Source: a virus. Taken from it: a stretch of 48,970 nucleotides of DNA. Below, in pieces: positions 1 to 48,970 of the stretch; within the stretch, counting starts at the first letter, position 1; the number at the start of each line of letters is the position of its first letter. The translations under genes were made by a program, and so were the position numbers. The stretch spans positions 1 to 48,970 of the IMG/VR virus record IMGVR_UViG_3300037493_002279. The stretch is one strand, 5' to 3'. Under the pieces are notes generated by a model. The model ran no database searches and was not told the origin of the DNA. It saw nothing but the letters and a program-made list of their open reading frames with translations.

Positions 1-5
1 TGACG

Positions 6-611
6 TTGGATGACAAAGAGTTTATTGACCGTCGTTGGGCTGATCGTCTGCCTGAAGGCACTGGCAGCTATAAGTCTGTCATTGCCAAGCTGTTAGAGGA
101 AGGCCAGCCAATCAAGTTCAACATGGGTTGTGGTCGTGACCGTATTGATGGCTACCTTGGCGTTGATATGCACAGCGATACAGCCGACATCAAGCAAGAC
201 ATCATGAAGCTAGACCTGCCAGAGCAGTGCGCTGACGAGATATTTGCCAGCCATGTGATTGAGCATATCCCCCAGCACCGCGCACCTAATGTATTAGAGA
301 AGTGGCTCAACACCTTGAAGGACGGCGGTATGCTTGTTCTGGAGACTCCTGACCTTGCTGGTTTGTGCAAAGACTACCTTGAGCAAGATGGTGCAGATCA
401 GCACATGACTGCAATGTGTATCTATGGCGCTCACGTAGATCGTATTACGCCTGAGACACAGGAAAAGGGTGCCTTGTCACCGCATCTGTGGGGCTACACC
501 CCTAAGTCATTGAGCGACTTGTGTACAGCGGTAGGTTTCAAAGACATTAAGATTCTGCCAGTAACGGGGCAGCATCCGGGTAAGAACTTTAGATTGGAGG
601 CAGTGAAATGA
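6..611 (+). CDS. SAM-dependent methyltransferase (class I), possibly 5'-partial
   Basis: This encodes a small class I (Rossmann-fold) methyltransferase of the type-11 kind. Motif I is visible as N-M-G-C-G at residues 39-43, followed by an acidic residue at D54 in GVDM. The post-motif segment HVIEHI lies at 83-88, and a LKDGGMLVLETPDL strand follows. The substrate cannot be read from sequence. Phage genes of this type near tail-fibre genes are often suspected of modifying surface glycans or virion proteins. The start given is TTG at base 6; the frame stays open to the window edge, so the true start may lie upstream. The stop overlaps the next ATG (ATGA), indicating one operon. The methyltransferase fold is well supported and the role is unknown. 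Confidence 0.75.
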   Translation: MDDKEFIDRRWADRLPEGTGSYKSVIAKLLEEGQPIKFNMGCGRDRIDGYLGVDMHSDTADIKQDIMKLDLPEQCADEIFASHVIEHIPQHRAPNVLEKWLNTLKDGGMLVLETPDLAGLCKDYLEQDGADQHMTAMCIYGAHVDRITPETQEKGALSPHLWGYTPKSLSDLCTAVGFKDIKILPVTGQHPGKNFRLEAVK

Positions 612-1027
612 TTTCTCTTGAAGGTTTGCAGTCTGGCGTTGCCGGTGAAGACCGTGCCATCGCTATCCTGAAGGTTGAGCATAACGGCCAGACGTATGAC
701 TGGATGACGTTTGTGCCACCTGATACTGATCTGGCTACATACATTGCCGCTTCAGAGGGTCGTATTAAGGCTGAGATTGATGCCAAGGAAGCACTATGGG
801 CAGCTAGTCCTAAAATGCGTGAGGTTGACGGTATTAACGGAATTGAGACTGTTGCCATTGATAAGTCCGAGATCGTCTGCGCTGACAACCCTGACTACTA
901 TGCAAAGCGTCGCGCTGAGTATCCTGCGCTTGCGGATCAGTTAGATGCAATGTGGAAGGGTGCTGATGCTATGACGGCTATGGCGGCTAAGATTGCGGCA
1001 GTTAAGGCAAAGTATCCTAAGCCATGA
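608..1027 (+). CDS. Phage tail-region protein of unknown function
   Basis: A 139-residue protein with no catalytic motif. The central and C-terminal part contains a segment of the form RRAEYPALADQLDAMWKG, which recurs in small phage proteins encoded beside tail-fibre and tail-assembly genes. The C-terminus is Ala/Lys-rich and probably helical. It starts with an ATGA overlap on the methyltransferase gene and ends with an ATGA overlap on the next gene, so it is translationally coupled to both. A tail-associated or fibre-chaperone role is an inference from context and the recurring segment only. Confidence 0.6.
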   Translation: MISLEGLQSGVAGEDRAIAILKVEHNGQTYDWMTFVPPDTDLATYIAASEGRIKAEIDAKEALWAASPKMREVDGINGIETVAIDKSEIVCADNPDYYAKRRAEYPALADQLDAMWKGADAMTAMAAKIAAVKAKYPKP

Positions 1028-1296
1028 GTTACACCCTATCCAAGACGGATGCAGGCAAAATCGTTAGGATAGATCAGGGAGGGGTGGTTACCCTTCCCTG
1101 TAGCGTGTTCTCTAAGGGGGATGCGATAATATTATTTAACAATACGGATGAATTCATCTCTATTCATTCGCTGGTAGAAAACTCTTACCGTTCTTCTCGC
1201 GCAAAGAAAAGGTCGTTTATCGAGTTTCCTCCTAGAGCATTAGCGAATGCTATATTTATTGATGACAACATTGTAGTGATATCAGTGGGGTTCTAA
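1024..1296 (+). CDS. Small beta-rich protein, tail-fibre-domain-like
   Basis: This is 90 residues. The N-terminal pattern (LSKTDAGKIVRI followed by an alternating hydrophobic strand) resembles the small beta-structured repeats found in phage tail fibres and virion surface proteins. No enzymatic motif, signal peptide or membrane segment is visible. It overlaps the previous stop by ATGA and is followed directly, with no gap, by the ATG at 1297. A virion surface role is inferred, not shown. Confidence 0.5.
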   Translation: MSYTLSKTDAGKIVRIDQGGVVTLPCSVFSKGDAIILFNNTDEFISIHSLVENSYRSSRAKKRSFIEFPPRALANAIFIDDNIVVISVGF

Positions 1297-1410
1297 ATGA
1301 GTGGAATACTTTTAGCCTTCGTAGGCGCTTCTTTTGGCGGTGGTGGGGTATTGATCGTTAACGGGACGTTCTCTGGTGCCCCTATGGCAGTTGTTTCCTT
1401 TGGTGGCTAG
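1297..1410 (+). CDS. Very short hydrophobic Gly-rich protein
   Basis: A 37-codon reading frame begins at the base after the preceding stop. The product is hydrophobic and Gly-rich (FGGGG near residue 15) with one possible membrane-spanning stretch, and ends in SFGG. The lack of a gap to either neighbour and the small-membrane-protein neighbourhood support it. No homolog is recognised. It could be a lysis-cassette peptide or a chance reading frame. Confidence 0.35.
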   Translation: MSGILLAFVGASFGGGGVLIVNGTFSGAPMAVVSFGG

Positions 1411-1412
1411 TT

Positions 1413-1634
1413 GTGGAACCTCAATTCTTAATTAATGTTGGATTTGCTTCTGCCGGTTTCTTTGGGGGTTGGCTCATCAACAGCATGACCCGTTCCATTA
1501 CGCGCCTTGAAGACAAGATGTCTGACCTCCCATTACTTTACGTTAACAGGGATGATTACAAGTCTGACATCACTGATATGAAGCAGATGTTGAGTAAGAT
1601 ATTCGACAAACTAGATGGAAAGGCCGACAAGTGA
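1413..1634 (+). CDS. Small membrane protein with cytoplasmic coiled coil (lysis region)
   Basis: The 73-residue product has one hydrophobic segment at about residues 5-24 and then a charged, heptad-like helix (LEDKMSDL ... MKQMLSKIFDKL). It starts at GTG, two bases after the previous stop. The topology is common among small phage proteins encoded just before holins. It lies upstream of a recognisable three-TM holin and an endolysin, so a pinholin or lysis-accessory role is plausible but not demonstrated. Confidence 0.5.
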   Translation: MEPQFLINVGFASAGFFGGWLINSMTRSITRLEDKMSDLPLLYVNRDDYKSDITDMKQMLSKIFDKLDGKADK

Positions 1635-1637
1635 AAT

Positions 1638-1736
1638 ATGGATCCGATTACGATTGGGGCGGCCTTCGCGGTCGCAAAGGCGGCAGTTGCTGGCGTAAAA
1701 GAGGCAATCGCCCTCGGTAATTTGGTGGATGTTTAG
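1638..1736 (+). CDS. Tiny ORF, possible truncated remnant of a phage MDPxTIG-type protein
   Basis: This is a 32-codon frame beginning M-D-P-I-T-I-G and continuing with alternating Ala/Val and Lys/Glu before a TAG stop. The opening resembles the start of a longer phage structural or lysis-region protein that I recall from aquatic podoviruses; here it ends early. Only 15 bases separate it from the next ATG. It may be a short functional peptide or a decayed remnant. Confidence 0.3.
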   Translation: MDPITIGAAFAVAKAAVAGVKEAIALGNLVDV

Positions 1737-1751
1737 GCACGGGGGTGACGA

Positions 1752-2012
1752 ATGAACATGCAAGACATTATGAAGGCGATAATCCCCATCGCCCTGTCTG
1801 CAATTGTGTGGCTGTTGGGGCAGGTTGGTAGTTTCTCTGAGCGGCTAACCAAGATTGAGGGTCAAATGCCGGCTTTGATTACGTCGCAAGGTGTGCCAAC
1901 GGACAGCCCCCTATCCGCAGAACGACGCCATGCGATGAAAGAAGAAATATACAACGACATTCATGACCTACAAGTGCGGGTCAAATTAATGGAAGAGCGA
2001 GGTAAACACTAA
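1752..2012 (+). CDS. Membrane-anchored coiled-coil protein (lysis region)
   Basis: The 86-residue protein has a hydrophobic segment at about residues 7-24 followed by an amphipathic, charged helix region (SERLTKIEGQM and a C-terminal Glu/Arg-rich helix). A GGTGA ribosome site precedes the ATG. The last base is shared with the following holin start. It resembles holin-accessory proteins with one transmembrane segment and a cytoplasmic helix. Function is inferred from position immediately before the holin. Confidence 0.5.
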   Translation: MNMQDIMKAIIPIALSAIVWLLGQVGSFSERLTKIEGQMPALITSQGVPTDSPLSAERRHAMKEEIYNDIHDLQVRVKLMEERGKH

Positions 2013-2527
2013 TGATGACCTTACTGTCAACGCTAATTAGCTTCCTGATGGGCGGCCTGCCAAAGCTGCTTGATTTCTTCCAGGACCGTGCAGATAAAGG
2101 GCATGAGCTCAAACTAGCCGCCATGCAGACTGAGCGTGAGCTACAACTAGCCGCGGCAGGTTATGCCGGCCAGGCTAAGGTCGAAGAGATCAAGCTTGAC
2201 GAGATTAGGGTCCAATCCTCCGCGGACACTCAGCAAGCCTTAATGGGTGCCCAGCAGGCTGAAATGCAGGCTATCTATGCCCACGACATGAGCCTGAACG
2301 AGGGCACCAGCCAGTGGATGAAGAACCTCCGAGCTGGTGTACGTCCGATCATCACGTTCGGCTTCTTTTTCCTGCTAGTGGCCATTGACGTTGGCCTGTA
2401 CATCCACGGCATTAACAATAATGTATCTTTTGACATCCTCGCAGATCAGCTTTGGGATGACGACACGCAGGCCCTGTTTGCCTCAATAATTGCCTTCCAT
2501 TTCGGGGGAAGGGCGTTTGGCAAATGA
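2012..2527 (+). CDS. Holin, three-TM (GTA-holin-like) family
   Basis: This 171-residue protein fits the holin family known as Holin_3TMs/GTA holin. It has an N-terminal hydrophobic segment at about 3-22, a long charged Gln/Glu/Ala helix, and a second hydrophobic block at about 108-130 (RPIITFGFFFLLVAI). It ends with the family-like tail W-D-D-D-T-Q-A-L-F-A through F-G-G-R-A. Such proteins form membrane lesions that release the endolysin at the end of infection. The endolysin gene lies less than 200 bases downstream, which agrees. It overlaps the next gene by ATGA. The family match is by eye. Confidence 0.75.
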   Translation: MMTLLSTLISFLMGGLPKLLDFFQDRADKGHELKLAAMQTERELQLAAAGYAGQAKVEEIKLDEIRVQSSADTQQALMGAQQAEMQAIYAHDMSLNEGTSQWMKNLRAGVRPIITFGFFFLLVAIDVGLYIHGINNNVSFDILADQLWDDDTQALFASIIAFHFGGRAFGK

Positions 2528-2709
2528 TCCGCCTATTAATACTGGTTCTGCTGTGTATTCTTATAGCGTTCCATATTTTTGGTTGCGCGGATAAGCACGC
2601 AGATTGCGTAGAGGCGGCACAGAGGGAGTATTCAAATGCCCACCCAGAAACAAGCTACAGCCAATTAATACTAAAGCGAAAAGACTTTGATCGTCGGTGC
2701 CCACAATGA
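2524..2709 (+). CDS. Putative small lipoprotein, candidate outer-membrane spanin
   Basis: The 61-residue product starts with Met-Ile-Arg and a strongly hydrophobic stretch ending I-F-G-C at residues 18-21, a lipobox-like signal that would place Cys21 at the mature N-terminus. About 40 mature residues follow, with two further cysteines. Between a holin and an endolysin this could be an Rz1-like or unimolecular spanin. It lacks the proline richness of many Rz1 proteins, and no separate Rz partner was found, so the role remains a hypothesis. It overlaps both neighbours by ATGA. Confidence 0.5.
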   Translation: MIRLLILVLLCILIAFHIFGCADKHADCVEAAQREYSNAHPETSYSQLILKRKDFDRRCPQ

Positions 2710-3185
2710 ACGTCAGCCCTCAATGCTTAGCGATGATCCGGCATCACGAAGGTACCAAGCTGCGCCCTTACCGATGCCCCGCACTTTTGTGGACATGCCT
2801 TGTTGGGCATGTATGCGACCCGAACCACGCACGGGTGCCGTTAGAGCAGAGGAAGTCTCTACCGATACCGGAGGGGTGGAATAGACAGTTCACGTTGGAG
2901 GAGGCTGATGCGGTGCTTTCTAAGGATCTTGAGAGGTTTATCCGAGGCGTATCCAAGTATTGCCCTGGTCCTATTACTCAAGGGCAGTTGGACGCATTGG
3001 TCAGCTTTAGTTTTAACCTTGGGCTAGGAACTTTACAAAGAAGCACTTTACGGCAGAAGCATAACCGGGGAGACTTTGAGGGTGCCGCTAAGGAATTCTT
3101 AAAGTTTACGAAGGCAGGCGGGAAAGTTTTGAGGGGGCTTGTTGCTAGGCGAGGTGATGAGCGGTCTCGGTATTTGGCCAAATGA
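2706..3185 (+). CDS. Endolysin, GH24 lysozyme
   Basis: This encodes a T4/P22-type muramidase that cuts the glycan strands of peptidoglycan. The family catalytic spacing E-x8-C-x5-T is visible as E15, C24 and T30 (HHEGTKLRPYRCPALLWT). The usual GYGH segment is altered to CLVGH. Helical C-terminal family features follow, including QLDALVSFSFNLGLG and ARRGDERSRY. ATG 2706 is chosen because it gives an ATGA overlap with the upstream stop; a GTG nine bases earlier is possible. No signal peptide is visible, consistent with holin-dependent export. Confidence 0.9.
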   Translation: MNVSPQCLAMIRHHEGTKLRPYRCPALLWTCLVGHVCDPNHARVPLEQRKSLPIPEGWNRQFTLEEADAVLSKDLERFIRGVSKYCPGPITQGQLDALVSFSFNLGLGTLQRSTLRQKHNRGDFEGAAKEFLKFTKAGGKVLRGLVARRGDERSRYLAK

Positions 3186-3202
3186 ATACACGTTTTACAT
3201 AG

Positions 3203-3231
3203 TTACAACATAACCTTAAAATGGCTATAAG
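3203..3231 (+). promoter_or_regulatory. Sigma70-like promoter for the tail/ejection operon
   Basis: TTACAA (3203-3208) and TATAAG (3226-3231) are separated by exactly 17 bases in the 72-base AT-rich gap between the endolysin and the adaptor gene. An AAGGGA ribosome site and ATG follow. The gap is unusually long for this compact genome, which supports a regulatory role. Confidence 0.5.
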
Positions 3232-3257
3232 TCTATGAAAGTTTAAGGGAAAGTATT

Positions 3258-3893
3258 ATGACCTCCGCAGTTGTGATGACCTATGACAGCCTAGTGGCTG
3301 ACGTGATCTCCTATCTGGAGCGGACTGATACCGCCACGGTAGACAAGATTCCTACTTTTATTATGTTAGCTGAGCAGGTTATTGCCAGCCAGATCAAGTT
3401 TCTAGGCAACCTGACGGTCCAAGAAAGCCAGATGATTGCTACGCAGTCGGTGATTGATAAGCCTGCCCGGTGGCACAAGACGGTCTCCATGAACGTGACA
3501 GTGGCCAACAACCGATATCCTGTCCTGTTGCGTAAGCCTGAGTACCTGCGGGAGTACTGGCCGAACCCTAGCGAGACGGAAGTCCCGAAGTTTTACTCTG
3601 ATTACGACTACACCCATTGGCTAGTGGCGCCTACGCCTGACCTTGACTATAACTTCGAGGTTATCTATTACGAGCGGGTCCAGCCCTTGAGCTCAACTAA
3701 CCAGGTTAATTGGTTCACAACCTATGCCCCGCAGGCCATGCTGTACGGGACGTTACTGCAGTCGATGCCGTTCTTGAAGAACGATGACCGGATGCCTATG
3801 TGGCAGGCTCAGTACGACCTCATTATCAACACTCTGAAGGCTGAGGATGCGATGCGCATAGCTGACCGTCAGGCCGTCGCATTGGACTCCTAA
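3258..3893 (+). CDS. Head-tail adaptor protein (SU10-adaptor-like)
   Basis: A 211-residue protein with the layout of the SU10-type phage adaptor family. A helical N-terminus (YDSLVADVISYLERTD, PTFIMLAEQVIASQ) is followed by a beta region containing PARWHKT, PEYLREYWPNP and the strand P-K-F-Y-S-D-Y-D-Y-T-H-W-L-V-A-P-T-P. It closes with YERVQPLS and a C-terminal helix. Adaptors of this type sit as a ring beneath the portal and connect it to the nozzle. An AAGGGA site precedes the ATG. The following fibre-like and nozzle genes fit a tail-assembly operon. Confidence 0.75.
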   Translation: MTSAVVMTYDSLVADVISYLERTDTATVDKIPTFIMLAEQVIASQIKFLGNLTVQESQMIATQSVIDKPARWHKTVSMNVTVANNRYPVLLRKPEYLREYWPNPSETEVPKFYSDYDYTHWLVAPTPDLDYNFEVIYYERVQPLSSTNQVNWFTTYAPQAMLYGTLLQSMPFLKNDDRMPMWQAQYDLIINTLKAEDAMRIADRQAVALDS

Positions 3894-3895
3894 CT

Positions 3896-5116
3896 ATGTC
3901 ATATAACAGCCCCTTCACAGGAAACGTAGTCCAGCCGACGGACGTTTCCTATCGCTACATAGAACTAAACTCGGATCTACAGCTAGAGTGGCCAATTAAC
4001 GGCACCACGGCTGACGGTGCGGCTGCGAGGATTATGGACGTTCTGCCTGACCAGGCTGGATGGGACTTGATCATGCCGCCGGCGAATCAGACATCGGTAG
4101 GCACTGATGCGATGATTTACAACGTAGGCAATTTTAGTTTTACGGTAACCGACTTTGACGGCGGGACTATTGTTGCGATTGCCCCTGGAGAAGCTCAGTA
4201 CATCTACGTAACAGACAATGCTGACGAGGCCGGCACCTGGAACGTTTTTCAATTCGGCGCCGGAACATCATCGGCTGATGCGGCAGTACTAGCTGGGTAC
4301 GGCTTAAAGGCTATCTCAACGACCTTAAACCAGTCGCATAGTACGGTAACCTTCTCATCTAACTACACGGCTGTGGCGGCTGACAGGGCCTCATGCTACA
4401 TCTGGAACGGCGGCGCTGGTACGTTTACCCTACCTACGCCTGCCTCCCTGGGCAACGATTGGTTTGTATTGGTGCGCAATGGAGGAACCGGTTCGTTAGC
4501 GGTTACCCCGGCGAGTGGAAATATTAACGACGTTGCATCGGTTAGCTTGCAGCCTGCCGACTCTTGCTTTGTGTGCTGCTCTGGAACGGCGTATTTTACG
4601 GTCGGCTTGGGTAAGGTGTCGCAGTTTAACTTCACGCAGTTAACGAAGCTGGTAACAAACGGCGCCTATACATTGACCTCTGCTGAGGCCGCTAATGTTG
4701 TCCAGAAGTATATTGGAACATTAACCGGCGCTGTGACGGTAGAAATCCCGCAGACGGTGCAGGTTTATTACATCTCTAACCAAACCACGGACCCTGGCCC
4801 TTACGATATTACCTTTACGACTGGCGTGGCTGGCTCTAATACGGCGATTGTGCCTGCTGGGAACCAGGTTATTTTGTTATGTGACTCGGTAAATATTTAT
4901 AACGCAACAACGATTAGTGCCGGCGCAAGCATTTCGTCTTTGTCTGACGGGACGGTTGTTAACCCATCCTTAAACTTTTCTTCTGAGACAAACACTGGCA
5001 TGTACCGGCCAGGTTCTGGGGAGATCGGCTGGTCTATCCTTGGGGTAAACGAGATGACCTTAGCGGCCTCAGGTTTAACTATTCCTAGCGGTATTGCTGG
5101 TGGTGTCTTCACATGA
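3896..5116 (+). CDS. Tail fibre-like virion protein
   Basis: The 406-residue protein is rich in Thr, Ser, Val and Gly and appears wholly beta-structured, with no enzyme motif. The C-terminal 70 residues contain NPSLNFSSETNTGMYRPGSG and NEMTLAASGL, a pattern typical of phage tail-fibre terminal regions. Residues about 140-330 hold two or three related beta units (TFTLPTPASLGNDW and TVEIPQTVQVYY are comparable). It overlaps the nozzle gene by ATGA. Whether it forms fibres, a tail knob or an adaptor-bound appendage cannot be decided. Confidence 0.65.
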   Translation: MSYNSPFTGNVVQPTDVSYRYIELNSDLQLEWPINGTTADGAAARIMDVLPDQAGWDLIMPPANQTSVGTDAMIYNVGNFSFTVTDFDGGTIVAIAPGEAQYIYVTDNADEAGTWNVFQFGAGTSSADAAVLAGYGLKAISTTLNQSHSTVTFSSNYTAVAADRASCYIWNGGAGTFTLPTPASLGNDWFVLVRNGGTGSLAVTPASGNINDVASVSLQPADSCFVCCSGTAYFTVGLGKVSQFNFTQLTKLVTNGAYTLTSAEAANVVQKYIGTLTGAVTVEIPQTVQVYYISNQTTDPGPYDITFTTGVAGSNTAIVPAGNQVILLCDSVNIYNATTISAGASISSLSDGTVVNPSLNFSSETNTGMYRPGSGEIGWSILGVNEMTLAASGLTIPSGIAGGVFT

Positions 5117-7347
5117 CCCAAAAAGTCTTTGCCCTTGACACTGTCGCTGGGATTCAGCGGGACGGGACGCTCTTTGATAAAGCGTTTTATACCGACGGCA
5201 AGTGGGTCAGGTTCCAGCGTAAGCGCCCTCGTAAGATGGGCGGGTACCGGGTTATCTCGGCTCAGCTCACAGGCCCATCACGGGGTATCTGGGTTAATCC
5301 AAGGAACGGCCTTACCTATATTTTTAGTGGGTACAGCGATGGCCTGCAGACGCTAACGATTGACAGTAACGGTGTTGGATCTGGCTTTCAAAACTTCACG
5401 TTAAATAACTTCACGCCATCGAATCTTAACCTTTGGCAGTTTGACGGTTTTTATGATGTGGCTGGGTCTGGCTTATCTACTCTTGTGGCTCACCCAGGCC
5501 AGAATTTGGCTGTGATTGATAACACTACGAACACGCCTGTTTTGATTGGTGACGTAACAGGCACGACTTTGTCCCAGATTGGTGTTTTTACGGACAGCGT
5601 AACGACAACAAACGGCGTAGCTACGGTTACTTTGGCCGCTACTAACATCTTAATTGCTGCTGGCCAGTCCATAACAGGTGCGGGAATACCTAACGGGACA
5701 ACGGTTGTGTCTATTGTTAGCACGACGGTTACCTTGTCTGCTAACGCTACGGCAAGTGCGACGGTGACGGCTACCTTTAACAACAACGTCAGCGTATCGG
5801 GCGGCGTTGTCGTCTTGCACCCTTACGTGTTTGTTTTTGGTAATGACGGCTTACTAAGAAACTGCTCGGCCGGCAATGCACAGGATTGGGTTTCTGCGGA
5901 CGCTAATGAGGTGAATGTAGCCTCTGGGAAGATCGTTAAGGGGTTGCCCGTGCGTGGTGGCTCTAACAGCCCCTCAGGCCTGTTCTGGAGCTTGGACAGC
6001 CTTATACGCGTCTCCTATACCCCTCAGTCGCTAGGCATTGCAGGAACGGCTAACTTTTCTACCCCGACTTTCTGGCGTTACGACATTATTTCAAGCCAGA
6101 ATTCGATCTTGTCCTCGCAGTGCGTGATTGAGTACGACGGCATTTATTACTGGATCGGTGTTGATCGATTCCTCCTGTACAACGGTACGGTGAAGGAAAT
6201 TGAAAACAACATGAATCAGAACTACTTTTTTGATAATCTGAACTATGACGCCAGGGAAAAGGTTTGGGTAACGAAAGTACCTCGATATGGTGAGGTTTGG
6301 TGGTACTACCCGCGTGGCGATTCCACTGAATGTAACGACGCGATTGTCTACAATATCCGCGAGAATACCTGGTACGACGCCGGTGGAGCTATTGGTGCTC
6401 GGCGCTCCGCTGGGTACTTCTCGCAGGTGTTTGCATTTCCTGTTGCGGCCGATTGGGTAACAACGGTATCGGAGCCTGTTTTTGAAGCAAGTTTTGCTAT
6501 TGTTAACGGCTCCCCTTATCTTAAAACCGCGACGTACTACCCTGACGTTATCGTAGGCCAGGTTATTAGCGGGACGGGGATTACTGCCGGCACTGAGGTG
6601 CAGACGGTCACAACTAGCGGCATTAACGGCCTTGGGGCTATTACGGCCGGGTCTGGCTATGTGAACGGGTCTTACTCTAATATTCCATTTATAACCGGCA
6701 CCGGCTTTAACGGGACGGCAAATATTACTGTTGCCGGCAATATTGTGACCGCTGTCGCAATCGTAAACCCTGGCGCCACCTACCAGGTTGGTGATGTGCT
6801 TGAGGTTGATGACGCTGACTTAGGCGGTGGCACTGGATTCTCAATACCCGTTACCTCTATTTGGACGATGGTTATCACGATGACTGCTAACGCTACGGCG
6901 ACCGGTACAGAGCTGTTAACGTTTAGCACGCAGCCGGACTTAATTGAGGTGTTCCAGAACGAGTACGGCACTGACTATGTAAATGGCCAGAACGCGGTTG
7001 CGATTGAGAGTTACTTTGAGACAAACGACCTTGGTTGGGTAAGCGGCGGTCCTGCTGAAATGTCTCCGGCTGGGACTAACCGGTGGCTGCGCTTAGAGCG
7101 CGTTGAGCCTGACTTCGTCATGGCAGGTGAGATGAGCCTTGTTGTGACTGGGCGTCCATTTGCGCAGGGTGATGACCAGGAGTCTACTCCGTATGTGTTT
7201 GACGCTAACATTGGCAAGATTGACATGAAGGAGCAACGCCGGGAGTTACGCCTGCGGTTCATTTCAAACATTGTTGGCGGTAACTATCAATTAGGTAAGT
7301 TGCTGCTAAACGCGGACCTTGGCGACGTTCGAGGTTTCGGATCATGA
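5113..7347 (+). CDS. Tail nozzle / DNA-stabilisation protein with inserted domains
   Basis: This 744-residue protein starts DGTLFDKAFYTDGKWVRFQR and continues with repeated strand motifs of beta-propeller character (RGIWVNPRNGLTYIFSG, LHPYVFVFGNDGLLR, YDGIYYWIGVDRFLLYNG). That is the pattern of podovirus nozzle proteins, analogous to T7 gp12, P22 gp10 and the SU10 nozzle, which close the tail below the adaptor. Two copies of a small beta domain are inserted: residues about 160-225, and 480-605 where the second copy is itself split by another insert. The C-terminal LRLRFISNIVGGNYQLGK also fits the family. It overlaps both neighbours by ATGA. Confidence 0.7.
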   Translation: MTQKVFALDTVAGIQRDGTLFDKAFYTDGKWVRFQRKRPRKMGGYRVISAQLTGPSRGIWVNPRNGLTYIFSGYSDGLQTLTIDSNGVGSGFQNFTLNNFTPSNLNLWQFDGFYDVAGSGLSTLVAHPGQNLAVIDNTTNTPVLIGDVTGTTLSQIGVFTDSVTTTNGVATVTLAATNILIAAGQSITGAGIPNGTTVVSIVSTTVTLSANATASATVTATFNNNVSVSGGVVVLHPYVFVFGNDGLLRNCSAGNAQDWVSADANEVNVASGKIVKGLPVRGGSNSPSGLFWSLDSLIRVSYTPQSLGIAGTANFSTPTFWRYDIISSQNSILSSQCVIEYDGIYYWIGVDRFLLYNGTVKEIENNMNQNYFFDNLNYDAREKVWVTKVPRYGEVWWYYPRGDSTECNDAIVYNIRENTWYDAGGAIGARRSAGYFSQVFAFPVAADWVTTVSEPVFEASFAIVNGSPYLKTATYYPDVIVGQVISGTGITAGTEVQTVTTSGINGLGAITAGSGYVNGSYSNIPFITGTGFNGTANITVAGNIVTAVAIVNPGATYQVGDVLEVDDADLGGGTGFSIPVTSIWTMVITMTANATATGTELLTFSTQPDLIEVFQNEYGTDYVNGQNAVAIESYFETNDLGWVSGGPAEMSPAGTNRWLRLERVEPDFVMAGEMSLVVTGRPFAQGDDQESTPYVFDANIGKIDMKEQRRELRLRFISNIVGGNYQLGKLLLNADLGDVRGFGS

Positions 7348-7607
7348 TGACCCCGAGCGTAAGCCCTCCGCTAGTCTATGACCCCAGGTATCATACTTTT
7401 GACTCCTGGGCATGTCTTATGGTCGAGCAGTACGCGGCGAATCAACTTGCTATCCCTACGCCGGGCATGGACTGGACTGAATGGGCTCGTGGGTTGAAGG
7501 CGATTGACGTGTTCACGAATGAAGGTATTCCGGGTCCCGTTGGGTTTGATAACTGGTTTGATTGGGCATCTGCATTATTAGGCGCCATCAACCCTAGCGT
7601 GGCTTAA
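7344..7607 (+). CDS. Small conserved-looking tail-module protein, unknown function
   Basis: The 87-residue product contains conserved-looking Trp/Asp patterns (DSWACLMVEQYAANQL, W-x2-W and F-D-N-W-F-D-W-A) and no membrane segment. It starts by ATGA overlap with the nozzle gene. A comparable small protein follows the nozzle gene in similar podoviruses, as far as I recall. It could be a tail assembly factor or a minor virion protein. Confidence 0.55.
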   Translation: MMTPSVSPPLVYDPRYHTFDSWACLMVEQYAANQLAIPTPGMDWTEWARGLKAIDVFTNEGIPGPVGFDNWFDWASALLGAINPSVA

Positions 7608-7616
7608 AGGTAAATT

Positions 7617-10600
7617 ATGGCTATTCCTTATAATACCCCCGGTGTTATTTCAAATTATGTAGCGCCAACTAAGGCTGAGGTTGCAAAAGCCAACGCCGTT
7701 GCTGCCAAAATTAGATCAGATCTTGCTGCTAAAAAAGAGGCTACTGCTGCGACTACCGGAGGCTTGCCTACAGTTGAGGTTGGCGTGCAGCTTCCTAAAG
7801 GCTTTATGGGCGGGGTAGGCACTGCTACTACTGGCGGTCTTTCTACGAACACTTTAGGGACTCAACTTTCTACTGGCCTTACAGGGGATGTTAATACGGC
7901 CTCTAATGTAACCAACGTTAGCGCGGCAGATGAAGATGCGGCTAGGTTAGCTCTTCCTGCTCAATTTCAAGGGATGTCATCAGCTCAATTATCCGCTGCA
8001 GATAGTGACATAAGAGCAAATGAAGCGGCACAACAGGAAACTGTTTCTGGTGGTTTGCCAACTACGACAGACGAGGATGCTGCACGTTTAGCGTTGCCTG
8101 CTCAGTTCCAAGGCATGACCGCAGATCAATTAGCTGCCGCAGATACTGAAATAAAAGCAAATGAAGAGCGCCAAAGGTCTACTTTTGGGCATTCAATGTC
8201 CCCGTCTTATGTTACGGACGTCGGGCTTGGCGGGGTAAGCGCAGGAAACGCCGAAGACAAGCTCAGCGCACTGTACGCCAACGTCCTTGGCCGTGCAGAT
8301 GCCAAGCTGACGGACCCAGAAGGGTTCCAGTACTGGCTAAACACCATCGGTGCAGACAATGCGATTACGCCGGAAGAGGAAGAAGTCTGGAAGAAGGCTG
8401 CTGAGCCTGAATTAACTCAAAAAGCTACTGCAGATTTTTCAGCGTCAGAGCCTGGCCAAGAGGCTAAAACTTTTTATGAAGCCAACAAGTCTAACCCTGC
8501 TCTTATATATCAATATGCGCTTGGCAGAGGGTTAACCCAGGATCAGTTAGCTTCTGTAACTGGCATGACAAATGACCAGGTTAAGGCTTACTTTGACCCT
8601 ATTCTCAGTCCTATTACCGCAGATCAGCGTGTTGATTTAAGTAAAGATCCGACAACAGACAAAACCTTATTTGGTACTGGTGGACAGTATGGCTATGTAA
8701 ATGGTGTAGCCGTGCTTGACGCTAATCAAATAAATAACTTGTTTTCTGAAAGAGAAAAACTTTCGTCAATGGTGGGTGGTGGGATGGGCAGCACTGCTCA
8801 AAACCCAAATATTATCTCTGGTGATCTGCGTGGTTCTGATAATACTCTTGGTTGGGCTCTTGATAGTTACTCATCAAAGATAGTGCGTGGTCTTGACGCG
8901 TTTGGTGTTACTTATGACCAACCTGGAACTTATGGCCAGCCTGCCACTAAAGGCAACATTTGGGACTTTGCGGAGCAAGCTGGTGTTAACAAAGATGATT
9001 TTTATAAAGAAGTTACAGGCCAATACGGGGCTAAACAAACAGTTTTTGATAATGTTGCTTTTAAAAATGCTGTTGAGGACAAATACAAAGACATCTATGC
9101 AGTCACCGGCTTAGTTGAGAAGGGTGATAAGCGTGCCTTTGACCAAGAGACTCAGCAAAAGGCTACAGGTAATCATGCGACTGTTTTATACAAGCAGATC
9201 GGCGATAAGTTAGTTCCAATTAGCCCACCGCAGTTCTTTGATGCCCAGCGTGAAGGTAAGGGGTTTCTTGGTGACGTTGGAGAGATGGCTAAAATTGCTC
9301 TTCCAATTGCAATGATGATTATTCCAGGGGCTAACCTCTGGGCGATGCAAATTGGTCAGGCAATGAACTTAACGGGCACTGCGGCTGCGATGGCTGGGTC
9401 TGCTGCGTTGAGTGCAGGATTGACTCTAATTACCGGCGGTAGCGCGAGTGATGTTTTTAAAGCTGGCCTTATCGGTGGCGCGGCTGGTGGTATTGGATAT
9501 AACGCGTCTGAGGTTGCTGGTAAGTTAATTGGCGGTGGAGATATAGGAATAGGTTTTGATCGTATTAACGCCTTTGCAAATGCCACTGGGATGTCGTTTA
9601 AGCAGGTTGCGGACGCTGTAGCAAGCTCAACCGCAAATGCAATTTCTGCAGGCGTTATTGGTGGCCAAGATGTGGGAATATCTTTTTTGACTAACCTTGG
9701 GGCTCAATTTGCCGGCGGTACGGCAAGCAATTTAGTTGGCGATTTTGTTAAAGACATTGTTCCAGAAACATGGAACAAGGTAACGAAGGTAGCTAGTAAC
9801 GTCGCATCTTCAACTGCTTCTGCAATTGTTAAGGGCACAGACGCTTCTACTGCTGCAGCTAATGCGCTGATTGCTAGTGCCGCCGGAGAATTTAAAGACC
9901 AGGTAAAGGGTAGCACTAAGACTGCTGAGGCAGATACAGGGCAGACGGATGAAGAGCTTGCCGCGATTATTGAAGGTGGAGAAGAAAACCCTTACCTTGG
10001 AACGCAGTTAGGTGAGCAGACTGCAGGGGTAGGGATTGACACTATAGGCGGGGCTAAACTTGAAACAATCCCAGGTTTAAAGCCAAGGGAAGGTGAGACC
10101 GCTGGTGAAATTTTTGAGCGTGTTGAAGAAGGCCAAACGTTCTATTCACGGGATTTTACTGGCGTTACTAAAGATGGTAAGCCTTATACTTATTCAGTAA
10201 ATTATGACCCTTTAGGTGGGGAAAATCAGATTACTTATAGCAAGCCGGATACTACGGTGGAAGCAGATATAGCAGCAGGTAGACCTATATCGGTTACTGC
10301 TTACCGTAGTAGACCTACTTTTGAAGAAGAAGGCGTCACAACAACTAAAACAGAAACAAAAGACATTGCTGGTGCCCCTACAGTAAGCGAAGCAATTAAT
10401 AACGTTACTCTTGCAACAAATACTAAGGCTGAGGCTGATGCTAAGGCTGCTAAGGCTACCGCCGATGCTAAAGTTGCTGCCGATGCTAAGGCTGCTGCAG
10501 ACGCTAAGGCCGCTAGTGACGCTTCTGATGCGAAGGCTGCCGCTGATGCCAAGGCTGCTGCAACTGCTAAGGCTGACGCCGATAACGTTGCCGCTAAAGC

Positions 10601-11858
10601 TACTGCTGATGCTAAGGATGCTGCTGTTGCTAAGTCTATTGCTGACGCTAATCTTGTTAAGGCTTCCGAGCTAAAGACTGAAGGCACAGAGATAGCTACA
10701 GGGCCAGTGCCGGCTACCTCAACTACTACCGGAACGACAACAGGCACCACAACAGGTGCCACTACCGGAACGACTACGGGCACTACAACTGGAACAACCA
10801 CAGGAACGGGAACTGGTACAGGAACCGGTACTGGAACTGGAACTGGAACTGAAACCGGCATCGGAACAGGAACGGGCACAGGGACAGGAACGGGAACCGG
10901 AACCGGAACAGGCACAGGAACGGGCACAGGCACGGGTACTGGCACAGGCACGGGTACTGGCACAGGAACTGGTACGGGTACCGGTACAGGGACCAGCACT
11001 GGAACCGGCACGGGCACTGGAACAGGGACTGGAACCGGCACTGGTACGGGAACAGGGACAGGTACAGGTACAGGAACTGGAACAGGCACAGGTACTGGCA
11101 CAGGAACTGGGACCGGCACAGGGACAGTGACTGAAATTGAGCCTGTTATTGTGCCAAGGGGCGCATCCTTCTCTGACTTGCTAAAGGGCGCCGGTGCTGC
11201 TGCTACTGCCGAAAACTATTACGCTAAGTTTGGTAAGCGGTTTACTTCTGGCGAGGCAGCACAAAAGCCATTTGAGGGAGCTTTAGCTGACTTCTTTAAA
11301 GAGATGGAATCAGGGTCTTATGCTAAGTCAAGGTTTAGCGATGACTCACAAGAAAATACAATTGGAGAACAACCCATGCCACAACAAGATGCCTACTTTA
11401 GTTACGGTAAGCCAACCGGAATTGATGAAATTCTGCGGTCGCAGACAACAGCGCAGTCACCTAACGCGGGTTATATGACAGCAAAGGAGGGCGGGTTAGC
11501 TACCCCGTTGTTTGCTGCAGGTGGTAATACTCGATACGGTTATAACTCCGGCGGCGCACTGCCTACGGTAGCGCATAGTGGCAAGGAGAGAGTAGACTTC
11601 CGTCAGGGTGACGCTGTTACGGGCCCCGGAGATGGGCAGTCGGATGACATCCCGGCGATGTTAGCTGACGGTGAGTTTGTGATCCCCGCTGACGTGGTGT
11701 CTGCCTTAGGTAACGGGTCTACAAAGGCCGGCTCTGACAAGCTATATGACATGATGCACAATATTCGACGTACACACAGGGCCGGGAATCATAAAGACCT
11801 GCCTACCCCGGCAAAGAAGTCCCCGCTGGATTACATTAAGACAAAGTCTAGGAGATAA
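7617..11858 (+). CDS. Giant internal/virion structural protein with Thr-Gly repeat
   Basis: This encodes 1413 residues, the largest product of the window. In order it has a tandem repeat at 105-190, a DUF4214-like segment at about 210-265 ([18 protein letters not shown]), and long helical stretches. A hydrophobic Ala/Gly region at about 555-635 may contact membrane. A TolA-like Ala/Lys/Asp helix at about 935-1020 precedes a Thr-Gly dipeptide repeat at about 1035-1170. The C-terminal domain contains [20 protein letters not shown] and [19 protein letters not shown], a module common at the ends of phage internal proteins. It lies between the nozzle gene and ejection-type genes. A role in genome ejection is inferred. 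The ribosome site is AAAGGTAA. Confidence 0.65.
7929..8180 (+). repeat. Tandem duplication of a 47-residue unit within the giant virion gene
   Basis: Two copies of a segment starting [16 protein letters not shown] and ending in I-(R/K)-A-N-E begin at 7929 and 8070, 141 bases apart. Protein identity is high, but third codon positions differ in many places, so the duplication is not very recent. Confidence 0.8.
10715..11128 (+). repeat. Degenerate hexanucleotide repeat encoding Thr-Gly dipeptides
   Basis: The sequence follows the pattern AC(N)GG(N), with all four bases used at both third positions. It starts with TTTG-type units (Thr-Thr-Thr-Gly) at about 10720-10800 and then becomes pure Thr-Gly to 11128. 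The protein repeat is interrupted only by a Glu/Ile pair near 10850-10863 and a Ser near 10993. Variation is almost entirely synonymous, so the protein repeat is better conserved than the DNA repeat. The reverse strand reads as Pro-Val repeats by necessity. Confidence 0.95.
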
Positions 11859-11860
11859 AT

Positions 11861-12823
11861 ATGGGTTTTTTACAAGGCGCTCCGTTACCTGATGTAAAGG
11901 TTACGACAACCAAAGATCAGACCGCCCCTGACTACTACACAGATTACCTAACCGACCTGTCTAAGGTTGGCACAGACGCGTTAAAGACGACTGCCGAAGA
12001 GGGGGTTGCCGCTTACGACCCGATGCAGACCTTAGGTTATGGGATGGTTGAGGATGCTGCCGGAGCCTATTTGCCTGGCTTAACGGCCGCACAGACAACT
12101 GCCGGCAATCTAACCGGCGGCATGGACCTAGACCGTATCTCCCAGTTCATGAACCCGTACCAGGCGAATGTTGTTGACGAGATGGCTAGGCTGTCGCAAC
12201 AGAACATTCAACGTAACGTCTTACCATCCTTAAAGGGTGCCTTTGTGGGTTCCGGTGGGCTTGGTGGCCAGCGCTATGCAGGCGCCCTTGGTCAGAGCAT
12301 GGCAGACATTCAATCTAACCTGACCGGTCAGCAGTACGGCGCCTTGTCTAAGGGCTACACAGAGGCCTTGACGGCTGCGCAGCGTGAGGCTGACCAGATG
12401 CGTCAGGCAACTGAGCTGCAGGGCGACTTGGCTGGTAAGGCGCAGCAGTATGGCTTAACTGAGGCTGGTGCCTTAACGAAGGCCGGTGCTGAGCAGCAGG
12501 CTTATGAGCAGGCTAAGCTTGACTTCCCGACGAAGCGTGCGGCTGACATTGCTGCGCTGATGCGTGGCTATAACATCCCGATTAGCGAGACGGAGACCCG
12601 TACAGGCCCATTGGCTGGCTCTTACACCACCTCCGGCATGCAAGACATAACAACCTTGGCCTCATTGCTTGGCAGTGGTGCCCTTGGTAAGGCTGGCAGT
12701 AATATTGGCGATGTGATTGGCGGCTTAGGTGGATTCCTTAAAGGTCTTGGTTCTGGCAGCGGTACCACTGTTGAAGATTATGGTATTACGCAGCAGGACT
12801 GGGAAGATTATTACAACGGATAA
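11861..12823 (+). CDS. Internal virion / ejection-type protein
   Basis: The 320-residue protein is helical and Gln/Ala-rich. It has a signature seen in podovirus internal proteins: FMNPYQANVVDEMARLSQQN followed by LKGAFVGSGGLGGQRYAG and repeated Gln/Ala-Gly helices. The C-terminus is Gly-rich (LASLLGSGALGKAG). It lies two bases after the giant internal protein and before two further internal proteins. A place among proteins ejected into the host with the DNA is inferred from order and composition. Confidence 0.6.
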   Translation: MGFLQGAPLPDVKVTTTKDQTAPDYYTDYLTDLSKVGTDALKTTAEEGVAAYDPMQTLGYGMVEDAAGAYLPGLTAAQTTAGNLTGGMDLDRISQFMNPYQANVVDEMARLSQQNIQRNVLPSLKGAFVGSGGLGGQRYAGALGQSMADIQSNLTGQQYGALSKGYTEALTAAQREADQMRQATELQGDLAGKAQQYGLTEAGALTKAGAEQQAYEQAKLDFPTKRAADIAALMRGYNIPISETETRTGPLAGSYTTSGMQDITTLASLLGSGALGKAGSNIGDVIGGLGGFLKGLGSGSGTTVEDYGITQQDWEDYYNG

Positions 12824-12832
12824 GGAAACATT

Positions 12833-14554
12833 GTGGCCGACAAACAATCAACGACCTATATTCCTGGCGGTGGTCCAGAGGCAGCATCGGCAAACCAGGC
12901 CTATGAGGATGCGTTGCAGCAGATGCTGACGTCCCTTGACGCCCGTAAGAATAGACTATTTGAGCCGACCCTCTTAGCAATTGCTGCCGGTAGCGCTAAG
13001 CCTACCCAGACAGGTGGTTGGGGCGAGTCCTTAGGTAACGTTGCCAAGTCCCTGCAGGAGAGCGAAGCGCAGCAGATGACAGAGGCGCAGAAGTACGCCG
13101 AGGCTAAGCTTGGCCTAGCAGGCCGTGGGTTAGAGCTTGAGCGCCAGAAAAGCCGCGAGAGGCAGTTCCAGAGCTTGATGGGTGGGCCTAGTGCACCAGC
13201 CCCGAAACCTAGCGGAGCGCTTCCTGGCGCCCCTAAAGCAGTCCCTGGGGCATTGCCTGATACTACTTTGCCGTCATTATCTGGGGGTGTAGATGTTGGA
13301 ACCGTAGAAGGTATGCCTAGCGCAGCAGATATGTTGGCTAGGTCGCCTGTTCAAAAAACTGTTGAAGCACCGCAACCCGTTGCGGTTGAAGCGCCGCCTG
13401 GATTTGAGGGTGTGCAGGGCGTTCAAATTGCTCCACCATCTTCAAACTTTGACCGCAAGAAATACTTAGCATTAGCAAGTATGGACTCTAGTATTAGCCC
13501 TGCTCAAGCACTTGAAAAAGCCCAGGAGATGGAAGCTAAGCGGTACCAGACGAAGGAAAGTGGCGTCCTTGACCTAGCTACCGGCATGTTCTATCCGTTC
13601 CCGAAAGGTGAGCAGGTTGATCGTCAAATCTTCGGTGAGGGTGGTGGCAAGACATTTAAGGTGGATGCCCGTACTGCGACCCTTCTTGACCTCTACGCGT
13701 CAACGAACAATCCGAAGTACTTTGAGGTGGCTGACCGTGTCCTGAAAGGCCCACAGCGTAAGGGTGAAGCTAAAGGTGAAGGTGTGCCGACTCAAGTGTT
13801 GTCTACGGAAGACAAAGCGGCTCAGCAGAAGGCGCAAGAAGTTTATCAAACAAAGAGAGCAGAATCCGCTGCGGCAAAAGAAGAGGATTTGCAGAAGAGG
13901 TCTAATATAGCATCGCGCATGTATTCAAGTGCATCCGATGTGCAGTACAGGCTGTCTGAGAGCCCATCCTTCTTCGGCTTATTTTCACGCCCAGGCATAA
14001 TGTCTGCCCTTGGCAACTTAATCAACGAGGGTATTAAAGCAGGAAATACCTCCGTTAACTTAGGCGGCTTTGAGAAGAGCATACTCCAGATTATGCCAAG
14101 CCTGAAGGGTAGTGCTGACTTGGATAACGTTATGGCCGCTGCGGGATCGTTAGCTGAGATTGAGCTTTTGTATACGCAGGAGCTGATGAACAAGCAAGGC
14201 CAAATTACAGAAGGTGAACGGGCTATTGTTCGCCGTATTCCAGGCACAACAAGCTCAAGCCCGGCAGTGCTAAGAGACAAGATGGACTTGCTGAAGATGC
14301 ACGCTCAACAGGACATTGATCTTGCAGACGCATATAAGCAGTTTAAACAAGATAATAAAGGCAAGGCCGTTAACTACAACAATTTTGAAGAGTCAAAAGA
14401 ATACGAAAATATAAAGTTGGATTACGAAAAAGCTTTAGCTAAGCGGTTTAAGCTTGATGCGGCAATTCCAACGCGTAAGAGGGACAGCGCGGCACCTGGA
14501 GCCCCAAAGACTAGAGACAATGCCGGCGCTAAAACACGTCTTAACTATGAATGA
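12833..14554 (+). CDS. Internal virion protein, unknown detail
   Basis: The 573-residue product starts at GTG with AAGGA ten bases upstream. It is mostly helical, with a Pro/Ala-rich low-complexity linker at about 120-205 separating an N-terminal helical part (YEDALQQMLTSLDARKNR) from a larger C-terminal region. No catalytic motif is seen. Gene order (nozzle, giant protein, this set, transglycosylase) matches podovirus ejection-protein clusters, so the same role is inferred. Base composition turns AT-richer around 14340-14420. Confidence 0.55.
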   Translation: MADKQSTTYIPGGGPEAASANQAYEDALQQMLTSLDARKNRLFEPTLLAIAAGSAKPTQTGGWGESLGNVAKSLQESEAQQMTEAQKYAEAKLGLAGRGLELERQKSRERQFQSLMGGPSAPAPKPSGALPGAPKAVPGALPDTTLPSLSGGVDVGTVEGMPSAADMLARSPVQKTVEAPQPVAVEAPPGFEGVQGVQIAPPSSNFDRKKYLALASMDSSISPAQALEKAQEMEAKRYQTKESGVLDLATGMFYPFPKGEQVDRQIFGEGGGKTFKVDARTATLLDLYASTNNPKYFEVADRVLKGPQRKGEAKGEGVPTQVLSTEDKAAQQKAQEVYQTKRAESAAAKEEDLQKRSNIASRMYSSASDVQYRLSESPSFFGLFSRPGIMSALGNLINEGIKAGNTSVNLGGFEKSILQIMPSLKGSADLDNVMAAAGSLAEIELLYTQELMNKQGQITEGERAIVRRIPGTTSSSPAVLRDKMDLLKMHAQQDIDLADAYKQFKQDNKGKAVNYNNFEESKEYENIKLDYEKALAKRFKLDAAIPTRKRDSAAPGAPKTRDNAGAKTRLNYE

Positions 14555-14563
14555 GGAAGAATA

Positions 14564-16063
14564 ATGGCTGACCTCAAGTTCTCAAAGCCGCTGACAGAAG
14601 CGCAGCGTAAGTATGCTGAGATGATTGTCAACGAAGCAAACAAGCAGGGCGTCCCGTATCAGCTTGCCCTTGGTATCGCCTTTAACGAGAGCGGGATTAA
14701 CCCTAATGCTCCTGACGGCTCGGCTGGCGAGATTGGCCTCATGCAGGTTAAGCCAGGCACCGGCTTAGAGGTTGGGTTCACGGCACAAGACCTGCGGGAT
14801 CCGGCTAAGAACGTTCAAGCAGGCGTTGCGTACCTGAAGAAGTCTTACGACCTATCAGACAAGGATCCTGAGCTTGCCGCTGCTGGCTATAACGCTGGCA
14901 TCAACCACGCCTTCTTTACTGAAAAGGGTAAAGGCCTCCCGTCAGGTACAAAAGAATATCTGCGTAAGTTACGCGACTCTGGTGTCTTTGAGGCAATTGG
15001 CCAGCAGCCTCCAGCAGAAGCACCAGCAGAAGCCCCGCCGGCAGACGCCGCTGCAGAGGCTCCTGCTGCGCCCCCTACTACAGAAACCCCTCCAAAAGAT
15101 GACCTTGAGGCACGCATGGCAGCAGCTCAGGCTGAGCAAGAGCAGCGTATGGGTCAGATTTTTGGCGGTACTGCAGGTTTAGGATTAGCCGGGACAAGGG
15201 CTGCCGCTAAAGGGGTATCGTCTGCCGCAAGTTCTGCTGCGAATATTCTTGGCGAGGGCTTTGCGAAAGGGTTAGCTCGTAACGCTCCCCCCGCGGTTCT
15301 CCCTGGGGCACCGCCCTCTGCCCCGACTAGTGCCCCGATTGCCCCGGCTGCTGCACCGCCTGGCGGTCCACGTCCTGGTGGCTTGCCGATTAACCAGGCT
15401 GGTGGCTCTGCGACGTTTAACTACGGCAAGGCGTTTGGCTTACCTGATATTGAGGCTGCCCGTGCCTTAGACATGACAAAGCAAGCCGGCGGCGCTAATG
15501 AGCTGATCGCTAAGCGCAGAGAGGCCATGCAGAGGGTACAGCAGATGTTCCCAGGCGAGTTCGTAGAGAACCCACGCTTCGGTGGCCTGATGACGCCGGA
15601 CCCATCTGTCGGAGCTGGCCCACGGGCGCCGTATGCCGCAAACGTATTAGCTGGAGAGCAGCGCCCCCCTAACGTCATAGGACGTGGTAAGCCGCCTCCG
15701 ATCCCGATGACATCTAAGCCTGGTCTGGACGGCGTAGTGGATGACTTTAGGCGAATGATTGGACCCAACACAGCGGTCGGTAAGATCGTGGGCGGCGTGA
15801 TGAAGTACGTCGCCCCACCGGTAGCGTTAGCGCAGGCAGGTGGTGAGTTTGCTGATCTTTACGGCGAGTTCCAGAAGCCGAAGCCTGACGTTGGTGTAAT
15901 GGCACGCCGTGGCATTGGTGGCGTAGGCTCGGTTCTGTCCGCGTTTCCAGGAACAGCCCCGATAGGCATCCCGATGGCAGTAGCGCCGGGGGCCTACGAG
16001 GCTTACCTTCGGAACAGGAAGAGCATGCCAGGCGTTGAGGTCTTAGAAGTACCGCCCCTTTAA
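14564..16063 (+). CDS. Virion lytic transglycosylase (SLT domain) with long Pro/Ala tail
   Basis: The N-terminal 140 residues form an SLT-type (GH23) transglycosylase: catalytic Glu in NESGINP (E42), GLMQV at 58-62, AAAGYNAG near 106-113 and LPSGTKEYLRKL after it. A Pro/Ala-rich linker follows (about 147-180 and 235-275), then an Ala/Gly-rich C-terminal region of about 230 residues with a hydrophobic end. Such proteins cut peptidoglycan locally to let the ejection channel cross the cell wall. An AGGAAG ribosome site precedes the ATG. It is the last gene of the operon and is followed by a strong terminator. Confidence 0.85.
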   Translation: MADLKFSKPLTEAQRKYAEMIVNEANKQGVPYQLALGIAFNESGINPNAPDGSAGEIGLMQVKPGTGLEVGFTAQDLRDPAKNVQAGVAYLKKSYDLSDKDPELAAAGYNAGINHAFFTEKGKGLPSGTKEYLRKLRDSGVFEAIGQQPPAEAPAEAPPADAAAEAPAAPPTTETPPKDDLEARMAAAQAEQEQRMGQIFGGTAGLGLAGTRAAAKGVSSAASSAANILGEGFAKGLARNAPPAVLPGAPPSAPTSAPIAPAAAPPGGPRPGGLPINQAGGSATFNYGKAFGLPDIEAARALDMTKQAGGANELIAKRREAMQRVQQMFPGEFVENPRFGGLMTPDPSVGAGPRAPYAANVLAGEQRPPNVIGRGKPPPIPMTSKPGLDGVVDDFRRMIGPNTAVGKIVGGVMKYVAPPVALAQAGGEFADLYGEFQKPKPDVGVMARRGIGGVGSVLSAFPGTAPIGIPMAVAPGAYEAYLRNRKSMPGVEVLEVPPL

Positions 16064-16422
16064 ACTGTTTTTGCTGTGGCTCTTCCCCCCAGACTCTCCG
16101 CTGGGGGTTTTTTTTTCCTGTCTGATCTTTTTAATGAGCCGTCTTCCAGTCTGCTTTTTGCTAAGAGGACTGCTTTAGGTTCAACCAATATTGAAATTGC
16201 ATCTAATTGGTAAAGATCCACCGTTACTCCAACCTCACGAAACAGCCGCATTGCCTTGTTCAGGAAGTCTGCCTTTGCACCCATTTCTAGTGTTTCCACG
16301 CGAGTGATAGTGGACTTTGCCGTTCCCATCAAGTCAGCAAATTCCTGCTGATTCCAGCCAATTGCAGTCCGTGCCGATCTTATTGCAACGGCAATCTTTA
16401 CGTTTTCAGAAGAGGCGGTCAC
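16060..16422 (-). CDS. XRE-family HTH regulator
   Basis: The 120-residue protein has a Cro/CI-type helix-turn-helix at about residues 12-42 (RSARTAIGWNQQEFADLMGT ... STITRVET). A helical dimerisation-like region and a basic C-terminus rich in Lys/Arg follow. The start is GTG, giving a GTGA overlap with the upstream gene. It is clearly related to the plus-strand regulator at 25339-25665: both begin with ENVK and share RxARxAxxWxQ and a closing RSDR segment. Its last codons overlap the convergent transglycosylase gene by four bases and contain the terminator of that operon. The DNA target is unknown. Confidence 0.8.
   Translation of the reverse strand: MTASSENVKIAVAIRSARTAIGWNQQEFADLMGTAKSTITRVETLEMGAKADFLNKAMRLFREVGVTVDLYQLDAISILVEPKAVLLAKSRLEDGSLKRSDRKKKPPAESLGGRATAKTV
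16086..16116 (+). terminator. Intrinsic terminator of the tail/ejection operon
   Basis: CCCCCAG (16086-16092) pairs with CTGGGGG (16101-16107) across an 8-base loop, followed by nine T residues. The T tract is only on the plus strand, so it stops rightward transcription. It lies inside the 3' end of the minus-strand regulator gene. Confidence 0.9.
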
Positions 16423-16640
16423 TTAGGGACTTGCGTTAAGAGCCCCTTAGCGACTTCCCGGTTCATCTCCGCAACGATCTTGACGCAGCGCTCATGCTCA
16501 GCCTTACGGGCCTTGATAGAGACCACCGCCTCAATCTTCTGCGCATACTCTAGGACATCTACCTCGTTTGCATAGATACCCTTTGGATCTTCGCTAGTGA
16601 CGTAAAAGAATATTTGCTTCACTTCCTCTTTGCTTAGCAT
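16419..16640 (-). CDS. Small phage protein with Glu/Cys helix motif, unknown function
   Basis: A 73-residue mostly helical protein. The segment KARKAEHERCVKIVAEM loosely resembles the EREAC-type motif found in four plus-strand small proteins of this genome, but the AIRxRG ending is missing. A GAGGA site precedes the ATG. It couples to the XRE regulator through a GTGA overlap and follows the nuclease gene by seven bases, so all belong to the leftward operon. Confidence 0.55.
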   Translation of the reverse strand: MLSKEEVKQIFFYVTSEDPKGIYANEVDVLEYAQKIEAVVSIKARKAEHERCVKIVAEMNREVAKGLLTQVPK

Positions 16641-16647
16641 TGCGTCC

Positions 16648-17427
16648 TCACTCGTGATTGTTTTTAATTTGCCAGAATTCTAAAAGGCGCAGGAACATTG
16701 ACCAGCCCTTCAGGATGTCCCCCTCTGCCCACTCATGGATGACGACTAGGCCTGGGGTATCCCTGCTGATGAAGACGTTTGCACAACGCGCCTCCGGCAC
16801 CCCTAAACCAATCCGGTAGGCGGCTAGTTGCATGGCATGCTCGTCGTATGCCTCAACCTTGCTGCCGTCGGAGAACTCCTTTGTCTTAATGTCAACAACC
16901 ATGCCGCCGTGGCCATCGCCTGCAGGTACATACAGGTCGCACTTACCGCCATAGCCTAGCTCGTGGGAGAAGGCACGTTCTGCTATCCACTGATGCACAC
17001 CTAGCTTCTCCGTGATGATGCGATCACAGGCGTCTATATGCTTATCGTGGACGGGGTCAAAGGACTTCCCCTCATAGAAGGCCTGGGCACTGGCATGAAT
17101 AGCCGTACCCGCGTCTGCTGCACGCCGTCCCTGCTCCTTAGAATCGGTGACGATACGGGAGATGTAATCGTCCTCCGTCTCCCCATCGGCCTTAGTTAAG
17201 GTAAGGGCGGCCATGAGCAACTGCTTCTGCTTCCAAACGTCTAGGCCTGGCTTAGCCATCACGTTAATGATGGTCGTCACCGACGGGACAAGGTTGAGCT
17301 TACGGGCATCCCGCAGGGTTGTGTAGCGCTCCCTGCCGCTTACCCCGATAGTTGTGTAAGCCGGCACCCCGTCCCGCGTGTACCAATGCCCTGACTCTGC
17401 TGCCCAGGTCTTTGCTGTGAGTGACAT
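16648..17427 (-). CDS. PD-(D/E)XK nuclease (RecB/Cas4-type exonuclease)
   Basis: This 259-residue protein carries the PD-(D/E)XK active site. H111 lies in GTAIHASAQAF, D164 in GGKCDLY, D179 and K181 in VVDIKTK, and QLAAYR at 200-205 forms the Q-x3-Y element. These correspond to RecB-family exonuclease motifs. Phage members are usually 5'-to-3' or ssDNA exonucleases used in recombination. An SSB-like protein and winged-helix protein are co-transcribed. The stop of the upstream gene shares one base with this start (TAATG). Fold assignment is strong; polarity and substrate are inferred. Confidence 0.85.
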   Translation of the reverse strand: MSLTAKTWAAESGHWYTRDGVPAYTTIGVSGRERYTTLRDARKLNLVPSVTTIINVMAKPGLDVWKQKQLLMAALTLTKADGETEDDYISRIVTDSKEQGRRAADAGTAIHASAQAFYEGKSFDPVHDKHIDACDRIITEKLGVHQWIAERAFSHELGYGGKCDLYVPAGDGHGGMVVDIKTKEFSDGSKVEAYDEHAMQLAAYRIGLGVPEARCANVFISRDTPGLVVIHEWAEGDILKGWSMFLRLLEFWQIKNNHE

Positions 17428-17795
17428 TATTGATCCTTTTTGACAACACGGAGGACGCGCTGCAGACGGCTAGTGCTTCCCTTGCGGCGTTCCCCGGTAT
17501 CCTCGATGTAACCCTTACGGATTAGCGGGGCGTAGCGGGGCGAGATAGTCTGTACCCCATGCATAGGTAGGGCGCGGCAGACTTCGTCGCCTGTGCAGCC
17601 GTTTGGGTGCCTTGCGATGACCTCGTAGACTAGAGCCTCAAGCTTGCCGGCTGTAAGCTTCTCAGCGGCCTCGTGGCTTGTGTCTGGATCCGAGTTACGC
17701 CGCATCATATGAATTGGCGTCCCGAAGGCGTTTAAGATAGGCAGTGTTGGATCCACTGTTGTCTTTTTATTAAAAAGGGATAGAGTCTTCGTCAT
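17427..17795 (-). CDS. Winged-helix DNA-binding protein
   Basis: The protein is 122 residues from ATG 17795, chosen because AAAGGA lies about six bases upstream. A longer frame to 17954 would run through the SSB-like gene and lacks such a site. The C-terminal part has a phage winged-helix pattern: DPDTSHEAAEKL, then LVYEVIARHPNGCTGDEV, then TISPRYAPLIRKGYIEDTGE and R-L-Q-R-V-L-R. Similar proteins occur in phage replication/recombination modules; the exact function is unknown. It overlaps the SSB-like gene by 26 bases in another frame. Confidence 0.7.
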   Translation of the reverse strand: MTKTLSLFNKKTTVDPTLPILNAFGTPIHMMRRNSDPDTSHEAAEKLTAGKLEALVYEVIARHPNGCTGDEVCRALPMHGVQTISPRYAPLIRKGYIEDTGERRKGSTSRLQRVLRVVKKDQ

Positions 17796-18417
17796 CGAAA
17801 TCCTTTGATACGGTTGAAGCATCGCCAACCTTTCCAGTAAGCCCTTGATACTCTTGCGAGGATTGAATGATTTTTCTCCAGTAGGGAGACAGGCTGTCAA
17901 ATACGTCCTGATTCGGGTCGTCAAGGTCATAGTATTTAAGCTCATTAAAGCCAACCGGCAGCTTGCTCTTTAGCTCTGGTGGTAGTCCTGAAATGTCTGA
18001 CATCACGTTCTTCGGTTCCCCGTTCTTTTTCAGGACGGTCTTAACAGAGATCATCCCCCAGGCCCCAAGCACGTTTTTAATCTCAAACTTGTTTTTTTCA
18101 GCAGCGGTAAAAGGGCGCCCACGCCAGTTCTGCAGGTCGATAAAGAACGGCGCCTTTTCATAAATAGATGCCGTGTACATCTTGTCAATCGACATAGGCT
18201 CACCATTTTTAACCGTCAACGGGTTGCCTGCGTAGTCCCTGCCGTGGACTTCAAACAACAAGGCTACCTTGTGCTTGTATTTAGTTTCCCCGACGGTGTA
18301 CGGGTCTAGCTGCATGCCACAGTCAATGACCTGGTAGCAGCGTGCTAAGTGCGTGCCTACCGGCACCTCAATGAACTTGCTCTGTTTGTCTGGATTAGGT
18401 GTAAGTGTAAGACCCAT
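17770..18417 (-). CDS. Single-stranded-DNA-binding-like protein
   Basis: The 215-residue product has a beta-rich, OB-fold-like N-terminal region and ends in DFDDEDSIPF. This closely resembles the acidic C-terminal tip DFDDDIPF by which bacterial SSBs recruit partners. The N-terminal sequence is not that of bacterial SSB but of a phage protein found in such modules. A function in covering ssDNA during replication or recombination is inferred; the neighbouring exonuclease and the helicase operon agree. An AAGGAAG ribosome site precedes the ATG. Confidence 0.7.
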   Translation of the reverse strand: MGLTLTPNPDKQSKFIEVPVGTHLARCYQVIDCGMQLDPYTVGETKYKHKVALLFEVHGRDYAGNPLTVKNGEPMSIDKMYTASIYEKAPFFIDLQNWRGRPFTAAEKNKFEIKNVLGAWGMISVKTVLKKNGEPKNVMSDISGLPPELKSKLPVGFNELKYYDLDDPNQDVFDSLSPYWRKIIQSSQEYQGLTGKVGDASTVSKDFDDEDSIPF

Positions 18418-18574
18418 GATTTTCTTCCTTTAGGTTTGGTTTCTTTAAGCCACATTCGGCATAGATAATTTCCCAGTCTTCTTTTCCTGCGTACCCGTTC
18501 GTTGCTTTAGTAAGCGCCTCTTCGAGTCTTTCCTGCCGCTCTAACATCATCTGATGCATCTCTGCGTCCATCAT
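18395..18574 (-). CDS. Small phage protein, first gene of the leftward operon
   Basis: A 59-codon frame begins with two consecutive ATG codons behind AAGGGGA and ends 23 bases inside the SSB-like gene. The product is helical (LERQERLEEALTKATNGYAG) with a segment EDWEIIYAECGLKKP, a pattern I associate with small phage proteins. It sits directly downstream of a candidate leftward promoter. The ribosome site and operon position make it a likely real gene of unknown role. Confidence 0.55.
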   Translation of the reverse strand: MMDAEMHQMMLERQERLEEALTKATNGYAGKEDWEIIYAECGLKKPNLKEENHGSYTYT

Positions 18575-18602
18575 TTCCCCTTGGTCGGTGGTAAGAGATC
18601 GT

Positions 18603-18631
18603 AATTTATCATGTTTAACTTAAAAGTACAA
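18603..18631 (-). promoter_or_regulatory. Candidate leftward promoter of the divergent control region
   Basis: Read on the minus strand, TTGTAC and TAAATT are 17 bases apart, and TGA directly before TAAATT gives an extended -10. The hexamers are imperfect. It lies in the 119-base gap between divergent operons and back-to-back with a rightward candidate. Confidence 0.35.
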
Positions 18632-18636
18632 TACGC

Positions 18637-18666
18637 TTGACCCATGAAAATAAATAGGTGTAACAT
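18637..18666 (+). promoter_or_regulatory. Candidate rightward promoter of the early operon
   Basis: TTGACC (18637-18642) and TAACAT (18661-18666) are 18 bases apart, upstream of the YdaS/Cro-like gene. Its -35 is only six bases from that of the leftward candidate, so a regulator bound here could affect both. Confidence 0.4.
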
Positions 18667-18693
18667 CGGCTTAAACAAACAAGGAGAACCCGC

Positions 18694-18894
18694 ATGACGC
18701 TTGCAGAATACTTTCAATCTAAACCGAGGGGCTCAAAGGTTGCGATGGCCAAGAAGCTTGGTATTAGTAAGAACTGGCTCAGCCAGATCATTAGCTGGGC
18801 TAAACTCCCGAGCCCTGAGATCTCGGTACAGATTGAGCACCTGACTGACGGCAGCGTGAAGCGCCACGAGCTACGTCCTGATCTGTTCCTATGA
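18694..18894 (+). CDS. YdaS/Cro-like DNA-binding regulator
   Basis: This 66-residue protein has a helix-turn-helix (SKVAMAKKLGISKNWLSQII) followed by the short strand region HLTDGSVKRHELRPDLF, the layout of Cro/YdaS proteins that bind early phage operators. An AAGGAG ribosome site precedes the ATG. As first gene of the rightward operon beside divergent promoters, it probably regulates that intergenic region. It overlaps the next gene by ATGA. Confidence 0.8.
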   Translation: MTLAEYFQSKPRGSKVAMAKKLGISKNWLSQIISWAKLPSPEISVQIEHLTDGSVKRHELRPDLFL

Positions 18895-19505
18895 ACACGT
18901 ACAAGTTTCCAGTGCAGGCCTATTTGATCCAGACAGCTCGTCTACAGGGCGCTGAGGATTTGACCTACCGCCGGCTGCTCGACGTGTACTACATGACGGA
19001 GAGGCCGTTGACCTTAGACCTTGACCTGCTTGCCGGTAAAGTCGGGATGGACCTTGACGTTGTCGAGATGGTCCTAGCCGAGTTCTTTACGAAGGAGGAC
19101 GACGGCTACCACCATGAGGACTGCGATAAGCAGGTTGCCGCCTATAAACACCGGGTCAAGATTAACCGCGCCGCTGCACCGCTAGGCGGTCTAGTAAGAT
19201 CTGGTAAGGCACCCTTAAAGGCAAAGCCTGTGGATAAGCCTGTGGATAAGAACCCTTGTGAGCGCTTCCAGGACTTCTGGGATGCGTGGCCGCCGAACGA
19301 CCGGAAGGTTGCCCGTAAGCAGTGCGAGGACAAGTGGCGGTCGCATAACCTTGACCAAGAAGGTACCAAGATTGTGAACCACGTCATACAGATGAAGAGC
19401 TCCGAGGACTGGGTGCGTGGCTTTATACCGGCGCCGATGGTCTACCTGAACCAAAAGCGTTGGGAGGCTGCTGTTGTGATTGGTGCCAAGAGGCGCATCC
19501 TATGA
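18891..19505 (+). CDS. DUF1376-type replication protein
   Basis: The 204-residue protein has the DUF1376/YdaU N-terminal signature (YLIQTARLQGAEDLTYRRLL, then LLAGKVGMDLDVV). A C-terminal segment typical of phage replication initiation proteins follows (FQDFWDAWPPNDRKVARKQC and LNQKRWE). A short repeated KPVDKPVDK linker joins the parts. Proteins of this type are thought to act in origin recognition and helicase recruitment. It is followed by the primase zinc finger and helicase through ATGA and short overlaps, which agrees. Confidence 0.8.
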   Translation: MNTYKFPVQAYLIQTARLQGAEDLTYRRLLDVYYMTERPLTLDLDLLAGKVGMDLDVVEMVLAEFFTKEDDGYHHEDCDKQVAAYKHRVKINRAAAPLGGLVRSGKAPLKAKPVDKPVDKNPCERFQDFWDAWPPNDRKVARKQCEDKWRSHNLDQEGTKIVNHVIQMKSSEDWVRGFIPAPMVYLNQKRWEAAVVIGAKRRIL

Positions 19506-19930
19506 GCAAGCTAGAGGCCTTGCTAGGGCGCCTGGAGAAGGTCAAGGGGCGTAACGGGAGTTTTGTTGCCTGCTGCCCTCACCACGCCGATAAGAGCCCT
19601 TCCCTGGCTATTAAAGAGAACCCAGACGGTCGGATCCTGCTGCACTGCTTTGCCGGGTGCTCCGCGGCTGAGGTGGTCGGGGCGATAGGTATGGAGCTTG
19701 GCGACCTGTTCCCTGAGGATGCGCAGCGGGAGCGGATCGGGCACCGTGGCCAGCCGACGAAGCCTAGATTCTACGCAACAGATCTGTTAAAGATTATTAA
19801 CTTCGAGGCCTTAGTGGTGTCTATTGCCGCTGCGGATATGTCGCGTGGCAAGCCTTTGTCTGACGTTGACAAGCAACGGCTGTCCCTAGCTGCGGATCGG
19901 ATCCGGGAGGCGGCTACTTATGCAGGATAG
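19502..19930 (+). CDS. Stand-alone primase-type zinc-finger protein
   Basis: From ATG 19502 (ATGA overlap with the previous stop) the product is 142 residues. It shows the CHC2-like primase zinc-binding pattern: CCPHH near the N-terminus, SPSLAIKE, then LLHCFAGCSA. This is the part of DnaG/T7 gp4 that recognises template. No TOPRIM catalytic motif follows; the remainder is helical. It may act with the adjacent helicase to guide a host primase, or only bind DNA. Confidence 0.75.
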   Translation: MSKLEALLGRLEKVKGRNGSFVACCPHHADKSPSLAIKENPDGRILLHCFAGCSAAEVVGAIGMELGDLFPEDAQRERIGHRGQPTKPRFYATDLLKIINFEALVVSIAAADMSRGKPLSDVDKQRLSLAADRIREAATYAG

Positions 19931-20933
19931 TTCCTCGTCCCTGATGGCCCGTGCGGCTGCGTTTGACGACTTCAGGCGTAACCAGGTAATCCATTCATCC
20001 CAGGTGGACGTAGAGAAGTACCTTGACGCGCCGGACTTGTCTACGCACGTCAAAACCGCTCAGGAGGTGATTGACGAGATCTGGGAAGAGGTACTGTCCC
20101 CGATACAAGTAGACCACAGCTATACGATGCCCTGGCTAAAGACGCATATGTCCTTTCGGTTCCGGCCGGGCGAAGTGACCCTGTACGCCGGATCCAACGG
20201 CGGGGGTAAGTCTCTGATCACTGGCCAGATTGCAATGCATCTGATGAAGCAGAACCGGAAGGTTTGCATCGCTAGTTTTGAGATGAAGCCGAAGCGGACT
20301 ATCTACAGGATGCTCAGGCAGTTCTCTGGGGTGAACATCGACGAGCCTGGCTTCACGAGCCGCGACAAAGTAATAGCTAAGGTCCTGGAGCGTTACGAGG
20401 TCTTCGTTAAAGACAGGTTGTACTTGTATGACCAGCAGGGGACGACCACGGCTAAGCAGGTGATTGCGATGGCCAGGTACTCGGTGACTGAGCTCGGCAT
20501 TACAGACATTTTCGTCGATTCTCTGATGAAATGCGTTCCCGCGGAGGATGACTATAACGCCCAGAAGTACTTCGTCGATAACCTGACGGCCTTAGCGCGG
20601 GACTTGAATGTACATGTGCATTTGATCCACCACATTAAGAAGCTGCAGTCCGAAGAGGTCGCGCCGAACAAGTTTGACATCAAGGGATCCGGCGCCATTG
20701 GGGACCAGGTAGATAACGTCCTGCTCGTGTTTCGTAATAAAAAGAAGGAGCACAAGATACAGCAGGGGTTGCTTGTTGACGAGTCGGAGCATGACGTGCT
20801 GTTGATGTGCGAGAAGCAACGGAACGGGGAGGGTGAGGATTGGTTTGGCCTTCACTACCATCGGGCAAGCCAACAATTTGTGGAGGCGGCAGACAGCGTG
20901 CCGATGTCTTTTGATGACAAGGGAAATTTCTGA
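19920..20933 (+). CDS. Replicative DNA helicase (DnaB/T7 gp4-type RecA fold)
   Basis: This 337-residue ATPase has Walker A at residues 91-98 (GSNGGGKS). Walker B-like IFVDS lies at about 197-201, a His motif HLIHHIKK at about 233-240, and KGSGAIGDQVDNVLLVFRNK follows, all typical of hexameric DnaB/T7-type helicases. It probably unwinds DNA 5' to 3' at the phage fork. It overlaps the zinc-finger gene by 11 bases, so the pair resembles a split T7 gp4 without the primase catalytic domain. Confidence 0.88.
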   Translation: MQDSSSSLMARAAAFDDFRRNQVIHSSQVDVEKYLDAPDLSTHVKTAQEVIDEIWEEVLSPIQVDHSYTMPWLKTHMSFRFRPGEVTLYAGSNGGGKSLITGQIAMHLMKQNRKVCIASFEMKPKRTIYRMLRQFSGVNIDEPGFTSRDKVIAKVLERYEVFVKDRLYLYDQQGTTTAKQVIAMARYSVTELGITDIFVDSLMKCVPAEDDYNAQKYFVDNLTALARDLNVHVHLIHHIKKLQSEEVAPNKFDIKGSGAIGDQVDNVLLVFRNKKKEHKIQQGLLVDESEHDVLLMCEKQRNGEGEDWFGLHYHRASQQFVEAADSVPMSFDDKGNF

Positions 20934-21150
20934 GGAAGAGCACAAGTACCGGTGCCTAGTCCGCTGGGTCATCAAGTACCGGATGGATAACAGAGACGCT
21001 GCGCACAAGTGGTTACGTGGTGGGGTAGATGAGAAGAATATTTATCGTAAGGGTTGGATGGAGGTACGTCCTGATTCACCGCTAGAAAAGGACGTAATTA
21101 ATCAATGGAAGTTAGGTAACCGAGGGGAGTATGACCAATGGAAGATTTAG
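20914..21150 (+). CDS. Small phage protein (DUF7696-like), unknown function
   Basis: The likely start is ATG 20914, giving 78 residues; a longer frame would run deep into the helicase gene. The pattern EEEHKYRCLVRWVIKYR, then a short helix, then INQWKLGNRGEYDQW is common in small phage proteins. There is no strong ribosome site, so translation is probably coupled to the helicase gene, whose end it overlaps by 20 bases. Confidence 0.6.
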   Translation: MTREISEEEHKYRCLVRWVIKYRMDNRDAAHKWLRGGVDEKNIYRKGWMEVRPDSPLEKDVINQWKLGNRGEYDQWKI

Positions 21151-21437
21151 ATAGCGAACAAATTTATGTGCAAAAAATTGGCTACGAAGTATATGACGAT
21201 GTAGTTGATAAATTACCTGGCTTGTTAGGAGATGTTCCAGAGCTATATAAATATGCTTGTCTTATATTAATCGGGCAACACCTTGTAAGTCGTGGAATTG
21301 CAGGAACAATGCTTAACACGGACGTTGAAACAGGAATGGCGTTACATGAAGTTTCATCAAGGAAAATAATGGGGATTACAAACAAGATGGTCGCCGCATC
21401 TGTTATGGCACAAGTAATGGGAGATAAGCATGAGTGA
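21138..21437 (+). CDS. Hypothetical protein
   Basis: A 99-residue, AT-rich-coded helical protein without a recognised motif. It overlaps the previous gene by 13 bases and the next by eight. The C-terminal half (GITNKMVAASVMAQVM) is hydrophobic-helical but not convincingly membrane-spanning. Its composition differs from neighbours, suggesting recent acquisition. Confidence 0.5.
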   Translation: MEDLDSEQIYVQKIGYEVYDDVVDKLPGLLGDVPELYKYACLILIGQHLVSRGIAGTMLNTDVETGMALHEVSSRKIMGITNKMVAASVMAQVMGDKHE

Positions 21438-21696
21438 GATGAGCGCGTTTCAACGTAAGTTTCTAAACCGGGCTGGGGCTGTAGACCTGTTCACGCAACA
21501 GGAGTTTGATAAAGAGCTGGGGCTTGCTAAGGAAGAGATTGTGAAAATGGCCATCGTTATTACTGCACAGTCGGTTTCAATAGAACGAGAGATCTGCGCA
21601 ACGATAGCTGAGAAGTTTAACCCGGCAGCCGCTGACGCTATACGTAAACATAGAGGCAATATCACTCTATTGGAAATGCCCGATGCTAAAGATTGA
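21430..21696 (+). CDS. Small EREAC-motif phage protein
   Basis: The 88-residue product contains SIEREICATIAEKFNPAAAD followed by AIRKHRG, matching the motif (E-R-E-x-C-A-x-x-A/C ... A-A-x-x-I-R-x-R-G) shared with at least three other small proteins of this genome. The function of such proteins is not known to me. It sits between the helicase group and RusA with overlaps on both sides. Confidence 0.55.
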   Translation: MSEMSAFQRKFLNRAGAVDLFTQQEFDKELGLAKEEIVKMAIVITAQSVSIEREICATIAEKFNPAAADAIRKHRGNITLLEMPDAKD

Positions 21697-22030
21697 GCTG
21701 CCCTGGCCACCGTCGGTCAATAGTTACTGGCGAACCTTCCAAGGGCGCATGCTGATCAGCAAGGACGGTCGTGCCTATCGTAAGGCGGTCCAGGATGCTG
21801 TGACATTAAACCTGGCTAACAAGCACTGGGAAGGGCAGCTCAAGGTAGAGGTAGAGGCCTTCCGGCCAGACAATCGTAAGAGGGACCTTGATAACTTGTT
21901 GAAGGCAATCTTGGACGGGTTAGCGCATGGCGGGGTTTACCTGGACGACTCTCAGATAGTAGACCTGAGGATTTTTTGGGCGGTGGAGAAGGGTGGGAAA
22001 GTGGTCGTATCAATTGAGGAAATCAAATGA
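21683..22030 (+). CDS. rusA: RusA-type Holliday junction resolvase
   Basis: This 115-residue protein matches RusA: PPSVNSYWR at residues 9-17, the acidic cluster RDLDNLLKAILDGL (D68, D70, D78) and DDSQIVDL (D88, D89). RusA dimers cut four-way DNA junctions using such aspartates. It would resolve recombination intermediates before packaging, alongside the PD-(D/E)XK nuclease and SSB-like protein. It overlaps neighbours by 14 and four bases. Confidence 0.93.
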   Translation: MLKIELPWPPSVNSYWRTFQGRMLISKDGRAYRKAVQDAVTLNLANKHWEGQLKVEVEAFRPDNRKRDLDNLLKAILDGLAHGGVYLDDSQIVDLRIFWAVEKGGKVVVSIEEIK

Positions 22031-22230
22031 AAAAGAAAGCATGGGGACTCAAGACGAAGCATGGGTCTTTTATTAACCGGCCACCTACGCATCACTGGGA
22101 AGCCGAGCGGGTGCTGTTGTTTCGTACTCGCAAGCAGGCAAAGTCGTATCTTGAGAACGATCAGTACTGGGAAGGTAGAGCGGTGCCGGTGCGGGTAACT
22201 TATGAAGTAAGGGAGACAGAAGATGAATAA
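22027..22230 (+). CDS. Small phage protein, unknown function
   Basis: A 67-residue basic protein starting MKKKAWGLKTKHGSF, with a predicted strand-helix-strand layout (AERVLLFRTRKQAKSYLEND ... AVPVRVTYEV). It has ATGA overlap with rusA and eight bases of overlap with the next gene. It may be a small nucleic-acid-binding protein, but no family is recognised. Confidence 0.55.
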   Translation: MKKKAWGLKTKHGSFINRPPTHHWEAERVLLFRTRKQAKSYLENDQYWEGRAVPVRVTYEVRETEDE

Positions 22231-22405
22231 TACTGACCTGCTTGATTTTTATGCTGGGCTTGCTTTAGCCGGGGTGATATCTAAATACAGCACCGACTGT
22301 GGCCTAAAAGGATCATCTGAAAAGTGCGCACAGGTTGCTTTCCGTTACGCAACGGCAATGCTTGAAGAAAGAAAAAAACATGTAGATTTATCTGATGGCG
22401 ATTAA
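22223..22405 (+). CDS. Small phage protein, unknown function
   Basis: The 60-residue product begins with a hydrophobic helix (LLDFYAGLALAGVIS), has a Cys-containing middle and ends in the helical CAQVAFRYATAMLEERK. The last part resembles small phage proteins with an A-x-A-M-L-x-E-R ending. A GGGAGA site lies upstream. It could be soluble or membrane-associated; function unknown. Confidence 0.5.
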   Translation: MNNTDLLDFYAGLALAGVISKYSTDCGLKGSSEKCAQVAFRYATAMLEERKKHVDLSDGD

Positions 22406-22420
22406 ACACAGGGGATAAAT

Positions 22421-22804
22421 ATGAAGCCGTTAACTAACACTTGGGACGAGGAAGAACCTGAGGACTCGGACGATATGCTTAGCCGGGATCCGCATAAGAT
22501 GGTGGACTTTATTTTCCTTAATCGGGGGAAGCTTGCAGAGGCCGTTGGGGCGCGTGGGTATCTGGAGAATTTCCTTAAATCAAAGAAGGCCCTGTTGATG
22601 AAGGCCAGCGGAGAATCTGCCATCGGGGCACAGGAGAGGGAGGCCTACGCGCATCCTGATTACATTGCGCTGTTTAAGGCGATTGAGGAGGCCAAGGTGC
22701 TTGAGGAGACGCTGCGCTGGGGGATGACAGGGGCTCAGATGCGGGTTGAGATCTGGCGTACTGAGCAGGCAAACTTCAGGGCTGAAGGGAAGATAACATT
22801 GTGA
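22421..22804 (+). CDS. Conserved phage helical protein of the replication module
   Basis: The 127-residue protein is acidic at the N-terminus and then helical, with a pattern familiar in replication/recombination modules of proteobacterial phages: ARGYLENFLKSKKALLM, IGAQEREAYAHPDYIALFKA and LRWGMTGAQMRVEIWRTEQ. An AGGGG ribosome site precedes the ATG. Function is unknown to me. It overlaps the next GTG start by four bases. Confidence 0.6.
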   Translation: MKPLTNTWDEEEPEDSDDMLSRDPHKMVDFIFLNRGKLAEAVGARGYLENFLKSKKALLMKASGESAIGAQEREAYAHPDYIALFKAIEEAKVLEETLRWGMTGAQMRVEIWRTEQANFRAEGKITL

Positions 22805-22998
22805 TTGTAGTCGGGGACTGGGTCCTAATCTGCGAAACGAAGGACAAGGGAATAGTCGTCGCAGCGATGGACCAGAACGAGCGATTCTTAGTGCACGTTC
22901 CACCGACTCAAAAATATAGATATGCTAAGCAGGTGCATGTTGGGATTGAAAAAGTACGAAAGATCAAACCAATTTTACAGATGACTTTAATTTTTTAG
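22801..22998 (+). CDS. Small beta-barrel-like protein
   Basis: This GTG-started, 65-residue protein has alternating strands (IVVGDWVLICETKDKGIVVA, RFLVHVPPTQKYRYAK), suggesting an SH3/KOW-like small barrel. The start follows from GTGA overlap with the upstream stop. No family is assigned; nucleic-acid or protein binding is possible. Confidence 0.5.
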   Translation: MIVVGDWVLICETKDKGIVVAAMDQNERFLVHVPPTQKYRYAKQVHVGIEKVRKIKPILQMTLIF

Positions 22999-23008
22999 TG
23001 GAGGTTTT

Positions 23009-23224
23009 ATGAAACGTCATGACAGATTATCGATTGTTGCAGACATCCGGCCAGCGCAACGTGCCGAGGATGAGTTTAAGACCCCCTGGGGACGCGTCTG
23101 GACGCACGGTGCGGATGTGATGTCTACCTGGCGTAAGCAGCTCGTGGACGGTAAGCCCTGGGTGCCGCCAAGCGAAGTGCGGGATGATTTTCTTTTTAAG
23201 CAGAATAGAGAAAAAATTAAATAA
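23009..23224 (+). CDS. Hypothetical protein
   Basis: A 71-residue basic protein behind a good GGAGG site. It has a central FKTPWGRVWTHGADVMSTWRKQ segment and W-V-P-P-S-E. No family is recognised. Its 3' end becomes AT-rich where the glycosyltransferase-like gene begins. Confidence 0.5.
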   Translation: MKRHDRLSIVADIRPAQRAEDEFKTPWGRVWTHGADVMSTWRKQLVDGKPWVPPSEVRDDFLFKQNREKIK

Positions 23225-23234
23225 ATTTTATTCG

Positions 23235-24161
23235 ATGAAAAAACAAATAATAGTAGTAAAAGGATTTGAAGGGTTTGCGGATCGTATGCAAATTTTGTCG
23301 CATTGCATTCAATATTGCAAAGTTAACGATGCCCTTCTTTGCGTTGATTGGCGGGATGATATGTGGGGCCAGGGGCATTTAGATTTCTCGGATTTTTTTG
23401 AGATCGTAAATGTTCCTACCATCACGCTTAGTGACGTAGTAAATCAAATTGATGCTGGGGTATCAGTTGAGCCGGCGTGTTGGACTAAAAAACTTATTGC
23501 GGAGCCCTTCACTAGAAATTGCCTGAACGAATCTTATTATGGGCCTTTGAATAAATTAGATTATGAGCATGTCGATGGGGATGTTGTTGTTGTCAGCAAT
23601 GGCATAAGAATGTTTCACAGTAGTAATTTAATTGACAACATACGATTGAGGCAAGACGTTGCAATTAAAATTCAGGCACGCATAAAGAATTATTTTTTGC
23701 CTTGCACGGTTGTTCACTTACGTGGCACGGATCAATTTGACGAGGCTTTAATTGGTCAATGCTTAGACAAGTTTAAAGAGCTGCCGTTGCATAGCCAGGC
23801 ACGGAGCTATGTCATATCTGATATGCCTGACCTAATCAAAAAGTGGCTTGAGGGGATGCCTAGCTCGGAAGTTGCCAACAAAGATTCAACAATATTTATG
23901 TTGCCAAATTTATTAAAAAAAGGGTCTCATCAGCATACAAGGGAGATACTTGAATTTTACGGGGCAAATAAATTTGATTTAAATGTAGATGCCATTACTG
24001 AGTTTATTTGTCTTTGTTTTGCAAGCGACGCGGTTGGTTCTGAAAAGAGCACTTACTTTTCTTTGTCTCGGTTTCTAAACCAAGAGGGTACAGACGCTAT
24101 TGCAAAGTGGTTGCATGGGTATAAGCCAGAAAATAAATCTCTTAAAAGGGGCATGTTATGA
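23235..24161 (+). CDS. NodZ/Fut8-like glycosyltransferase (GT23-fold, putative)
   Basis: From ATG 23235 the product is 308 residues; a start at 23184 would add 17 low-complexity residues. It opens with strand IIVVKG and FADRMQILSHCIQYCK, like the N-terminal Rossmann start of alpha-1,6-fucosyltransferases, with VDWRDD at 37-42. VVHLRGTDQF at 159-168 corresponds to the H-x-R-x-T-D sugar-nucleotide motif, followed by SYVISDMPD and a late CFASDAVGSEKSTYFSLSRF. Such enzymes transfer fucose or related sugars. The gene is markedly AT-richer than its surroundings and lacks a clear ribosome site, so it looks like a transferred accessory gene. Target unknown. Confidence 0.6.
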   Translation: MKKQIIVVKGFEGFADRMQILSHCIQYCKVNDALLCVDWRDDMWGQGHLDFSDFFEIVNVPTITLSDVVNQIDAGVSVEPACWTKKLIAEPFTRNCLNESYYGPLNKLDYEHVDGDVVVVSNGIRMFHSSNLIDNIRLRQDVAIKIQARIKNYFLPCTVVHLRGTDQFDEALIGQCLDKFKELPLHSQARSYVISDMPDLIKKWLEGMPSSEVANKDSTIFMLPNLLKKGSHQHTREILEFYGANKFDLNVDAITEFICLCFASDAVGSEKSTYFSLSRFLNQEGTDAIAKWLHGYKPENKSLKRGML

Positions 24162-24262
24162 ACACATTAGCCGCGGTGTTGTTAGTTGCCGGGTTTTTTA
24201 TTGGTGTCGCCGCGGCGGTTGCTGCTTTCGGCTTTATTCTTTACTGCTTCAGTGAACAATAA
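24158..24262 (+). CDS. Single-pass membrane microprotein
   Basis: A 34-codon frame starts by ATGA overlap with the glycosyltransferase stop. The product is almost entirely one hydrophobic Ala/Val/Gly/Phe segment (LLVAGFFIGVAAAVAAFGFI) with a short polar end. The HNH protein start (GTG) lies within its last codons. Function unknown. Confidence 0.45.
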   Translation: MNTLAAVLLVAGFFIGVAAAVAAFGFILYCFSEQ

Positions 24263-24536
24263 GCTCAACGCCGCGGAGCGCAAACACCTGCAGCGGGTCA
24301 AGAGCCTGCCGTGCTCTGTCTGCAATGCACCACCGCCAAGCAGCGCTCACCACGTCAAGCAGGGGCTGCAGTACACGACTGTGGCCCTCTGCTACGACTG
24401 TCACCAGGGCTCTCTGATGGGCTGGCATGGGCAGAAGCGTGCCTGGGCGATCCGTAAAATAGATCAGCTCGATGCGCTCAACGTCACCATCCAAAGGCTA
24501 ATAGAGAACACCTATCAGATTGAGGGTGATGATTAA
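24252..24536 (+). CDS. HNH nuclease-like protein (Ref-like recombination factor)
   Basis: The product is 94 residues from GTG 24252. Zinc-binding pairs are visible as C21-x2-C24 and C47-x2-C50, with the HH of the HNH core at 33-34 (SAHHVKQG) and HQGSLMGWHG following. This is the compact HNH arrangement of P1 Ref-like recombination enhancement proteins and similar small phage nucleases. It probably assists recombination or DNA cleavage. Translation is likely coupled to the microprotein it overlaps by 11 bases. A mobile homing role is less likely, since it interrupts nothing. Confidence 0.7.
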   Translation: MNNKLNAAERKHLQRVKSLPCSVCNAPPPSSAHHVKQGLQYTTVALCYDCHQGSLMGWHGQKRAWAIRKIDQLDALNVTIQRLIENTYQIEGDD

Positions 24537-24554
24537 AAAGAATTAGCTAATTGG

Positions 24555-24607
24555 TTGATAAATCTCTTGTGTGTTTGTTTAATTCCGAATTACACTACGT
24601 CTGTAGT
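24555..24607 (+). promoter_or_regulatory. Promoter with palindromic operator, copy 1
   Basis: TTGATA (24555-24560), 17 bases, then TTTAAT (24578-24583) form a good sigma70-like promoter. Ten bases after the -10 lies ACTAC-GTCT-GTAGT (24594-24607), a perfect 5-base inverted repeat around the expected transcript start. The block from TTGTTTAATTC to the ribosome site CAGGAGA recurs at 25864 with the same spacing. It drives the 98-residue gene and downstream regulators. Confidence 0.65.
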
Positions 24608-24638
24608 CCAGTGATTCACAACCCACAGGAGACCGACC

Positions 24639-24935
24639 ATGAACAACGACTTAAACGCAAACATCATCGACAACCTTGGTTCTTTGCTTGCAGAGATCGC
24701 CGACCTGACGGCCAAGGCAGACCTCATTAAAGATGCAATGAAGGACGTTGCGACCGCTCCAGGTTCCACCGGTAACGTCTTCGAGGGTGCCCTGTTCAAG
24801 GCCACCGTCATCGAATCTAACCGCACTACGATTGACCACAAGCGCTTGTTAGCTGACCTTGGCGTAAGCGCTGAGGTAATCGCTACGTACAGCAAGACGG
24901 CTGCCGTTTTCAGCGTCAAGGTAGGGGCACGCTAA
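24639..24935 (+). CDS. Phage helical/beta protein of unknown function
   Basis: The 98-residue product has an N-terminal coiled helix (SLLAEIADLTAKADLIKDAM) and then the beta region VFEGALFKATVIESNRTTID with KTAAVFSVKVGAR. The order is familiar in many small phage proteins. It is preceded by operator copy 1 and a CAGGAGA ribosome site and followed by a regulator with a one-base (TAATG) overlap. Likely highly expressed from its own promoter; role unknown. Confidence 0.6.
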   Translation: MNNDLNANIIDNLGSLLAEIADLTAKADLIKDAMKDVATAPGSTGNVFEGALFKATVIESNRTTIDHKRLLADLGVSAEVIATYSKTAAVFSVKVGAR

Positions 24936-25342
24936 TGAAATACCAAGAAACTTTTTGCAGCCAGTGCGGTCAGGGCTTCGGCCCTGGCGACCAAGGTTAC
25001 TCGTCGTGCAAATCGCACACCCCTAAGCATCAGAACAATTGGGCGGCGTACAGCCGTATGGCCCGTGGCGCCCTTGGATTGTCTCAAACCGAGGTAGCGC
25101 AGGCCTTGGGAGTTTCCCGGGCTACGATTGTCAGGCTAGAGACCGGACGTATGCCAATTAAGGCTTTGTTAGTGAACACGCTCATTGATTTTTATACATC
25201 ACAGGGCGTGTCATCAAATATACAAAAGCACCCCGCCCTTTTGCCTGGACAATACGTGACGGTTGGTATCTATTTAAATTCAAAAGGTGGGGGGGTTTTT
25301 GTATCGCCACTAAAGACAACGCCATTACGGGGCAAGAAATGA
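24935..25342 (+). CDS. XRE-type regulator with N-terminal zinc-binding motif
   Basis: The 135-residue protein starts with a possible zinc site, C8-x2-C11 ... C25-x2-H28. An XRE-type helix-turn-helix follows at about 40-68 (ARGALGLSQTEVAQALGVSR ... IVRLETGR). The C-terminal 50 residues are not recognised. Lying between two copies of the ACTAC-N4-GTAGT element, it is a natural candidate to bind them, which is an inference. It overlaps the next regulator by ATGA. Confidence 0.75.
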   Translation: MKYQETFCSQCGQGFGPGDQGYSSCKSHTPKHQNNWAAYSRMARGALGLSQTEVAQALGVSRATIVRLETGRMPIKALLVNTLIDFYTSQGVSSNIQKHPALLPGQYVTVGIYLNSKGGGVFVSPLKTTPLRGKK

Positions 25343-25665
25343 CGGAAAACGTAAAGTTAAGCATTGCGATGCGGATGGCTAGGGCTGCACTTAACTGGAC
25401 CCAGCACGACGTAGCCTGTGAGACTGGTATTGCTAAGACGGTAATTGCAAGAGCGGAGTTAATTGATGGGAATTTAAATTTAAATCAGGTTGCCAGGTTA
25501 TTAAATATGTTCAAAGAGAATGGTGTTGAGCTTAGTTTTTTGTTTGGGCAGGTTGTGACCGTCACCGTAAACGAAGAGGCAATTGAAGCAGTACAGGAAG
25601 ATCTAATGGACATCGATGGCCGCAGGTCAGATCGTCGGGCACCAATAACTGGGGGGAAACAATGA
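25339..25665 (+). CDS. XRE-family HTH regulator, paralog of the minus-strand regulator
   Basis: The 108-residue protein has the helix-turn-helix MRMARAALNWTQHDVACETG ... VIARAELIDG at about 10-42. A helical segment VARLLNMFKENGVELSFLF and a closing GRRSDRRAP follow. It aligns along its length with the regulator at 16060-16422, including the ENVK start and RSDR end. It may control the local operator pair or cross-regulate the leftward operon. ATGA overlaps connect it to both neighbours. Confidence 0.78.
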   Translation: MTENVKLSIAMRMARAALNWTQHDVACETGIAKTVIARAELIDGNLNLNQVARLLNMFKENGVELSFLFGQVVTVTVNEEAIEAVQEDLMDIDGRRSDRRAPITGGKQ

Positions 25666-25871
25666 GAGTCGGAGAGCACGTCAAGTTCAACAAGAAGCTG
25701 CCACGCCTGGCCCACTGCCGTGGCTTCATCACAGCAATCGACGGCATGATCGTCAAGATGCACTGGTACGAAGGGGCTGACGACGGTCCTATGCATACCC
25801 TGCTGGAGCATCTGGAACTGGCAGGTAAGGCGCCTCAAAAAATATTAAATAAAGATAGCCTAATTGTTTAA
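25662..25871 (+). CDS. Small beta-rich protein
   Basis: A 69-residue protein whose first 50 residues form strands (VGEHVKFNKKLPRLAHCRGF, VKMHWYEGADDG), suggesting a small barrel. The AT-rich C-terminal codons run into operator copy 2, which starts seven bases before its stop. Function unknown; it may bind nucleic acid or protein. Confidence 0.5.
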   Translation: MRVGEHVKFNKKLPRLAHCRGFITAIDGMIVKMHWYEGADDGPMHTLLEHLELAGKAPQKILNKDSLIV

Positions 25872-25896
25872 TTCGATGTTACACTACGTATGTAGT
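25864..25896 (+). promoter_or_regulatory. Promoter -10 with palindromic operator, copy 2
   Basis: TTTAAT (25867-25872), ten bases, then ACTAC-GTAT-GTAGT (25883-25896) repeats the arrangement at 24578-24607. The conserved leader continues to the ribosome site CAGGAGA and CCGACCA before the ATG. The -35 region here is weak (ATTAAA at 17 bases), so activity may depend on an activator or be lower than copy 1. Confidence 0.55.
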
Positions 25897-25924
25897 ACTT
25901 CATAACAGACAGGAGAACCGACCA

Positions 25925-26188
25925 ATGAAACAACATCCTTACCTAGAGTACTTTGTCCGCGGCGCCTGGGGCGACATCGAGTGCCTAGTCAGCGTTACCC
26001 ACTTCCACCACCAACCTGCGGACCGTAGCTGCACCGACAGCGACATGGACTACCGCGGCTTCACCGAAGTCGAATTCGGTTTGCTGCACCTTGATGGCAC
26101 GCCAGCGCCTGAGTTGGAAGAGCTGATGGATATCAAGAAAATTGCGGATATCGAAGAGATGATCATTGCTAACCTTTGGGAGAACTGA
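25925..26188 (+). CDS. Acidic small phage protein
   Basis: An 87-residue acidic protein with aromatic and His residues near the middle (VTHFHHQPADRSCTDSD) and an acidic C-terminal helix. Its leader is homologous to that of the 24639 gene although the proteins are not. An anti-host or inhibitory role would be guesswork. One base separates it from the next start. Confidence 0.55.
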   Translation: MKQHPYLEYFVRGAWGDIECLVSVTHFHHQPADRSCTDSDMDYRGFTEVEFGLLHLDGTPAPELEELMDIKKIADIEEMIIANLWEN

Positions 26189-26189
26189 A

Positions 26190-26387
26190 ATGCTGGCCTA
26201 CTGCGATTACATTGTGACAATCATTAAAGCGAACCTGCTGCCGCATGACGACATGGCGCATATCGATACCGTTGGCCAGATTGGCTACGACCTGGGCCCG
26301 AACGGTGAGTTCCTGGGCACCAAAAAGACGCTGGAAGTGACGGATATGAACGGCAAGAAGTACCTGATCACGGTGGAGGAGCTATGA
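26190..26387 (+). CDS. Small phage protein, unknown function
   Basis: ATG 26190 gives 65 residues and has GGAG upstream, preferred over an upstream start that would overlap the previous gene. The product has a helix (YIVTIIKANLLPHDDMAH) and beta hairpins ending KYLITVEEL. It overlaps the next start by ATGA. Confidence 0.5.
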   Translation: MLAYCDYIVTIIKANLLPHDDMAHIDTVGQIGYDLGPNGEFLGTKKTLEVTDMNGKKYLITVEEL

Positions 26388-26569
26388 GCATTAGCCCGGA
26401 CGATGTCTATAAGAAGGCGATACAGCTCGGCTTTAACCCTGAGACCGATGAGATCCGTTTAGGGCGCCTTCTAGCCCTTTCGCAGTCGTTTTACCACCAG
26501 GGGTTCATGGAAGGCGTAGAGAGCCTTAAAACGGCCTTAGAACACGCTAGGAACGGGGAGGCTGTATGA
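26384..26569 (+). CDS. Small helical phage protein
   Basis: The 61-residue helical product (DDVYKKAIQLGFN, RLLALSQSFYHQGF) carries no known domain. It lies in a chain of genes linked by 4-base overlaps, so expression follows the operator-2 promoter. Confidence 0.5.
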   Translation: MSISPDDVYKKAIQLGFNPETDEIRLGRLLALSQSFYHQGFMEGVESLKTALEHARNGEAV

Positions 26570-26793
26570 AGCGCGTAACGTTACAGGATGCACCTGCTGA
26601 GTACAGTTTTGAGCAGGCTACGATCTGGCTAGAGGCCTATAACCAGGGGTTTGAGGTTGGCGTTGAGGTTGAGCGGGATGATTGTGCGCGGATGGCTGAC
26701 CATTACTTTGACTACGCCCCGAGTAAGCAAATGCGCGTTGCTTACGGGAACATTGCTGACGCTATTCGTGGGAGAGATCATGACAACCTGTAA
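26566..26793 (+). CDS. Small EREAC-motif phage protein
   Basis: The 75-residue protein contains GVEVERDDCARMADHYF and NIADAIRGRD, the two halves of the small-protein motif shared with 21430-21696, 27024-27188 and 27181-27573. The N-terminal EQATIWLEAYNQGFEVG is helical. Unknown role. Confidence 0.55.
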   Translation: MKRVTLQDAPAEYSFEQATIWLEAYNQGFEVGVEVERDDCARMADHYFDYAPSKQMRVAYGNIADAIRGRDHDNL

Positions 26794-27031
26794 CGATATG
26801 CACATCCGCGGTTTAGAGTTATTAATTAAATCGCTCGACAAACAAATTGAAGACAATTCCGAAAAAAACGGGGTGCATTATGACGCTATACGAGTGGTAT
26901 TACGGCATATTTATGATAAGGAGGGCATCGCCGTCATTAGAATGTTAAGCGATAAAATTCAGAAGGAAGTAGATAACGTCCCTTATGCCGATTGGCTCAT
27001 GCATTTTTTATATGACTTTGAATATGACTGA
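26780..27031 (+). CDS. Hypothetical helical protein
   Basis: The product is 83 residues from ATG 26780, which has GGAGA nearby; a longer frame would start inside the previous gene. The protein is helical and AT-rich in coding (LELLIKSLDKQIEDN, DKIQKEVDNVPYADWLMHF). No family is recognised. Confidence 0.5.
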   Translation: MTTCNDMHIRGLELLIKSLDKQIEDNSEKNGVHYDAIRVVLRHIYDKEGIAVIRMLSDKIQKEVDNVPYADWLMHFLYDFEYD

Positions 27032-27188
27032 CATTATCCAACTAGCAATTGAGGCCAGCGTTAAGGCTGAGCGTGAGGCCTGCGCGAAGTTATGCGAGGA
27101 CCTAGCCAAGTGGCACAGCGCGTTAGTAACGGCGGCCTTTGAGTCTGCTGCAGATGAAATCAGAATGAGGGGGGATAAGAATGATTAG
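27024..27188 (+). CDS. Minimal EREAC-motif protein
   Basis: From ATG 27024 this is 54 residues and consists almost only of the shared motif: VKAEREACAKLCEDLAKW, a helix, then AADEIRMRGD. It is the shortest member in this genome and therefore outlines the minimal domain. It overlaps neighbours by eight bases on each side. Confidence 0.55.
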   Translation: MTDIIQLAIEASVKAEREACAKLCEDLAKWHSALVTAAFESAADEIRMRGDKND

Positions 27189-27573
27189 AGATAACATTGT
27201 TAAGTGGGCTCAGGACGCTGGGGTCATGCCGCTAGGCTGCGACGCCACAGAGGATCAATGGCAATCACTGGAGTTGTTTACAGCGTTAGTATTAACAGCA
27301 GAGCGCCGGCGTCAAGCGCACGGTGCGGCGTATTGGACTGCTTATGAGTATGACGTTGCAGCAGAAGAGCGCGAAGAATGTGCGAAGTTGTGTTTTCAAA
27401 TGTGGAACAAATGGTTGGACTCTGAAAATCAAAGTGAGTTCACGCGCCCCGATGCAGAGGATTGTGCGGCAGCTATCCGCGCAAGAGCGGTGGGTATGAC
27501 GCAAGATGAGAAAGATGTTCTTCAAAATGCTCTTGACGAGGCTATGGTTGAGATAAGAGGAAGGAACTCATGA
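27181..27573 (+). CDS. EREAC-motif protein, longer form
   Basis: The 130-residue product has a helical N-terminus (LFTALVLTAERRRQAHGA), then AAEEREECAKLCFQMWNKW and CAAAIRARAVG, and a C-terminal helical extension (DEKDVLQNALDEAMVEIRG). It is the largest member of the shared-motif group. Function unknown. Confidence 0.55.
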   Translation: MIRDNIVKWAQDAGVMPLGCDATEDQWQSLELFTALVLTAERRRQAHGAAYWTAYEYDVAAEEREECAKLCFQMWNKWLDSENQSEFTRPDAEDCAAAIRARAVGMTQDEKDVLQNALDEAMVEIRGRNS

Positions 27574-27830
27574 GTTACATTAACGGGCAAAATAAATTCA
27601 ATTGGAGCGAAGATTGGATAGAAAAAAACTTACGTCGTCGTCTTTTTTTGTATAAAAGAAAATACCCTAGCTTTAATCTTGAAAGGTTCATTGAGCAACT
27701 TACTAAGTATGAAGCTGATAGTAAAACGCAACGATGGTGGCCGTACATGAAAGACGAAGACATTGCAAAAATGAATAAATTAAGGCGCCGCGTCAAGTCA
27801 ATGAAAAGTTTAGGTGAAGGTATGAACTAA
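27570..27830 (+). CDS. Basic small protein, unknown function
   Basis: An 86-residue, strongly basic, Trp-containing protein (WSEDWIEKNLRRRLFLYKRK and a C-terminal KLRRRVKSMKSL). The coding sequence is AT-rich. A nucleic-acid-binding role is suggested only by charge. Confidence 0.5.
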   Translation: MSYINGQNKFNWSEDWIEKNLRRRLFLYKRKYPSFNLERFIEQLTKYEADSKTQRWWPYMKDEDIAKMNKLRRRVKSMKSLGEGMN

Positions 27831-27902
27831 ATAAAACAAGGAGAAGAGCACTTTATTAAGTTGTATCAACCGTCGTTAAAAATAAACTTTTGGAGAATTA
27901 AA

Positions 27903-28199
27903 ATGGAAACCGATGACTTTCACGAGATTATTGACACACTTGAACGTTGTTTTATTTTGGAAGACGAGCATAAATCAACCTATGCGCCTCTTAACATTGT
28001 GGGGGCGATGGATCGAACCGCTTATAACCTTGGTAGGATTGCGGAATCAATTACGCCAATGTCTGCGGTGCCGCTAGAAACACCCGGCGGTGGGCGAGTT
28101 GGTAGCTTGACTGAGGCTGTTGTTTATGTGGCTGAAAACCTTAAAATAATAGCTGACTCAATAAGTGACTTGGCCCAAGCGGTACGTGAGCGCGGCTGA
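27903..28199 (+). CDS. Small phage protein (GGRVGSLTEAV type)
   Basis: ATG 27903 is preceded by GGAGA, giving 98 residues; a TTG 42 bases upstream is less likely. The protein is helical with the element ETPGGGRVGSLTEAVVYVAE and ends DLAQAVRERG. I recall this arrangement in phage proteins of unknown function. The 72 bases before it hold an AAGGAG sequence but no supported gene. Confidence 0.55.
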   Translation: METDDFHEIIDTLERCFILEDEHKSTYAPLNIVGAMDRTAYNLGRIAESITPMSAVPLETPGGGRVGSLTEAVVYVAENLKIIADSISDLAQAVRERG

Positions 28200-28214
28200 C
28201 GCAAGGTACAAATA

Positions 28215-28448
28215 ATGAAGCGCCATGCATTGTTAGACCATTTGATTGAGAATCGTTGGGCAGATGGTGACCGGGACCTGGTAGAGCTGCTAGACGTGTC
28301 ACGGTCCACGATCAGCAAGATCCGGTGCCGTAATGTGCCAGTGAACCCTACCCATATCCTCAGTATCTATGACGCGACGAACCTGAGCATTGACGAAATT
28401 AGGGGGCTCATTGACAAGGCATCGAAGGAGACAAATGATGAAAAGTGA
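28215..28448 (+). CDS. Small HTH regulator
   Basis: The 77-residue protein has the helix-turn-helix DLVELLDVSRSTISKIRC followed by a helix with HILSIYDATNLSIDEI, a common layout of short phage repressor-like or Cro-like proteins. As nearly the last gene before the non-coding locus, it could regulate the promoter at 28631. That link is inferred. Confidence 0.7.
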   Translation: MKRHALLDHLIENRWADGDRDLVELLDVSRSTISKIRCRNVPVNPTHILSIYDATNLSIDEIRGLIDKASKETNDEK

Positions 28449-28530
28449 TACAATGAAACCTAAGCTGTGGGAGGTTGTAGTGGCAACAATATCAATTGTG
28501 CTACTGTTCCTTCTTGCTGCACTACTTTAA
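28435..28530 (+). CDS. Single-pass membrane microprotein
   Basis: A 31-codon frame with tandem ATG starts lies inside the end of the regulator gene, behind GAAGGAG. The product is a short charged start followed by one hydrophobic helix (VVVATISIVLLFLLAALL). Its function is unknown. Confidence 0.4.
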   Translation: MMKSDTMKPKLWEVVVATISIVLLFLLAALL

Positions 28531-28630
28531 CCTTTAAGGCATCCTACAAGGGAGCCTTATAGGCTACCGGTGGTCTGGAGTTTGCCTTGGTCGGTTTCGC
28601 CAGGCCTGACACCCCGGAAAGACGGGGGAC

Positions 28631-28660
28631 TTGACAGTATTAGTCTGGGCGTATTAATAT
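28631..28660 (+). promoter_or_regulatory. Promoter ahead of the structured RNA
   Basis: A perfect TTGACA (28631-28636) is followed by TAATAT (28655-28660) after 18 bases; overlapping alternatives at 15-16 bases also exist. The expected transcript start is near 28667, two bases before the first hairpin. Confidence 0.5.
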
Positions 28661-28666
28661 TCACAC

Positions 28667-28813
28667 ATCTGTTTGGGTGGTGCCGAACAGTAGTTTCCAA
28701 CAACGAGAGAATGCCCTGATAAGGCAGGCTTCGTCAAAAGCTTCGAGAATATGGTTGGACATACTCTCATAAGCGGCAAACCAAGCCTAAAGCCTACTTA
28801 TCAGGGCTTTTTT
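28667..28813 (+). ncRNA. Candidate structured small RNA
   Basis: About 147 bases run from the predicted start to a T tract. Hairpin 1 is CTGTTTGG/CCGAACAG (28669-28690, one G-U pair, 6-base loop). A long stem joins GCCCTGATAAG (28713-28723) to CTTATCAGGGC (28797-28807) and continues as AGGCTT (28726-28731) with AAGCCT (28790-28795). It encloses GAGAATATG/CATACTCTC (28745-28768, one mismatch, 6-base loop). Six T residues follow. No known RNA family is recognised. It could be a trans-acting small RNA, a cis antitermination element (compare HK022 put RNAs) or part of a packaging signal. Confidence 0.45.
28713..28813 (+). terminator. Terminator formed by the long closing stem of the RNA
   Basis: The 11-base stem GCCCTGATAAG/CTTATCAGGGC ends directly at TTTTTT (28808-28813). 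The enclosed 73 bases hold other hairpins, so this is an unusually large-looped intrinsic terminator. It would separate early from packaging transcription unless read through. Confidence 0.5.
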
Positions 28814-29003
28814 ATTGGTGCCGCGTACCCGTCAGGGCGCGTTAGTAAATGGTCTGCATGGACTGAACCCGAGAATCACCGGCTGCCGATTCACCCCGGA
28901 GCAAGCCGAGAAGCCTGTCAGTGAGGGACTTCGCAAGATAAGAGGGCAAGTGGTGAGACAAACCTCTTATCGATGAATCGCTGCCATCTTGGGTTGCTAG
29001 ACT

Positions 29004-29303
29004 ATGAGACAGGATCTCTTAGTTGGGCAGGGTAGACTAGCTAGGCTTCGCAAGAGGTTGGCTAATCACCCTTGGGTAAACTATGGGACTTTTATGGCTA
29101 CTTTTTACATGATGTATGTTGCAGGAACGGCAAGACCTAAGAAGGTCCATGCTACGCTAGAGTCAGCACGGGAAGCAGTGAAGGCGTACAAGGAACAGGG
29201 CGGGACACGAGAGTGCTTCATTTTGGCGCCGATAGAGACGTTCGCAGGCCGGAAGATACTAACGATTAAGCCAAAGGTGACGGTGGAAGCCAGAGCCCAG
29301 TAA
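29004..29303 (+). CDS. Hypothetical small protein before the terminase genes
   Basis: ATG 29004 gives 99 residues, but the first 30 are Arg/Leu-rich and may be untranslated leader. ATG 29094 would give 69 residues starting MATFYMMYVAG. The conserved-looking part is strand-helix-strand (KKVHATLESAREAVKAYKEQ, RECFILAPIETFAG). The sequence CTTCGCAAGA occurs both here (29047) and in the upstream non-coding region (28929). The start choice is unresolved. Confidence 0.5.
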   Translation: MRQDLLVGQGRLARLRKRLANHPWVNYGTFMATFYMMYVAGTARPKKVHATLESAREAVKAYKEQGGTRECFILAPIETFAGRKILTIKPKVTVEARAQ

Positions 29304-29327
29304 CGATTACCTTCACCGGGGAAAGAG

Positions 29328-29492
29328 ATGAAACCGTTAACCGAAGACCAAATCCAAGAGCTATACGACATAGCCGCAATGGAAGCCTGGAAGACCTTCG
29401 CCGCTTACCCGCCAAAGATATTCCCTATCATGTTCGCCCGAGCTATCGAAGCTCATCACGGGATACAAGATAGACAATCCCCAGAAGCGTAA
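29328..29492 (+). CDS. Small phage protein, unknown function
   Basis: A 54-codon frame behind GGGGAAAGAG. The helical product ends in MFARAIEAHHGIQDRQ, a C-terminal pattern I associate with many small phage proteins. It occupies most of the gap between the previous gene and terS. Likely real; function unknown. Confidence 0.55.
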   Translation: MKPLTEDQIQELYDIAAMEAWKTFAAYPPKIFPIMFARAIEAHHGIQDRQSPEA

Positions 29493-29518
29493 GTACACTC
29501 TGACCAAAGGAGCACACT

Positions 29519-30001
29519 ATGGCTAAGATGGGAAGACCCAGCATATACACAGACGAACTAGCGGCTACGATCCTCGGCAGGATCAGTAACGGCGAGTCGC
29601 TACGTAGTATCACGATGGAAGAGGGGATGCCGAACCCAGATACAATTTATGTGTGGTTGTTGAAAAGACCAGACTTTGCCGAGAATTACACGCGTGCACG
29701 GGAAGAGCAGGCCGACACTTTAGCTGACGAGATCCTAGCTATTGCTGACGAGACGCCTGACTCTGTGACTGATGAGAAGGGGATTAGCCGCACCGACTCT
29801 GGCTGGGTAACCTGGCAGCGGAACCGCGTTGACGCCAGGAAGTGGGTAGCCAGCAAGTTGAAGCCAAAGAAGTACGGCGACGCCTTGAAGGTCGGTGGGG
29901 ACAAGGATAACCCATTAGCGGTGACGGTGGGGACTGAGGTCTTCGACAGCGTGCTAGAGAACCTGGCGTTACAGAAACGACTGCAGAAGCCCAAAAAATG
30001 A
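29519..30001 (+). CDS. terS: Terminase small subunit
   Basis: The 160-residue product shows the common small-terminase layout. It starts GRPSIYTDELAATI, with an HTH region NGESLRSITMEEGMPNPDTI followed by YVWLLKRPDF, then YTRAREEQADTLADEILAIA and RKWVASKLKPKKYGD. TerS recognises phage DNA and feeds it to the large subunit. An AAAGGAG site precedes the ATG and the stop overlaps terL by ATGA. Confidence 0.9.
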   Translation: MAKMGRPSIYTDELAATILGRISNGESLRSITMEEGMPNPDTIYVWLLKRPDFAENYTRAREEQADTLADEILAIADETPDSVTDEKGISRTDSGWVTWQRNRVDARKWVASKLKPKKYGDALKVGGDKDNPLAVTVGTEVFDSVLENLALQKRLQKPKK

Positions 30002-32331
30002 GTGACCTGGCCGAGATACTGGGGGACGACAAGGTTCGAGCTCAGTTCATGGCAATGCCCCCGGCACAACGGGCGGCGTATGGCTGGAGGATGCAGTGGC
30101 TATCTAAGGCCCACAGGCATCAGATATTACCTACTGGGGACTGGTGGAGCGTCTGGCTGTTATTAGCGGGGCGTGGTGCCGGCAAGACCCGCACGGCGGC
30201 TGAGCAGCTTGCCTGGTGGGCCTGGACCGAGCCCAACACCCGATGGCTAGTCGGGGCGCCAACGAGCGCTGACGTGCGTGCTACATGCTTTGAGGGGGAT
30301 AGCGGCCTGATGTCAGTGATCCCCCCGATTCTCATTAAAGACTATAACCGGGCCTTCCACGAGATCACGCTAACTAACGGGAGCTTGATCAAAGGGATCC
30401 CGGCGTCCGAGCCCGAGCGCTTCCGCGGTCCGCAGTTCCACGGTGGCTGGTGCGACGAGTTGGCGGCCTGGGACTACCTCGACGCCGCCTGGGACCAGAT
30501 TAACTTCAGCGTCCGGCTCGGTAAGCATACCAGGCTGATCTGCACGACTACCCCGCGGCCGAAGGACTTGATCGTGGAGCTTATTGGCCGTGACGGTGAC
30601 GACGTTGTTGTTACAACGGCATCGACCTACGACAACATAGCGAACCTGTCGAGTAATTTTCAGAAACAGATCATGCAGTACGAGGGGACGAAGCTCGGCC
30701 GGCAGGAGATCTACGCCGAGATTCTGGATCCTGAGGAGTCTGGCATCGTCAAGCGGGAGATGTTCAAGCTCTGGCCTAACGGCAAGGAATTCCCTAAATT
30801 TGAGTACATCATTCAGAGCTACGACTGCGCCTATACGGAGAAGACGGTCAACGACCCGACGGCCTGCATTACTTTCGGCATGTTTAAACCGCTGGACGGT
30901 CCAATGTCCGTGATGGTGATCGACGCCTGGCAGGACCGGCTGCAGTACCCCGACCTGCGCCCGAAGGTCATTGAGGAGTACGACACGATCTTCGGCGAGG
31001 GCAAAGAAAAGAAGCGGGTTGACCTGATCCTAGTCGAGGACAAGAGCGCAGGCATCAGTCTTATACAAGACCTGCAACGAGCCCACCTGCCGGTCCGAGC
31101 CTACAACCCTGGCCGCGCTGACAAGATGCAGCGCCTGAACATTGTCTCCAACATTATCGCTCGGGGCCGTGTCTGGATCCCTGAGAGCAGCATCCGTAAG
31201 GGCTTCGTGCGCGACTGGGCCGAGGGCTTCGTCAGCCAGATATGCTCATTCCCAGAGGCCACGCATGATGATTTTGTGGACGCCTGCCTTGTCGGTGAGA
31301 CGTTAATTCAAATGGCTGACGGCACAACAAAGCGCATTGACGCAGTGGTTGTGGGCGACATTGTATCTACACCCGATGGATCGCAACCTGTTACGGCTGT
31401 GTTCAGTAACGGCATCAAAGAGATATGGGAGGTCGATGCTGGCGTTAAGCTGTACGGCACTGGGAACCATAACGTGATGACAAACACTGGATGGATACAC
31501 ATTGACAAGCTGATACCAAACGTGGATACTGTGTATACGTATCAACAGGAGGAATCATGGTATTCAGAAGCAAAGAAGGTGTGGCCGTCGAAACAGTTGT
31601 CTTCAACGGCAAGAGATATAACCGTTACCCTGAAGGCAATAATGCGGCACATCGCCGATACTTTTCAAGGTCTGGTGCAAGGCTTCACAGGGATGTCTGG
31701 ATTCACCACAACGGCATCATCCCAGACGGCCACCATGTCCACCACATCGACGGGGACACAGGTAACAACGACATCGCAAACCTTAAGTGCTTGCCAGCAA
31801 GACAACATAGGGACGAGCACAAAGCAGAGCTATCCGCACGAAATAGATCAGACAAGCAATTACGCCACCTCGAAAGCATCAGGGGTAAGGCCGCTGAATG
31901 GCACAGTTCAGCAGAAGGCGTGGCTTGGCATAAGAAGCATGTCGCTGAGTCTTTGGCAAAGGCTTGGAGTAAGCCAAAGGTTTATCCTGAGTTGGCTTTC
32001 ACCTGTAAGTGGTGCGGCAAGCAAGGGACTGCAAAGGTTGCTCGGAAGGTTCTTTGTGGCTCAAGCTGCCAAACAGCAGAGTCAAAGTTCCGCCTTGGTA
32101 AGAGCAGTCACGAACACCCATACCATGCGGCAAGTGTACGATCTAACGGTGGCAAATGAGCATTGTTACTACGCAAACGGTGTTTTAGTTCACAACTGCA
32201 CCCAGGCTCTGCGTTACCTGCGCGACGCCGGCTGGCTAGAGATCGACGCACCGCCGCGGGATGACTATGACGAAGAGGACCTGATCGACTCAGGCATGAT
32301 GAGCACGCGTGTTAACCCTTACGCCGCATAG
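29998..32331 (+). CDS. terL: Terminase large subunit with intein
   Basis: The frame codes 777 residues; removing the intein (residues 430-733) leaves a normal 473-residue terminase. The ATPase has Walker A GRGAGKT at 58-64, Walker B-type WCDELAAW with D153/E154, and the coupling segment TTTPRP at about 183-188. The nuclease has D276 in YDCAYT, E347/D348 in LVEDKSAG, and HDDFVDA at 423-429. The intein enters immediately after HDDFVDA; after splicing the junction reads VDA-CTQALRYL. The unspliced protein would have a disrupted nuclease site, so packaging depends on splicing. Confidence 0.95.
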   Translation: MSDLAEILGDDKVRAQFMAMPPAQRAAYGWRMQWLSKAHRHQILPTGDWWSVWLLLAGRGAGKTRTAAEQLAWWAWTEPNTRWLVGAPTSADVRATCFEGDSGLMSVIPPILIKDYNRAFHEITLTNGSLIKGIPASEPERFRGPQFHGGWCDELAAWDYLDAAWDQINFSVRLGKHTRLICTTTPRPKDLIVELIGRDGDDVVVTTASTYDNIANLSSNFQKQIMQYEGTKLGRQEIYAEILDPEESGIVKREMFKLWPNGKEFPKFEYIIQSYDCAYTEKTVNDPTACITFGMFKPLDGPMSVMVIDAWQDRLQYPDLRPKVIEEYDTIFGEGKEKKRVDLILVEDKSAGISLIQDLQRAHLPVRAYNPGRADKMQRLNIVSNIIARGRVWIPESSIRKGFVRDWAEGFVSQICSFPEATHDDFVDACLVGETLIQMADGTTKRIDAVVVGDIVSTPDGSQPVTAVFSNGIKEIWEVDAGVKLYGTGNHNVMTNTGWIHIDKLIPNVDTVYTYQQEESWYSEAKKVWPSKQLSSTARDITVTLKAIMRHIADTFQGLVQGFTGMSGFTTTASSQTATMSTTSTGTQVTTTSQTLSACQQDNIGTSTKQSYPHEIDQTSNYATSKASGVRPLNGTVQQKAWLGIRSMSLSLWQRLGVSQRFILSWLSPVSGAASKGLQRLLGRFFVAQAAKQQSQSSALVRAVTNTHTMRQVYDLTVANEHCYYANGVLVHNCTQALRYLRDAGWLEIDAPPRDDYDEEDLIDSGMMSTRVNPYAA
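31285..32196 (+). mobile_element. Intein in terminase large subunit (304 residues)
   Basis: Block A is CLVGETLIQMADG, beginning at the splice-site Cys430. Block B is seen in GTGNHNVMT. Block F is YDLTVANEHCYYANG, and block G is VLVHN followed by Cys734, the +1 extein residue. These are the parts needed for class 1 protein splicing (N-S shift at Cys, Asn cyclisation, Cys +1). Between the blocks, about 200 residues are Ser/Thr/Gln-rich without domain similarity, because that DNA mainly encodes an HNH endonuclease in another frame. Confidence 0.92.
31557..32159 (+). CDS. HNH homing endonuclease nested in the intein in another frame
   Basis: The 200-residue protein has a full HNH homing-enzyme layout. 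It opens VFNGKRYNRYPEG, then ARLHRDVWIHHNGIIPDG, the HNH core VHHIDGDTGNNDIANLKCLP with H62/H63, N70/N71 and H84/H88, and a C-terminal zinc-like pattern C150-x2-C153 ... C167-x3-C171. Its frame differs from terL, which stays open across all 603 bases. AGGAGG lies five bases before its ATG, and TGA ends it at the start of intein block F. It presumably cuts intein-less terL alleles to spread the element. Confidence 0.88.
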   Translation: MVFRSKEGVAVETVVFNGKRYNRYPEGNNAAHRRYFSRSGARLHRDVWIHHNGIIPDGHHVHHIDGDTGNNDIANLKCLPARQHRDEHKAELSARNRSDKQLRHLESIRGKAAEWHSSAEGVAWHKKHVAESLAKAWSKPKVYPELAFTCKWCGKQGTAKVARKVLCGSSCQTAESKFRLGKSSHEHPYHAASVRSNGGK

Positions 32332-32393
32332 TCGGTAGACGGTTAACGGAGACCCCATGATAATTGCTAAAGTTAACAATAGAGGGTGACGCG

Positions 32394-35156
32394 ATGACAT
32401 TGAGCGAATGGTACAAAGCCGGCAACCACCTGCCTAACATGGCTAAGGGCGGTGAGGTATCGGGACCTAAAGGGTTCGGCCTTGCTGACGTTGCCCCGTT
32501 CGTGAGCCCGGTAAGCATGAAGACCGGTGGCCAGGCTCGGACACGGGCAGGCACGAAGGTAGCAAAAGACGACATGATCCCTGGCGCCATACGTGGTCTA
32601 GCTCAAATGTTAGGCGGCGTTGCCCGTGGTGCGGCATCAACATTTGCTGGTGGCCCGGCAGATATTATCAACATGTTTGATATCCCGAAGACCATGACGG
32701 GCGAGTCTTACCAGATACCGTATGGCTCAGAGTACTTTAAGGAAAACCTGCCGTTTGCCCCAACGACTCAGACAGGCAAAATTAGCCAGGATCTGGGCGG
32801 CTTTGTGCCACTGCCGGTGAACGCATTGCCCCAGGCTATCAAGGCTGGGTCTAAAAAGCTTGGGCCGGCTATGGCCAATCTGCTTGAAAAAGAGATGAAG
32901 CGGTCCGGCATGATGATGGGCATTGCCCCTGAGGGCGGCGCACCTAAAGCTAGAGAGTTGAAAGGCGCCTTAGCCCCAACGAAAGAGCCGGTCCGCGGGG
33001 AGACGAGCAAAGAGCTCAGGAAGCAGCAGAAGGAGCAGCTAACCGACGTTCAGAAAGAAAAATTAGAGCAAGTGCGCCAAACGTCGCCTGATGTTTATGA
33101 CGCGACGAAGTTTATGACGCCGATGGAACTCGGGAAAATCTTAGCGGATCCAGACAGCATTCGAAAAATGGACCGGCTGTTAAACGTATTGCCATCTGCC
33201 AAGGAATTGGCCAGCGTTGCAAAGGCTGGGGAACCGAAGCGTGGCTGGTATCGCGCATCAACGCAGGCTTTGATTGACGTTTTCGGTGTGCAAGATGCGC
33301 CCCGCTTTGCTTCATTGTTAGCTGCCATGTCGCCGCAGACCTCTGTAGAAATGAATCTACTGAACACATTGAACACCTGGAAGAACTGGACCGCTGCTGG
33401 CCGGCCAGTTGACCCTAGTGAAATCCGCAAAATAATGGGCGCATCGGTCGCAGGCATTAAGGGTGAAGAGTCGGTGCTTGAGGCATGGGCTAACAATTCC
33501 GTCCGAGCGTTAACGGCGCGAGACCCAACAAAGGTAACGTTATCCGGGCCAAAGGTTGATTCATTTTATAAAAATCTCACCGATGACGTATACAAGGTAA
33601 CGAACGATGCGTGGATGGCATCAGGCATGGGTGTTGACCAAGGCCTATTTTCTGGATCCCCATCGGCAATTCAATTATTAAAGGGCGACCCAGGTTTATC
33701 CCCTGGGTATATTGGCGCATCCGCTCGAACGCGGGAAGCGGGTCAAAAAGCCGGGATGTATCCATCCGAGGCCCAAGAGACTACCTGGTCCACCTTTATG
33801 CCATTGTATGAGATGCAAAGGGCAACGGGCTTGCCTGCAAGGGAGATCCTCCAGCGTGGACTGTTAACACCGGATGTAATCCGCGGCACCCCAGATTTTG
33901 CTACGTTACTCGGTGAGGGTAAATACGGGAATATATTAGGGGAAGCTGGGTACGGGGAGCAATTGGCTGGCCTCAAGCCAACGCCGTTTTCCTCGAAAAC
34001 TCAAAATTTATCAATCAGTGAGCAGCGTGATTTGGAAAACGCAGCGAAGCGGCTTGAAAGCTTACGTGATTTACGTGGCATGGAAAGCCGGGGACGTGTA
34101 TTCCCTGGCGTAAAGATAAACAAGGAAACCGGCGAGATTGTTCCGCCCGAGTCAGCCTTTGCATACAGCACGCATGAATATGTCCCAGGCCGCGGGACCG
34201 GGCATCTGGAAGATCTAATTGACGCTCCCTTTGGCTCCCGATCTAACTTCTCTAGCCGCGTGTCCTCGGCCTTTAGAGACCCTCAGGGGCTCGATATCAT
34301 GCAACAGTCGGTAGGGTTAAAGCCCATAGCCACTCGCCCGATGACGGGTGCTTTCCGGCCTTCTGGTGACATTCCTTACCAAGGAACATTAAAAGCCCCG
34401 GACGTAAGTCGGCAACCGATGGAGATCAGCCCAGGCTTTGCGTCTGGCGTTGAAGTGCCATTGATTCCAAATACAAAAACTGGCGCCCTAGAAATACCTG
34501 GGAATATTCAGAGGCAGTTAACCGGGGCTGAGGCTGGCCGCGGGTATATGACGGCACAAAGGGGTTCGCCGTGGCATGCAATGATGCCAGACGAAGAGGG
34601 GGGCAGCCTTGTTTTGCCATTAGAAAAGAAAGCCGACCCAGAAAAAATGGGATTAACGTCGGCGTTACTTGGTGGTAAGTACGACTTAGCGGATACGGGT
34701 GCCGGCGTATCAGTCTTAAATTGGGGTGACGTTCCAGCCGTTGAGGACGCTAAACAATTGTCTGCCCTAATGGGCAGCAAAGACGCACGAAGAGCTACCC
34801 AGACGGGCGACTACGTAGATTATGGCCCTGCCTGGGAACAAAAAGAGGGGTCCGGCGCTGCGACCCGTCAGTTCTTAGATATTTACGGTGGACTCAGAGC
34901 GCCAGAGAAACAAGGCCTGTCTGCCGGCATGCAAGAAATATCCCCTGAGTTACTAGAGATTTATCAGTCTGTATCGAAAAGCAAGAAAATGCCGACGCGT
35001 GAAGACTTGATGAATGCGTTACGCATCATTCGTGACAAGGGGGTTCCTGGCTTAATCGCGGCTTTGGCTGCCGGCGAGGCTTTGCCTGCTGAGCAAGAGA
35101 AGCGTAAGGGCGGCCTTGCCCACTTATCACAAACTCAGGCCCACGGGCGAGGATAG
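32394..35156 (+). CDS. Large virion-associated or polyvalent protein
   Basis: The product is 920 residues from ATG 32394, preceded by GAGGGTGA; a TTG 30 bases upstream is possible. It begins with Gly/Lys motifs (NMAKGGEVSGPKG, MKTGGQ) and a Gly-rich region. A helical domain at about 250-480 contains RYASLLAAMSPQTS-like sequence and KVDSFYKNLTDDVYKVTNDA, resembling a DUF7178-type module of phage polyvalent proteins. The rest is mixed and ends KRKGGLAHL. It lies between terL and portal. Possible roles are an internal protein carried with the DNA or a packaging accessory; it is not recognised more precisely. Confidence 0.55.
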   Translation: MTLSEWYKAGNHLPNMAKGGEVSGPKGFGLADVAPFVSPVSMKTGGQARTRAGTKVAKDDMIPGAIRGLAQMLGGVARGAASTFAGGPADIINMFDIPKTMTGESYQIPYGSEYFKENLPFAPTTQTGKISQDLGGFVPLPVNALPQAIKAGSKKLGPAMANLLEKEMKRSGMMMGIAPEGGAPKARELKGALAPTKEPVRGETSKELRKQQKEQLTDVQKEKLEQVRQTSPDVYDATKFMTPMELGKILADPDSIRKMDRLLNVLPSAKELASVAKAGEPKRGWYRASTQALIDVFGVQDAPRFASLLAAMSPQTSVEMNLLNTLNTWKNWTAAGRPVDPSEIRKIMGASVAGIKGEESVLEAWANNSVRALTARDPTKVTLSGPKVDSFYKNLTDDVYKVTNDAWMASGMGVDQGLFSGSPSAIQLLKGDPGLSPGYIGASARTREAGQKAGMYPSEAQETTWSTFMPLYEMQRATGLPAREILQRGLLTPDVIRGTPDFATLLGEGKYGNILGEAGYGEQLAGLKPTPFSSKTQNLSISEQRDLENAAKRLESLRDLRGMESRGRVFPGVKINKETGEIVPPESAFAYSTHEYVPGRGTGHLEDLIDAPFGSRSNFSSRVSSAFRDPQGLDIMQQSVGLKPIATRPMTGAFRPSGDIPYQGTLKAPDVSRQPMEISPGFASGVEVPLIPNTKTGALEIPGNIQRQLTGAEAGRGYMTAQRGSPWHAMMPDEEGGSLVLPLEKKADPEKMGLTSALLGGKYDLADTGAGVSVLNWGDVPAVEDAKQLSALMGSKDARRATQTGDYVDYGPAWEQKEGSGAATRQFLDIYGGLRAPEKQGLSAGMQEISPELLEIYQSVSKSKKMPTREDLMNALRIIRDKGVPGLIAALAAGEALPAEQEKRKGGLAHLSQTQAHGRG

Positions 35157-35316
35157 CTTTGGTCTCTTCGTTTACCTCTTTCGATCCGCGTATCCAGAGT
35201 ACGCGCTCAAAACCAGCTTTGACGCGTTGGCCGTCTTCTTGCGTGTATTCGACAACAAGAAATTTTCCGTCTTTTTCAAAGCCTGAAACAACTGCACAAC
35301 GTTTTTCATTATCCAT
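35026..35316 (-). CDS. Antisense small gene convergent with the large virion gene
   Basis: A 96-residue frame runs from ATG 35316, with a strong GGGAGG ribosome site just upstream on the minus strand. The first 65 residues look like a real small domain (CAVVSGFEKDGKFLVVEYTQ, then VKAGFERVLWIRG). The basic C-terminal part overlaps the 3' end of the plus-strand gene by 131 bases. It fills a 215-base gap in the otherwise gap-free plus strand. Function unknown; its transcript would be antisense to late mRNA. Confidence 0.55.
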   Translation of the reverse strand: MDNEKRCAVVSGFEKDGKFLVVEYTQEDGQRVKAGFERVLWIRGSKEVNEETKAILARGPEFVISGQGRPYASLAQQAKPRRQPKPRLSQEPPCHE

Positions 35317-35371
35317 GATGCCCTCCCTAAGGGTAGTGGTCGGAATCATTAATGTAACACAGGATTAAACT

Positions 35372-37924
35372 ATGGCACAAGAATTTCCAATTGACCCAGC
35401 GTTTGACCGATTCGTAGATCCTATGTCTGAGGCGCCACAGGGCGAAGAGGATGAAGAGGGCGTAGAGGTTGAGCTTGATATTAACGATGATGACATCGAG
35501 GAGCTCCCTGACGGTTCCGTCATTGTGAAGATGGACACAAAGGGGCCACGCGAGAACGAGGACTTCTATCAGAACCTATCTGAGGGTGAGGACTTTGACT
35601 TCGACGTGTCCACGATGGCTATGCGTTACATCAAGCTTATCGACAACGATAAGGAGGCCCGTAAGAAGCGCGATGAGCAGTACGAAGAGGGCATCAAGCG
35701 CACCGGCTTAGGTAACGACGCCCCAGGTGGTGCGCAGTTCCAGGGGGCCTCTAAGGTCGTCCATCCCGTTATGGCTGAGGCCTGCGTAGACTTTGCCTCA
35801 CGGGCGATTAAGGAGATGTTCCCGCCTGACGGTCCAACCCGGACTAAGATCCTTGGCGAGGTAGACAAGGAAAAGATTGAGATCGCTGAGCGTAAGCGCG
35901 ACTTCATGAACTGGCAGCTCACGGAGCAGATTGAGGAGTTCCGTGACGAGGAGGAGCAGCTCTGCACTCAGCTACCGTTAGGTGGCTCCCAGTACCTAAA
36001 AATGTGGTACGACGAGAAAAAACGCCGGCCATGTACTGAGTTCCTGCCAATCGACAACGTGTTGCTGCCATTTGCCGCGGCTAACTTCTACACAGCCCAG
36101 CGCGTAACTGAGATCCAGGACATTACGGAGATGGAGTTCAAGTCTCGTATCAAGTCTGGCCTATACCGCGACATTGACTTTATCCGCGCCACCGCTGAGC
36201 CCGAGCCAACGAAGCCTAAAAAGGCTAACGACAAGGTTGAGGGTATCACTGCCGGTGACAACGAGGACGGCGTGCGCCGGGTTTATCACATCTATACCTG
36301 GTTAGAGCTCGAAGAGGACAAGTATTCTAAGGGCGAGAGCGCCCCGTACATTCTGATGATCGACGAGTTCGACAACGAGGTAGTCGGCCTGTACCGGAAC
36401 TGGGAAGAGGGCGACGAGACAATGTCGAAGTTGGACTGGATCGTCGAATTTAAGTTCATCCCTTGGCGTGGCGCCTATGCAATTGGCCTGCCGCACCTAA
36501 TTGGTGGCTTATCTGCAGCCTTGACGGGTGCCTTGAGGGCACTTTTAGACACCGCACATACCAATAACTCGCTGACTGCGCTGAAATTGAAGGGCTCGAA
36601 GATCTCTGGCCAGTCGCAGAACATCGAAATCACGCAGGTAACGGAGATTGAGGCTGCTCCTGGCGTTGACGACATCCGTAAGGTGGCCATGCCGCTGCCG
36701 TTTAACCCGCCAAGCCCGGTACTTTTGGAGCTTTTAGGCTGGCTAAACAACGCAGCCAAGGGTGTAGTGACCACGGCTGAGGAAAAGATCGCCGACGTTA
36801 ACTCAAACACGCCTGTTGGCACGACTCAGGCGTTGATTGAGCAGGGCGCGGTCGTATTTTCGAGCATCCACGCCCGTATGCATACGTCCCAAGGGCGTGT
36901 CTTGCGGATTTTGTCCCGAATTAACCGCTGGTACCTCGACGATATGCGCCGCGGTGAGGCGGTTGAGGATTTGAACATCAAGCGCGAGGACTTTGCCCGT
37001 ATTACGGACGTTATTCCTGTCTCTGACCCGCATATCTTCAGCGAAACGCAGCGAATGGCGCAGACGCAGGCGGTTATGGCGGTTATGGAGAAGAACCCTG
37101 ACCTATTTAACCGCAAGGCGGTCATTGAGCGCTTCCTAAAGCAGATCAAAGTGCCTGGCGTTAACGAGCTGATGGTCGATACCCCTTCGCCGGTCAAGAC
37201 TGACGCTGCTAACGAGAACGTGGCAATGGCAATTGGCCAGATGGCCGCGGCTTACCCTGAGCAGGACCACCTTGGCCACATCCAGGCGCACCTAGACTTT
37301 GCAAAGAACCCGGTGCTGGGCGCCAATCCGTTAATTGCCCCGACTTTCGTGCCTAAGGTGATGGAGCACGTCAAGCAGCACATTGTGCTCTGGTACCTGA
37401 ACCGCATGAACGGCTACGTAGAGCAGTCGCTAGGTAAGGAGATGGCCGAGTACGAGCTCCTCAAGGACCCGAAGATGGTGGACAAGCTGTTTGGTGCCGC
37501 GTCTCAGCACGTAGACATGGACACGCAGCAGACCCTGTCGGGGATTATGCCGGTTATCCAGCAGATCACCCAGATGGCCGAGAAGTACCGTCCTCAGCCG
37601 CCAATGTCGCCGGACACCAAGGTCCTTCTGGACACCTCTATGGCCGAGACGCAGCGTCGTGCAGAGCGGGACAAGGCCGAGATGTCGTTAGAGGCGCAGA
37701 AGGCCGCTACGAAGGCCCAGGAGACTATGGCGAAGATGAAGCAGGACTTCGACATTGCTATGGAGGATCAGCAGTTGAAATTGGCCATTGCGACCAACGA
37801 CCAGGACATGAAAGAACGCATCGAGACGGCCCGTTTAACGCGGGATGCTGCCAAGCTCTCTCACGAGCAAGACAAGACCGTTTTATCTTTAATCCCCTCA
37901 GGAGGAAATTATGGCAACGAGTGA
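35372..37924 (+). CDS. Portal protein
   Basis: The 850-residue protein starts acidic (GEEDEEGVEVELDINDDDIE) and then shows a podovirus portal body: MAMRYIKLIDNDKEARKKRD, FQGASKVVHPVMAEACVDFA, RAIKEMFPPDGPTR, DEEEQLCTQLPLGGSQYLKM, FIPWRGAYAIGLPHLIGGLS and GWLNNAAKGVVTTAEEKIAD. A long C-terminal Gln/Lys/Ala coiled coil could form a barrel. Its length is above average but normal for podoviruses with a barrel. Twelve such subunits form the DNA entry ring. Position after TerL supports the call. Confidence 0.85.
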   Translation: MAQEFPIDPAFDRFVDPMSEAPQGEEDEEGVEVELDINDDDIEELPDGSVIVKMDTKGPRENEDFYQNLSEGEDFDFDVSTMAMRYIKLIDNDKEARKKRDEQYEEGIKRTGLGNDAPGGAQFQGASKVVHPVMAEACVDFASRAIKEMFPPDGPTRTKILGEVDKEKIEIAERKRDFMNWQLTEQIEEFRDEEEQLCTQLPLGGSQYLKMWYDEKKRRPCTEFLPIDNVLLPFAAANFYTAQRVTEIQDITEMEFKSRIKSGLYRDIDFIRATAEPEPTKPKKANDKVEGITAGDNEDGVRRVYHIYTWLELEEDKYSKGESAPYILMIDEFDNEVVGLYRNWEEGDETMSKLDWIVEFKFIPWRGAYAIGLPHLIGGLSAALTGALRALLDTAHTNNSLTALKLKGSKISGQSQNIEITQVTEIEAAPGVDDIRKVAMPLPFNPPSPVLLELLGWLNNAAKGVVTTAEEKIADVNSNTPVGTTQALIEQGAVVFSSIHARMHTSQGRVLRILSRINRWYLDDMRRGEAVEDLNIKREDFARITDVIPVSDPHIFSETQRMAQTQAVMAVMEKNPDLFNRKAVIERFLKQIKVPGVNELMVDTPSPVKTDAANENVAMAIGQMAAAYPEQDHLGHIQAHLDFAKNPVLGANPLIAPTFVPKVMEHVKQHIVLWYLNRMNGYVEQSLGKEMAEYELLKDPKMVDKLFGAASQHVDMDTQQTLSGIMPVIQQITQMAEKYRPQPPMSPDTKVLLDTSMAETQRRAERDKAEMSLEAQKAATKAQETMAKMKQDFDIAMEDQQLKLAIATNDQDMKERIETARLTRDAAKLSHEQDKTVLSLIPSGGNYGNE

Positions 37925-38066
37925 TCAAGAGCAAAAAGGCATCAACGTACCGCAACACAAGCGCATCGCAATGGGCGAGAAGCTTGACGGTACGTCCCTT
38001 CAACCAAAAGGCGGTAGCTCAGCCCAAAAATCCTCAGGAGGCTTACCACAGACGAAAAGTAAATGA
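37911..38066 (+). CDS. Small basic protein following portal
   Basis: A 51-codon frame with an excellent CAGGAGG ribosome site overlaps the portal end by 14 bases and the next start by ATGA. The product is hydrophilic and Lys/Ser/Gly-rich (LQPKGGSSAQKSSGG), probably disordered. The context makes it likely real; function unknown. Confidence 0.55.
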   Translation: MATSDQEQKGINVPQHKRIAMGEKLDGTSLQPKGGSSAQKSSGGLPQTKSK

Positions 38067-38248
38067 ACACTATCTCTGACTTCATCAGTCTGGTTGAGGC
38101 TAAACAGCAGGAAATTGCTGTGTCCCTCGCTGCTGGTAATGCAGTGAACTGGGAGTCTTATCAGAGGATGGTCGGGCAGAATCTAGGGTTGAGTGATGCC
38201 TTGAATATTCTTAACGATTTGCTAAAGGAAGATAATGAAAATGAATGA
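38063..38248 (+). CDS. Small helical phage protein
   Basis: The 61-residue product has SLVEAKQQEIAVSLAAGNAV, then WESYQRMVGQNLGLSDALNI and a C-terminal acidic helix. The YQRxVGxxxGLxxAL arrangement is familiar among small phage proteins encoded near portals. Unknown role. It overlaps both neighbours. Confidence 0.55.
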   Translation: MNTISDFISLVEAKQQEIAVSLAAGNAVNWESYQRMVGQNLGLSDALNILNDLLKEDNENE

Positions 38249-38672
38249 ACCGGTAGCGTGTGATAACGCTGAGTTAGCTTGGGCATTTCCGAGCGTGGAT
38301 CCCGGTGCACAACCCCTTGGAGGTCGCATCTTAGTTCAGTTGCGGCGTACACACAAAAAGGCGACGAGCGCGGGAATTATCCTAGTCGAAGAGACGAAGG
38401 AAACCGAAAAGTGGAACAACATGGTAGCGGTGGTGGTTGCCCTGGGCCCATTGGCCTATAAGAACCGCGACACGATGGAGTACTGGCCTGAAGGCACTTG
38501 GATTCAGGTTGGCGACTATATCCGCGTCCCTAAGTGGGGCGGCGACCGTTGGGAAGTGAAAGTACCGGGGGATGATGATTACGAAGACCCTGCCCTTTTT
38601 ATGATCCTTAACGACCATGAAGTTATCGCAAAGCTAACGGGCGACCCGATGGCTATGCGTGCCTTTCTCTAA
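38235..38672 (+). CDS. GroES-like co-chaperonin
   Basis: This 145-residue protein resembles chaperonin-10: PLGGRILVQLRRT, a mobile-loop-like region KKATSAGIILVEET, VVALGPLAYK, VGDYIRVPKWGGDRWEVK and LNDHEVIAKL. The loop ending G-I-I-L-V corresponds to the hydrophobic tripeptide by which GroES or T4 gp31 contacts GroEL. Phage versions help the host chaperonin fold capsid protein. Placement between portal and scaffold/capsid genes agrees. Confidence 0.8.
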   Translation: MKMNEPVACDNAELAWAFPSVDPGAQPLGGRILVQLRRTHKKATSAGIILVEETKETEKWNNMVAVVVALGPLAYKNRDTMEYWPEGTWIQVGDYIRVPKWGGDRWEVKVPGDDDYEDPALFMILNDHEVIAKLTGDPMAMRAFL

Positions 38673-38681
38673 GGAGGAGCT

Positions 38682-39638
38682 ATGAGTACAGATACAAAAG
38701 AAACCGAGTTGGAATATCGGGAAGATAAGGACGGTGGTGTCGTTATCACTATGCCGGCCGATGAGGTCGAGGATGACGATGAGCCGGTAAGCGCCGCAGC
38801 AGGTGGAGCACAAGAGGCAGACGACGATGCGGATGACGAAAGCGCCGATGGCGACTACGACAGCCCGATTCGGGAGGCACGCCGTGCCCGTCGGAAAGCC
38901 AAAAAAGAGTACATCAAGAAGACCAACGTAGAGAAGGACCAGCGCCTGCAGATGCTTGACCGCGAAAATGCGGCCATGAAGGAGCGCTTAGCTGTCCTAG
39001 AGCGCAAGGCCCAGGGTGCCGACTTAGCTCAGATTGACCGGGCTATTAACGACGAGGAGCGGCGCCTACAGTACGCCCAGGCTAAGCTTGAGGAGGCTGT
39101 CAATAACTCGGACGGCTCTTTAAGCGTCCAGGCCCAGGACGCCGTCTATGAGGCTAGGCAGAAGGTAGAGCAGCTCAGGCACTTAAAGCAGCGTGCAAAC
39201 CAAGCTGCTCAGGAGGCGCCAGCCCATGATCCTCGGATCAAGCGGCACTCTGATAACTGGTTATCGGAGAACGACTGGTATGACCCAGGCCTCAAGGACC
39301 AGGACAGCAAGATCGCTAAGGTGATCGATTCTACGCTTCATGAGGAGGGCTGGGACCCGGCCACGCCGGAATATTGGCGCGAATTTAATAGACAGTTGCA
39401 TAAACAATTACCTCACCGTTATACTGATTCTGATGACGAAAGATCAAGTAGGCGTCCTCGGAGTGTGGTGACTGGATCTGGGCGGGAGACGATGTCAGAA
39501 GGTGGCAGAGTTAACGTCACAATTGAGCCAGAAAAGATACGGGCAATGAAAGACGCAGGGTTGTGGGAGAACAAAGCTCTCCGCACGAAGATGCTGCAAC
39601 GCTATGCCCGTGAATCACGCAAATACCCAAGGAGCTAA
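38682..39638 (+). CDS. Capsid scaffolding protein
   Basis: The 318-residue, highly charged protein has an acidic disordered start, a Lys/Arg-rich helix, and a long coiled coil (about 85-175, with ENAAMKERLAVLERKAQG and RQKVEQLRHLKQ). It ends in a basic helical region (TKMLQRYARESRKY). This is the normal layout of phage scaffolds, with the C-terminal helix contacting capsid. AAGGAGG precedes the ATG. Order portal, GroES-like, scaffold, capsid fits. No protease domain is visible. Confidence 0.75.
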   Translation: MSTDTKETELEYREDKDGGVVITMPADEVEDDDEPVSAAAGGAQEADDDADDESADGDYDSPIREARRARRKAKKEYIKKTNVEKDQRLQMLDRENAAMKERLAVLERKAQGADLAQIDRAINDEERRLQYAQAKLEEAVNNSDGSLSVQAQDAVYEARQKVEQLRHLKQRANQAAQEAPAHDPRIKRHSDNWLSENDWYDPGLKDQDSKIAKVIDSTLHEEGWDPATPEYWREFNRQLHKQLPHRYTDSDDERSSRRPRSVVTGSGRETMSEGGRVNVTIEPEKIRAMKDAGLWENKALRTKMLQRYARESRKYPRS

Positions 39639-39640
39639 CT

Positions 39641-40177
39641 ATGGACGGACGTTTAAAGAAATCATTGAAGTCAGGTGGCCGTGAAGATCGCGCAAGCGAG
39701 GACACTAAAAGGGCGTCATCTGATGAGAAGTTTGTGTCAACGCAGGAACGTCGAAAGATGTGGAGCGATGAATGGACACAGAGTGCGCTGCCCAATGCCC
39801 CGGAATTGCCGGGATGGCACGTTTGCTGGTTATCGACAACCAATGGCTACGACAGTATCGATAAGCGGGTTCGACTTGGCTATGTACCTGTGAAAGCAGA
39901 AGAGATAGACGGGTTTGAAAATCACCGCGTAAAGGCTGGGGAGCATATTGGCTATATTGCGTGTAACGAGATGTTGTTGTTCAAGATCCCTGAAGACATT
40001 TATCAGGAGATCATGACTCACTTTCACCATGATCAGCCAATGGAAGAGGCTAATAAGATCAAGGTGCAGGCTGAATCTCAGGTTGGACGTGATAGTTCGG
40101 GTCGCAAGCTCGGACAAGTCGAAGGCGAAGGCTTGGGCAATATTGATAAGCCGCTTTCTGCTCCGGTATTTGCCTGA
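39641..40177 (+). CDS. Head-module protein, unknown function
   Basis: The 178-residue protein has a charged N-terminus and the conserved-looking core WHVCWLSTTNGYDSIDKRVR, GYVPVKAEEIDGF and IGYIACNEMLLFKIPEDIYQ. The C-terminus is Gly/Ser-rich. I recall similar proteins between scaffold and capsid genes of comparable podoviruses, without a known function. It could be a minor head protein or assembly factor. Confidence 0.6.
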   Translation: MDGRLKKSLKSGGREDRASEDTKRASSDEKFVSTQERRKMWSDEWTQSALPNAPELPGWHVCWLSTTNGYDSIDKRVRLGYVPVKAEEIDGFENHRVKAGEHIGYIACNEMLLFKIPEDIYQEIMTHFHHDQPMEEANKIKVQAESQVGRDSSGRKLGQVEGEGLGNIDKPLSAPVFA

Positions 40178-40207
40178 GCGTAAGCATTAAACCATTTAGG
40201 AGCTAAT

Positions 40208-40807
40208 ATGAGTACTATTGCTGCTCCGTTTGGCATGCGCCCCGCTTTCCATCCATCCGGTTTGGACCGCGCTGTTGCACTTGCTGACGGCATTCAAGCT
40301 GTTTCCACTTCTGGAAACGTATCCCTCGGCTACGCCGCGAACATTTTCAAGGGTGCGCCCGTGAAGATGAACACTGCTGGCTGGATTGAAAATAGTTCTG
40401 GTAGCGAAGCCATTCAAGGCGCGTTTGCTGGTGTTGAGTGGACTGATTCGACAGGTCGTCGTCGCATCTCGCCATTCTGGCCTGCTAACGAATCGTTCCA
40501 GACAAATTCTTTGGTTGCGTACTACTACAGCGACCCGAACATTGTGTATGAGATGCAGTCTGCTGGCTCACTCGCGCAAAACTCGGTCGGTGATCAGTAT
40601 GACATTACCAACCCAACTACTGGTTCCACTACTACTGGCCTGTCCTCCGCTTCCCTGGGAACGACCCCTGCTGGTTCTGGTTCAACTAACGTGATGCGTG
40701 TCATCAACTTGGCCCCCTATCCAGATAATGCCTGGGGTGATTCCTATACGATTGTTCAAGTACAGATTGCTCTCAGTCAGTACGTTGCAGCAATTAACGC
40801 TATCTAA
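40208..40807 (+). CDS. Putative capsid decoration protein
   Basis: The 199-residue beta-rich protein has the pattern FGMRPAFHPSGLDRA, then YAANIFKGAPVKM, GAFAGVEWTDSTGRRRISP, AYYYSDPNIVYEMQ and GDQYDITNPTTGSTTT. The position one gene before the major capsid and its soluble beta character suggest a head decoration or stabilising protein. A TTTAGGAG ribosome site is present. The role is inferred. Confidence 0.6.
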   Translation: MSTIAAPFGMRPAFHPSGLDRAVALADGIQAVSTSGNVSLGYAANIFKGAPVKMNTAGWIENSSGSEAIQGAFAGVEWTDSTGRRRISPFWPANESFQTNSLVAYYYSDPNIVYEMQSAGSLAQNSVGDQYDITNPTTGSTTTGLSSASLGTTPAGSGSTNVMRVINLAPYPDNAWGDSYTIVQVQIALSQYVAAINAI

Positions 40808-40822
40808 AGGAGGGACTGAATT

Positions 40823-41737
40823 ATGGCAGCCCCGATGAGAAGTACAGACTTCCGTAGTATCGTTGAACCAATCATGAACGAATGCTTTGACGGCGTTTAT
40901 GATCAACGTACTGACGAATGGTCACGCGTGTTCCGTGAGCAAGACGGTATCCCACGCAACTACCACGAAGAGCCAGTTCTTTATGGTTTTGGTCTCGCCC
41001 CACAACTGCCAGACGGTACTCCGGTAACGTATCAGCAGGGCGGCGTGTTGTTCCTGCAGCGCTATGTTTACAACGTGTATGGCCTGGCCTTCGCGTTGAC
41101 CAAAGTGTTGGTGGAAGACGGCGACCACATCCGTATCGGCTCGGTCTATGCCCGTCACCTCGCTCAGTCCTTGATTGAAACCAAGGAAACCCTGTGCGCG
41201 AACGTGCTGAACCGTGCGTTTAACTCGGCCTACCCAGGCGGTGACGGTGTGTCGCTGAGCAATGCTTCGCACCCAATCGCTAACGGCACCTTCAGCAACC
41301 TGCTGACGACCGCTGCTAACCTGTCCCAGACCTCGCTTGAGCAGATGCTCATCCAGATCCGTCAGGCTGTTGACAACAACCAGAAGAAAATCCGTCTGGT
41401 CCCACGTCAACTGGTGGTTGCCCCAGGCAATGTGTTCCAGGCTGAAGTTCTGCTGAAGTCGGTCCTGCGTTCAGGCAATGCAAACAACGACATCAACCCA
41501 GTCAAATCAATTGGCTTGCTTGATGAAGGCGCTGCAGTGCTGTCGCGTTTGACCAATTCAAGCGCCTGGTGGGTTCAGACCGATGCTCCAGAAGGCACTA
41601 AGCTTCTGATGCGTCGTCGCCTTGAAAAGACGATGGAAGGTGATTTTGAGACCGACACCATGCGTTACAAGGCAACTGAGCGTTATCAGGTGGGCTGGAC
41701 TGACCCACGTACTCTGTACGGTACGCCTGGTATTTAA
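40823..41737 (+). CDS. Major capsid protein (HK97-fold type)
   Basis: The 304-residue protein has the sequence style of podovirus major capsids. A helical N-arm (RSTDFRSIVEPIMNECFDGV) is followed by YVYNVYGLAFALTKVLVEDG (E-loop/P-domain region), ANVLNRAFNSAYPGGDG, NASHPIANGTFSN, IRLVPRQLVVAPGNVFQAEV and a C-terminal MRRRLEKTMEGDFETDTMRY. AAAGGAGG gives strong translation and a terminator follows directly, as expected for the most abundant virion protein. Confidence 0.88.
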   Translation: MAAPMRSTDFRSIVEPIMNECFDGVYDQRTDEWSRVFREQDGIPRNYHEEPVLYGFGLAPQLPDGTPVTYQQGGVLFLQRYVYNVYGLAFALTKVLVEDGDHIRIGSVYARHLAQSLIETKETLCANVLNRAFNSAYPGGDGVSLSNASHPIANGTFSNLLTTAANLSQTSLEQMLIQIRQAVDNNQKKIRLVPRQLVVAPGNVFQAEVLLKSVLRSGNANNDINPVKSIGLLDEGAAVLSRLTNSSAWWVQTDAPEGTKLLMRRRLEKTMEGDFETDTMRYKATERYQVGWTDPRTLYGTPGI

Positions 41738-41744
41738 GTATTGG

Positions 41745-41767
41745 GGCCGGGGAAACTCGGCCTTTTT
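41745..41767 (+). terminator. Intrinsic terminator after the capsid gene
   Basis: GGCCGGG (41745-41751) pairs with CTCGGCC (41756-41762) around a GAAA tetraloop, with one G-U pair, followed by TTTTT. It would limit transcription beyond the capsid gene and adjust protein ratios. Confidence 0.85.
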
Positions 41768-41799
41768 ATCAATTCGTCAAGCTTTTCAAGGAGAAGACG

Positions 41800-42729
41800 A
41801 TGCTAACAAACTTCCCTAACGGGATTACTTCTTTCGGCGTTCCAGTTACTGGTCCTGCCCCTATTTCTGTTCCTAACGGTAACGGCAAGGTTATTTATGT
41901 TGACGCGACTGGCCAAGTTGGCCCTCCAGGCGCCGGCGTAGAGATTACTGCGACGACTATCCAAGCTGCGATTAACGCCTGTACGTCTGGCGCTGGCGAC
42001 ACAATTCTTGTGTTCCCTGGCACCTACAACGAGAACTTGGTTATCAGCGGCATCAACTATCTGACGATTATTGGTTGCCAAGTAGGCGGCTATGAGCGTC
42101 CTGACGTTGGTGATGCAACGGGCACTGCCCTGACCATTACTGAGTCGCAAGGCGTAGTCATTCGCAACATGCGTTTCTACAATGAAGACAACAGCGATGT
42201 TGCAATCACTGACAGTAACGGCGGTGTGTTTGACAATTGCGTCTTTGATGGCAACGCAGCAATGACGGCAAACAAGGCCTGCTTGGCTTTCCAGGTAAAC
42301 GCAACGGACGATGCTTATACCGCATCTGAGAACGTTGTGCAGAACAGCCTAATCCGCGGATCTGCTGCAATTGGTATGCGCTTCCAAGCTGCTGCTGCTC
42401 CGATTGGTGTTGGCACGACGCACAATGTGGTTGCTAACAATCGTTTTATTGGCATTACTGGCGCTGACATTAAGTCTGTGACGGCTGCTTCGGCAACTTA
42501 TACGTTCCAAACGACGCAAGTCTCTGGCAATCAGTTTATGGACTTTAACAAAGCCCTTTACCTGAAGCTTGATGCTCAAGTTGAGGATAATGGTCTTATT
42601 TCGGGTAACTTCTTTGCGAGTGACACAGCATTGGATGCAGTATCAATTGACCTAAGCGGTACTTCTATTGCGTTTGCGGGTAATTTTGCTTCGGCAGGTA
42701 TTGTTGACGGCACCGGCTTCAACGCCTAA
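41800..42729 (+). CDS. Right-handed beta-helix virion protein
   Basis: The 309-residue product reads as pectate-lyase-like parallel beta-helix coils. It has TIQAAINACTSGAGDTILVF and PGTYNENLVISGINYLTIIG, then repeated N-x-V/I-x-N/D turns (VVIRNMRFYNEDNSD, GVFDNCVFDGNA, NVVANNRFIG, NGLISGNFFA). Phages use this fold in tailspikes and head fibres. Encoded directly after the capsid and away from tail genes, it may be a head-attached spike. No catalytic site is identified. AAGGAG precedes the ATG. Confidence 0.75.
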   Translation: MLTNFPNGITSFGVPVTGPAPISVPNGNGKVIYVDATGQVGPPGAGVEITATTIQAAINACTSGAGDTILVFPGTYNENLVISGINYLTIIGCQVGGYERPDVGDATGTALTITESQGVVIRNMRFYNEDNSDVAITDSNGGVFDNCVFDGNAAMTANKACLAFQVNATDDAYTASENVVQNSLIRGSAAIGMRFQAAAAPIGVGTTHNVVANNRFIGITGADIKSVTAASATYTFQTTQVSGNQFMDFNKALYLKLDAQVEDNGLISGNFFASDTALDAVSIDLSGTSIAFAGNFASAGIVDGTGFNA

Positions 42730-42739
42730 GGAGTAGACC

Positions 42740-43483
42740 ATGCCCCAGTTCGATGATGATTTGTTCCTCGGGACTGCGGTTACTGAGATGGGGATGTCGC
42801 TTGGCGACCCCTCCCCTATGTCAGCAGGTGTTGGGCCGCTTGGCCGGATCTATGTATGGGATACAGTCCCGGCCGCGGCGGTTATCAACAACCTGGCAAC
42901 TGCACAAACCCCTGCGGGTGCTGGTGCGATAACTTTAACTGCGGGTACAAGTGTCACGCTGTTCCGTGTCACTAACTTTCAGAATGGTTATCGGCTAGAT
43001 GTCCCGCGTGCTGTAAGTGTTAGTACTGGGTCAGGCACACCGACCTCACGTATTTTCACCGTTGTTGGCTTTGACATTTATGGTCAGGCTATGACGGAGA
43101 CGATTACGTCGAGTGCGGTAGCATCGACTACGGTAAACGGCAAGAAGGCTTTTTCTGTTATTACGGGCGTTACGGTAAGCGGCGGCACTGTCGTTGCAAT
43201 TACTGTAGGCACGTCTGACGTAATTGGCCTTCCTGTTCGCGCCTCTAACGCTGGCTATATTGGCAGCGTAAAGTGGGATAACACTTTAGCCGCAGACACT
43301 GGTACTTTTGTCGCCGCCGACAGCACGACTGCAACAGCAGCCACAGGAGACGTTCGGGGGACTTATGATCCCTCATCAGCCTGTGACGGCATTAAGCGCC
43401 TTGTAGTAGGCGTCTTACTGTCCGCAATAGCAGCCGGTCCAAACGCAACTCGTGCGGGCGCCCTTGGCGTCACGCAAGCCTAA
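42740..43483 (+). CDS. Beta-rich virion structural protein
   Basis: The 247-residue protein is Thr/Val/Ala/Gly-rich with strands throughout (LTAGTSVTLFRVTNF, SRIFTVVGFDIYGQAMTETI, GKKAFSVITGVTVSGGTVV). Similar proteins occur in head modules of related phages as structural proteins of unknown detail. A decoration or head-fibre base role is plausible given the neighbouring beta-helix gene. Confidence 0.6.
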   Translation: MPQFDDDLFLGTAVTEMGMSLGDPSPMSAGVGPLGRIYVWDTVPAAAVINNLATAQTPAGAGAITLTAGTSVTLFRVTNFQNGYRLDVPRAVSVSTGSGTPTSRIFTVVGFDIYGQAMTETITSSAVASTTVNGKKAFSVITGVTVSGGTVVAITVGTSDVIGLPVRASNAGYIGSVKWDNTLAADTGTFVAADSTTATAATGDVRGTYDPSSACDGIKRLVVGVLLSAIAAGPNATRAGALGVTQA

Positions 43484-43495
43484 TAGGAGAAGGAA

Positions 43496-44563
43496 ATGGG
43501 TCAATTTAAACCAATGGTCAAAATGATGACCACGGAGCCTACCGTCGAGCTCAAGCTCAAAAAAGGTGGTTCAGTAGAGAAGAAGATGCAAATGGGCGGC
43601 ACTCCATCTGTGGACGCTCCTCGCATGCCTACCCGCGGCGGCTTGCCTTCTGGCGCTGCTATGCCGGGTACGGCGCCGATGAAGCCGTCAATGGCTGCAC
43701 GTCGTCGTGCGATGATGGCTCGACCAGGCGGTGCTGCTCCTGCGGCTCCAATCGGCCGTGCTGCTGCCATGATGAAAAAGGGTGGCGAGGCGCATGCAGA
43801 TGCAGCTCAAGACCGCGCAATGATCAAAAAGGCGATGTCCGGTAAGAAGTTTGCTACTGGCGGCGTCGTGATGGGTCAAGGCGGTTACGCTACCGGCGGC
43901 ATCATCAAGTCCGAAATGGGCAAAAGTAAGATAACGACGGCTCACCCTGACCATTCGCCTGCAAAAACAGGTGAAGTAAAGATGGGTAACGGCGGTGGTT
44001 ATAAGCATGGTGGTGGCGTAAAGATGTACGCTAAGGGTGGCGGCGTTAACGGCAACGTTAGCACGACCCCTCCTGGCGTAAGCGGTACTACAACTGGTAG
44101 CGTCAAGAAAAGCAACGGTGGCGGCTACAAGACTGGTGGTGCAGCAAAAAAGTTTGCTGACGGTGGGGCTGTCCAGAGCGATGGTCGTGCCGTCAAGATG
44201 CCACAAGGTAACAAGCGCCCATCAGCGCCTGTAAGCATTAACCAACTGTCTGGCACCTTTAAAAAGGGTGGCAGCGTGAAGAAGTTTTCCACAGGCGGTT
44301 TAGGCGAAACTGAGAAGCGTTTGCTTCGTGAGGCTCAAGAGGAAAAGCTAGATCGTAAGGGTCGTGAGGCGTTTGAGAATGTGCCAAAGGTCCAAAAGGA
44401 ACTCGACGAGGCAATGAATCCTATGAGCATGATGAAGGAAATGTACGGCAAGGCAAAAAAGTTGTTCACCGGTGAGCCGGCTGTAATACCAAAGGGTTCT
44501 GTTACCAAGACTGAGAAGTCAGTAACGGTCGCCCCAGGTAAAAAGCGTGGCGGTGCTTGCTAA
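43496..44563 (+). CDS. Lys/Gly-rich disordered virion protein
   Basis: The 355-residue product is basic and low in complexity, with many KKGG/ATGG/DGG-type motifs (KKGGSVEKKMQMGG, ATGGVVMGQGGYATGG, KHGGGVKMYAKGGG, KKGGSVKKFSTGG). Only a helical region at about 270-320 looks folded. It ends KKRGGAC. Such proteins occur in aquatic phages. Positive charge suggests DNA or capsid-interior binding, but no function is established. It has an AGGAGAAGG ribosome site. Confidence 0.6.
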   Translation: MGQFKPMVKMMTTEPTVELKLKKGGSVEKKMQMGGTPSVDAPRMPTRGGLPSGAAMPGTAPMKPSMAARRRAMMARPGGAAPAAPIGRAAAMMKKGGEAHADAAQDRAMIKKAMSGKKFATGGVVMGQGGYATGGIIKSEMGKSKITTAHPDHSPAKTGEVKMGNGGGYKHGGGVKMYAKGGGVNGNVSTTPPGVSGTTTGSVKKSNGGGYKTGGAAKKFADGGAVQSDGRAVKMPQGNKRPSAPVSINQLSGTFKKGGSVKKFSTGGLGETEKRLLREAQEEKLDRKGREAFENVPKVQKELDEAMNPMSMMKEMYGKAKKLFTGEPAVIPKGSVTKTEKSVTVAPGKKRGGAC

Positions 44564-44568
44564 ATAAG

Positions 44569-44592
44569 GTGGGGGCTTCGGCCCCTACTTTT
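44569..44592 (+). terminator. Intrinsic terminator with TTCG loop
   Basis: GTGGGGGC (44569-44576) pairs with GCCCCTAC (44581-44588) around TTCG, with one G-U pair, followed by four T residues. The stem is strong but the T tract short, so termination may be partial. Confidence 0.75.
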
Positions 44593-44606
44593 AATTGGAG
44601 ATTTAA

Positions 44607-44888
44607 ATGTCAACATTGACAAATGTATTTGCAGCGCACGCTGATGCGACGGGGACAATTTATGCCGGGGCAACAAACCTTGCCGGGTATCAGCTTGCCT
44701 CTGGTGGCGTTGCCGGTGAGATTGTTTTCCGTGATGGTGGATCAGGCGGGACGGTGCTCTTGCGGGTAAATATTACAGTTAACACTGCCGTGATTTCAAC
44801 GCTACTTCCGGGCAATGGAATCCGATTTACGACCAATATTCATGTCACGTTGCCAGCTAGTGCGGCTGTCACTATTTTCTGTGGCTAA
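44607..44888 (+). CDS. Small beta-rich structural protein
   Basis: The 93-residue Thr/Ala/Gly-rich beta protein (GTIYAGATNLAGYQLASGG, IVFRDGGSGGTVLLRVNI, NGIRFTTNIHVTLP) is similar in style to small virion proteins near head genes. A TTGGAG ribosome site precedes it. Virion location is inferred. Confidence 0.55.
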   Translation: MSTLTNVFAAHADATGTIYAGATNLAGYQLASGGVAGEIVFRDGGSGGTVLLRVNITVNTAVISTLLPGNGIRFTTNIHVTLPASAAVTIFCG

Positions 44889-44890
44889 TT

Positions 44891-45439
44891 ATGCCAGCCA
44901 AATCTAAATCACAGTTTCGATTAATGCAGGCCGCTGCGCATAATCCTAAGATTGCGAAAAAGGTTGGCATCCCAGCTTCCACTGCTGCTGAATACGTCCA
45001 ATCTAACGTGGGTAAGAAGGCCTACAGCAAGCTTCCAGAGGCTAAGGCTGCTGGGGGTGGCTTGTACGAAAATATCCGCGCCAAGAGGCAGAGAATTGCT
45101 GAGGGCTCTGGCGAGAAGATGCGTAAGCCTGGCTCTGAGGGTGCCCCGACGGCTGGTGCGTTTAAGGAATCCGCTAAGACTGCAAAGATGGCGAAGGGTG
45201 GTGTGTCTCTTGCGGTTGGCCGTGGCGAGAAGATGCCTGTTGAGCGTGGCGCCGGTTTGACGCAAAAAGGCCGCGAGAAATATAACCGCGAGACTAGATC
45301 TGAGCTCAAGGCTCCGCAGCCAGAGGGTGGGAAGCGCCGGGATTCATTCTGCGCGAGAATGGGTGCAGTAGCAGAAAAGAGTGAAAAAGGTAGTAGGTCC
45401 CGAGCTTCGATGAAGCGTTGGAATTGCCCAGGTTGGTAA
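44891..45439 (+). CDS. Composite small phage protein (DUF3008-like start, DUF6321-like end)
   Basis: The 182-residue basic protein begins MPAKSKSQFRLMQAAAHNPK, like DUF3008-type phage proteins. Its C-terminus is LTQKGREKYNRETRSELKAP and RRDSFCARMGAV through MKRWNCPGW, matching the SFCARM ... RWxC module of other phage proteins. An MAKGGVS motif lies between. It appears to be a fusion of two modules each found alone elsewhere. The conserved Cys residues suggest metal binding. Confidence 0.65.
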   Translation: MPAKSKSQFRLMQAAAHNPKIAKKVGIPASTAAEYVQSNVGKKAYSKLPEAKAAGGGLYENIRAKRQRIAEGSGEKMRKPGSEGAPTAGAFKESAKTAKMAKGGVSLAVGRGEKMPVERGAGLTQKGREKYNRETRSELKAPQPEGGKRRDSFCARMGAVAEKSEKGSRSRASMKRWNCPGW

Positions 45440-45449
45440 GGAGAATATT

Positions 45450-45737
45450 ATGCCAAGATCAGCAGCAGATGCATTTGCAGAGTTAAATTCGGAAATAGAA
45501 GGTGGTGCAGTTAATGTTGCCCCACAAGGTGAATTTTCTGAAGAAGAAAAACAAAGATTTAGACAAATGCGAACATCGGGTAAGCGAACAAAGTTAAAAG
45601 ATATGAACCCGTTGGACAGAGAGCAATTTGAAAAAGATCGGCTTATGTTGGAACAAATTGGTAAGAAAAAAGGTGGCGCTATTTCTACAAGTAAGATTAG
45701 CACTGCAAGTAAGAACAAAAATCAATGTAATTGGTAA
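45450..45737 (+). CDS. Small charged virion-region protein
   Basis: The 95-residue charged helical protein (FSEEEKQRFRQMRTSGKR, MNPLDREQFEKDRLMLEQIG) ends with KKKGGAISTSK and a NQCNW tail. Its coding sequence is AT-richer than neighbours. It shares the KKGG and Trp-ending traits with adjacent genes but no family is known. AAGGAGA precedes the ATG. Confidence 0.55.
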   Translation: MPRSAADAFAELNSEIEGGAVNVAPQGEFSEEEKQRFRQMRTSGKRTKLKDMNPLDREQFEKDRLMLEQIGKKKGGAISTSKISTASKNKNQCNW

Positions 45738-45748
45738 TCAAGGCTCAT

Positions 45749-46045
45749 ATGGCTAAAGTTAAAAAGATGGCTGATGGTGGGTTAACCGACATGGGCCCAG
45801 ACATGAGCGCTAATGCTGCAACGGGTATCGATAAGATATCTGAGGGTGCGCAGGCGCTTGGCTCGTCTCTCAACCAGATCAACCAGGCTGTGGGAACGTC
45901 TACACCGGGCTTTCAGGCCATGACCACCTTGTCTCCATCCCCTGCTGGCAGCTTAGGCCGTCAGCTCGGGTACAAGAAGGGCGGTAGCATCAAATCAAAG
46001 GCAAGCACGGGCGAGTCTCGCTCGAAAAAATCACCTGGATGGTAA
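45749..46045 (+). CDS. Small KGG-type virion-region protein
   Basis: ATG 45749 gives 98 residues with AAGG upstream; a TTG 18 bases earlier is possible. It starts MAKVKKMADGGLTDMG, has a helical Ser/Gln-rich middle (KISEGAQALGSSLNQINQAV) and ends YKKGGSIKSKA and KKSPGW. The trait set links it to 44891-45439 and 45450-45737. Function unknown. Confidence 0.55.
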   Translation: MAKVKKMADGGLTDMGPDMSANAATGIDKISEGAQALGSSLNQINQAVGTSTPGFQAMTTLSPSPAGSLGRQLGYKKGGSIKSKASTGESRSKKSPGW

Positions 46046-46054
46046 AGGGTTGTC

Positions 46055-47128
46055 ATGGCATATTCTGGGACAGTTGGCACTACAGTCATTAATGTCCAGA
46101 CGTTAATTGATCATGGCGCTCGTCGTTGTGGGAAATTAGCTGAGGAGTTGACATCTGAGCAGTTACTGTCAGCGCGGCAGTCGCTGTTCTTTGCCCTTTC
46201 GCATATAGCGAACTTAGGTATCCAGTACTGGGCGATTAATAAGAAGGTTATTGGGCTCAAGGCTGACCAATACATCTACGAGATGCCTCTCGGTACGGTT
46301 GATGTGCTTAACGTCCTGTACCGTCAAATGGAGCGTCCTGTCGGCAGCTATTCAAGCTCTGCCGGCGGTGTGGTAGCAAACGTGGCTGATAGTGATATTG
46401 ACACCTTCTGTCAGCAGACCTCGGCTAATGGCAACATCCAGGTGAGCTATGGAACTAATAATCCTATTTATGCTGGCAGCATTGGGATTCTTCCTTATGT
46501 TGCTGGTGGTGGTTCTTCTACTTGGTCCGTTATTTTTGAGTACTCCACTGATGGAGCTACTTGGAACACCCTTGACGATCTTGGGTCTGTTGTAGTCAGC
46601 GATAACCAGTGGATTTGGACTGACGTTGACCCTGGCCAAACGGTTGAGTATTACCGTGTACGTGTTTATGGTGGTGCGACGATGGCACTGCGTGAGTTCT
46701 ATGTAGGTAATAACTCGCGTGAAATCCAGATGTCCCGCCTAAACCGTGACGACTACACGAACCTGCCAAATAAGAACTTTACTGCAAACCAGCCGTACCA
46801 ATTTTGGTTCAACCGGACAATCCCGCAGCCTGGCATTTACTTGTGGCCTGTTCCTAGCGACCCGTTTATTCAGATGACGACATGGTCTTCGCGTCAGATC
46901 ATGGACGTTGGCGCCTTGACGGACGAGTTGGAAGTGCCGCAGCGGTGGTATGAGGCGGTCATTTTCATGCTTGCGCATCGGATGTCGTTAGAGCTGCCGG
47001 CCGTGTCAGATAATCGGATCACGTACCTTGAGAGAATGGCTGAGAAGTACTTCTTTGAGGCTGAGCAGGAAGAGCGCGACAAGTCGCCAATTTACCTGTC
47101 GTCGAATATTTCGGTCTACACAGCCTAA
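46055..47128 (+). CDS. Neck/tail adaptor-like protein with inserted beta domain
   Basis: The 357-residue protein has a helical start (VQTLIDHGARRCGKLAEELT, ARQSLFFALSHIANLGIQYW). Core strands resembling tail-tube/adaptor proteins follow (QYIYEMPLGTVDVLNVLYRQ, YQFWFNRTIPQPGIYLWPVP, EVPQRWYEAVIFMLAHRMSL). Residues about 85-230 hold an extra beta domain (STWSVIFEYSTDGATWNTLD, YYRVRVYGGATMALREFYVG) like a carbohydrate-binding jelly roll. A structural role at the head-tail interface or tail is inferred. Confidence 0.55.
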   Translation: MAYSGTVGTTVINVQTLIDHGARRCGKLAEELTSEQLLSARQSLFFALSHIANLGIQYWAINKKVIGLKADQYIYEMPLGTVDVLNVLYRQMERPVGSYSSSAGGVVANVADSDIDTFCQQTSANGNIQVSYGTNNPIYAGSIGILPYVAGGGSSTWSVIFEYSTDGATWNTLDDLGSVVVSDNQWIWTDVDPGQTVEYYRVRVYGGATMALREFYVGNNSREIQMSRLNRDDYTNLPNKNFTANQPYQFWFNRTIPQPGIYLWPVPSDPFIQMTTWSSRQIMDVGALTDELEVPQRWYEAVIFMLAHRMSLELPAVSDNRITYLERMAEKYFFEAEQEERDKSPIYLSSNISVYTA

Positions 47129-47469
47129 TGCCAAGATTCTTAGACACAACTGGCCTGACAAGTCTTGCAATCGGTATCTGTGACCGGTGCAAGATGAAGC
47201 GCACGTTTGTCTCATTGCAGCCGGACCCTAACTTCCCTGGCCTGCGCGTATGCGACCAGGGTTGTAAGGATGAGTTTGATCCGTATAGACTACCTGCTAG
47301 GAAGACGGAGCGCATTAATTTGAGATTTCCTCGCCCAGATACGAGCGTTGCGGTACAGCCAAACGCTATTGTGACTGGGACGAATGGTGACTTTGATTTA
47401 TCGACGAACCAAAACACGCAGACCCCAGAAAATAATGGGAATCTTGACATCATTTCCCCGAGCGAATAA
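47128..47469 (+). CDS. Zinc-ribbon-like structural-module protein
   Basis: The 113-residue protein carries C18-x2-C21 and C42-x3-C46 (GICDRCKMKRTF ... LRVCDQGC) followed by DPYRLPARKTERINLRFPRP. I recall this arrangement in small proteins between adaptor and fibre genes of podoviruses. The C-terminus is Asn/Thr-rich and flexible. Start and stop share bases with neighbours (TAATG on both sides). Probably a virion or assembly protein. Confidence 0.65.
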   Translation: MPRFLDTTGLTSLAIGICDRCKMKRTFVSLQPDPNFPGLRVCDQGCKDEFDPYRLPARKTERINLRFPRPDTSVAVQPNAIVTGTNGDFDLSTNQNTQTPENNGNLDIISPSE

Positions 47470-48970
47470 TGGCACAAGTTACGATTACCCAATTGCCGGC
47501 AGCGCAGGCGCTAACAGGCACTGAATCGGTTCCAATCAGTCAGAATGGCCAGACGGTCCAGACGACGACGGGTGCGATTGCAAACTCGCCTACCCAGCAG
47601 CAGACGTTTCTTACGGCAACTAATCAGCCTACGCTGCCTAATTCAAGGCAGCTACAGGGATCGACCGGTGTCGGCCTAGTTGACACGGGCGCCCTTGGTA
47701 CTCTGGCTGTTACGTTGAACGGCGTATCAGGCAGCCTAGAGACCTGCGTTGACGGGATGATTTCTAAGTCCAGCGGGGCAGTCGTTGGCCGCACAATCAC
47801 CGGTAGTAGTACGGGGGTAGCGGTTACTAACGGCACTGGCGCAGGCGGTAACCCTGTAATCAGCCTAGATGGCACCGTAGGGACGATTAACGGCCTCTCT
47901 GGTACTGGGATCATGGGATTGGTCGGCGGCGCCTCTGTGACCGCCCTAGAGATCTTAGGCACGGCTAGTGAGATCGTGGTTGCTGACGGTACGGGCCCAG
48001 GTAACCCAACGATTGGCTTAGCGGACAACCCGGTAATGCCTGGCGTTGAAGGTATGGTCTTGCCTATCGGGTCAACGGGGGACCGTCCTGGTGGCGCCAT
48101 AAACGGCGAGGCTCGATACAATTCAACAACAAGCCGATTTGAAGGCTATCAAAATAATAGTTGGACGAACTTTGGCTCTGGGGATGGCACTGTTACCTCG
48201 GTTGATGTTTCTGGTGGCGCGACTGGTTTAACGACCACGGGCGGCCCGGTTACGGGATCCGGCACAATTACCCTTGTAGGCACCCCAATAAGCGCAACAA
48301 ACATTGCCGGTGGAGCTGCAAATAAGATTCCTTACCAGGCCTCGCCGAGTAATACGAGCTTTGTTGACGCTCCGGTATCGGCTGATACGTTCCTCAAATG
48401 GGACGGGGCAGCGTTTGCTTGGGATACGGTTGCCGGTGCGGGTACGGTTACTTCGGTTAGCGGGGCTGGCACGGTTAACGGCATTACGTTGACTGGGACG
48501 GTTACTTCCTCTGGAAATTTGACGCTTGGCGGCACATTATCTGGGGTTAGCCTTGCTACGCAGGTAACGGGCACCTTGCCTGTTCTAAACGGCGGTACAG
48601 GGGCTACAGATGCCGCAACGGCACGGTCTAATCTAAGCGCCGCGGCTAGTGGGGCCAATACAGACATTACGTCTGTTGCGTTGACTACGGGCACGATTAG
48701 CACAACCCCATCGTCTAATACTGACATTGCTAATAAGCTATATGTTGATACTGCTGCTGCTACTGGCGTTGCTAGTTTTAGCGCTGGCACTACGGGCTTG
48801 ACGCCAAACAGTGCAACCACGGGCGCTGTGACTTTGGCGGGTACATTAGCGGTTGCTAACGGCGGCACGGGGATTACAAGCTTTGGCGCTGGTGTAGCGA
48901 CATTCCTTGGTACGCCTTCAAGTGCAAATTTAGCGGCTGCGGTAACGGACGAGACCGGCTCTGGGTTATT
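47469..48970 (+). CDS. Tail fibre protein (3'-partial, runs off the window)
   Basis: The frame is open for 500 codons to the right edge. It begins MAQVTITQLPAAQALTGTES, a common tail-fibre N-terminus for virion attachment. Repeated beta modules follow (GDGTVTSVDVSGGATGL, GAGTVTSVSGAGTVNGI) and the classical fibre segments TGTLPVLNGGTGATD, ATARSNLSAAASGAN and LAVANGGTGITSFG. Such proteins trimerise and determine host binding at the unseen C-terminus. It starts by TAATG overlap. The high density of near-identical modules may favour recombination. Confidence 0.85.
   Translation, partial: MAQVTITQLPAAQALTGTESVPISQNGQTVQTTTGAIANSPTQQQTFLTATNQPTLPNSRQLQGSTGVGLVDTGALGTLAVTLNGVSGSLETCVDGMISKSSGAVVGRTITGSSTGVAVTNGTGAGGNPVISLDGTVGTINGLSGTGIMGLVGGASVTALEILGTASEIVVADGTGPGNPTIGLADNPVMPGVEGMVLPIGSTGDRPGGAINGEARYNSTTSRFEGYQNNSWTNFGSGDGTVTSVDVSGGATGLTTTGGPVTGSGTITLVGTPISATNIAGGAANKIPYQASPSNTSFVDAPVSADTFLKWDGAAFAWDTVAGAGTVTSVSGAGTVNGITLTGTVTSSGNLTLGGTLSGVSLATQVTGTLPVLNGGTGATDAATARSNLSAAASGANTDITSVALTTGTISTTPSSNTDIANKLYVDTAAATGVASFSAGTTGLTPNSATTGAVTLAGTLAVANGGTGITSFGAGVATFLGTPSSANLAAAVTDETGSGL

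Follow-up and report, generated by a model that had tools for sequence, protein, structure and literature searches.

A conserved structured small-RNA gene with a predicted promoter and terminator of its own in uncultured phages

In this work, we report that the uncultured virus record IMGVR_UViG_3300037493_002279, whose 48,970 bases constitute the window analysed here, almost certainly carries a real, conserved and structured RNA gene at 28667-28813 on the plus strand. The RNA, of about 147 nt and named RNA-1 here, has its start assigned from a promoter and its end from a T tract, and lies in noncoding sequence flanked by an HTH-regulator gene (28215-28448) and by terS (29519-30001), terL coming after terS. 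Comparison of related sequences strongly supports RNA-1 as a new gene for a structured small RNA, equipped with a promoter and a terminator of its own, and as far as Rfam and the present searches reach it is a new RNA family; covariation and the lack of any Rfam match both back this designation. The initial annotation of an RNA at 28661-28813 is right, and the case is stronger than first stated: the site holds, but the start lies near 28667 instead, and a second hairpin (28693-28704) and both long-range contacts had been missed from its list of elements.

Gene boundaries and secondary structure

The gene is preceded by a sigma-70-like promoter at 28631-28660 (+), which is composed of the perfect TTGACA element noticed at the outset (28631-28636), an 18-nt spacer and a TAATAT that ends at 28660, with the predicted start at about 28667. 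An equivalent site occurs at the same distance in most copies, about 8 nt 5′ of the first hairpin, P1. The promoter score reaches at least 9 of 12 in 33 of the 42 distinct copies; among 826 other placements 1.6% score as high, and among 420 shuffles 0.9%. At the other end, a T tract at 28808-28813 (+), also anticipated by the initial annotation, forms together with the closing stem an intrinsic terminator, and a run of at least five T is found in 42/42 distinct copies. Within the window alone, neither the promoter match (3 found, 1.8±1.7 expected) nor the terminator scan (1 found, 1.4 expected) exceeds chance; it is because their positions are conserved across the copies that both elements stand beyond it. 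From these conserved positions of its own promoter and terminator, RNA-1 is predicted to be a small RNA gene with intrinsic termination. When a filter for architecture only, using no sequence alignment (promoter of at least 9/12, a hairpin with a UGGY loop, the complement of that loop, a 9-bp perfect terminator and T5), was run over all collected loci, it returned 51 matches, each of which was on inspection RNA-1 or its relative in locus L261.

A coding origin was rejected, no reading frame being common to the copies. As had been claimed, no frame competes in the window copy, in which all six frames contain stops; moreover, the copies, of 151-166 nt with flanks included, differ in length by non-multiples of three, and 21/42 lack an open forward frame. 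Upstream of the promoter, the 75 nt at 28566-28640 are nearly invariant among the close relatives of the window, more so than RNA-1 itself, and a part of this stretch (24 nt exact) also occurs in L033, there without RNA-1.

The fold of RNA-1 is 4.65 standard deviations more stable than 200 dinucleotide shuffles (z -4.65), none of which was equally stable, and a chance hairpin was rejected on this test, on the loop-pair counts and on the covariation described below. All of its elements lie on the plus strand. P1 (28669-28690), the 8-base-pair hairpin seen earlier at the predicted start, has the loop GTGGTG, whose GGU (28679-28681) takes part in the second long-range contact, and 6 of its 7 alignment pairs vary on both sides. 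It is followed by the J hairpin, GTT-TCCAAC-AAC (28693-28704), in which 3/3 stem pairs vary on both sides and whose hexaloop (28696-28701) is identified by loop-pairing counts as the partner of the P3 loop. The long closing stem that had been described is present, in interrupted form, as 11+2+5 pairs supported by folding and covariation, with its 5′ strand at 28713-28731 (28713-28723, 28724-28725 and 28727-28731) and its 3′ strand at 28783-28807, the latter containing a conserved UAAR bulge (TAAA, 28788-28791). Enclosed within this stem are the joining segment CGTCAAAA (28732-28739), conserved as invariant alignment columns; the inner hairpin P3 (28740-28774), which corresponds to the internal hairpin of the initial annotation and rests on folding, loop pairing and covariation, with the hexaloop GTTGGA (28754-28759) as the partner of the J loop; and a second conserved joining segment, GGCAAACC (28775-28782), of which the ACC at 28780-28782 partners the P1 loop. 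A version of the fold proposed by RNAalifold, pairing GGCUU with a second AAGCC, was set aside because P2b covaries between GGC/GCC and AGC/GCU in L202, L238, L240 and L241 (by eye); the chosen version costs L001, L002 and L015 one pair each.

Relatives, covariation and long-range contacts

RNA-1 was found in 69 other viral contigs, all of them uncultured, giving 47 distinct sequences including that of the window. The 75 loci with relatives of terS, the starting set for the collection, yielded copies in which the first hairpin is altered on both arms yet still paired, and RNA-1 was detected in only 16 of them, many being too short upstream to tell. A 22-base core motif led to 44 viral contigs and a looser motif to 60, and a covariance model (A1, R1) built from 23 sequences scored the window copy, itself among the training sequences, at 152 bits over 28665-28818. 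The 60 complete copies, from the window and 59 contigs, comprise 42 distinct sequences; the counts leave out the partial copies L083 and L099, repeat retrievals of the same contigs, and weak opposite-strand echoes of 17-26 bits at the same places. A later scan with the start motif of T3, one type of the downstream element treated below, added ten records and five distinct sequences. Exactly one copy per record was present in 15/15 records searched.

Beyond these contigs, no true copy was recovered. The core motif had one site in 84,980 prokaryotic genomes (L236), with neither a model match nor a visible fold; blastn with four RNA-1 variants (E up to 1) retrieved no RNA-1 from 50,697 phage records, two 29-base pieces that it listed being taken as chance, and the window copy (blastn, E up to 0.01) had no match among plasmids. 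The covariance model found nothing credible in the phage records MW202484 (part) and MW202545. The pattern GGGTGGTGCCG...GGCTTCGTC hit mostly chance sites, as among 18 new stretches only that of L126 was RNA-1. An Rfam scan, suggested in the initial annotation, fits a new RNA: Rfam 15, with 4,227 families, had no match in the whole window, the only signal in 28400-29050 being asX2 on the minus strand (E 2.5, 15.4 bits versus a cut-off of 70), and none at RNA-1 in the other loci scanned. No description of RNA-1 was found in the open-licence literature, to which the search was limited.

Compensatory changes in homologs, which had been named beforehand as a check, are abundant. Across the 42 distinct copies, both-sided change occurs at 31 of 45 pairs, and covariation is seen in each of P1, the J hairpin, the closing stem and P3. 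Standard pairs fill 93.6% of 1,889 pair cells, versus 73.3±0.7% in shuffled alignments and 29-47% with the partners slid; these nested counts lean towards the model, to which the alignment was fitted. No pairing was modelled for the loop-loop columns, and in the J-P3 helix, which thus lies outside the alignment model, 6/6 pairs vary on both sides. At least six Watson-Crick pairs connect the J region with the P3 loop in 38/42 copies; when the two regions are taken from different copies, 104 of 1,722 combinations reach this number. The exceptions are L012, with only four loop-loop pairs, and L087, L107 and L222, with only five Watson-Crick pairs, of which L087 and L107 reach seven once G-U is counted. 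The five distinct sequences found later all have perfect loop-loop pairing: for four of them a script gave 6 (3-5 for cross combinations), and that of L263, which the script could not parse, was read by eye as CAAGAC/GTCTTG. The J loops vary even within the near group of the window, where TCCAAC, CAATAC, TACAGG and GGTAGG all occur. The sole clearly broken loop pair, in L012 (1615-1767), combines a J loop like that of L011 with a P3 loop like that of L007, and this copy is possibly a mosaic of two relatives, either a recombinant or a mixed assembly.

The second contact, between the P1 loop GGU and the ACC inside the closing stem, is invariant in 42/42 copies and so shows no covariation among them. 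Variation that supports it comes from a small number of observations, namely L263, where GGC with GCC replaces GGU/ACC as a compensatory change (by eye; one case), and the reduced relative in L261, where a 7-bp version, TGGTAAC/GTTACCA, is kept with J and P3 lost. Taken together, the comparison of copies supports the predicted fold and gene boundaries of RNA-1, and is compatible with the hexaloop pair being either an intramolecular or an intermolecular contact.

Neighbouring genes, the downstream element and mode of action

In the 25 loci charted, terS lies downstream of RNA-1 in nine and is not seen within 4.5 kb downstream in 16 (some flanks being short), and terL lies directly upstream in five (L111, L198, L096, L100 and L090), so that terminase genes adjoin RNA-1 in 14 loci and the neighbourhood is not random, a point against action in trans. 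In L097, L108, L112 and in part L202, genes for ParB, a helicase or a primase lie downstream of RNA-1, and a recombination gene of the exonuclease/Erf type occurs near it on the opposite strand; in L182 a replication-initiation gene stands beside it; and over 3.3 kb downstream in L202, gene calls fall on the opposite strand. RNA-1 occurs with at least two large-terminase clusters and also at loci with no terminase seen nearby, and the 25 loci share no conserved same-strand downstream gene. RNA-1 therefore tends to the borders of transcription units and is tied to no single gene. These loci weaken two of the three roles first suggested: the variable downstream genes and the opposite-strand genes of L202 argue against put-like antitermination, and a packaging RNA finds no specific link, since terS is downstream in only nine loci and others lie beside recombination or replication genes. 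The third role, regulation of host or phage RNA, is a possibility. In the window, TerL (gene at 29998-32331; 777 aa) contains an inserted intein-like sequence, matched by Vint/Hint at 429-501 and by Intein_splicing at 463-733 (E 9.6e-9, just below the curated cut-off); the relative in L014 has a called length of 473 aa.

In most loci, one of several conserved noncoding elements (types T1, T2 and T3, which look unrelated to each other) comes directly after the T tract. This element, RNA-2, is in the window of type T1, at 28823-29090 (+), delimited by conservation with its end estimated from the alignment, and is related to those of L136 and L239; in L092, L126, L096 and L105, RNA-2 comes after a small ORF. 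The T3 start motif occurs in 22 contigs, with RNA-1 directly adjacent in 20, about 500 nt off in L263, and in the reduced form in L261. The spacer in L263, between RNA-1 (4460-4613) and T3 (3937-3960), partly resembles by eye an ORF of AP2/homing-endonuclease type. The reduced relative in L261 (8674-8791) comprises a promoter, a P1 with a TGGTAAC loop and a different long terminator hairpin that holds GTTACCA, followed by T3. RNA-2 may be a second structured RNA, and T2 alone has both-sided change at 7 of 48 pairs (7 sequences). We do not regard such a structure as proven, because the folding energy of the 230 nt downstream equals that of the upstream stretch, with no excess stability (mean z -0.64; 3/33 below -2).

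Since the neighbouring genes differ from phage to phage, trans action is favoured, and we propose that RNA-1 is a phage small RNA that stands alone and acts in trans, a reading to which the sequences lend slightly better than even credence. The host sigma-70 RNA polymerase would start about 2 nt 5′ of P1, and the nascent RNA would fold compactly, held by two loop contacts, one of 6 bp between the J and P3 hexaloops and the other between the GGU of the P1 loop and the ACC inside the closing stem. The closing stem and the U tract would then end transcription, leaving a product with a hairpin at either end that is presumably long-lived, and the invariant unpaired core (CGUCAAA, GGCMAACC and UAAR) could be presented to a protein or an RNA-protein complex during infection. 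The stability, the partner and the trans action of RNA-1 are what we infer in this scheme.

A purely trans-acting RNA does not explain why RNA-2 directly follows RNA-1 in most loci, and this coupling is the main evidence for the main rival, a terminator switch for RNA-2, wherein RNA-1 is a cis-acting leader whose closing stem is a conditional terminator and the docking of the P1 and J loops selects between the short RNA and read-through. All 22 T3 contigs carrying RNA-1 or its reduced form upstream would accord with such a leader, as would the absence of room for a promoter of RNA-2 where the two are directly adjacent, and the retention in L261 of just the promoter, P1, loop docking and terminator, still immediately before RNA-2. 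However, the stem is in all copies a long and strong terminator, an alternative anti-terminator pairing is not evident short of a systematic search, the types of RNA-2 look unrelated and may be preceded by a small ORF, and a simple switch needs no six-base loop pair with an ever-changing sequence; we hence regard the leader as possible but improbable. A late-gene switch like that of lambda pR′, in which the terminator of a short RNA is read through by an antiterminator protein, would agree with the position in the window between the HTH-regulator gene and terS, but the 16 loci lacking terS within the charted distance, the reversed genes of L202 and a conserved core that would be superfluous for a simple terminator make it very unlikely.

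As to the loops themselves, RNA-1 could oligomerise through them into a multimeric scaffold, as is the case for phage packaging RNA and the ornate phage RNAs. A freely changing six-base loop-loop pair, such as differs here even among close relatives, would be expected of an intermolecular contact too, but covariation does not separate it from intramolecular pairing, self-pairing is the simplest reading because each molecule holds both partners, and there is no tie to one packaging system; we think oligomerisation unlikely. A broader and tentative idea, which we hold to be rather doubtful, is that RNA-1 represents a new phage RNA class in which the terminator stem doubles as a tertiary core and two upstream hairpins loop-dock into the terminator interior. 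One docking pair would change yet stay complementary, as if for self-recognition between RNA copies, and RNA-1 and the next element would make up a two-part noncoding locus spread between unrelated phages.

Comparison with known phage RNAs

Phages have been little explored for structured RNAs. RNA-1, which occurs in dozens of uncultured phages, is compact and strongly covarying, and its 150 nt suit probing, cryo-EM and NMR; it provides a concrete target for learning what use a phage makes of a stand-alone RNA. The loop pair, which changes but is nearly always matched, is in addition a natural test case for intramolecular versus intermolecular RNA recognition. The pRNA of phi29 is likewise a small phage RNA with complementary loops, which pair between molecules on the packaging motor; however, RNA-1 has no Rfam pRNA match and is not bound to one packaging system, and its phages carry terminase genes. 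In the pR′-6S RNA-tR′ region of lambda and in HK022 put, a short leader RNA and a terminator precede late genes, a layout resembled by RNA-1 with the late genes downstream of it in the window. The inconstant gene neighbourhood makes control of a single operon in the manner of put unlikely; moreover, the genes downstream of RNA-1 are not conserved, it lacks an Rfam match, and its fold is unlike that of put.

With the RNAs of AbiF-type, RNA-regulated abortive infection (PMC12373285), RNA-1 shares being a structured RNA encoded by a phage, but an Abi_2 (PF07751) protein was found in 0/13 records searched, several of which may be fragments. GOLLD and ROOL are described as structured noncoding phage RNAs with loop-loop contacts and tRNA neighbourhoods, env-120 ROOL being 659 nt and many GOLLD above 800 (PMC12286853). 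RNA-1, at about 150 nt, is far from a length above 600 nt and has no Rfam match to either, but resembles them in its loop-loop contacts, in the tRNA genes near it in four loci and in a tRNA-like match within one RNA-2. The tRNA genes are a tRNA-Thr just upstream of RNA-1 in L265 (167-243) and a tRNA-Leu upstream of it in L108 (5694-5778), L109 and L095. The tRNA-like match lies at the tip of a long stem in the T3 element of L258 (3327-3442, minus strand; 33.7 bits, E 0.0026), where ARAGORN called no tRNA, and inserts resembling that of L258 were seen by eye in L259 and L261.

Follow-up and report, generated by a model that had tools for sequence, protein, structure and literature searches.

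Can one stretch of phage DNA encode the linker of an intein and, in a second reading frame, a complete HNH endonuclease? This question is raised by the terL locus of the window, by which the whole analysed stretch of 48,970 nucleotides is meant. The host gene was identified as terminase large subunit (TerL) by the signatures Terminase_6N (2.3e-19), Terminase_6C (3.4e-7) and phrog_38 (2.8e-25). The terminase and intein features are as follows:

29519..30001, + strand: small terminase subunit, 5' of terL (phrog_1482, 5.7e-41)
29998..32331, + strand: TerL precursor ORF (terminase large subunit with intein), 777 AA, uninterrupted
29998..31284, + strand: N-extein, with the C-terminal ...THDDFVDA at the nuclease motif; junction point of intein-free alleles
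31285..32196, + strand: intein of 304 AA, C1...HN, open for 304 codons
31285..31548, + strand: Hint N-half, intein residues 1-88; AlphaFold (AF2) pLDDT 94-98, dropping to 81 at its end
31552..32076, + strand: intein loop, residues 90-264, predicted to be disordered (pLDDT < 50) and read through in the intein frame
32086..32196, + strand: Hint C-half, residues 268-304, with block F VYDLTVANEHCYY and the end VLVHN; pLDDT 93-97; TIGR01443
32197..32331, + strand: C-extein CTQALRYLRD..., starting with the +1 Cys; junction in intein-free alleles

The intein starts with Cys1, ends with VLVHN and is followed by the +1 Cys of the C-extein. It is matched by Pfam Intein_splicing (9.6e-10) and NCBIfam TIGR01443 intein_Cterm (9.6e-6). 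In the AlphaFold model, residues 1-88 and 268-304 form a confident Hint fold, mostly with pLDDT 93-98, and the best PDB matches of the predicted intein are mini-inteins (Mtu RecA, 2imz, E 6.6e-7). The intein is a precise in-frame insertion in a conserved gene which also exists without it: 64 empty alleles were found, in which ...DA is directly followed by CTQALR... or close variants of this junction occur. The insertion points shift by a few residues around a conserved Asp of the nuclease motif. A group I intron was rejected, as window positions 29000-34500 gave no Rfam match (E up to 1) and the host frame is open. A split intein was rejected for the window as well, since no stop codon lies between the Hint halves and the ORF 29998-32331 is continuous.

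Several other regions of the window were inspected. Immediately 3' of terL, positions 32450-32710 form a variable segment compared to the near relative L252, located between blocks of 97-98% identity. A 930-AA ORF 3' of terL (32364-35156) has similarity only to phrog_3842, and the region 14564-16063 matches an internal virion protein with an endolysin domain. No tRNA genes were found in the window.

The features of the HNH gene, which lies over the middle of the intein, are:

31547..31552, + strand: AGGAGG Shine-Dalgarno (SD) sequence of the HNH gene, within the intein reading frame and 4 bases before the ATG at 31557
31557..32159, + strand: HNH gene, 200 AA, in the -1 frame relative to the intein (= intein frame +2), over intein residues 91-291
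31680..31808, + strand: HNH_3 domain (PF13392, 2.1e-14), HNH residues 42-84
32004..32069, + strand: four-Cys motif C150, C153, C167 and C171, likely a zinc finger, invariant in 69 sequences
32157..32159, + strand: TGA of the HNH gene, spanning the intein block-F codons AAT and GAG

The initial annotation had placed an intein with splicing blocks at both ends at 31285-32196 and an intact HNH gene, offset by two bases and with AGGAGG, ATG and TGA of its own, at 31557-32159. These coordinates are exact, and the features named were all recovered. It had further described a whole gene in another frame, neither an in-frame domain nor part of a split intein, which agrees with the continuous host ORF and the -1 frame of the HNH. 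The canonical in-frame endonuclease domain was not found; because its HNH is out of frame, the window intein is a variant and not a canonical endonuclease-bearing intein. The HNH start corresponds to intein residue 91, and therefore the predicted disorder begins just where the HNH begins.

The HNH motif with the conserved catalytic His and Asn residues is present in the window HNH. Besides the four cysteines, the residues H44, H62, H63, N71, N75 and H84 are invariant in the 69 HNH sequences. The AF2 model of the window HNH has a mean pLDDT of 90.8. Its nearest solved relative is I-HmuI (PDB 1u3e), with a weak profile match (E 0.001, residues 40-107), and I-HmuI is also the best fold match of the model, again weakly (E 0.043).

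Relatives were collected by scanning viral contigs and species genomes with an alignment query, followed by hmmsearch of all forward ORFs; the family scans listed at most the best 80 of 486 matches. A contig scan with a single HNH query gave no match, and the alignment query succeeded. At least 199 loci carry an HNH of more than 100 bits, which fall into at least 117 clusters at less than 90% nucleotide identity. Among the matches listed, a single ORF carries both Hint halves and encloses the HNH in 97 of the 117 clusters, and the frame of the HNH relative to this ORF never varies. The same arrangement is found in L109, L208, L209 and L212, in which the score of the Hint C-half was insufficient or absent, and L205, clipped at the contig start, also fits overprinting. 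When the 108 non-redundant loci with a Hint N-half among the matches listed were tallied, 101 were overprinted in the same frame, 1 was overprinted in the other frame and 6 were split. This tally is the fairer figure, because the loci were found via HNH or intein similarity and not via openness.

All 53 host ORFs scanned look like TerL (Intein_splicing 48, phrog_30251 50, phrog_2 49). Isolates with an overprinted intein are Acinetobacter phage Highwayman (L025), Tetrasphaera phage TJE1 (L026) and Rhodobacteraceae phage LS06-2018-MD07 (L027). At the hidden HNH the annotation of each shows TerL only; such genes are missed by annotation pipelines. By record title, further relatives in prophages or contigs belong to Pseudomonadota, Bacillota, Bacteroidota, Planctomycetota, Chlamydiota, Nitrospirota, Acidobacteriota, Patescibacteria and Thermoplasmatota bins, bearing in mind that metagenome bins can be contaminated.

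Could the double reading be an accident? With the HNH protein fixed, an open intein frame in the window alone has p = 0.022 when the gene's own synonymous codons are shuffled and p = 0.006 with GC-matched codons. The value of 1 in 15,000 proposed initially, (61/64)^201, was based on the wrong null, which ignores the fixed HNH protein. As evidence against chance, the open frame in the window alone is modest, and in a single sequence an open frame proves little, because the free-standing HNH genes L240 and L241 are also stop-free in the intein-equivalent frame over the matched part. The 0.6 to 2% obtained for the window sequence alone thus leave some room for a relict or chance product, i.e., a dead HNH or an intein frame open by luck or by assembly error. 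We nevertheless consider this extremely improbable, since the HNH evolves as a protein, its catalytic residues are invariant and about 100 diverged loci retain both ORFs. A sequencing or assembly frameshift, or a recent artefact, against which a check had been advised at the outset, is ruled out by five contigs (L001-L005, 90-95% identity) and the approximately 100 diverged loci, all sharing the frame arrangement.

Over the 97 genes, 0 stops were observed in the intein frame compared to 166 expected with own codons permuted or 430 expected with GC-matched codons. Since a single ORF with both Hint halves was the criterion for this set, the absence of stops is partly by construction. In free-standing HNH genes, stops in the equivalent frame are about as numerous as expected. 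Stops in the intein frame arise only from an HNH codon NTA followed by a purine (NTA+R) or NTG followed by A (NTG+A). Among the 16,959 HNH codons of the 97 overprinted genes, none of ~456 NTG codons is followed by A and none of ~226 NTA codons by a purine. In free-standing relatives, A follows NTG in 31% and a purine follows NTA in 60% of cases, and split genes are similar. Internal Met residues amount to 6.7 per 1000 in overprinted genes versus 15.3 in free-standing genes. For the other frame, ~15 stops per gene are expected and 14.4 were observed. The -1 frame is presumably preferred because ~4 stops per gene have to be avoided there versus ~15 in the other frame.

The type of selection was examined by comparing the frames. 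At 10-15% divergence, substitutions in the overlap are 0.078, 0.057 and 0.204 at HNH positions 1, 2 and 3, respectively. The amino acid identity at this divergence is 0.886 for the HNH, 0.763 for the intein frame and 0.758 for the third, non-coding frame. The same is seen when the window is compared to L001: differences at intein positions 1, 2 and 3 number 3, 2 and 15 in the N flank (15 of 20 at position 3) and 1, 1 and 4 in the C part. In the overlap they number 7, 19 and 4, i.e., 19 of 30 fall at intein position 2, which is HNH position 3. Within the overlap, the three-frame identity comparison thus revealed no amino acid constraint acting on the intein frame; at 25-40% divergence, the intein frame is slightly above the third frame (0.489 versus 0.451). 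As judged from these sequence comparisons, selection maintains the HNH as a protein, whereas it maintains the intein frame in the overlap only as stop-free. Of the initial view that both frames are maintained, to be checked frame by frame, the HNH half stands; the intein frame drifts in the overlap like a non-coding frame.

The signals around the HNH gene bear on how the protein would be made. The start codon is ATG in 90 of the 97 overprinted family members. An SD sequence of at least 4 nt is located upstream of the HNH in 73% of the family versus 25% expected, and one of at least 5 nt in 51% versus 7% expected; a recognisable SD is absent in about a quarter of the members. The HNH stop codon usually lies inside intein block F, formed by codon pairs such as TAT GAT, TAT AAT and AAT GAG. 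Therefore, the final HNH residues are doubly coded with essential intein sequence. Programmed -1 frameshifting from the intein N-half, which would give an intein-N-HNH fusion instead of internal initiation, would suit the exact -1 position of the HNH and the case of L026, whose HNH frame stays open over most of the N-half. The start codon and SD statistics speak against such frameshifting, as does the window itself, in which the HNH frame is open for just 51 nt above the ATG, and we regard it as very unlikely.

Relatives of the enzyme also exist in other contexts. Free-standing HNH relatives (L029-L032, L240-L243) adjoin terL, terS or the portal gene in many phages and are possibly the source of the inserted gene. 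L017 has a fragmentary free-standing HNH and no intein. In the split inteins L201, L203, L206, L210, L214 and L219, stops end the N-half, the HNH stands alone and the C-half ORF comes next. Vibrio phage 1.238.A (L238, MG592603.1) has a split TerL intein with the HNH between the halves; in its annotation the two halves appear as hint proteins and the HNH is missing. The split TerL intein of Brochothrix phage BL3 (L239) keeps only a truncated HNH. In L204 (positions 3512-4602; Planctomycetota MAG contig JAOSKM010000004.1), an HNH relative overprints a TerL intein in the opposite relative frame; the intein frame contains 0 stops, 8-12 being expected. This is apparently an independent case of overprinting.

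A tree of the HNH proteins was computed from 122 rows (103 overprinted, 11 free, 7 split and 1 other-frame). The tree is unrooted, results from a short search and places L238 on a long branch; it requires at least 15 state changes, several of which are forced by well-supported branches. The window HNH falls in a supported clade of 29 rows, all overprinted. The tree shows that free, split and overprinted forms have interconverted repeatedly, without giving the direction. Since the same enzyme occurs in free-standing, split and overprinted form, the family has built-in controls for dual coding.

Among the closest TerL relatives examined, the insertion site is empty in 64 of 77, occupied by a full intein in 7 and by a mini-intein in 1. 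L245, L247 and L252 have no intein, their TerL being 99-100% identical to the window in amino acids and 90-97% in nucleotides over the aligned gene beside the site. Mini-intein alleles without the HNH were found in L018/L151, L161, L162, L167, L168, L174 and L178, several of them formed by in-frame deletion. Compared to L154, L168 and L167 have lost the HNH by clean in-frame deletion (531 and 537 nt, respectively) between flanks of 95-97% identity, L018 shows an in-frame HNH loss of net 537 nt compared to L001, and L174 retains a partial HNH remnant. The Hint halves are intact in the HNH-deleted alleles, and therefore the overprinted loop seems to be dispensable for splicing. Natural inteins of this family tolerate long loop insertions. 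The empty alleles and the HNH losses fit homing, which is not the same as proving it.

These alleles also bear on a different role, in which the HNH would serve the terminase as a packaging co-factor, a function proposed for HK97 gp74; its place in the terL intein would then ensure co-expression and not homing. Such a role is conceivable because free-standing HNH relatives adjoin terL in other phages, some lying beside terS, and PMC10448857 discusses HNH nucleases that assist the terminase. It is unlikely, since the HNH follows the intein and not the phage and its closest relative of solved structure, I-HmuI, is a homing enzyme. Further, the HNH is dispensable, because in the nearest phages the same TerL occurs with neither intein nor HNH and because the HNH has been cleanly deleted from otherwise intact inteins.

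With high probability, the locus is a mobile intein in the TerL nuclease motif, whose homing HNH is a separate -1-frame gene over the loop; splicing, translation and homing are inferred. A ribosome on terL would read straight through, whereby the overlap would become a long disordered loop. The two Hint halves would then assemble into one fold and remove the complete 304-AA intein, leaving functional TerL. Because the ORF and the intein are continuous, splicing would be in cis. Other ribosomes would initiate at the internal SD and ATG, as the SD and start codon statistics suggest, producing the free HNH enzyme, and HNH translation would end at the stop codon made by the block-F codons. The HNH would cut the intein-free terL of co-infecting phages and repair would copy the intein together with the HNH gene into the cut terL, which is suggested by the empty alleles and the patchy distribution.

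In this arrangement, the overprinted gene sits on a loop whose sole need is freedom from stops. The intein and HNH functions are separated at the protein level, and recoding therefore allows either one to be mutated without the other. For the study of dual coding, the family further provides a large natural data set, as protein-level constraint acts on one frame and only stop avoidance on the other. A broader proposal, in which we place slightly less than even confidence, concerns dual-coding inteins, whose own linker is overprinted in another frame by the gene of the homing endonuclease. Among inteins at the terL nuclease site, this architecture would be common, though not yet reported, and would extend over phages and prophages from many phyla of bacteria and archaea. 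It would have originated more than once, in the large -1 group and at least in L204 with its +1 frame, and the frame preference would follow from the genetic code, as in -1 just two rare codon contexts (NTA+R and NTG+A) have to be avoided.

Among known systems, I-HmuI shares the HNH core with the window HNH, its similarity being weak and within residues 40-107. I-HmuI is encoded in a group I intron. Fractured genes, in which split inteins have a free-standing endonuclease gene between their halves, were reportedly described by Dassa et al. in 2009. Like the window, these systems have a separate endonuclease gene between Hint halves, and the split form occurs within the present HNH family itself (L201, L203, L206, L210, L214, L219 and L238; L239 with a truncated HNH). 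The host ORF is broken in split inteins, whereas in the window the host ORF and the intein are continuous.

A second comparison concerns hidden HNH genes. The ShiLan domain and the Pacc40 gp60 insertion contain a 'hidden HNH' out of frame in phage methylases (PMC11855218), as does phage Applejack (PMC12613952). As in the window, an out-of-frame HNH lies within an insertion preserving the host ORF. The statement in the initial annotation that no close precedent is known was therefore too strong, though no intein was found in ShiLan/Pacc40. In these insertions the authors detected neither a splicing domain nor an RBS, and in their view the insertion is retained in the methylase (PMC11855218), whereas the window has a complete Hint domain and an SD. 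A literature report of an intein with an out-of-frame endonuclease was not found; the 2025 preprint of Gosselin et al. (10.1101/2025.01.02.630785) on a non-canonical actinobacteriophage intein architecture may cover it. Part of the architecture may be known, because PMC11855218 at one point cites work on overlapping reading frames in actinobacteriophages.

Mycobacteriophage TerL inteins sit in the ATPase domain, and LAGLIDADG endonucleases were shown for BAKA and Bethlehem (PMC5050341). In contrast, the inteins of the window family are located at the C-terminal nuclease motif HDD..DA and have an out-of-frame HNH. An in-frame HNH_3 intein exists in the dCTP deaminase of cyanophage CL131 and splices (PMC6293099). 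Canonical homing inteins, e.g., PI-SceI and that of CL131, resemble the window in the Hint domain, the insertion at a conserved motif, the endonuclease coding region between blocks B and F, and the existence of intein-free and endonuclease-free alleles. Their endonuclease is an in-frame domain, whereas that of the window has another frame and its own SD, start and stop; for this reason, the window HNH would be a separate protein and the intein itself no nuclease. Next to the in-frame domain and the split intein, overprinting is a third way for a homing endonuclease to reside in an intein.
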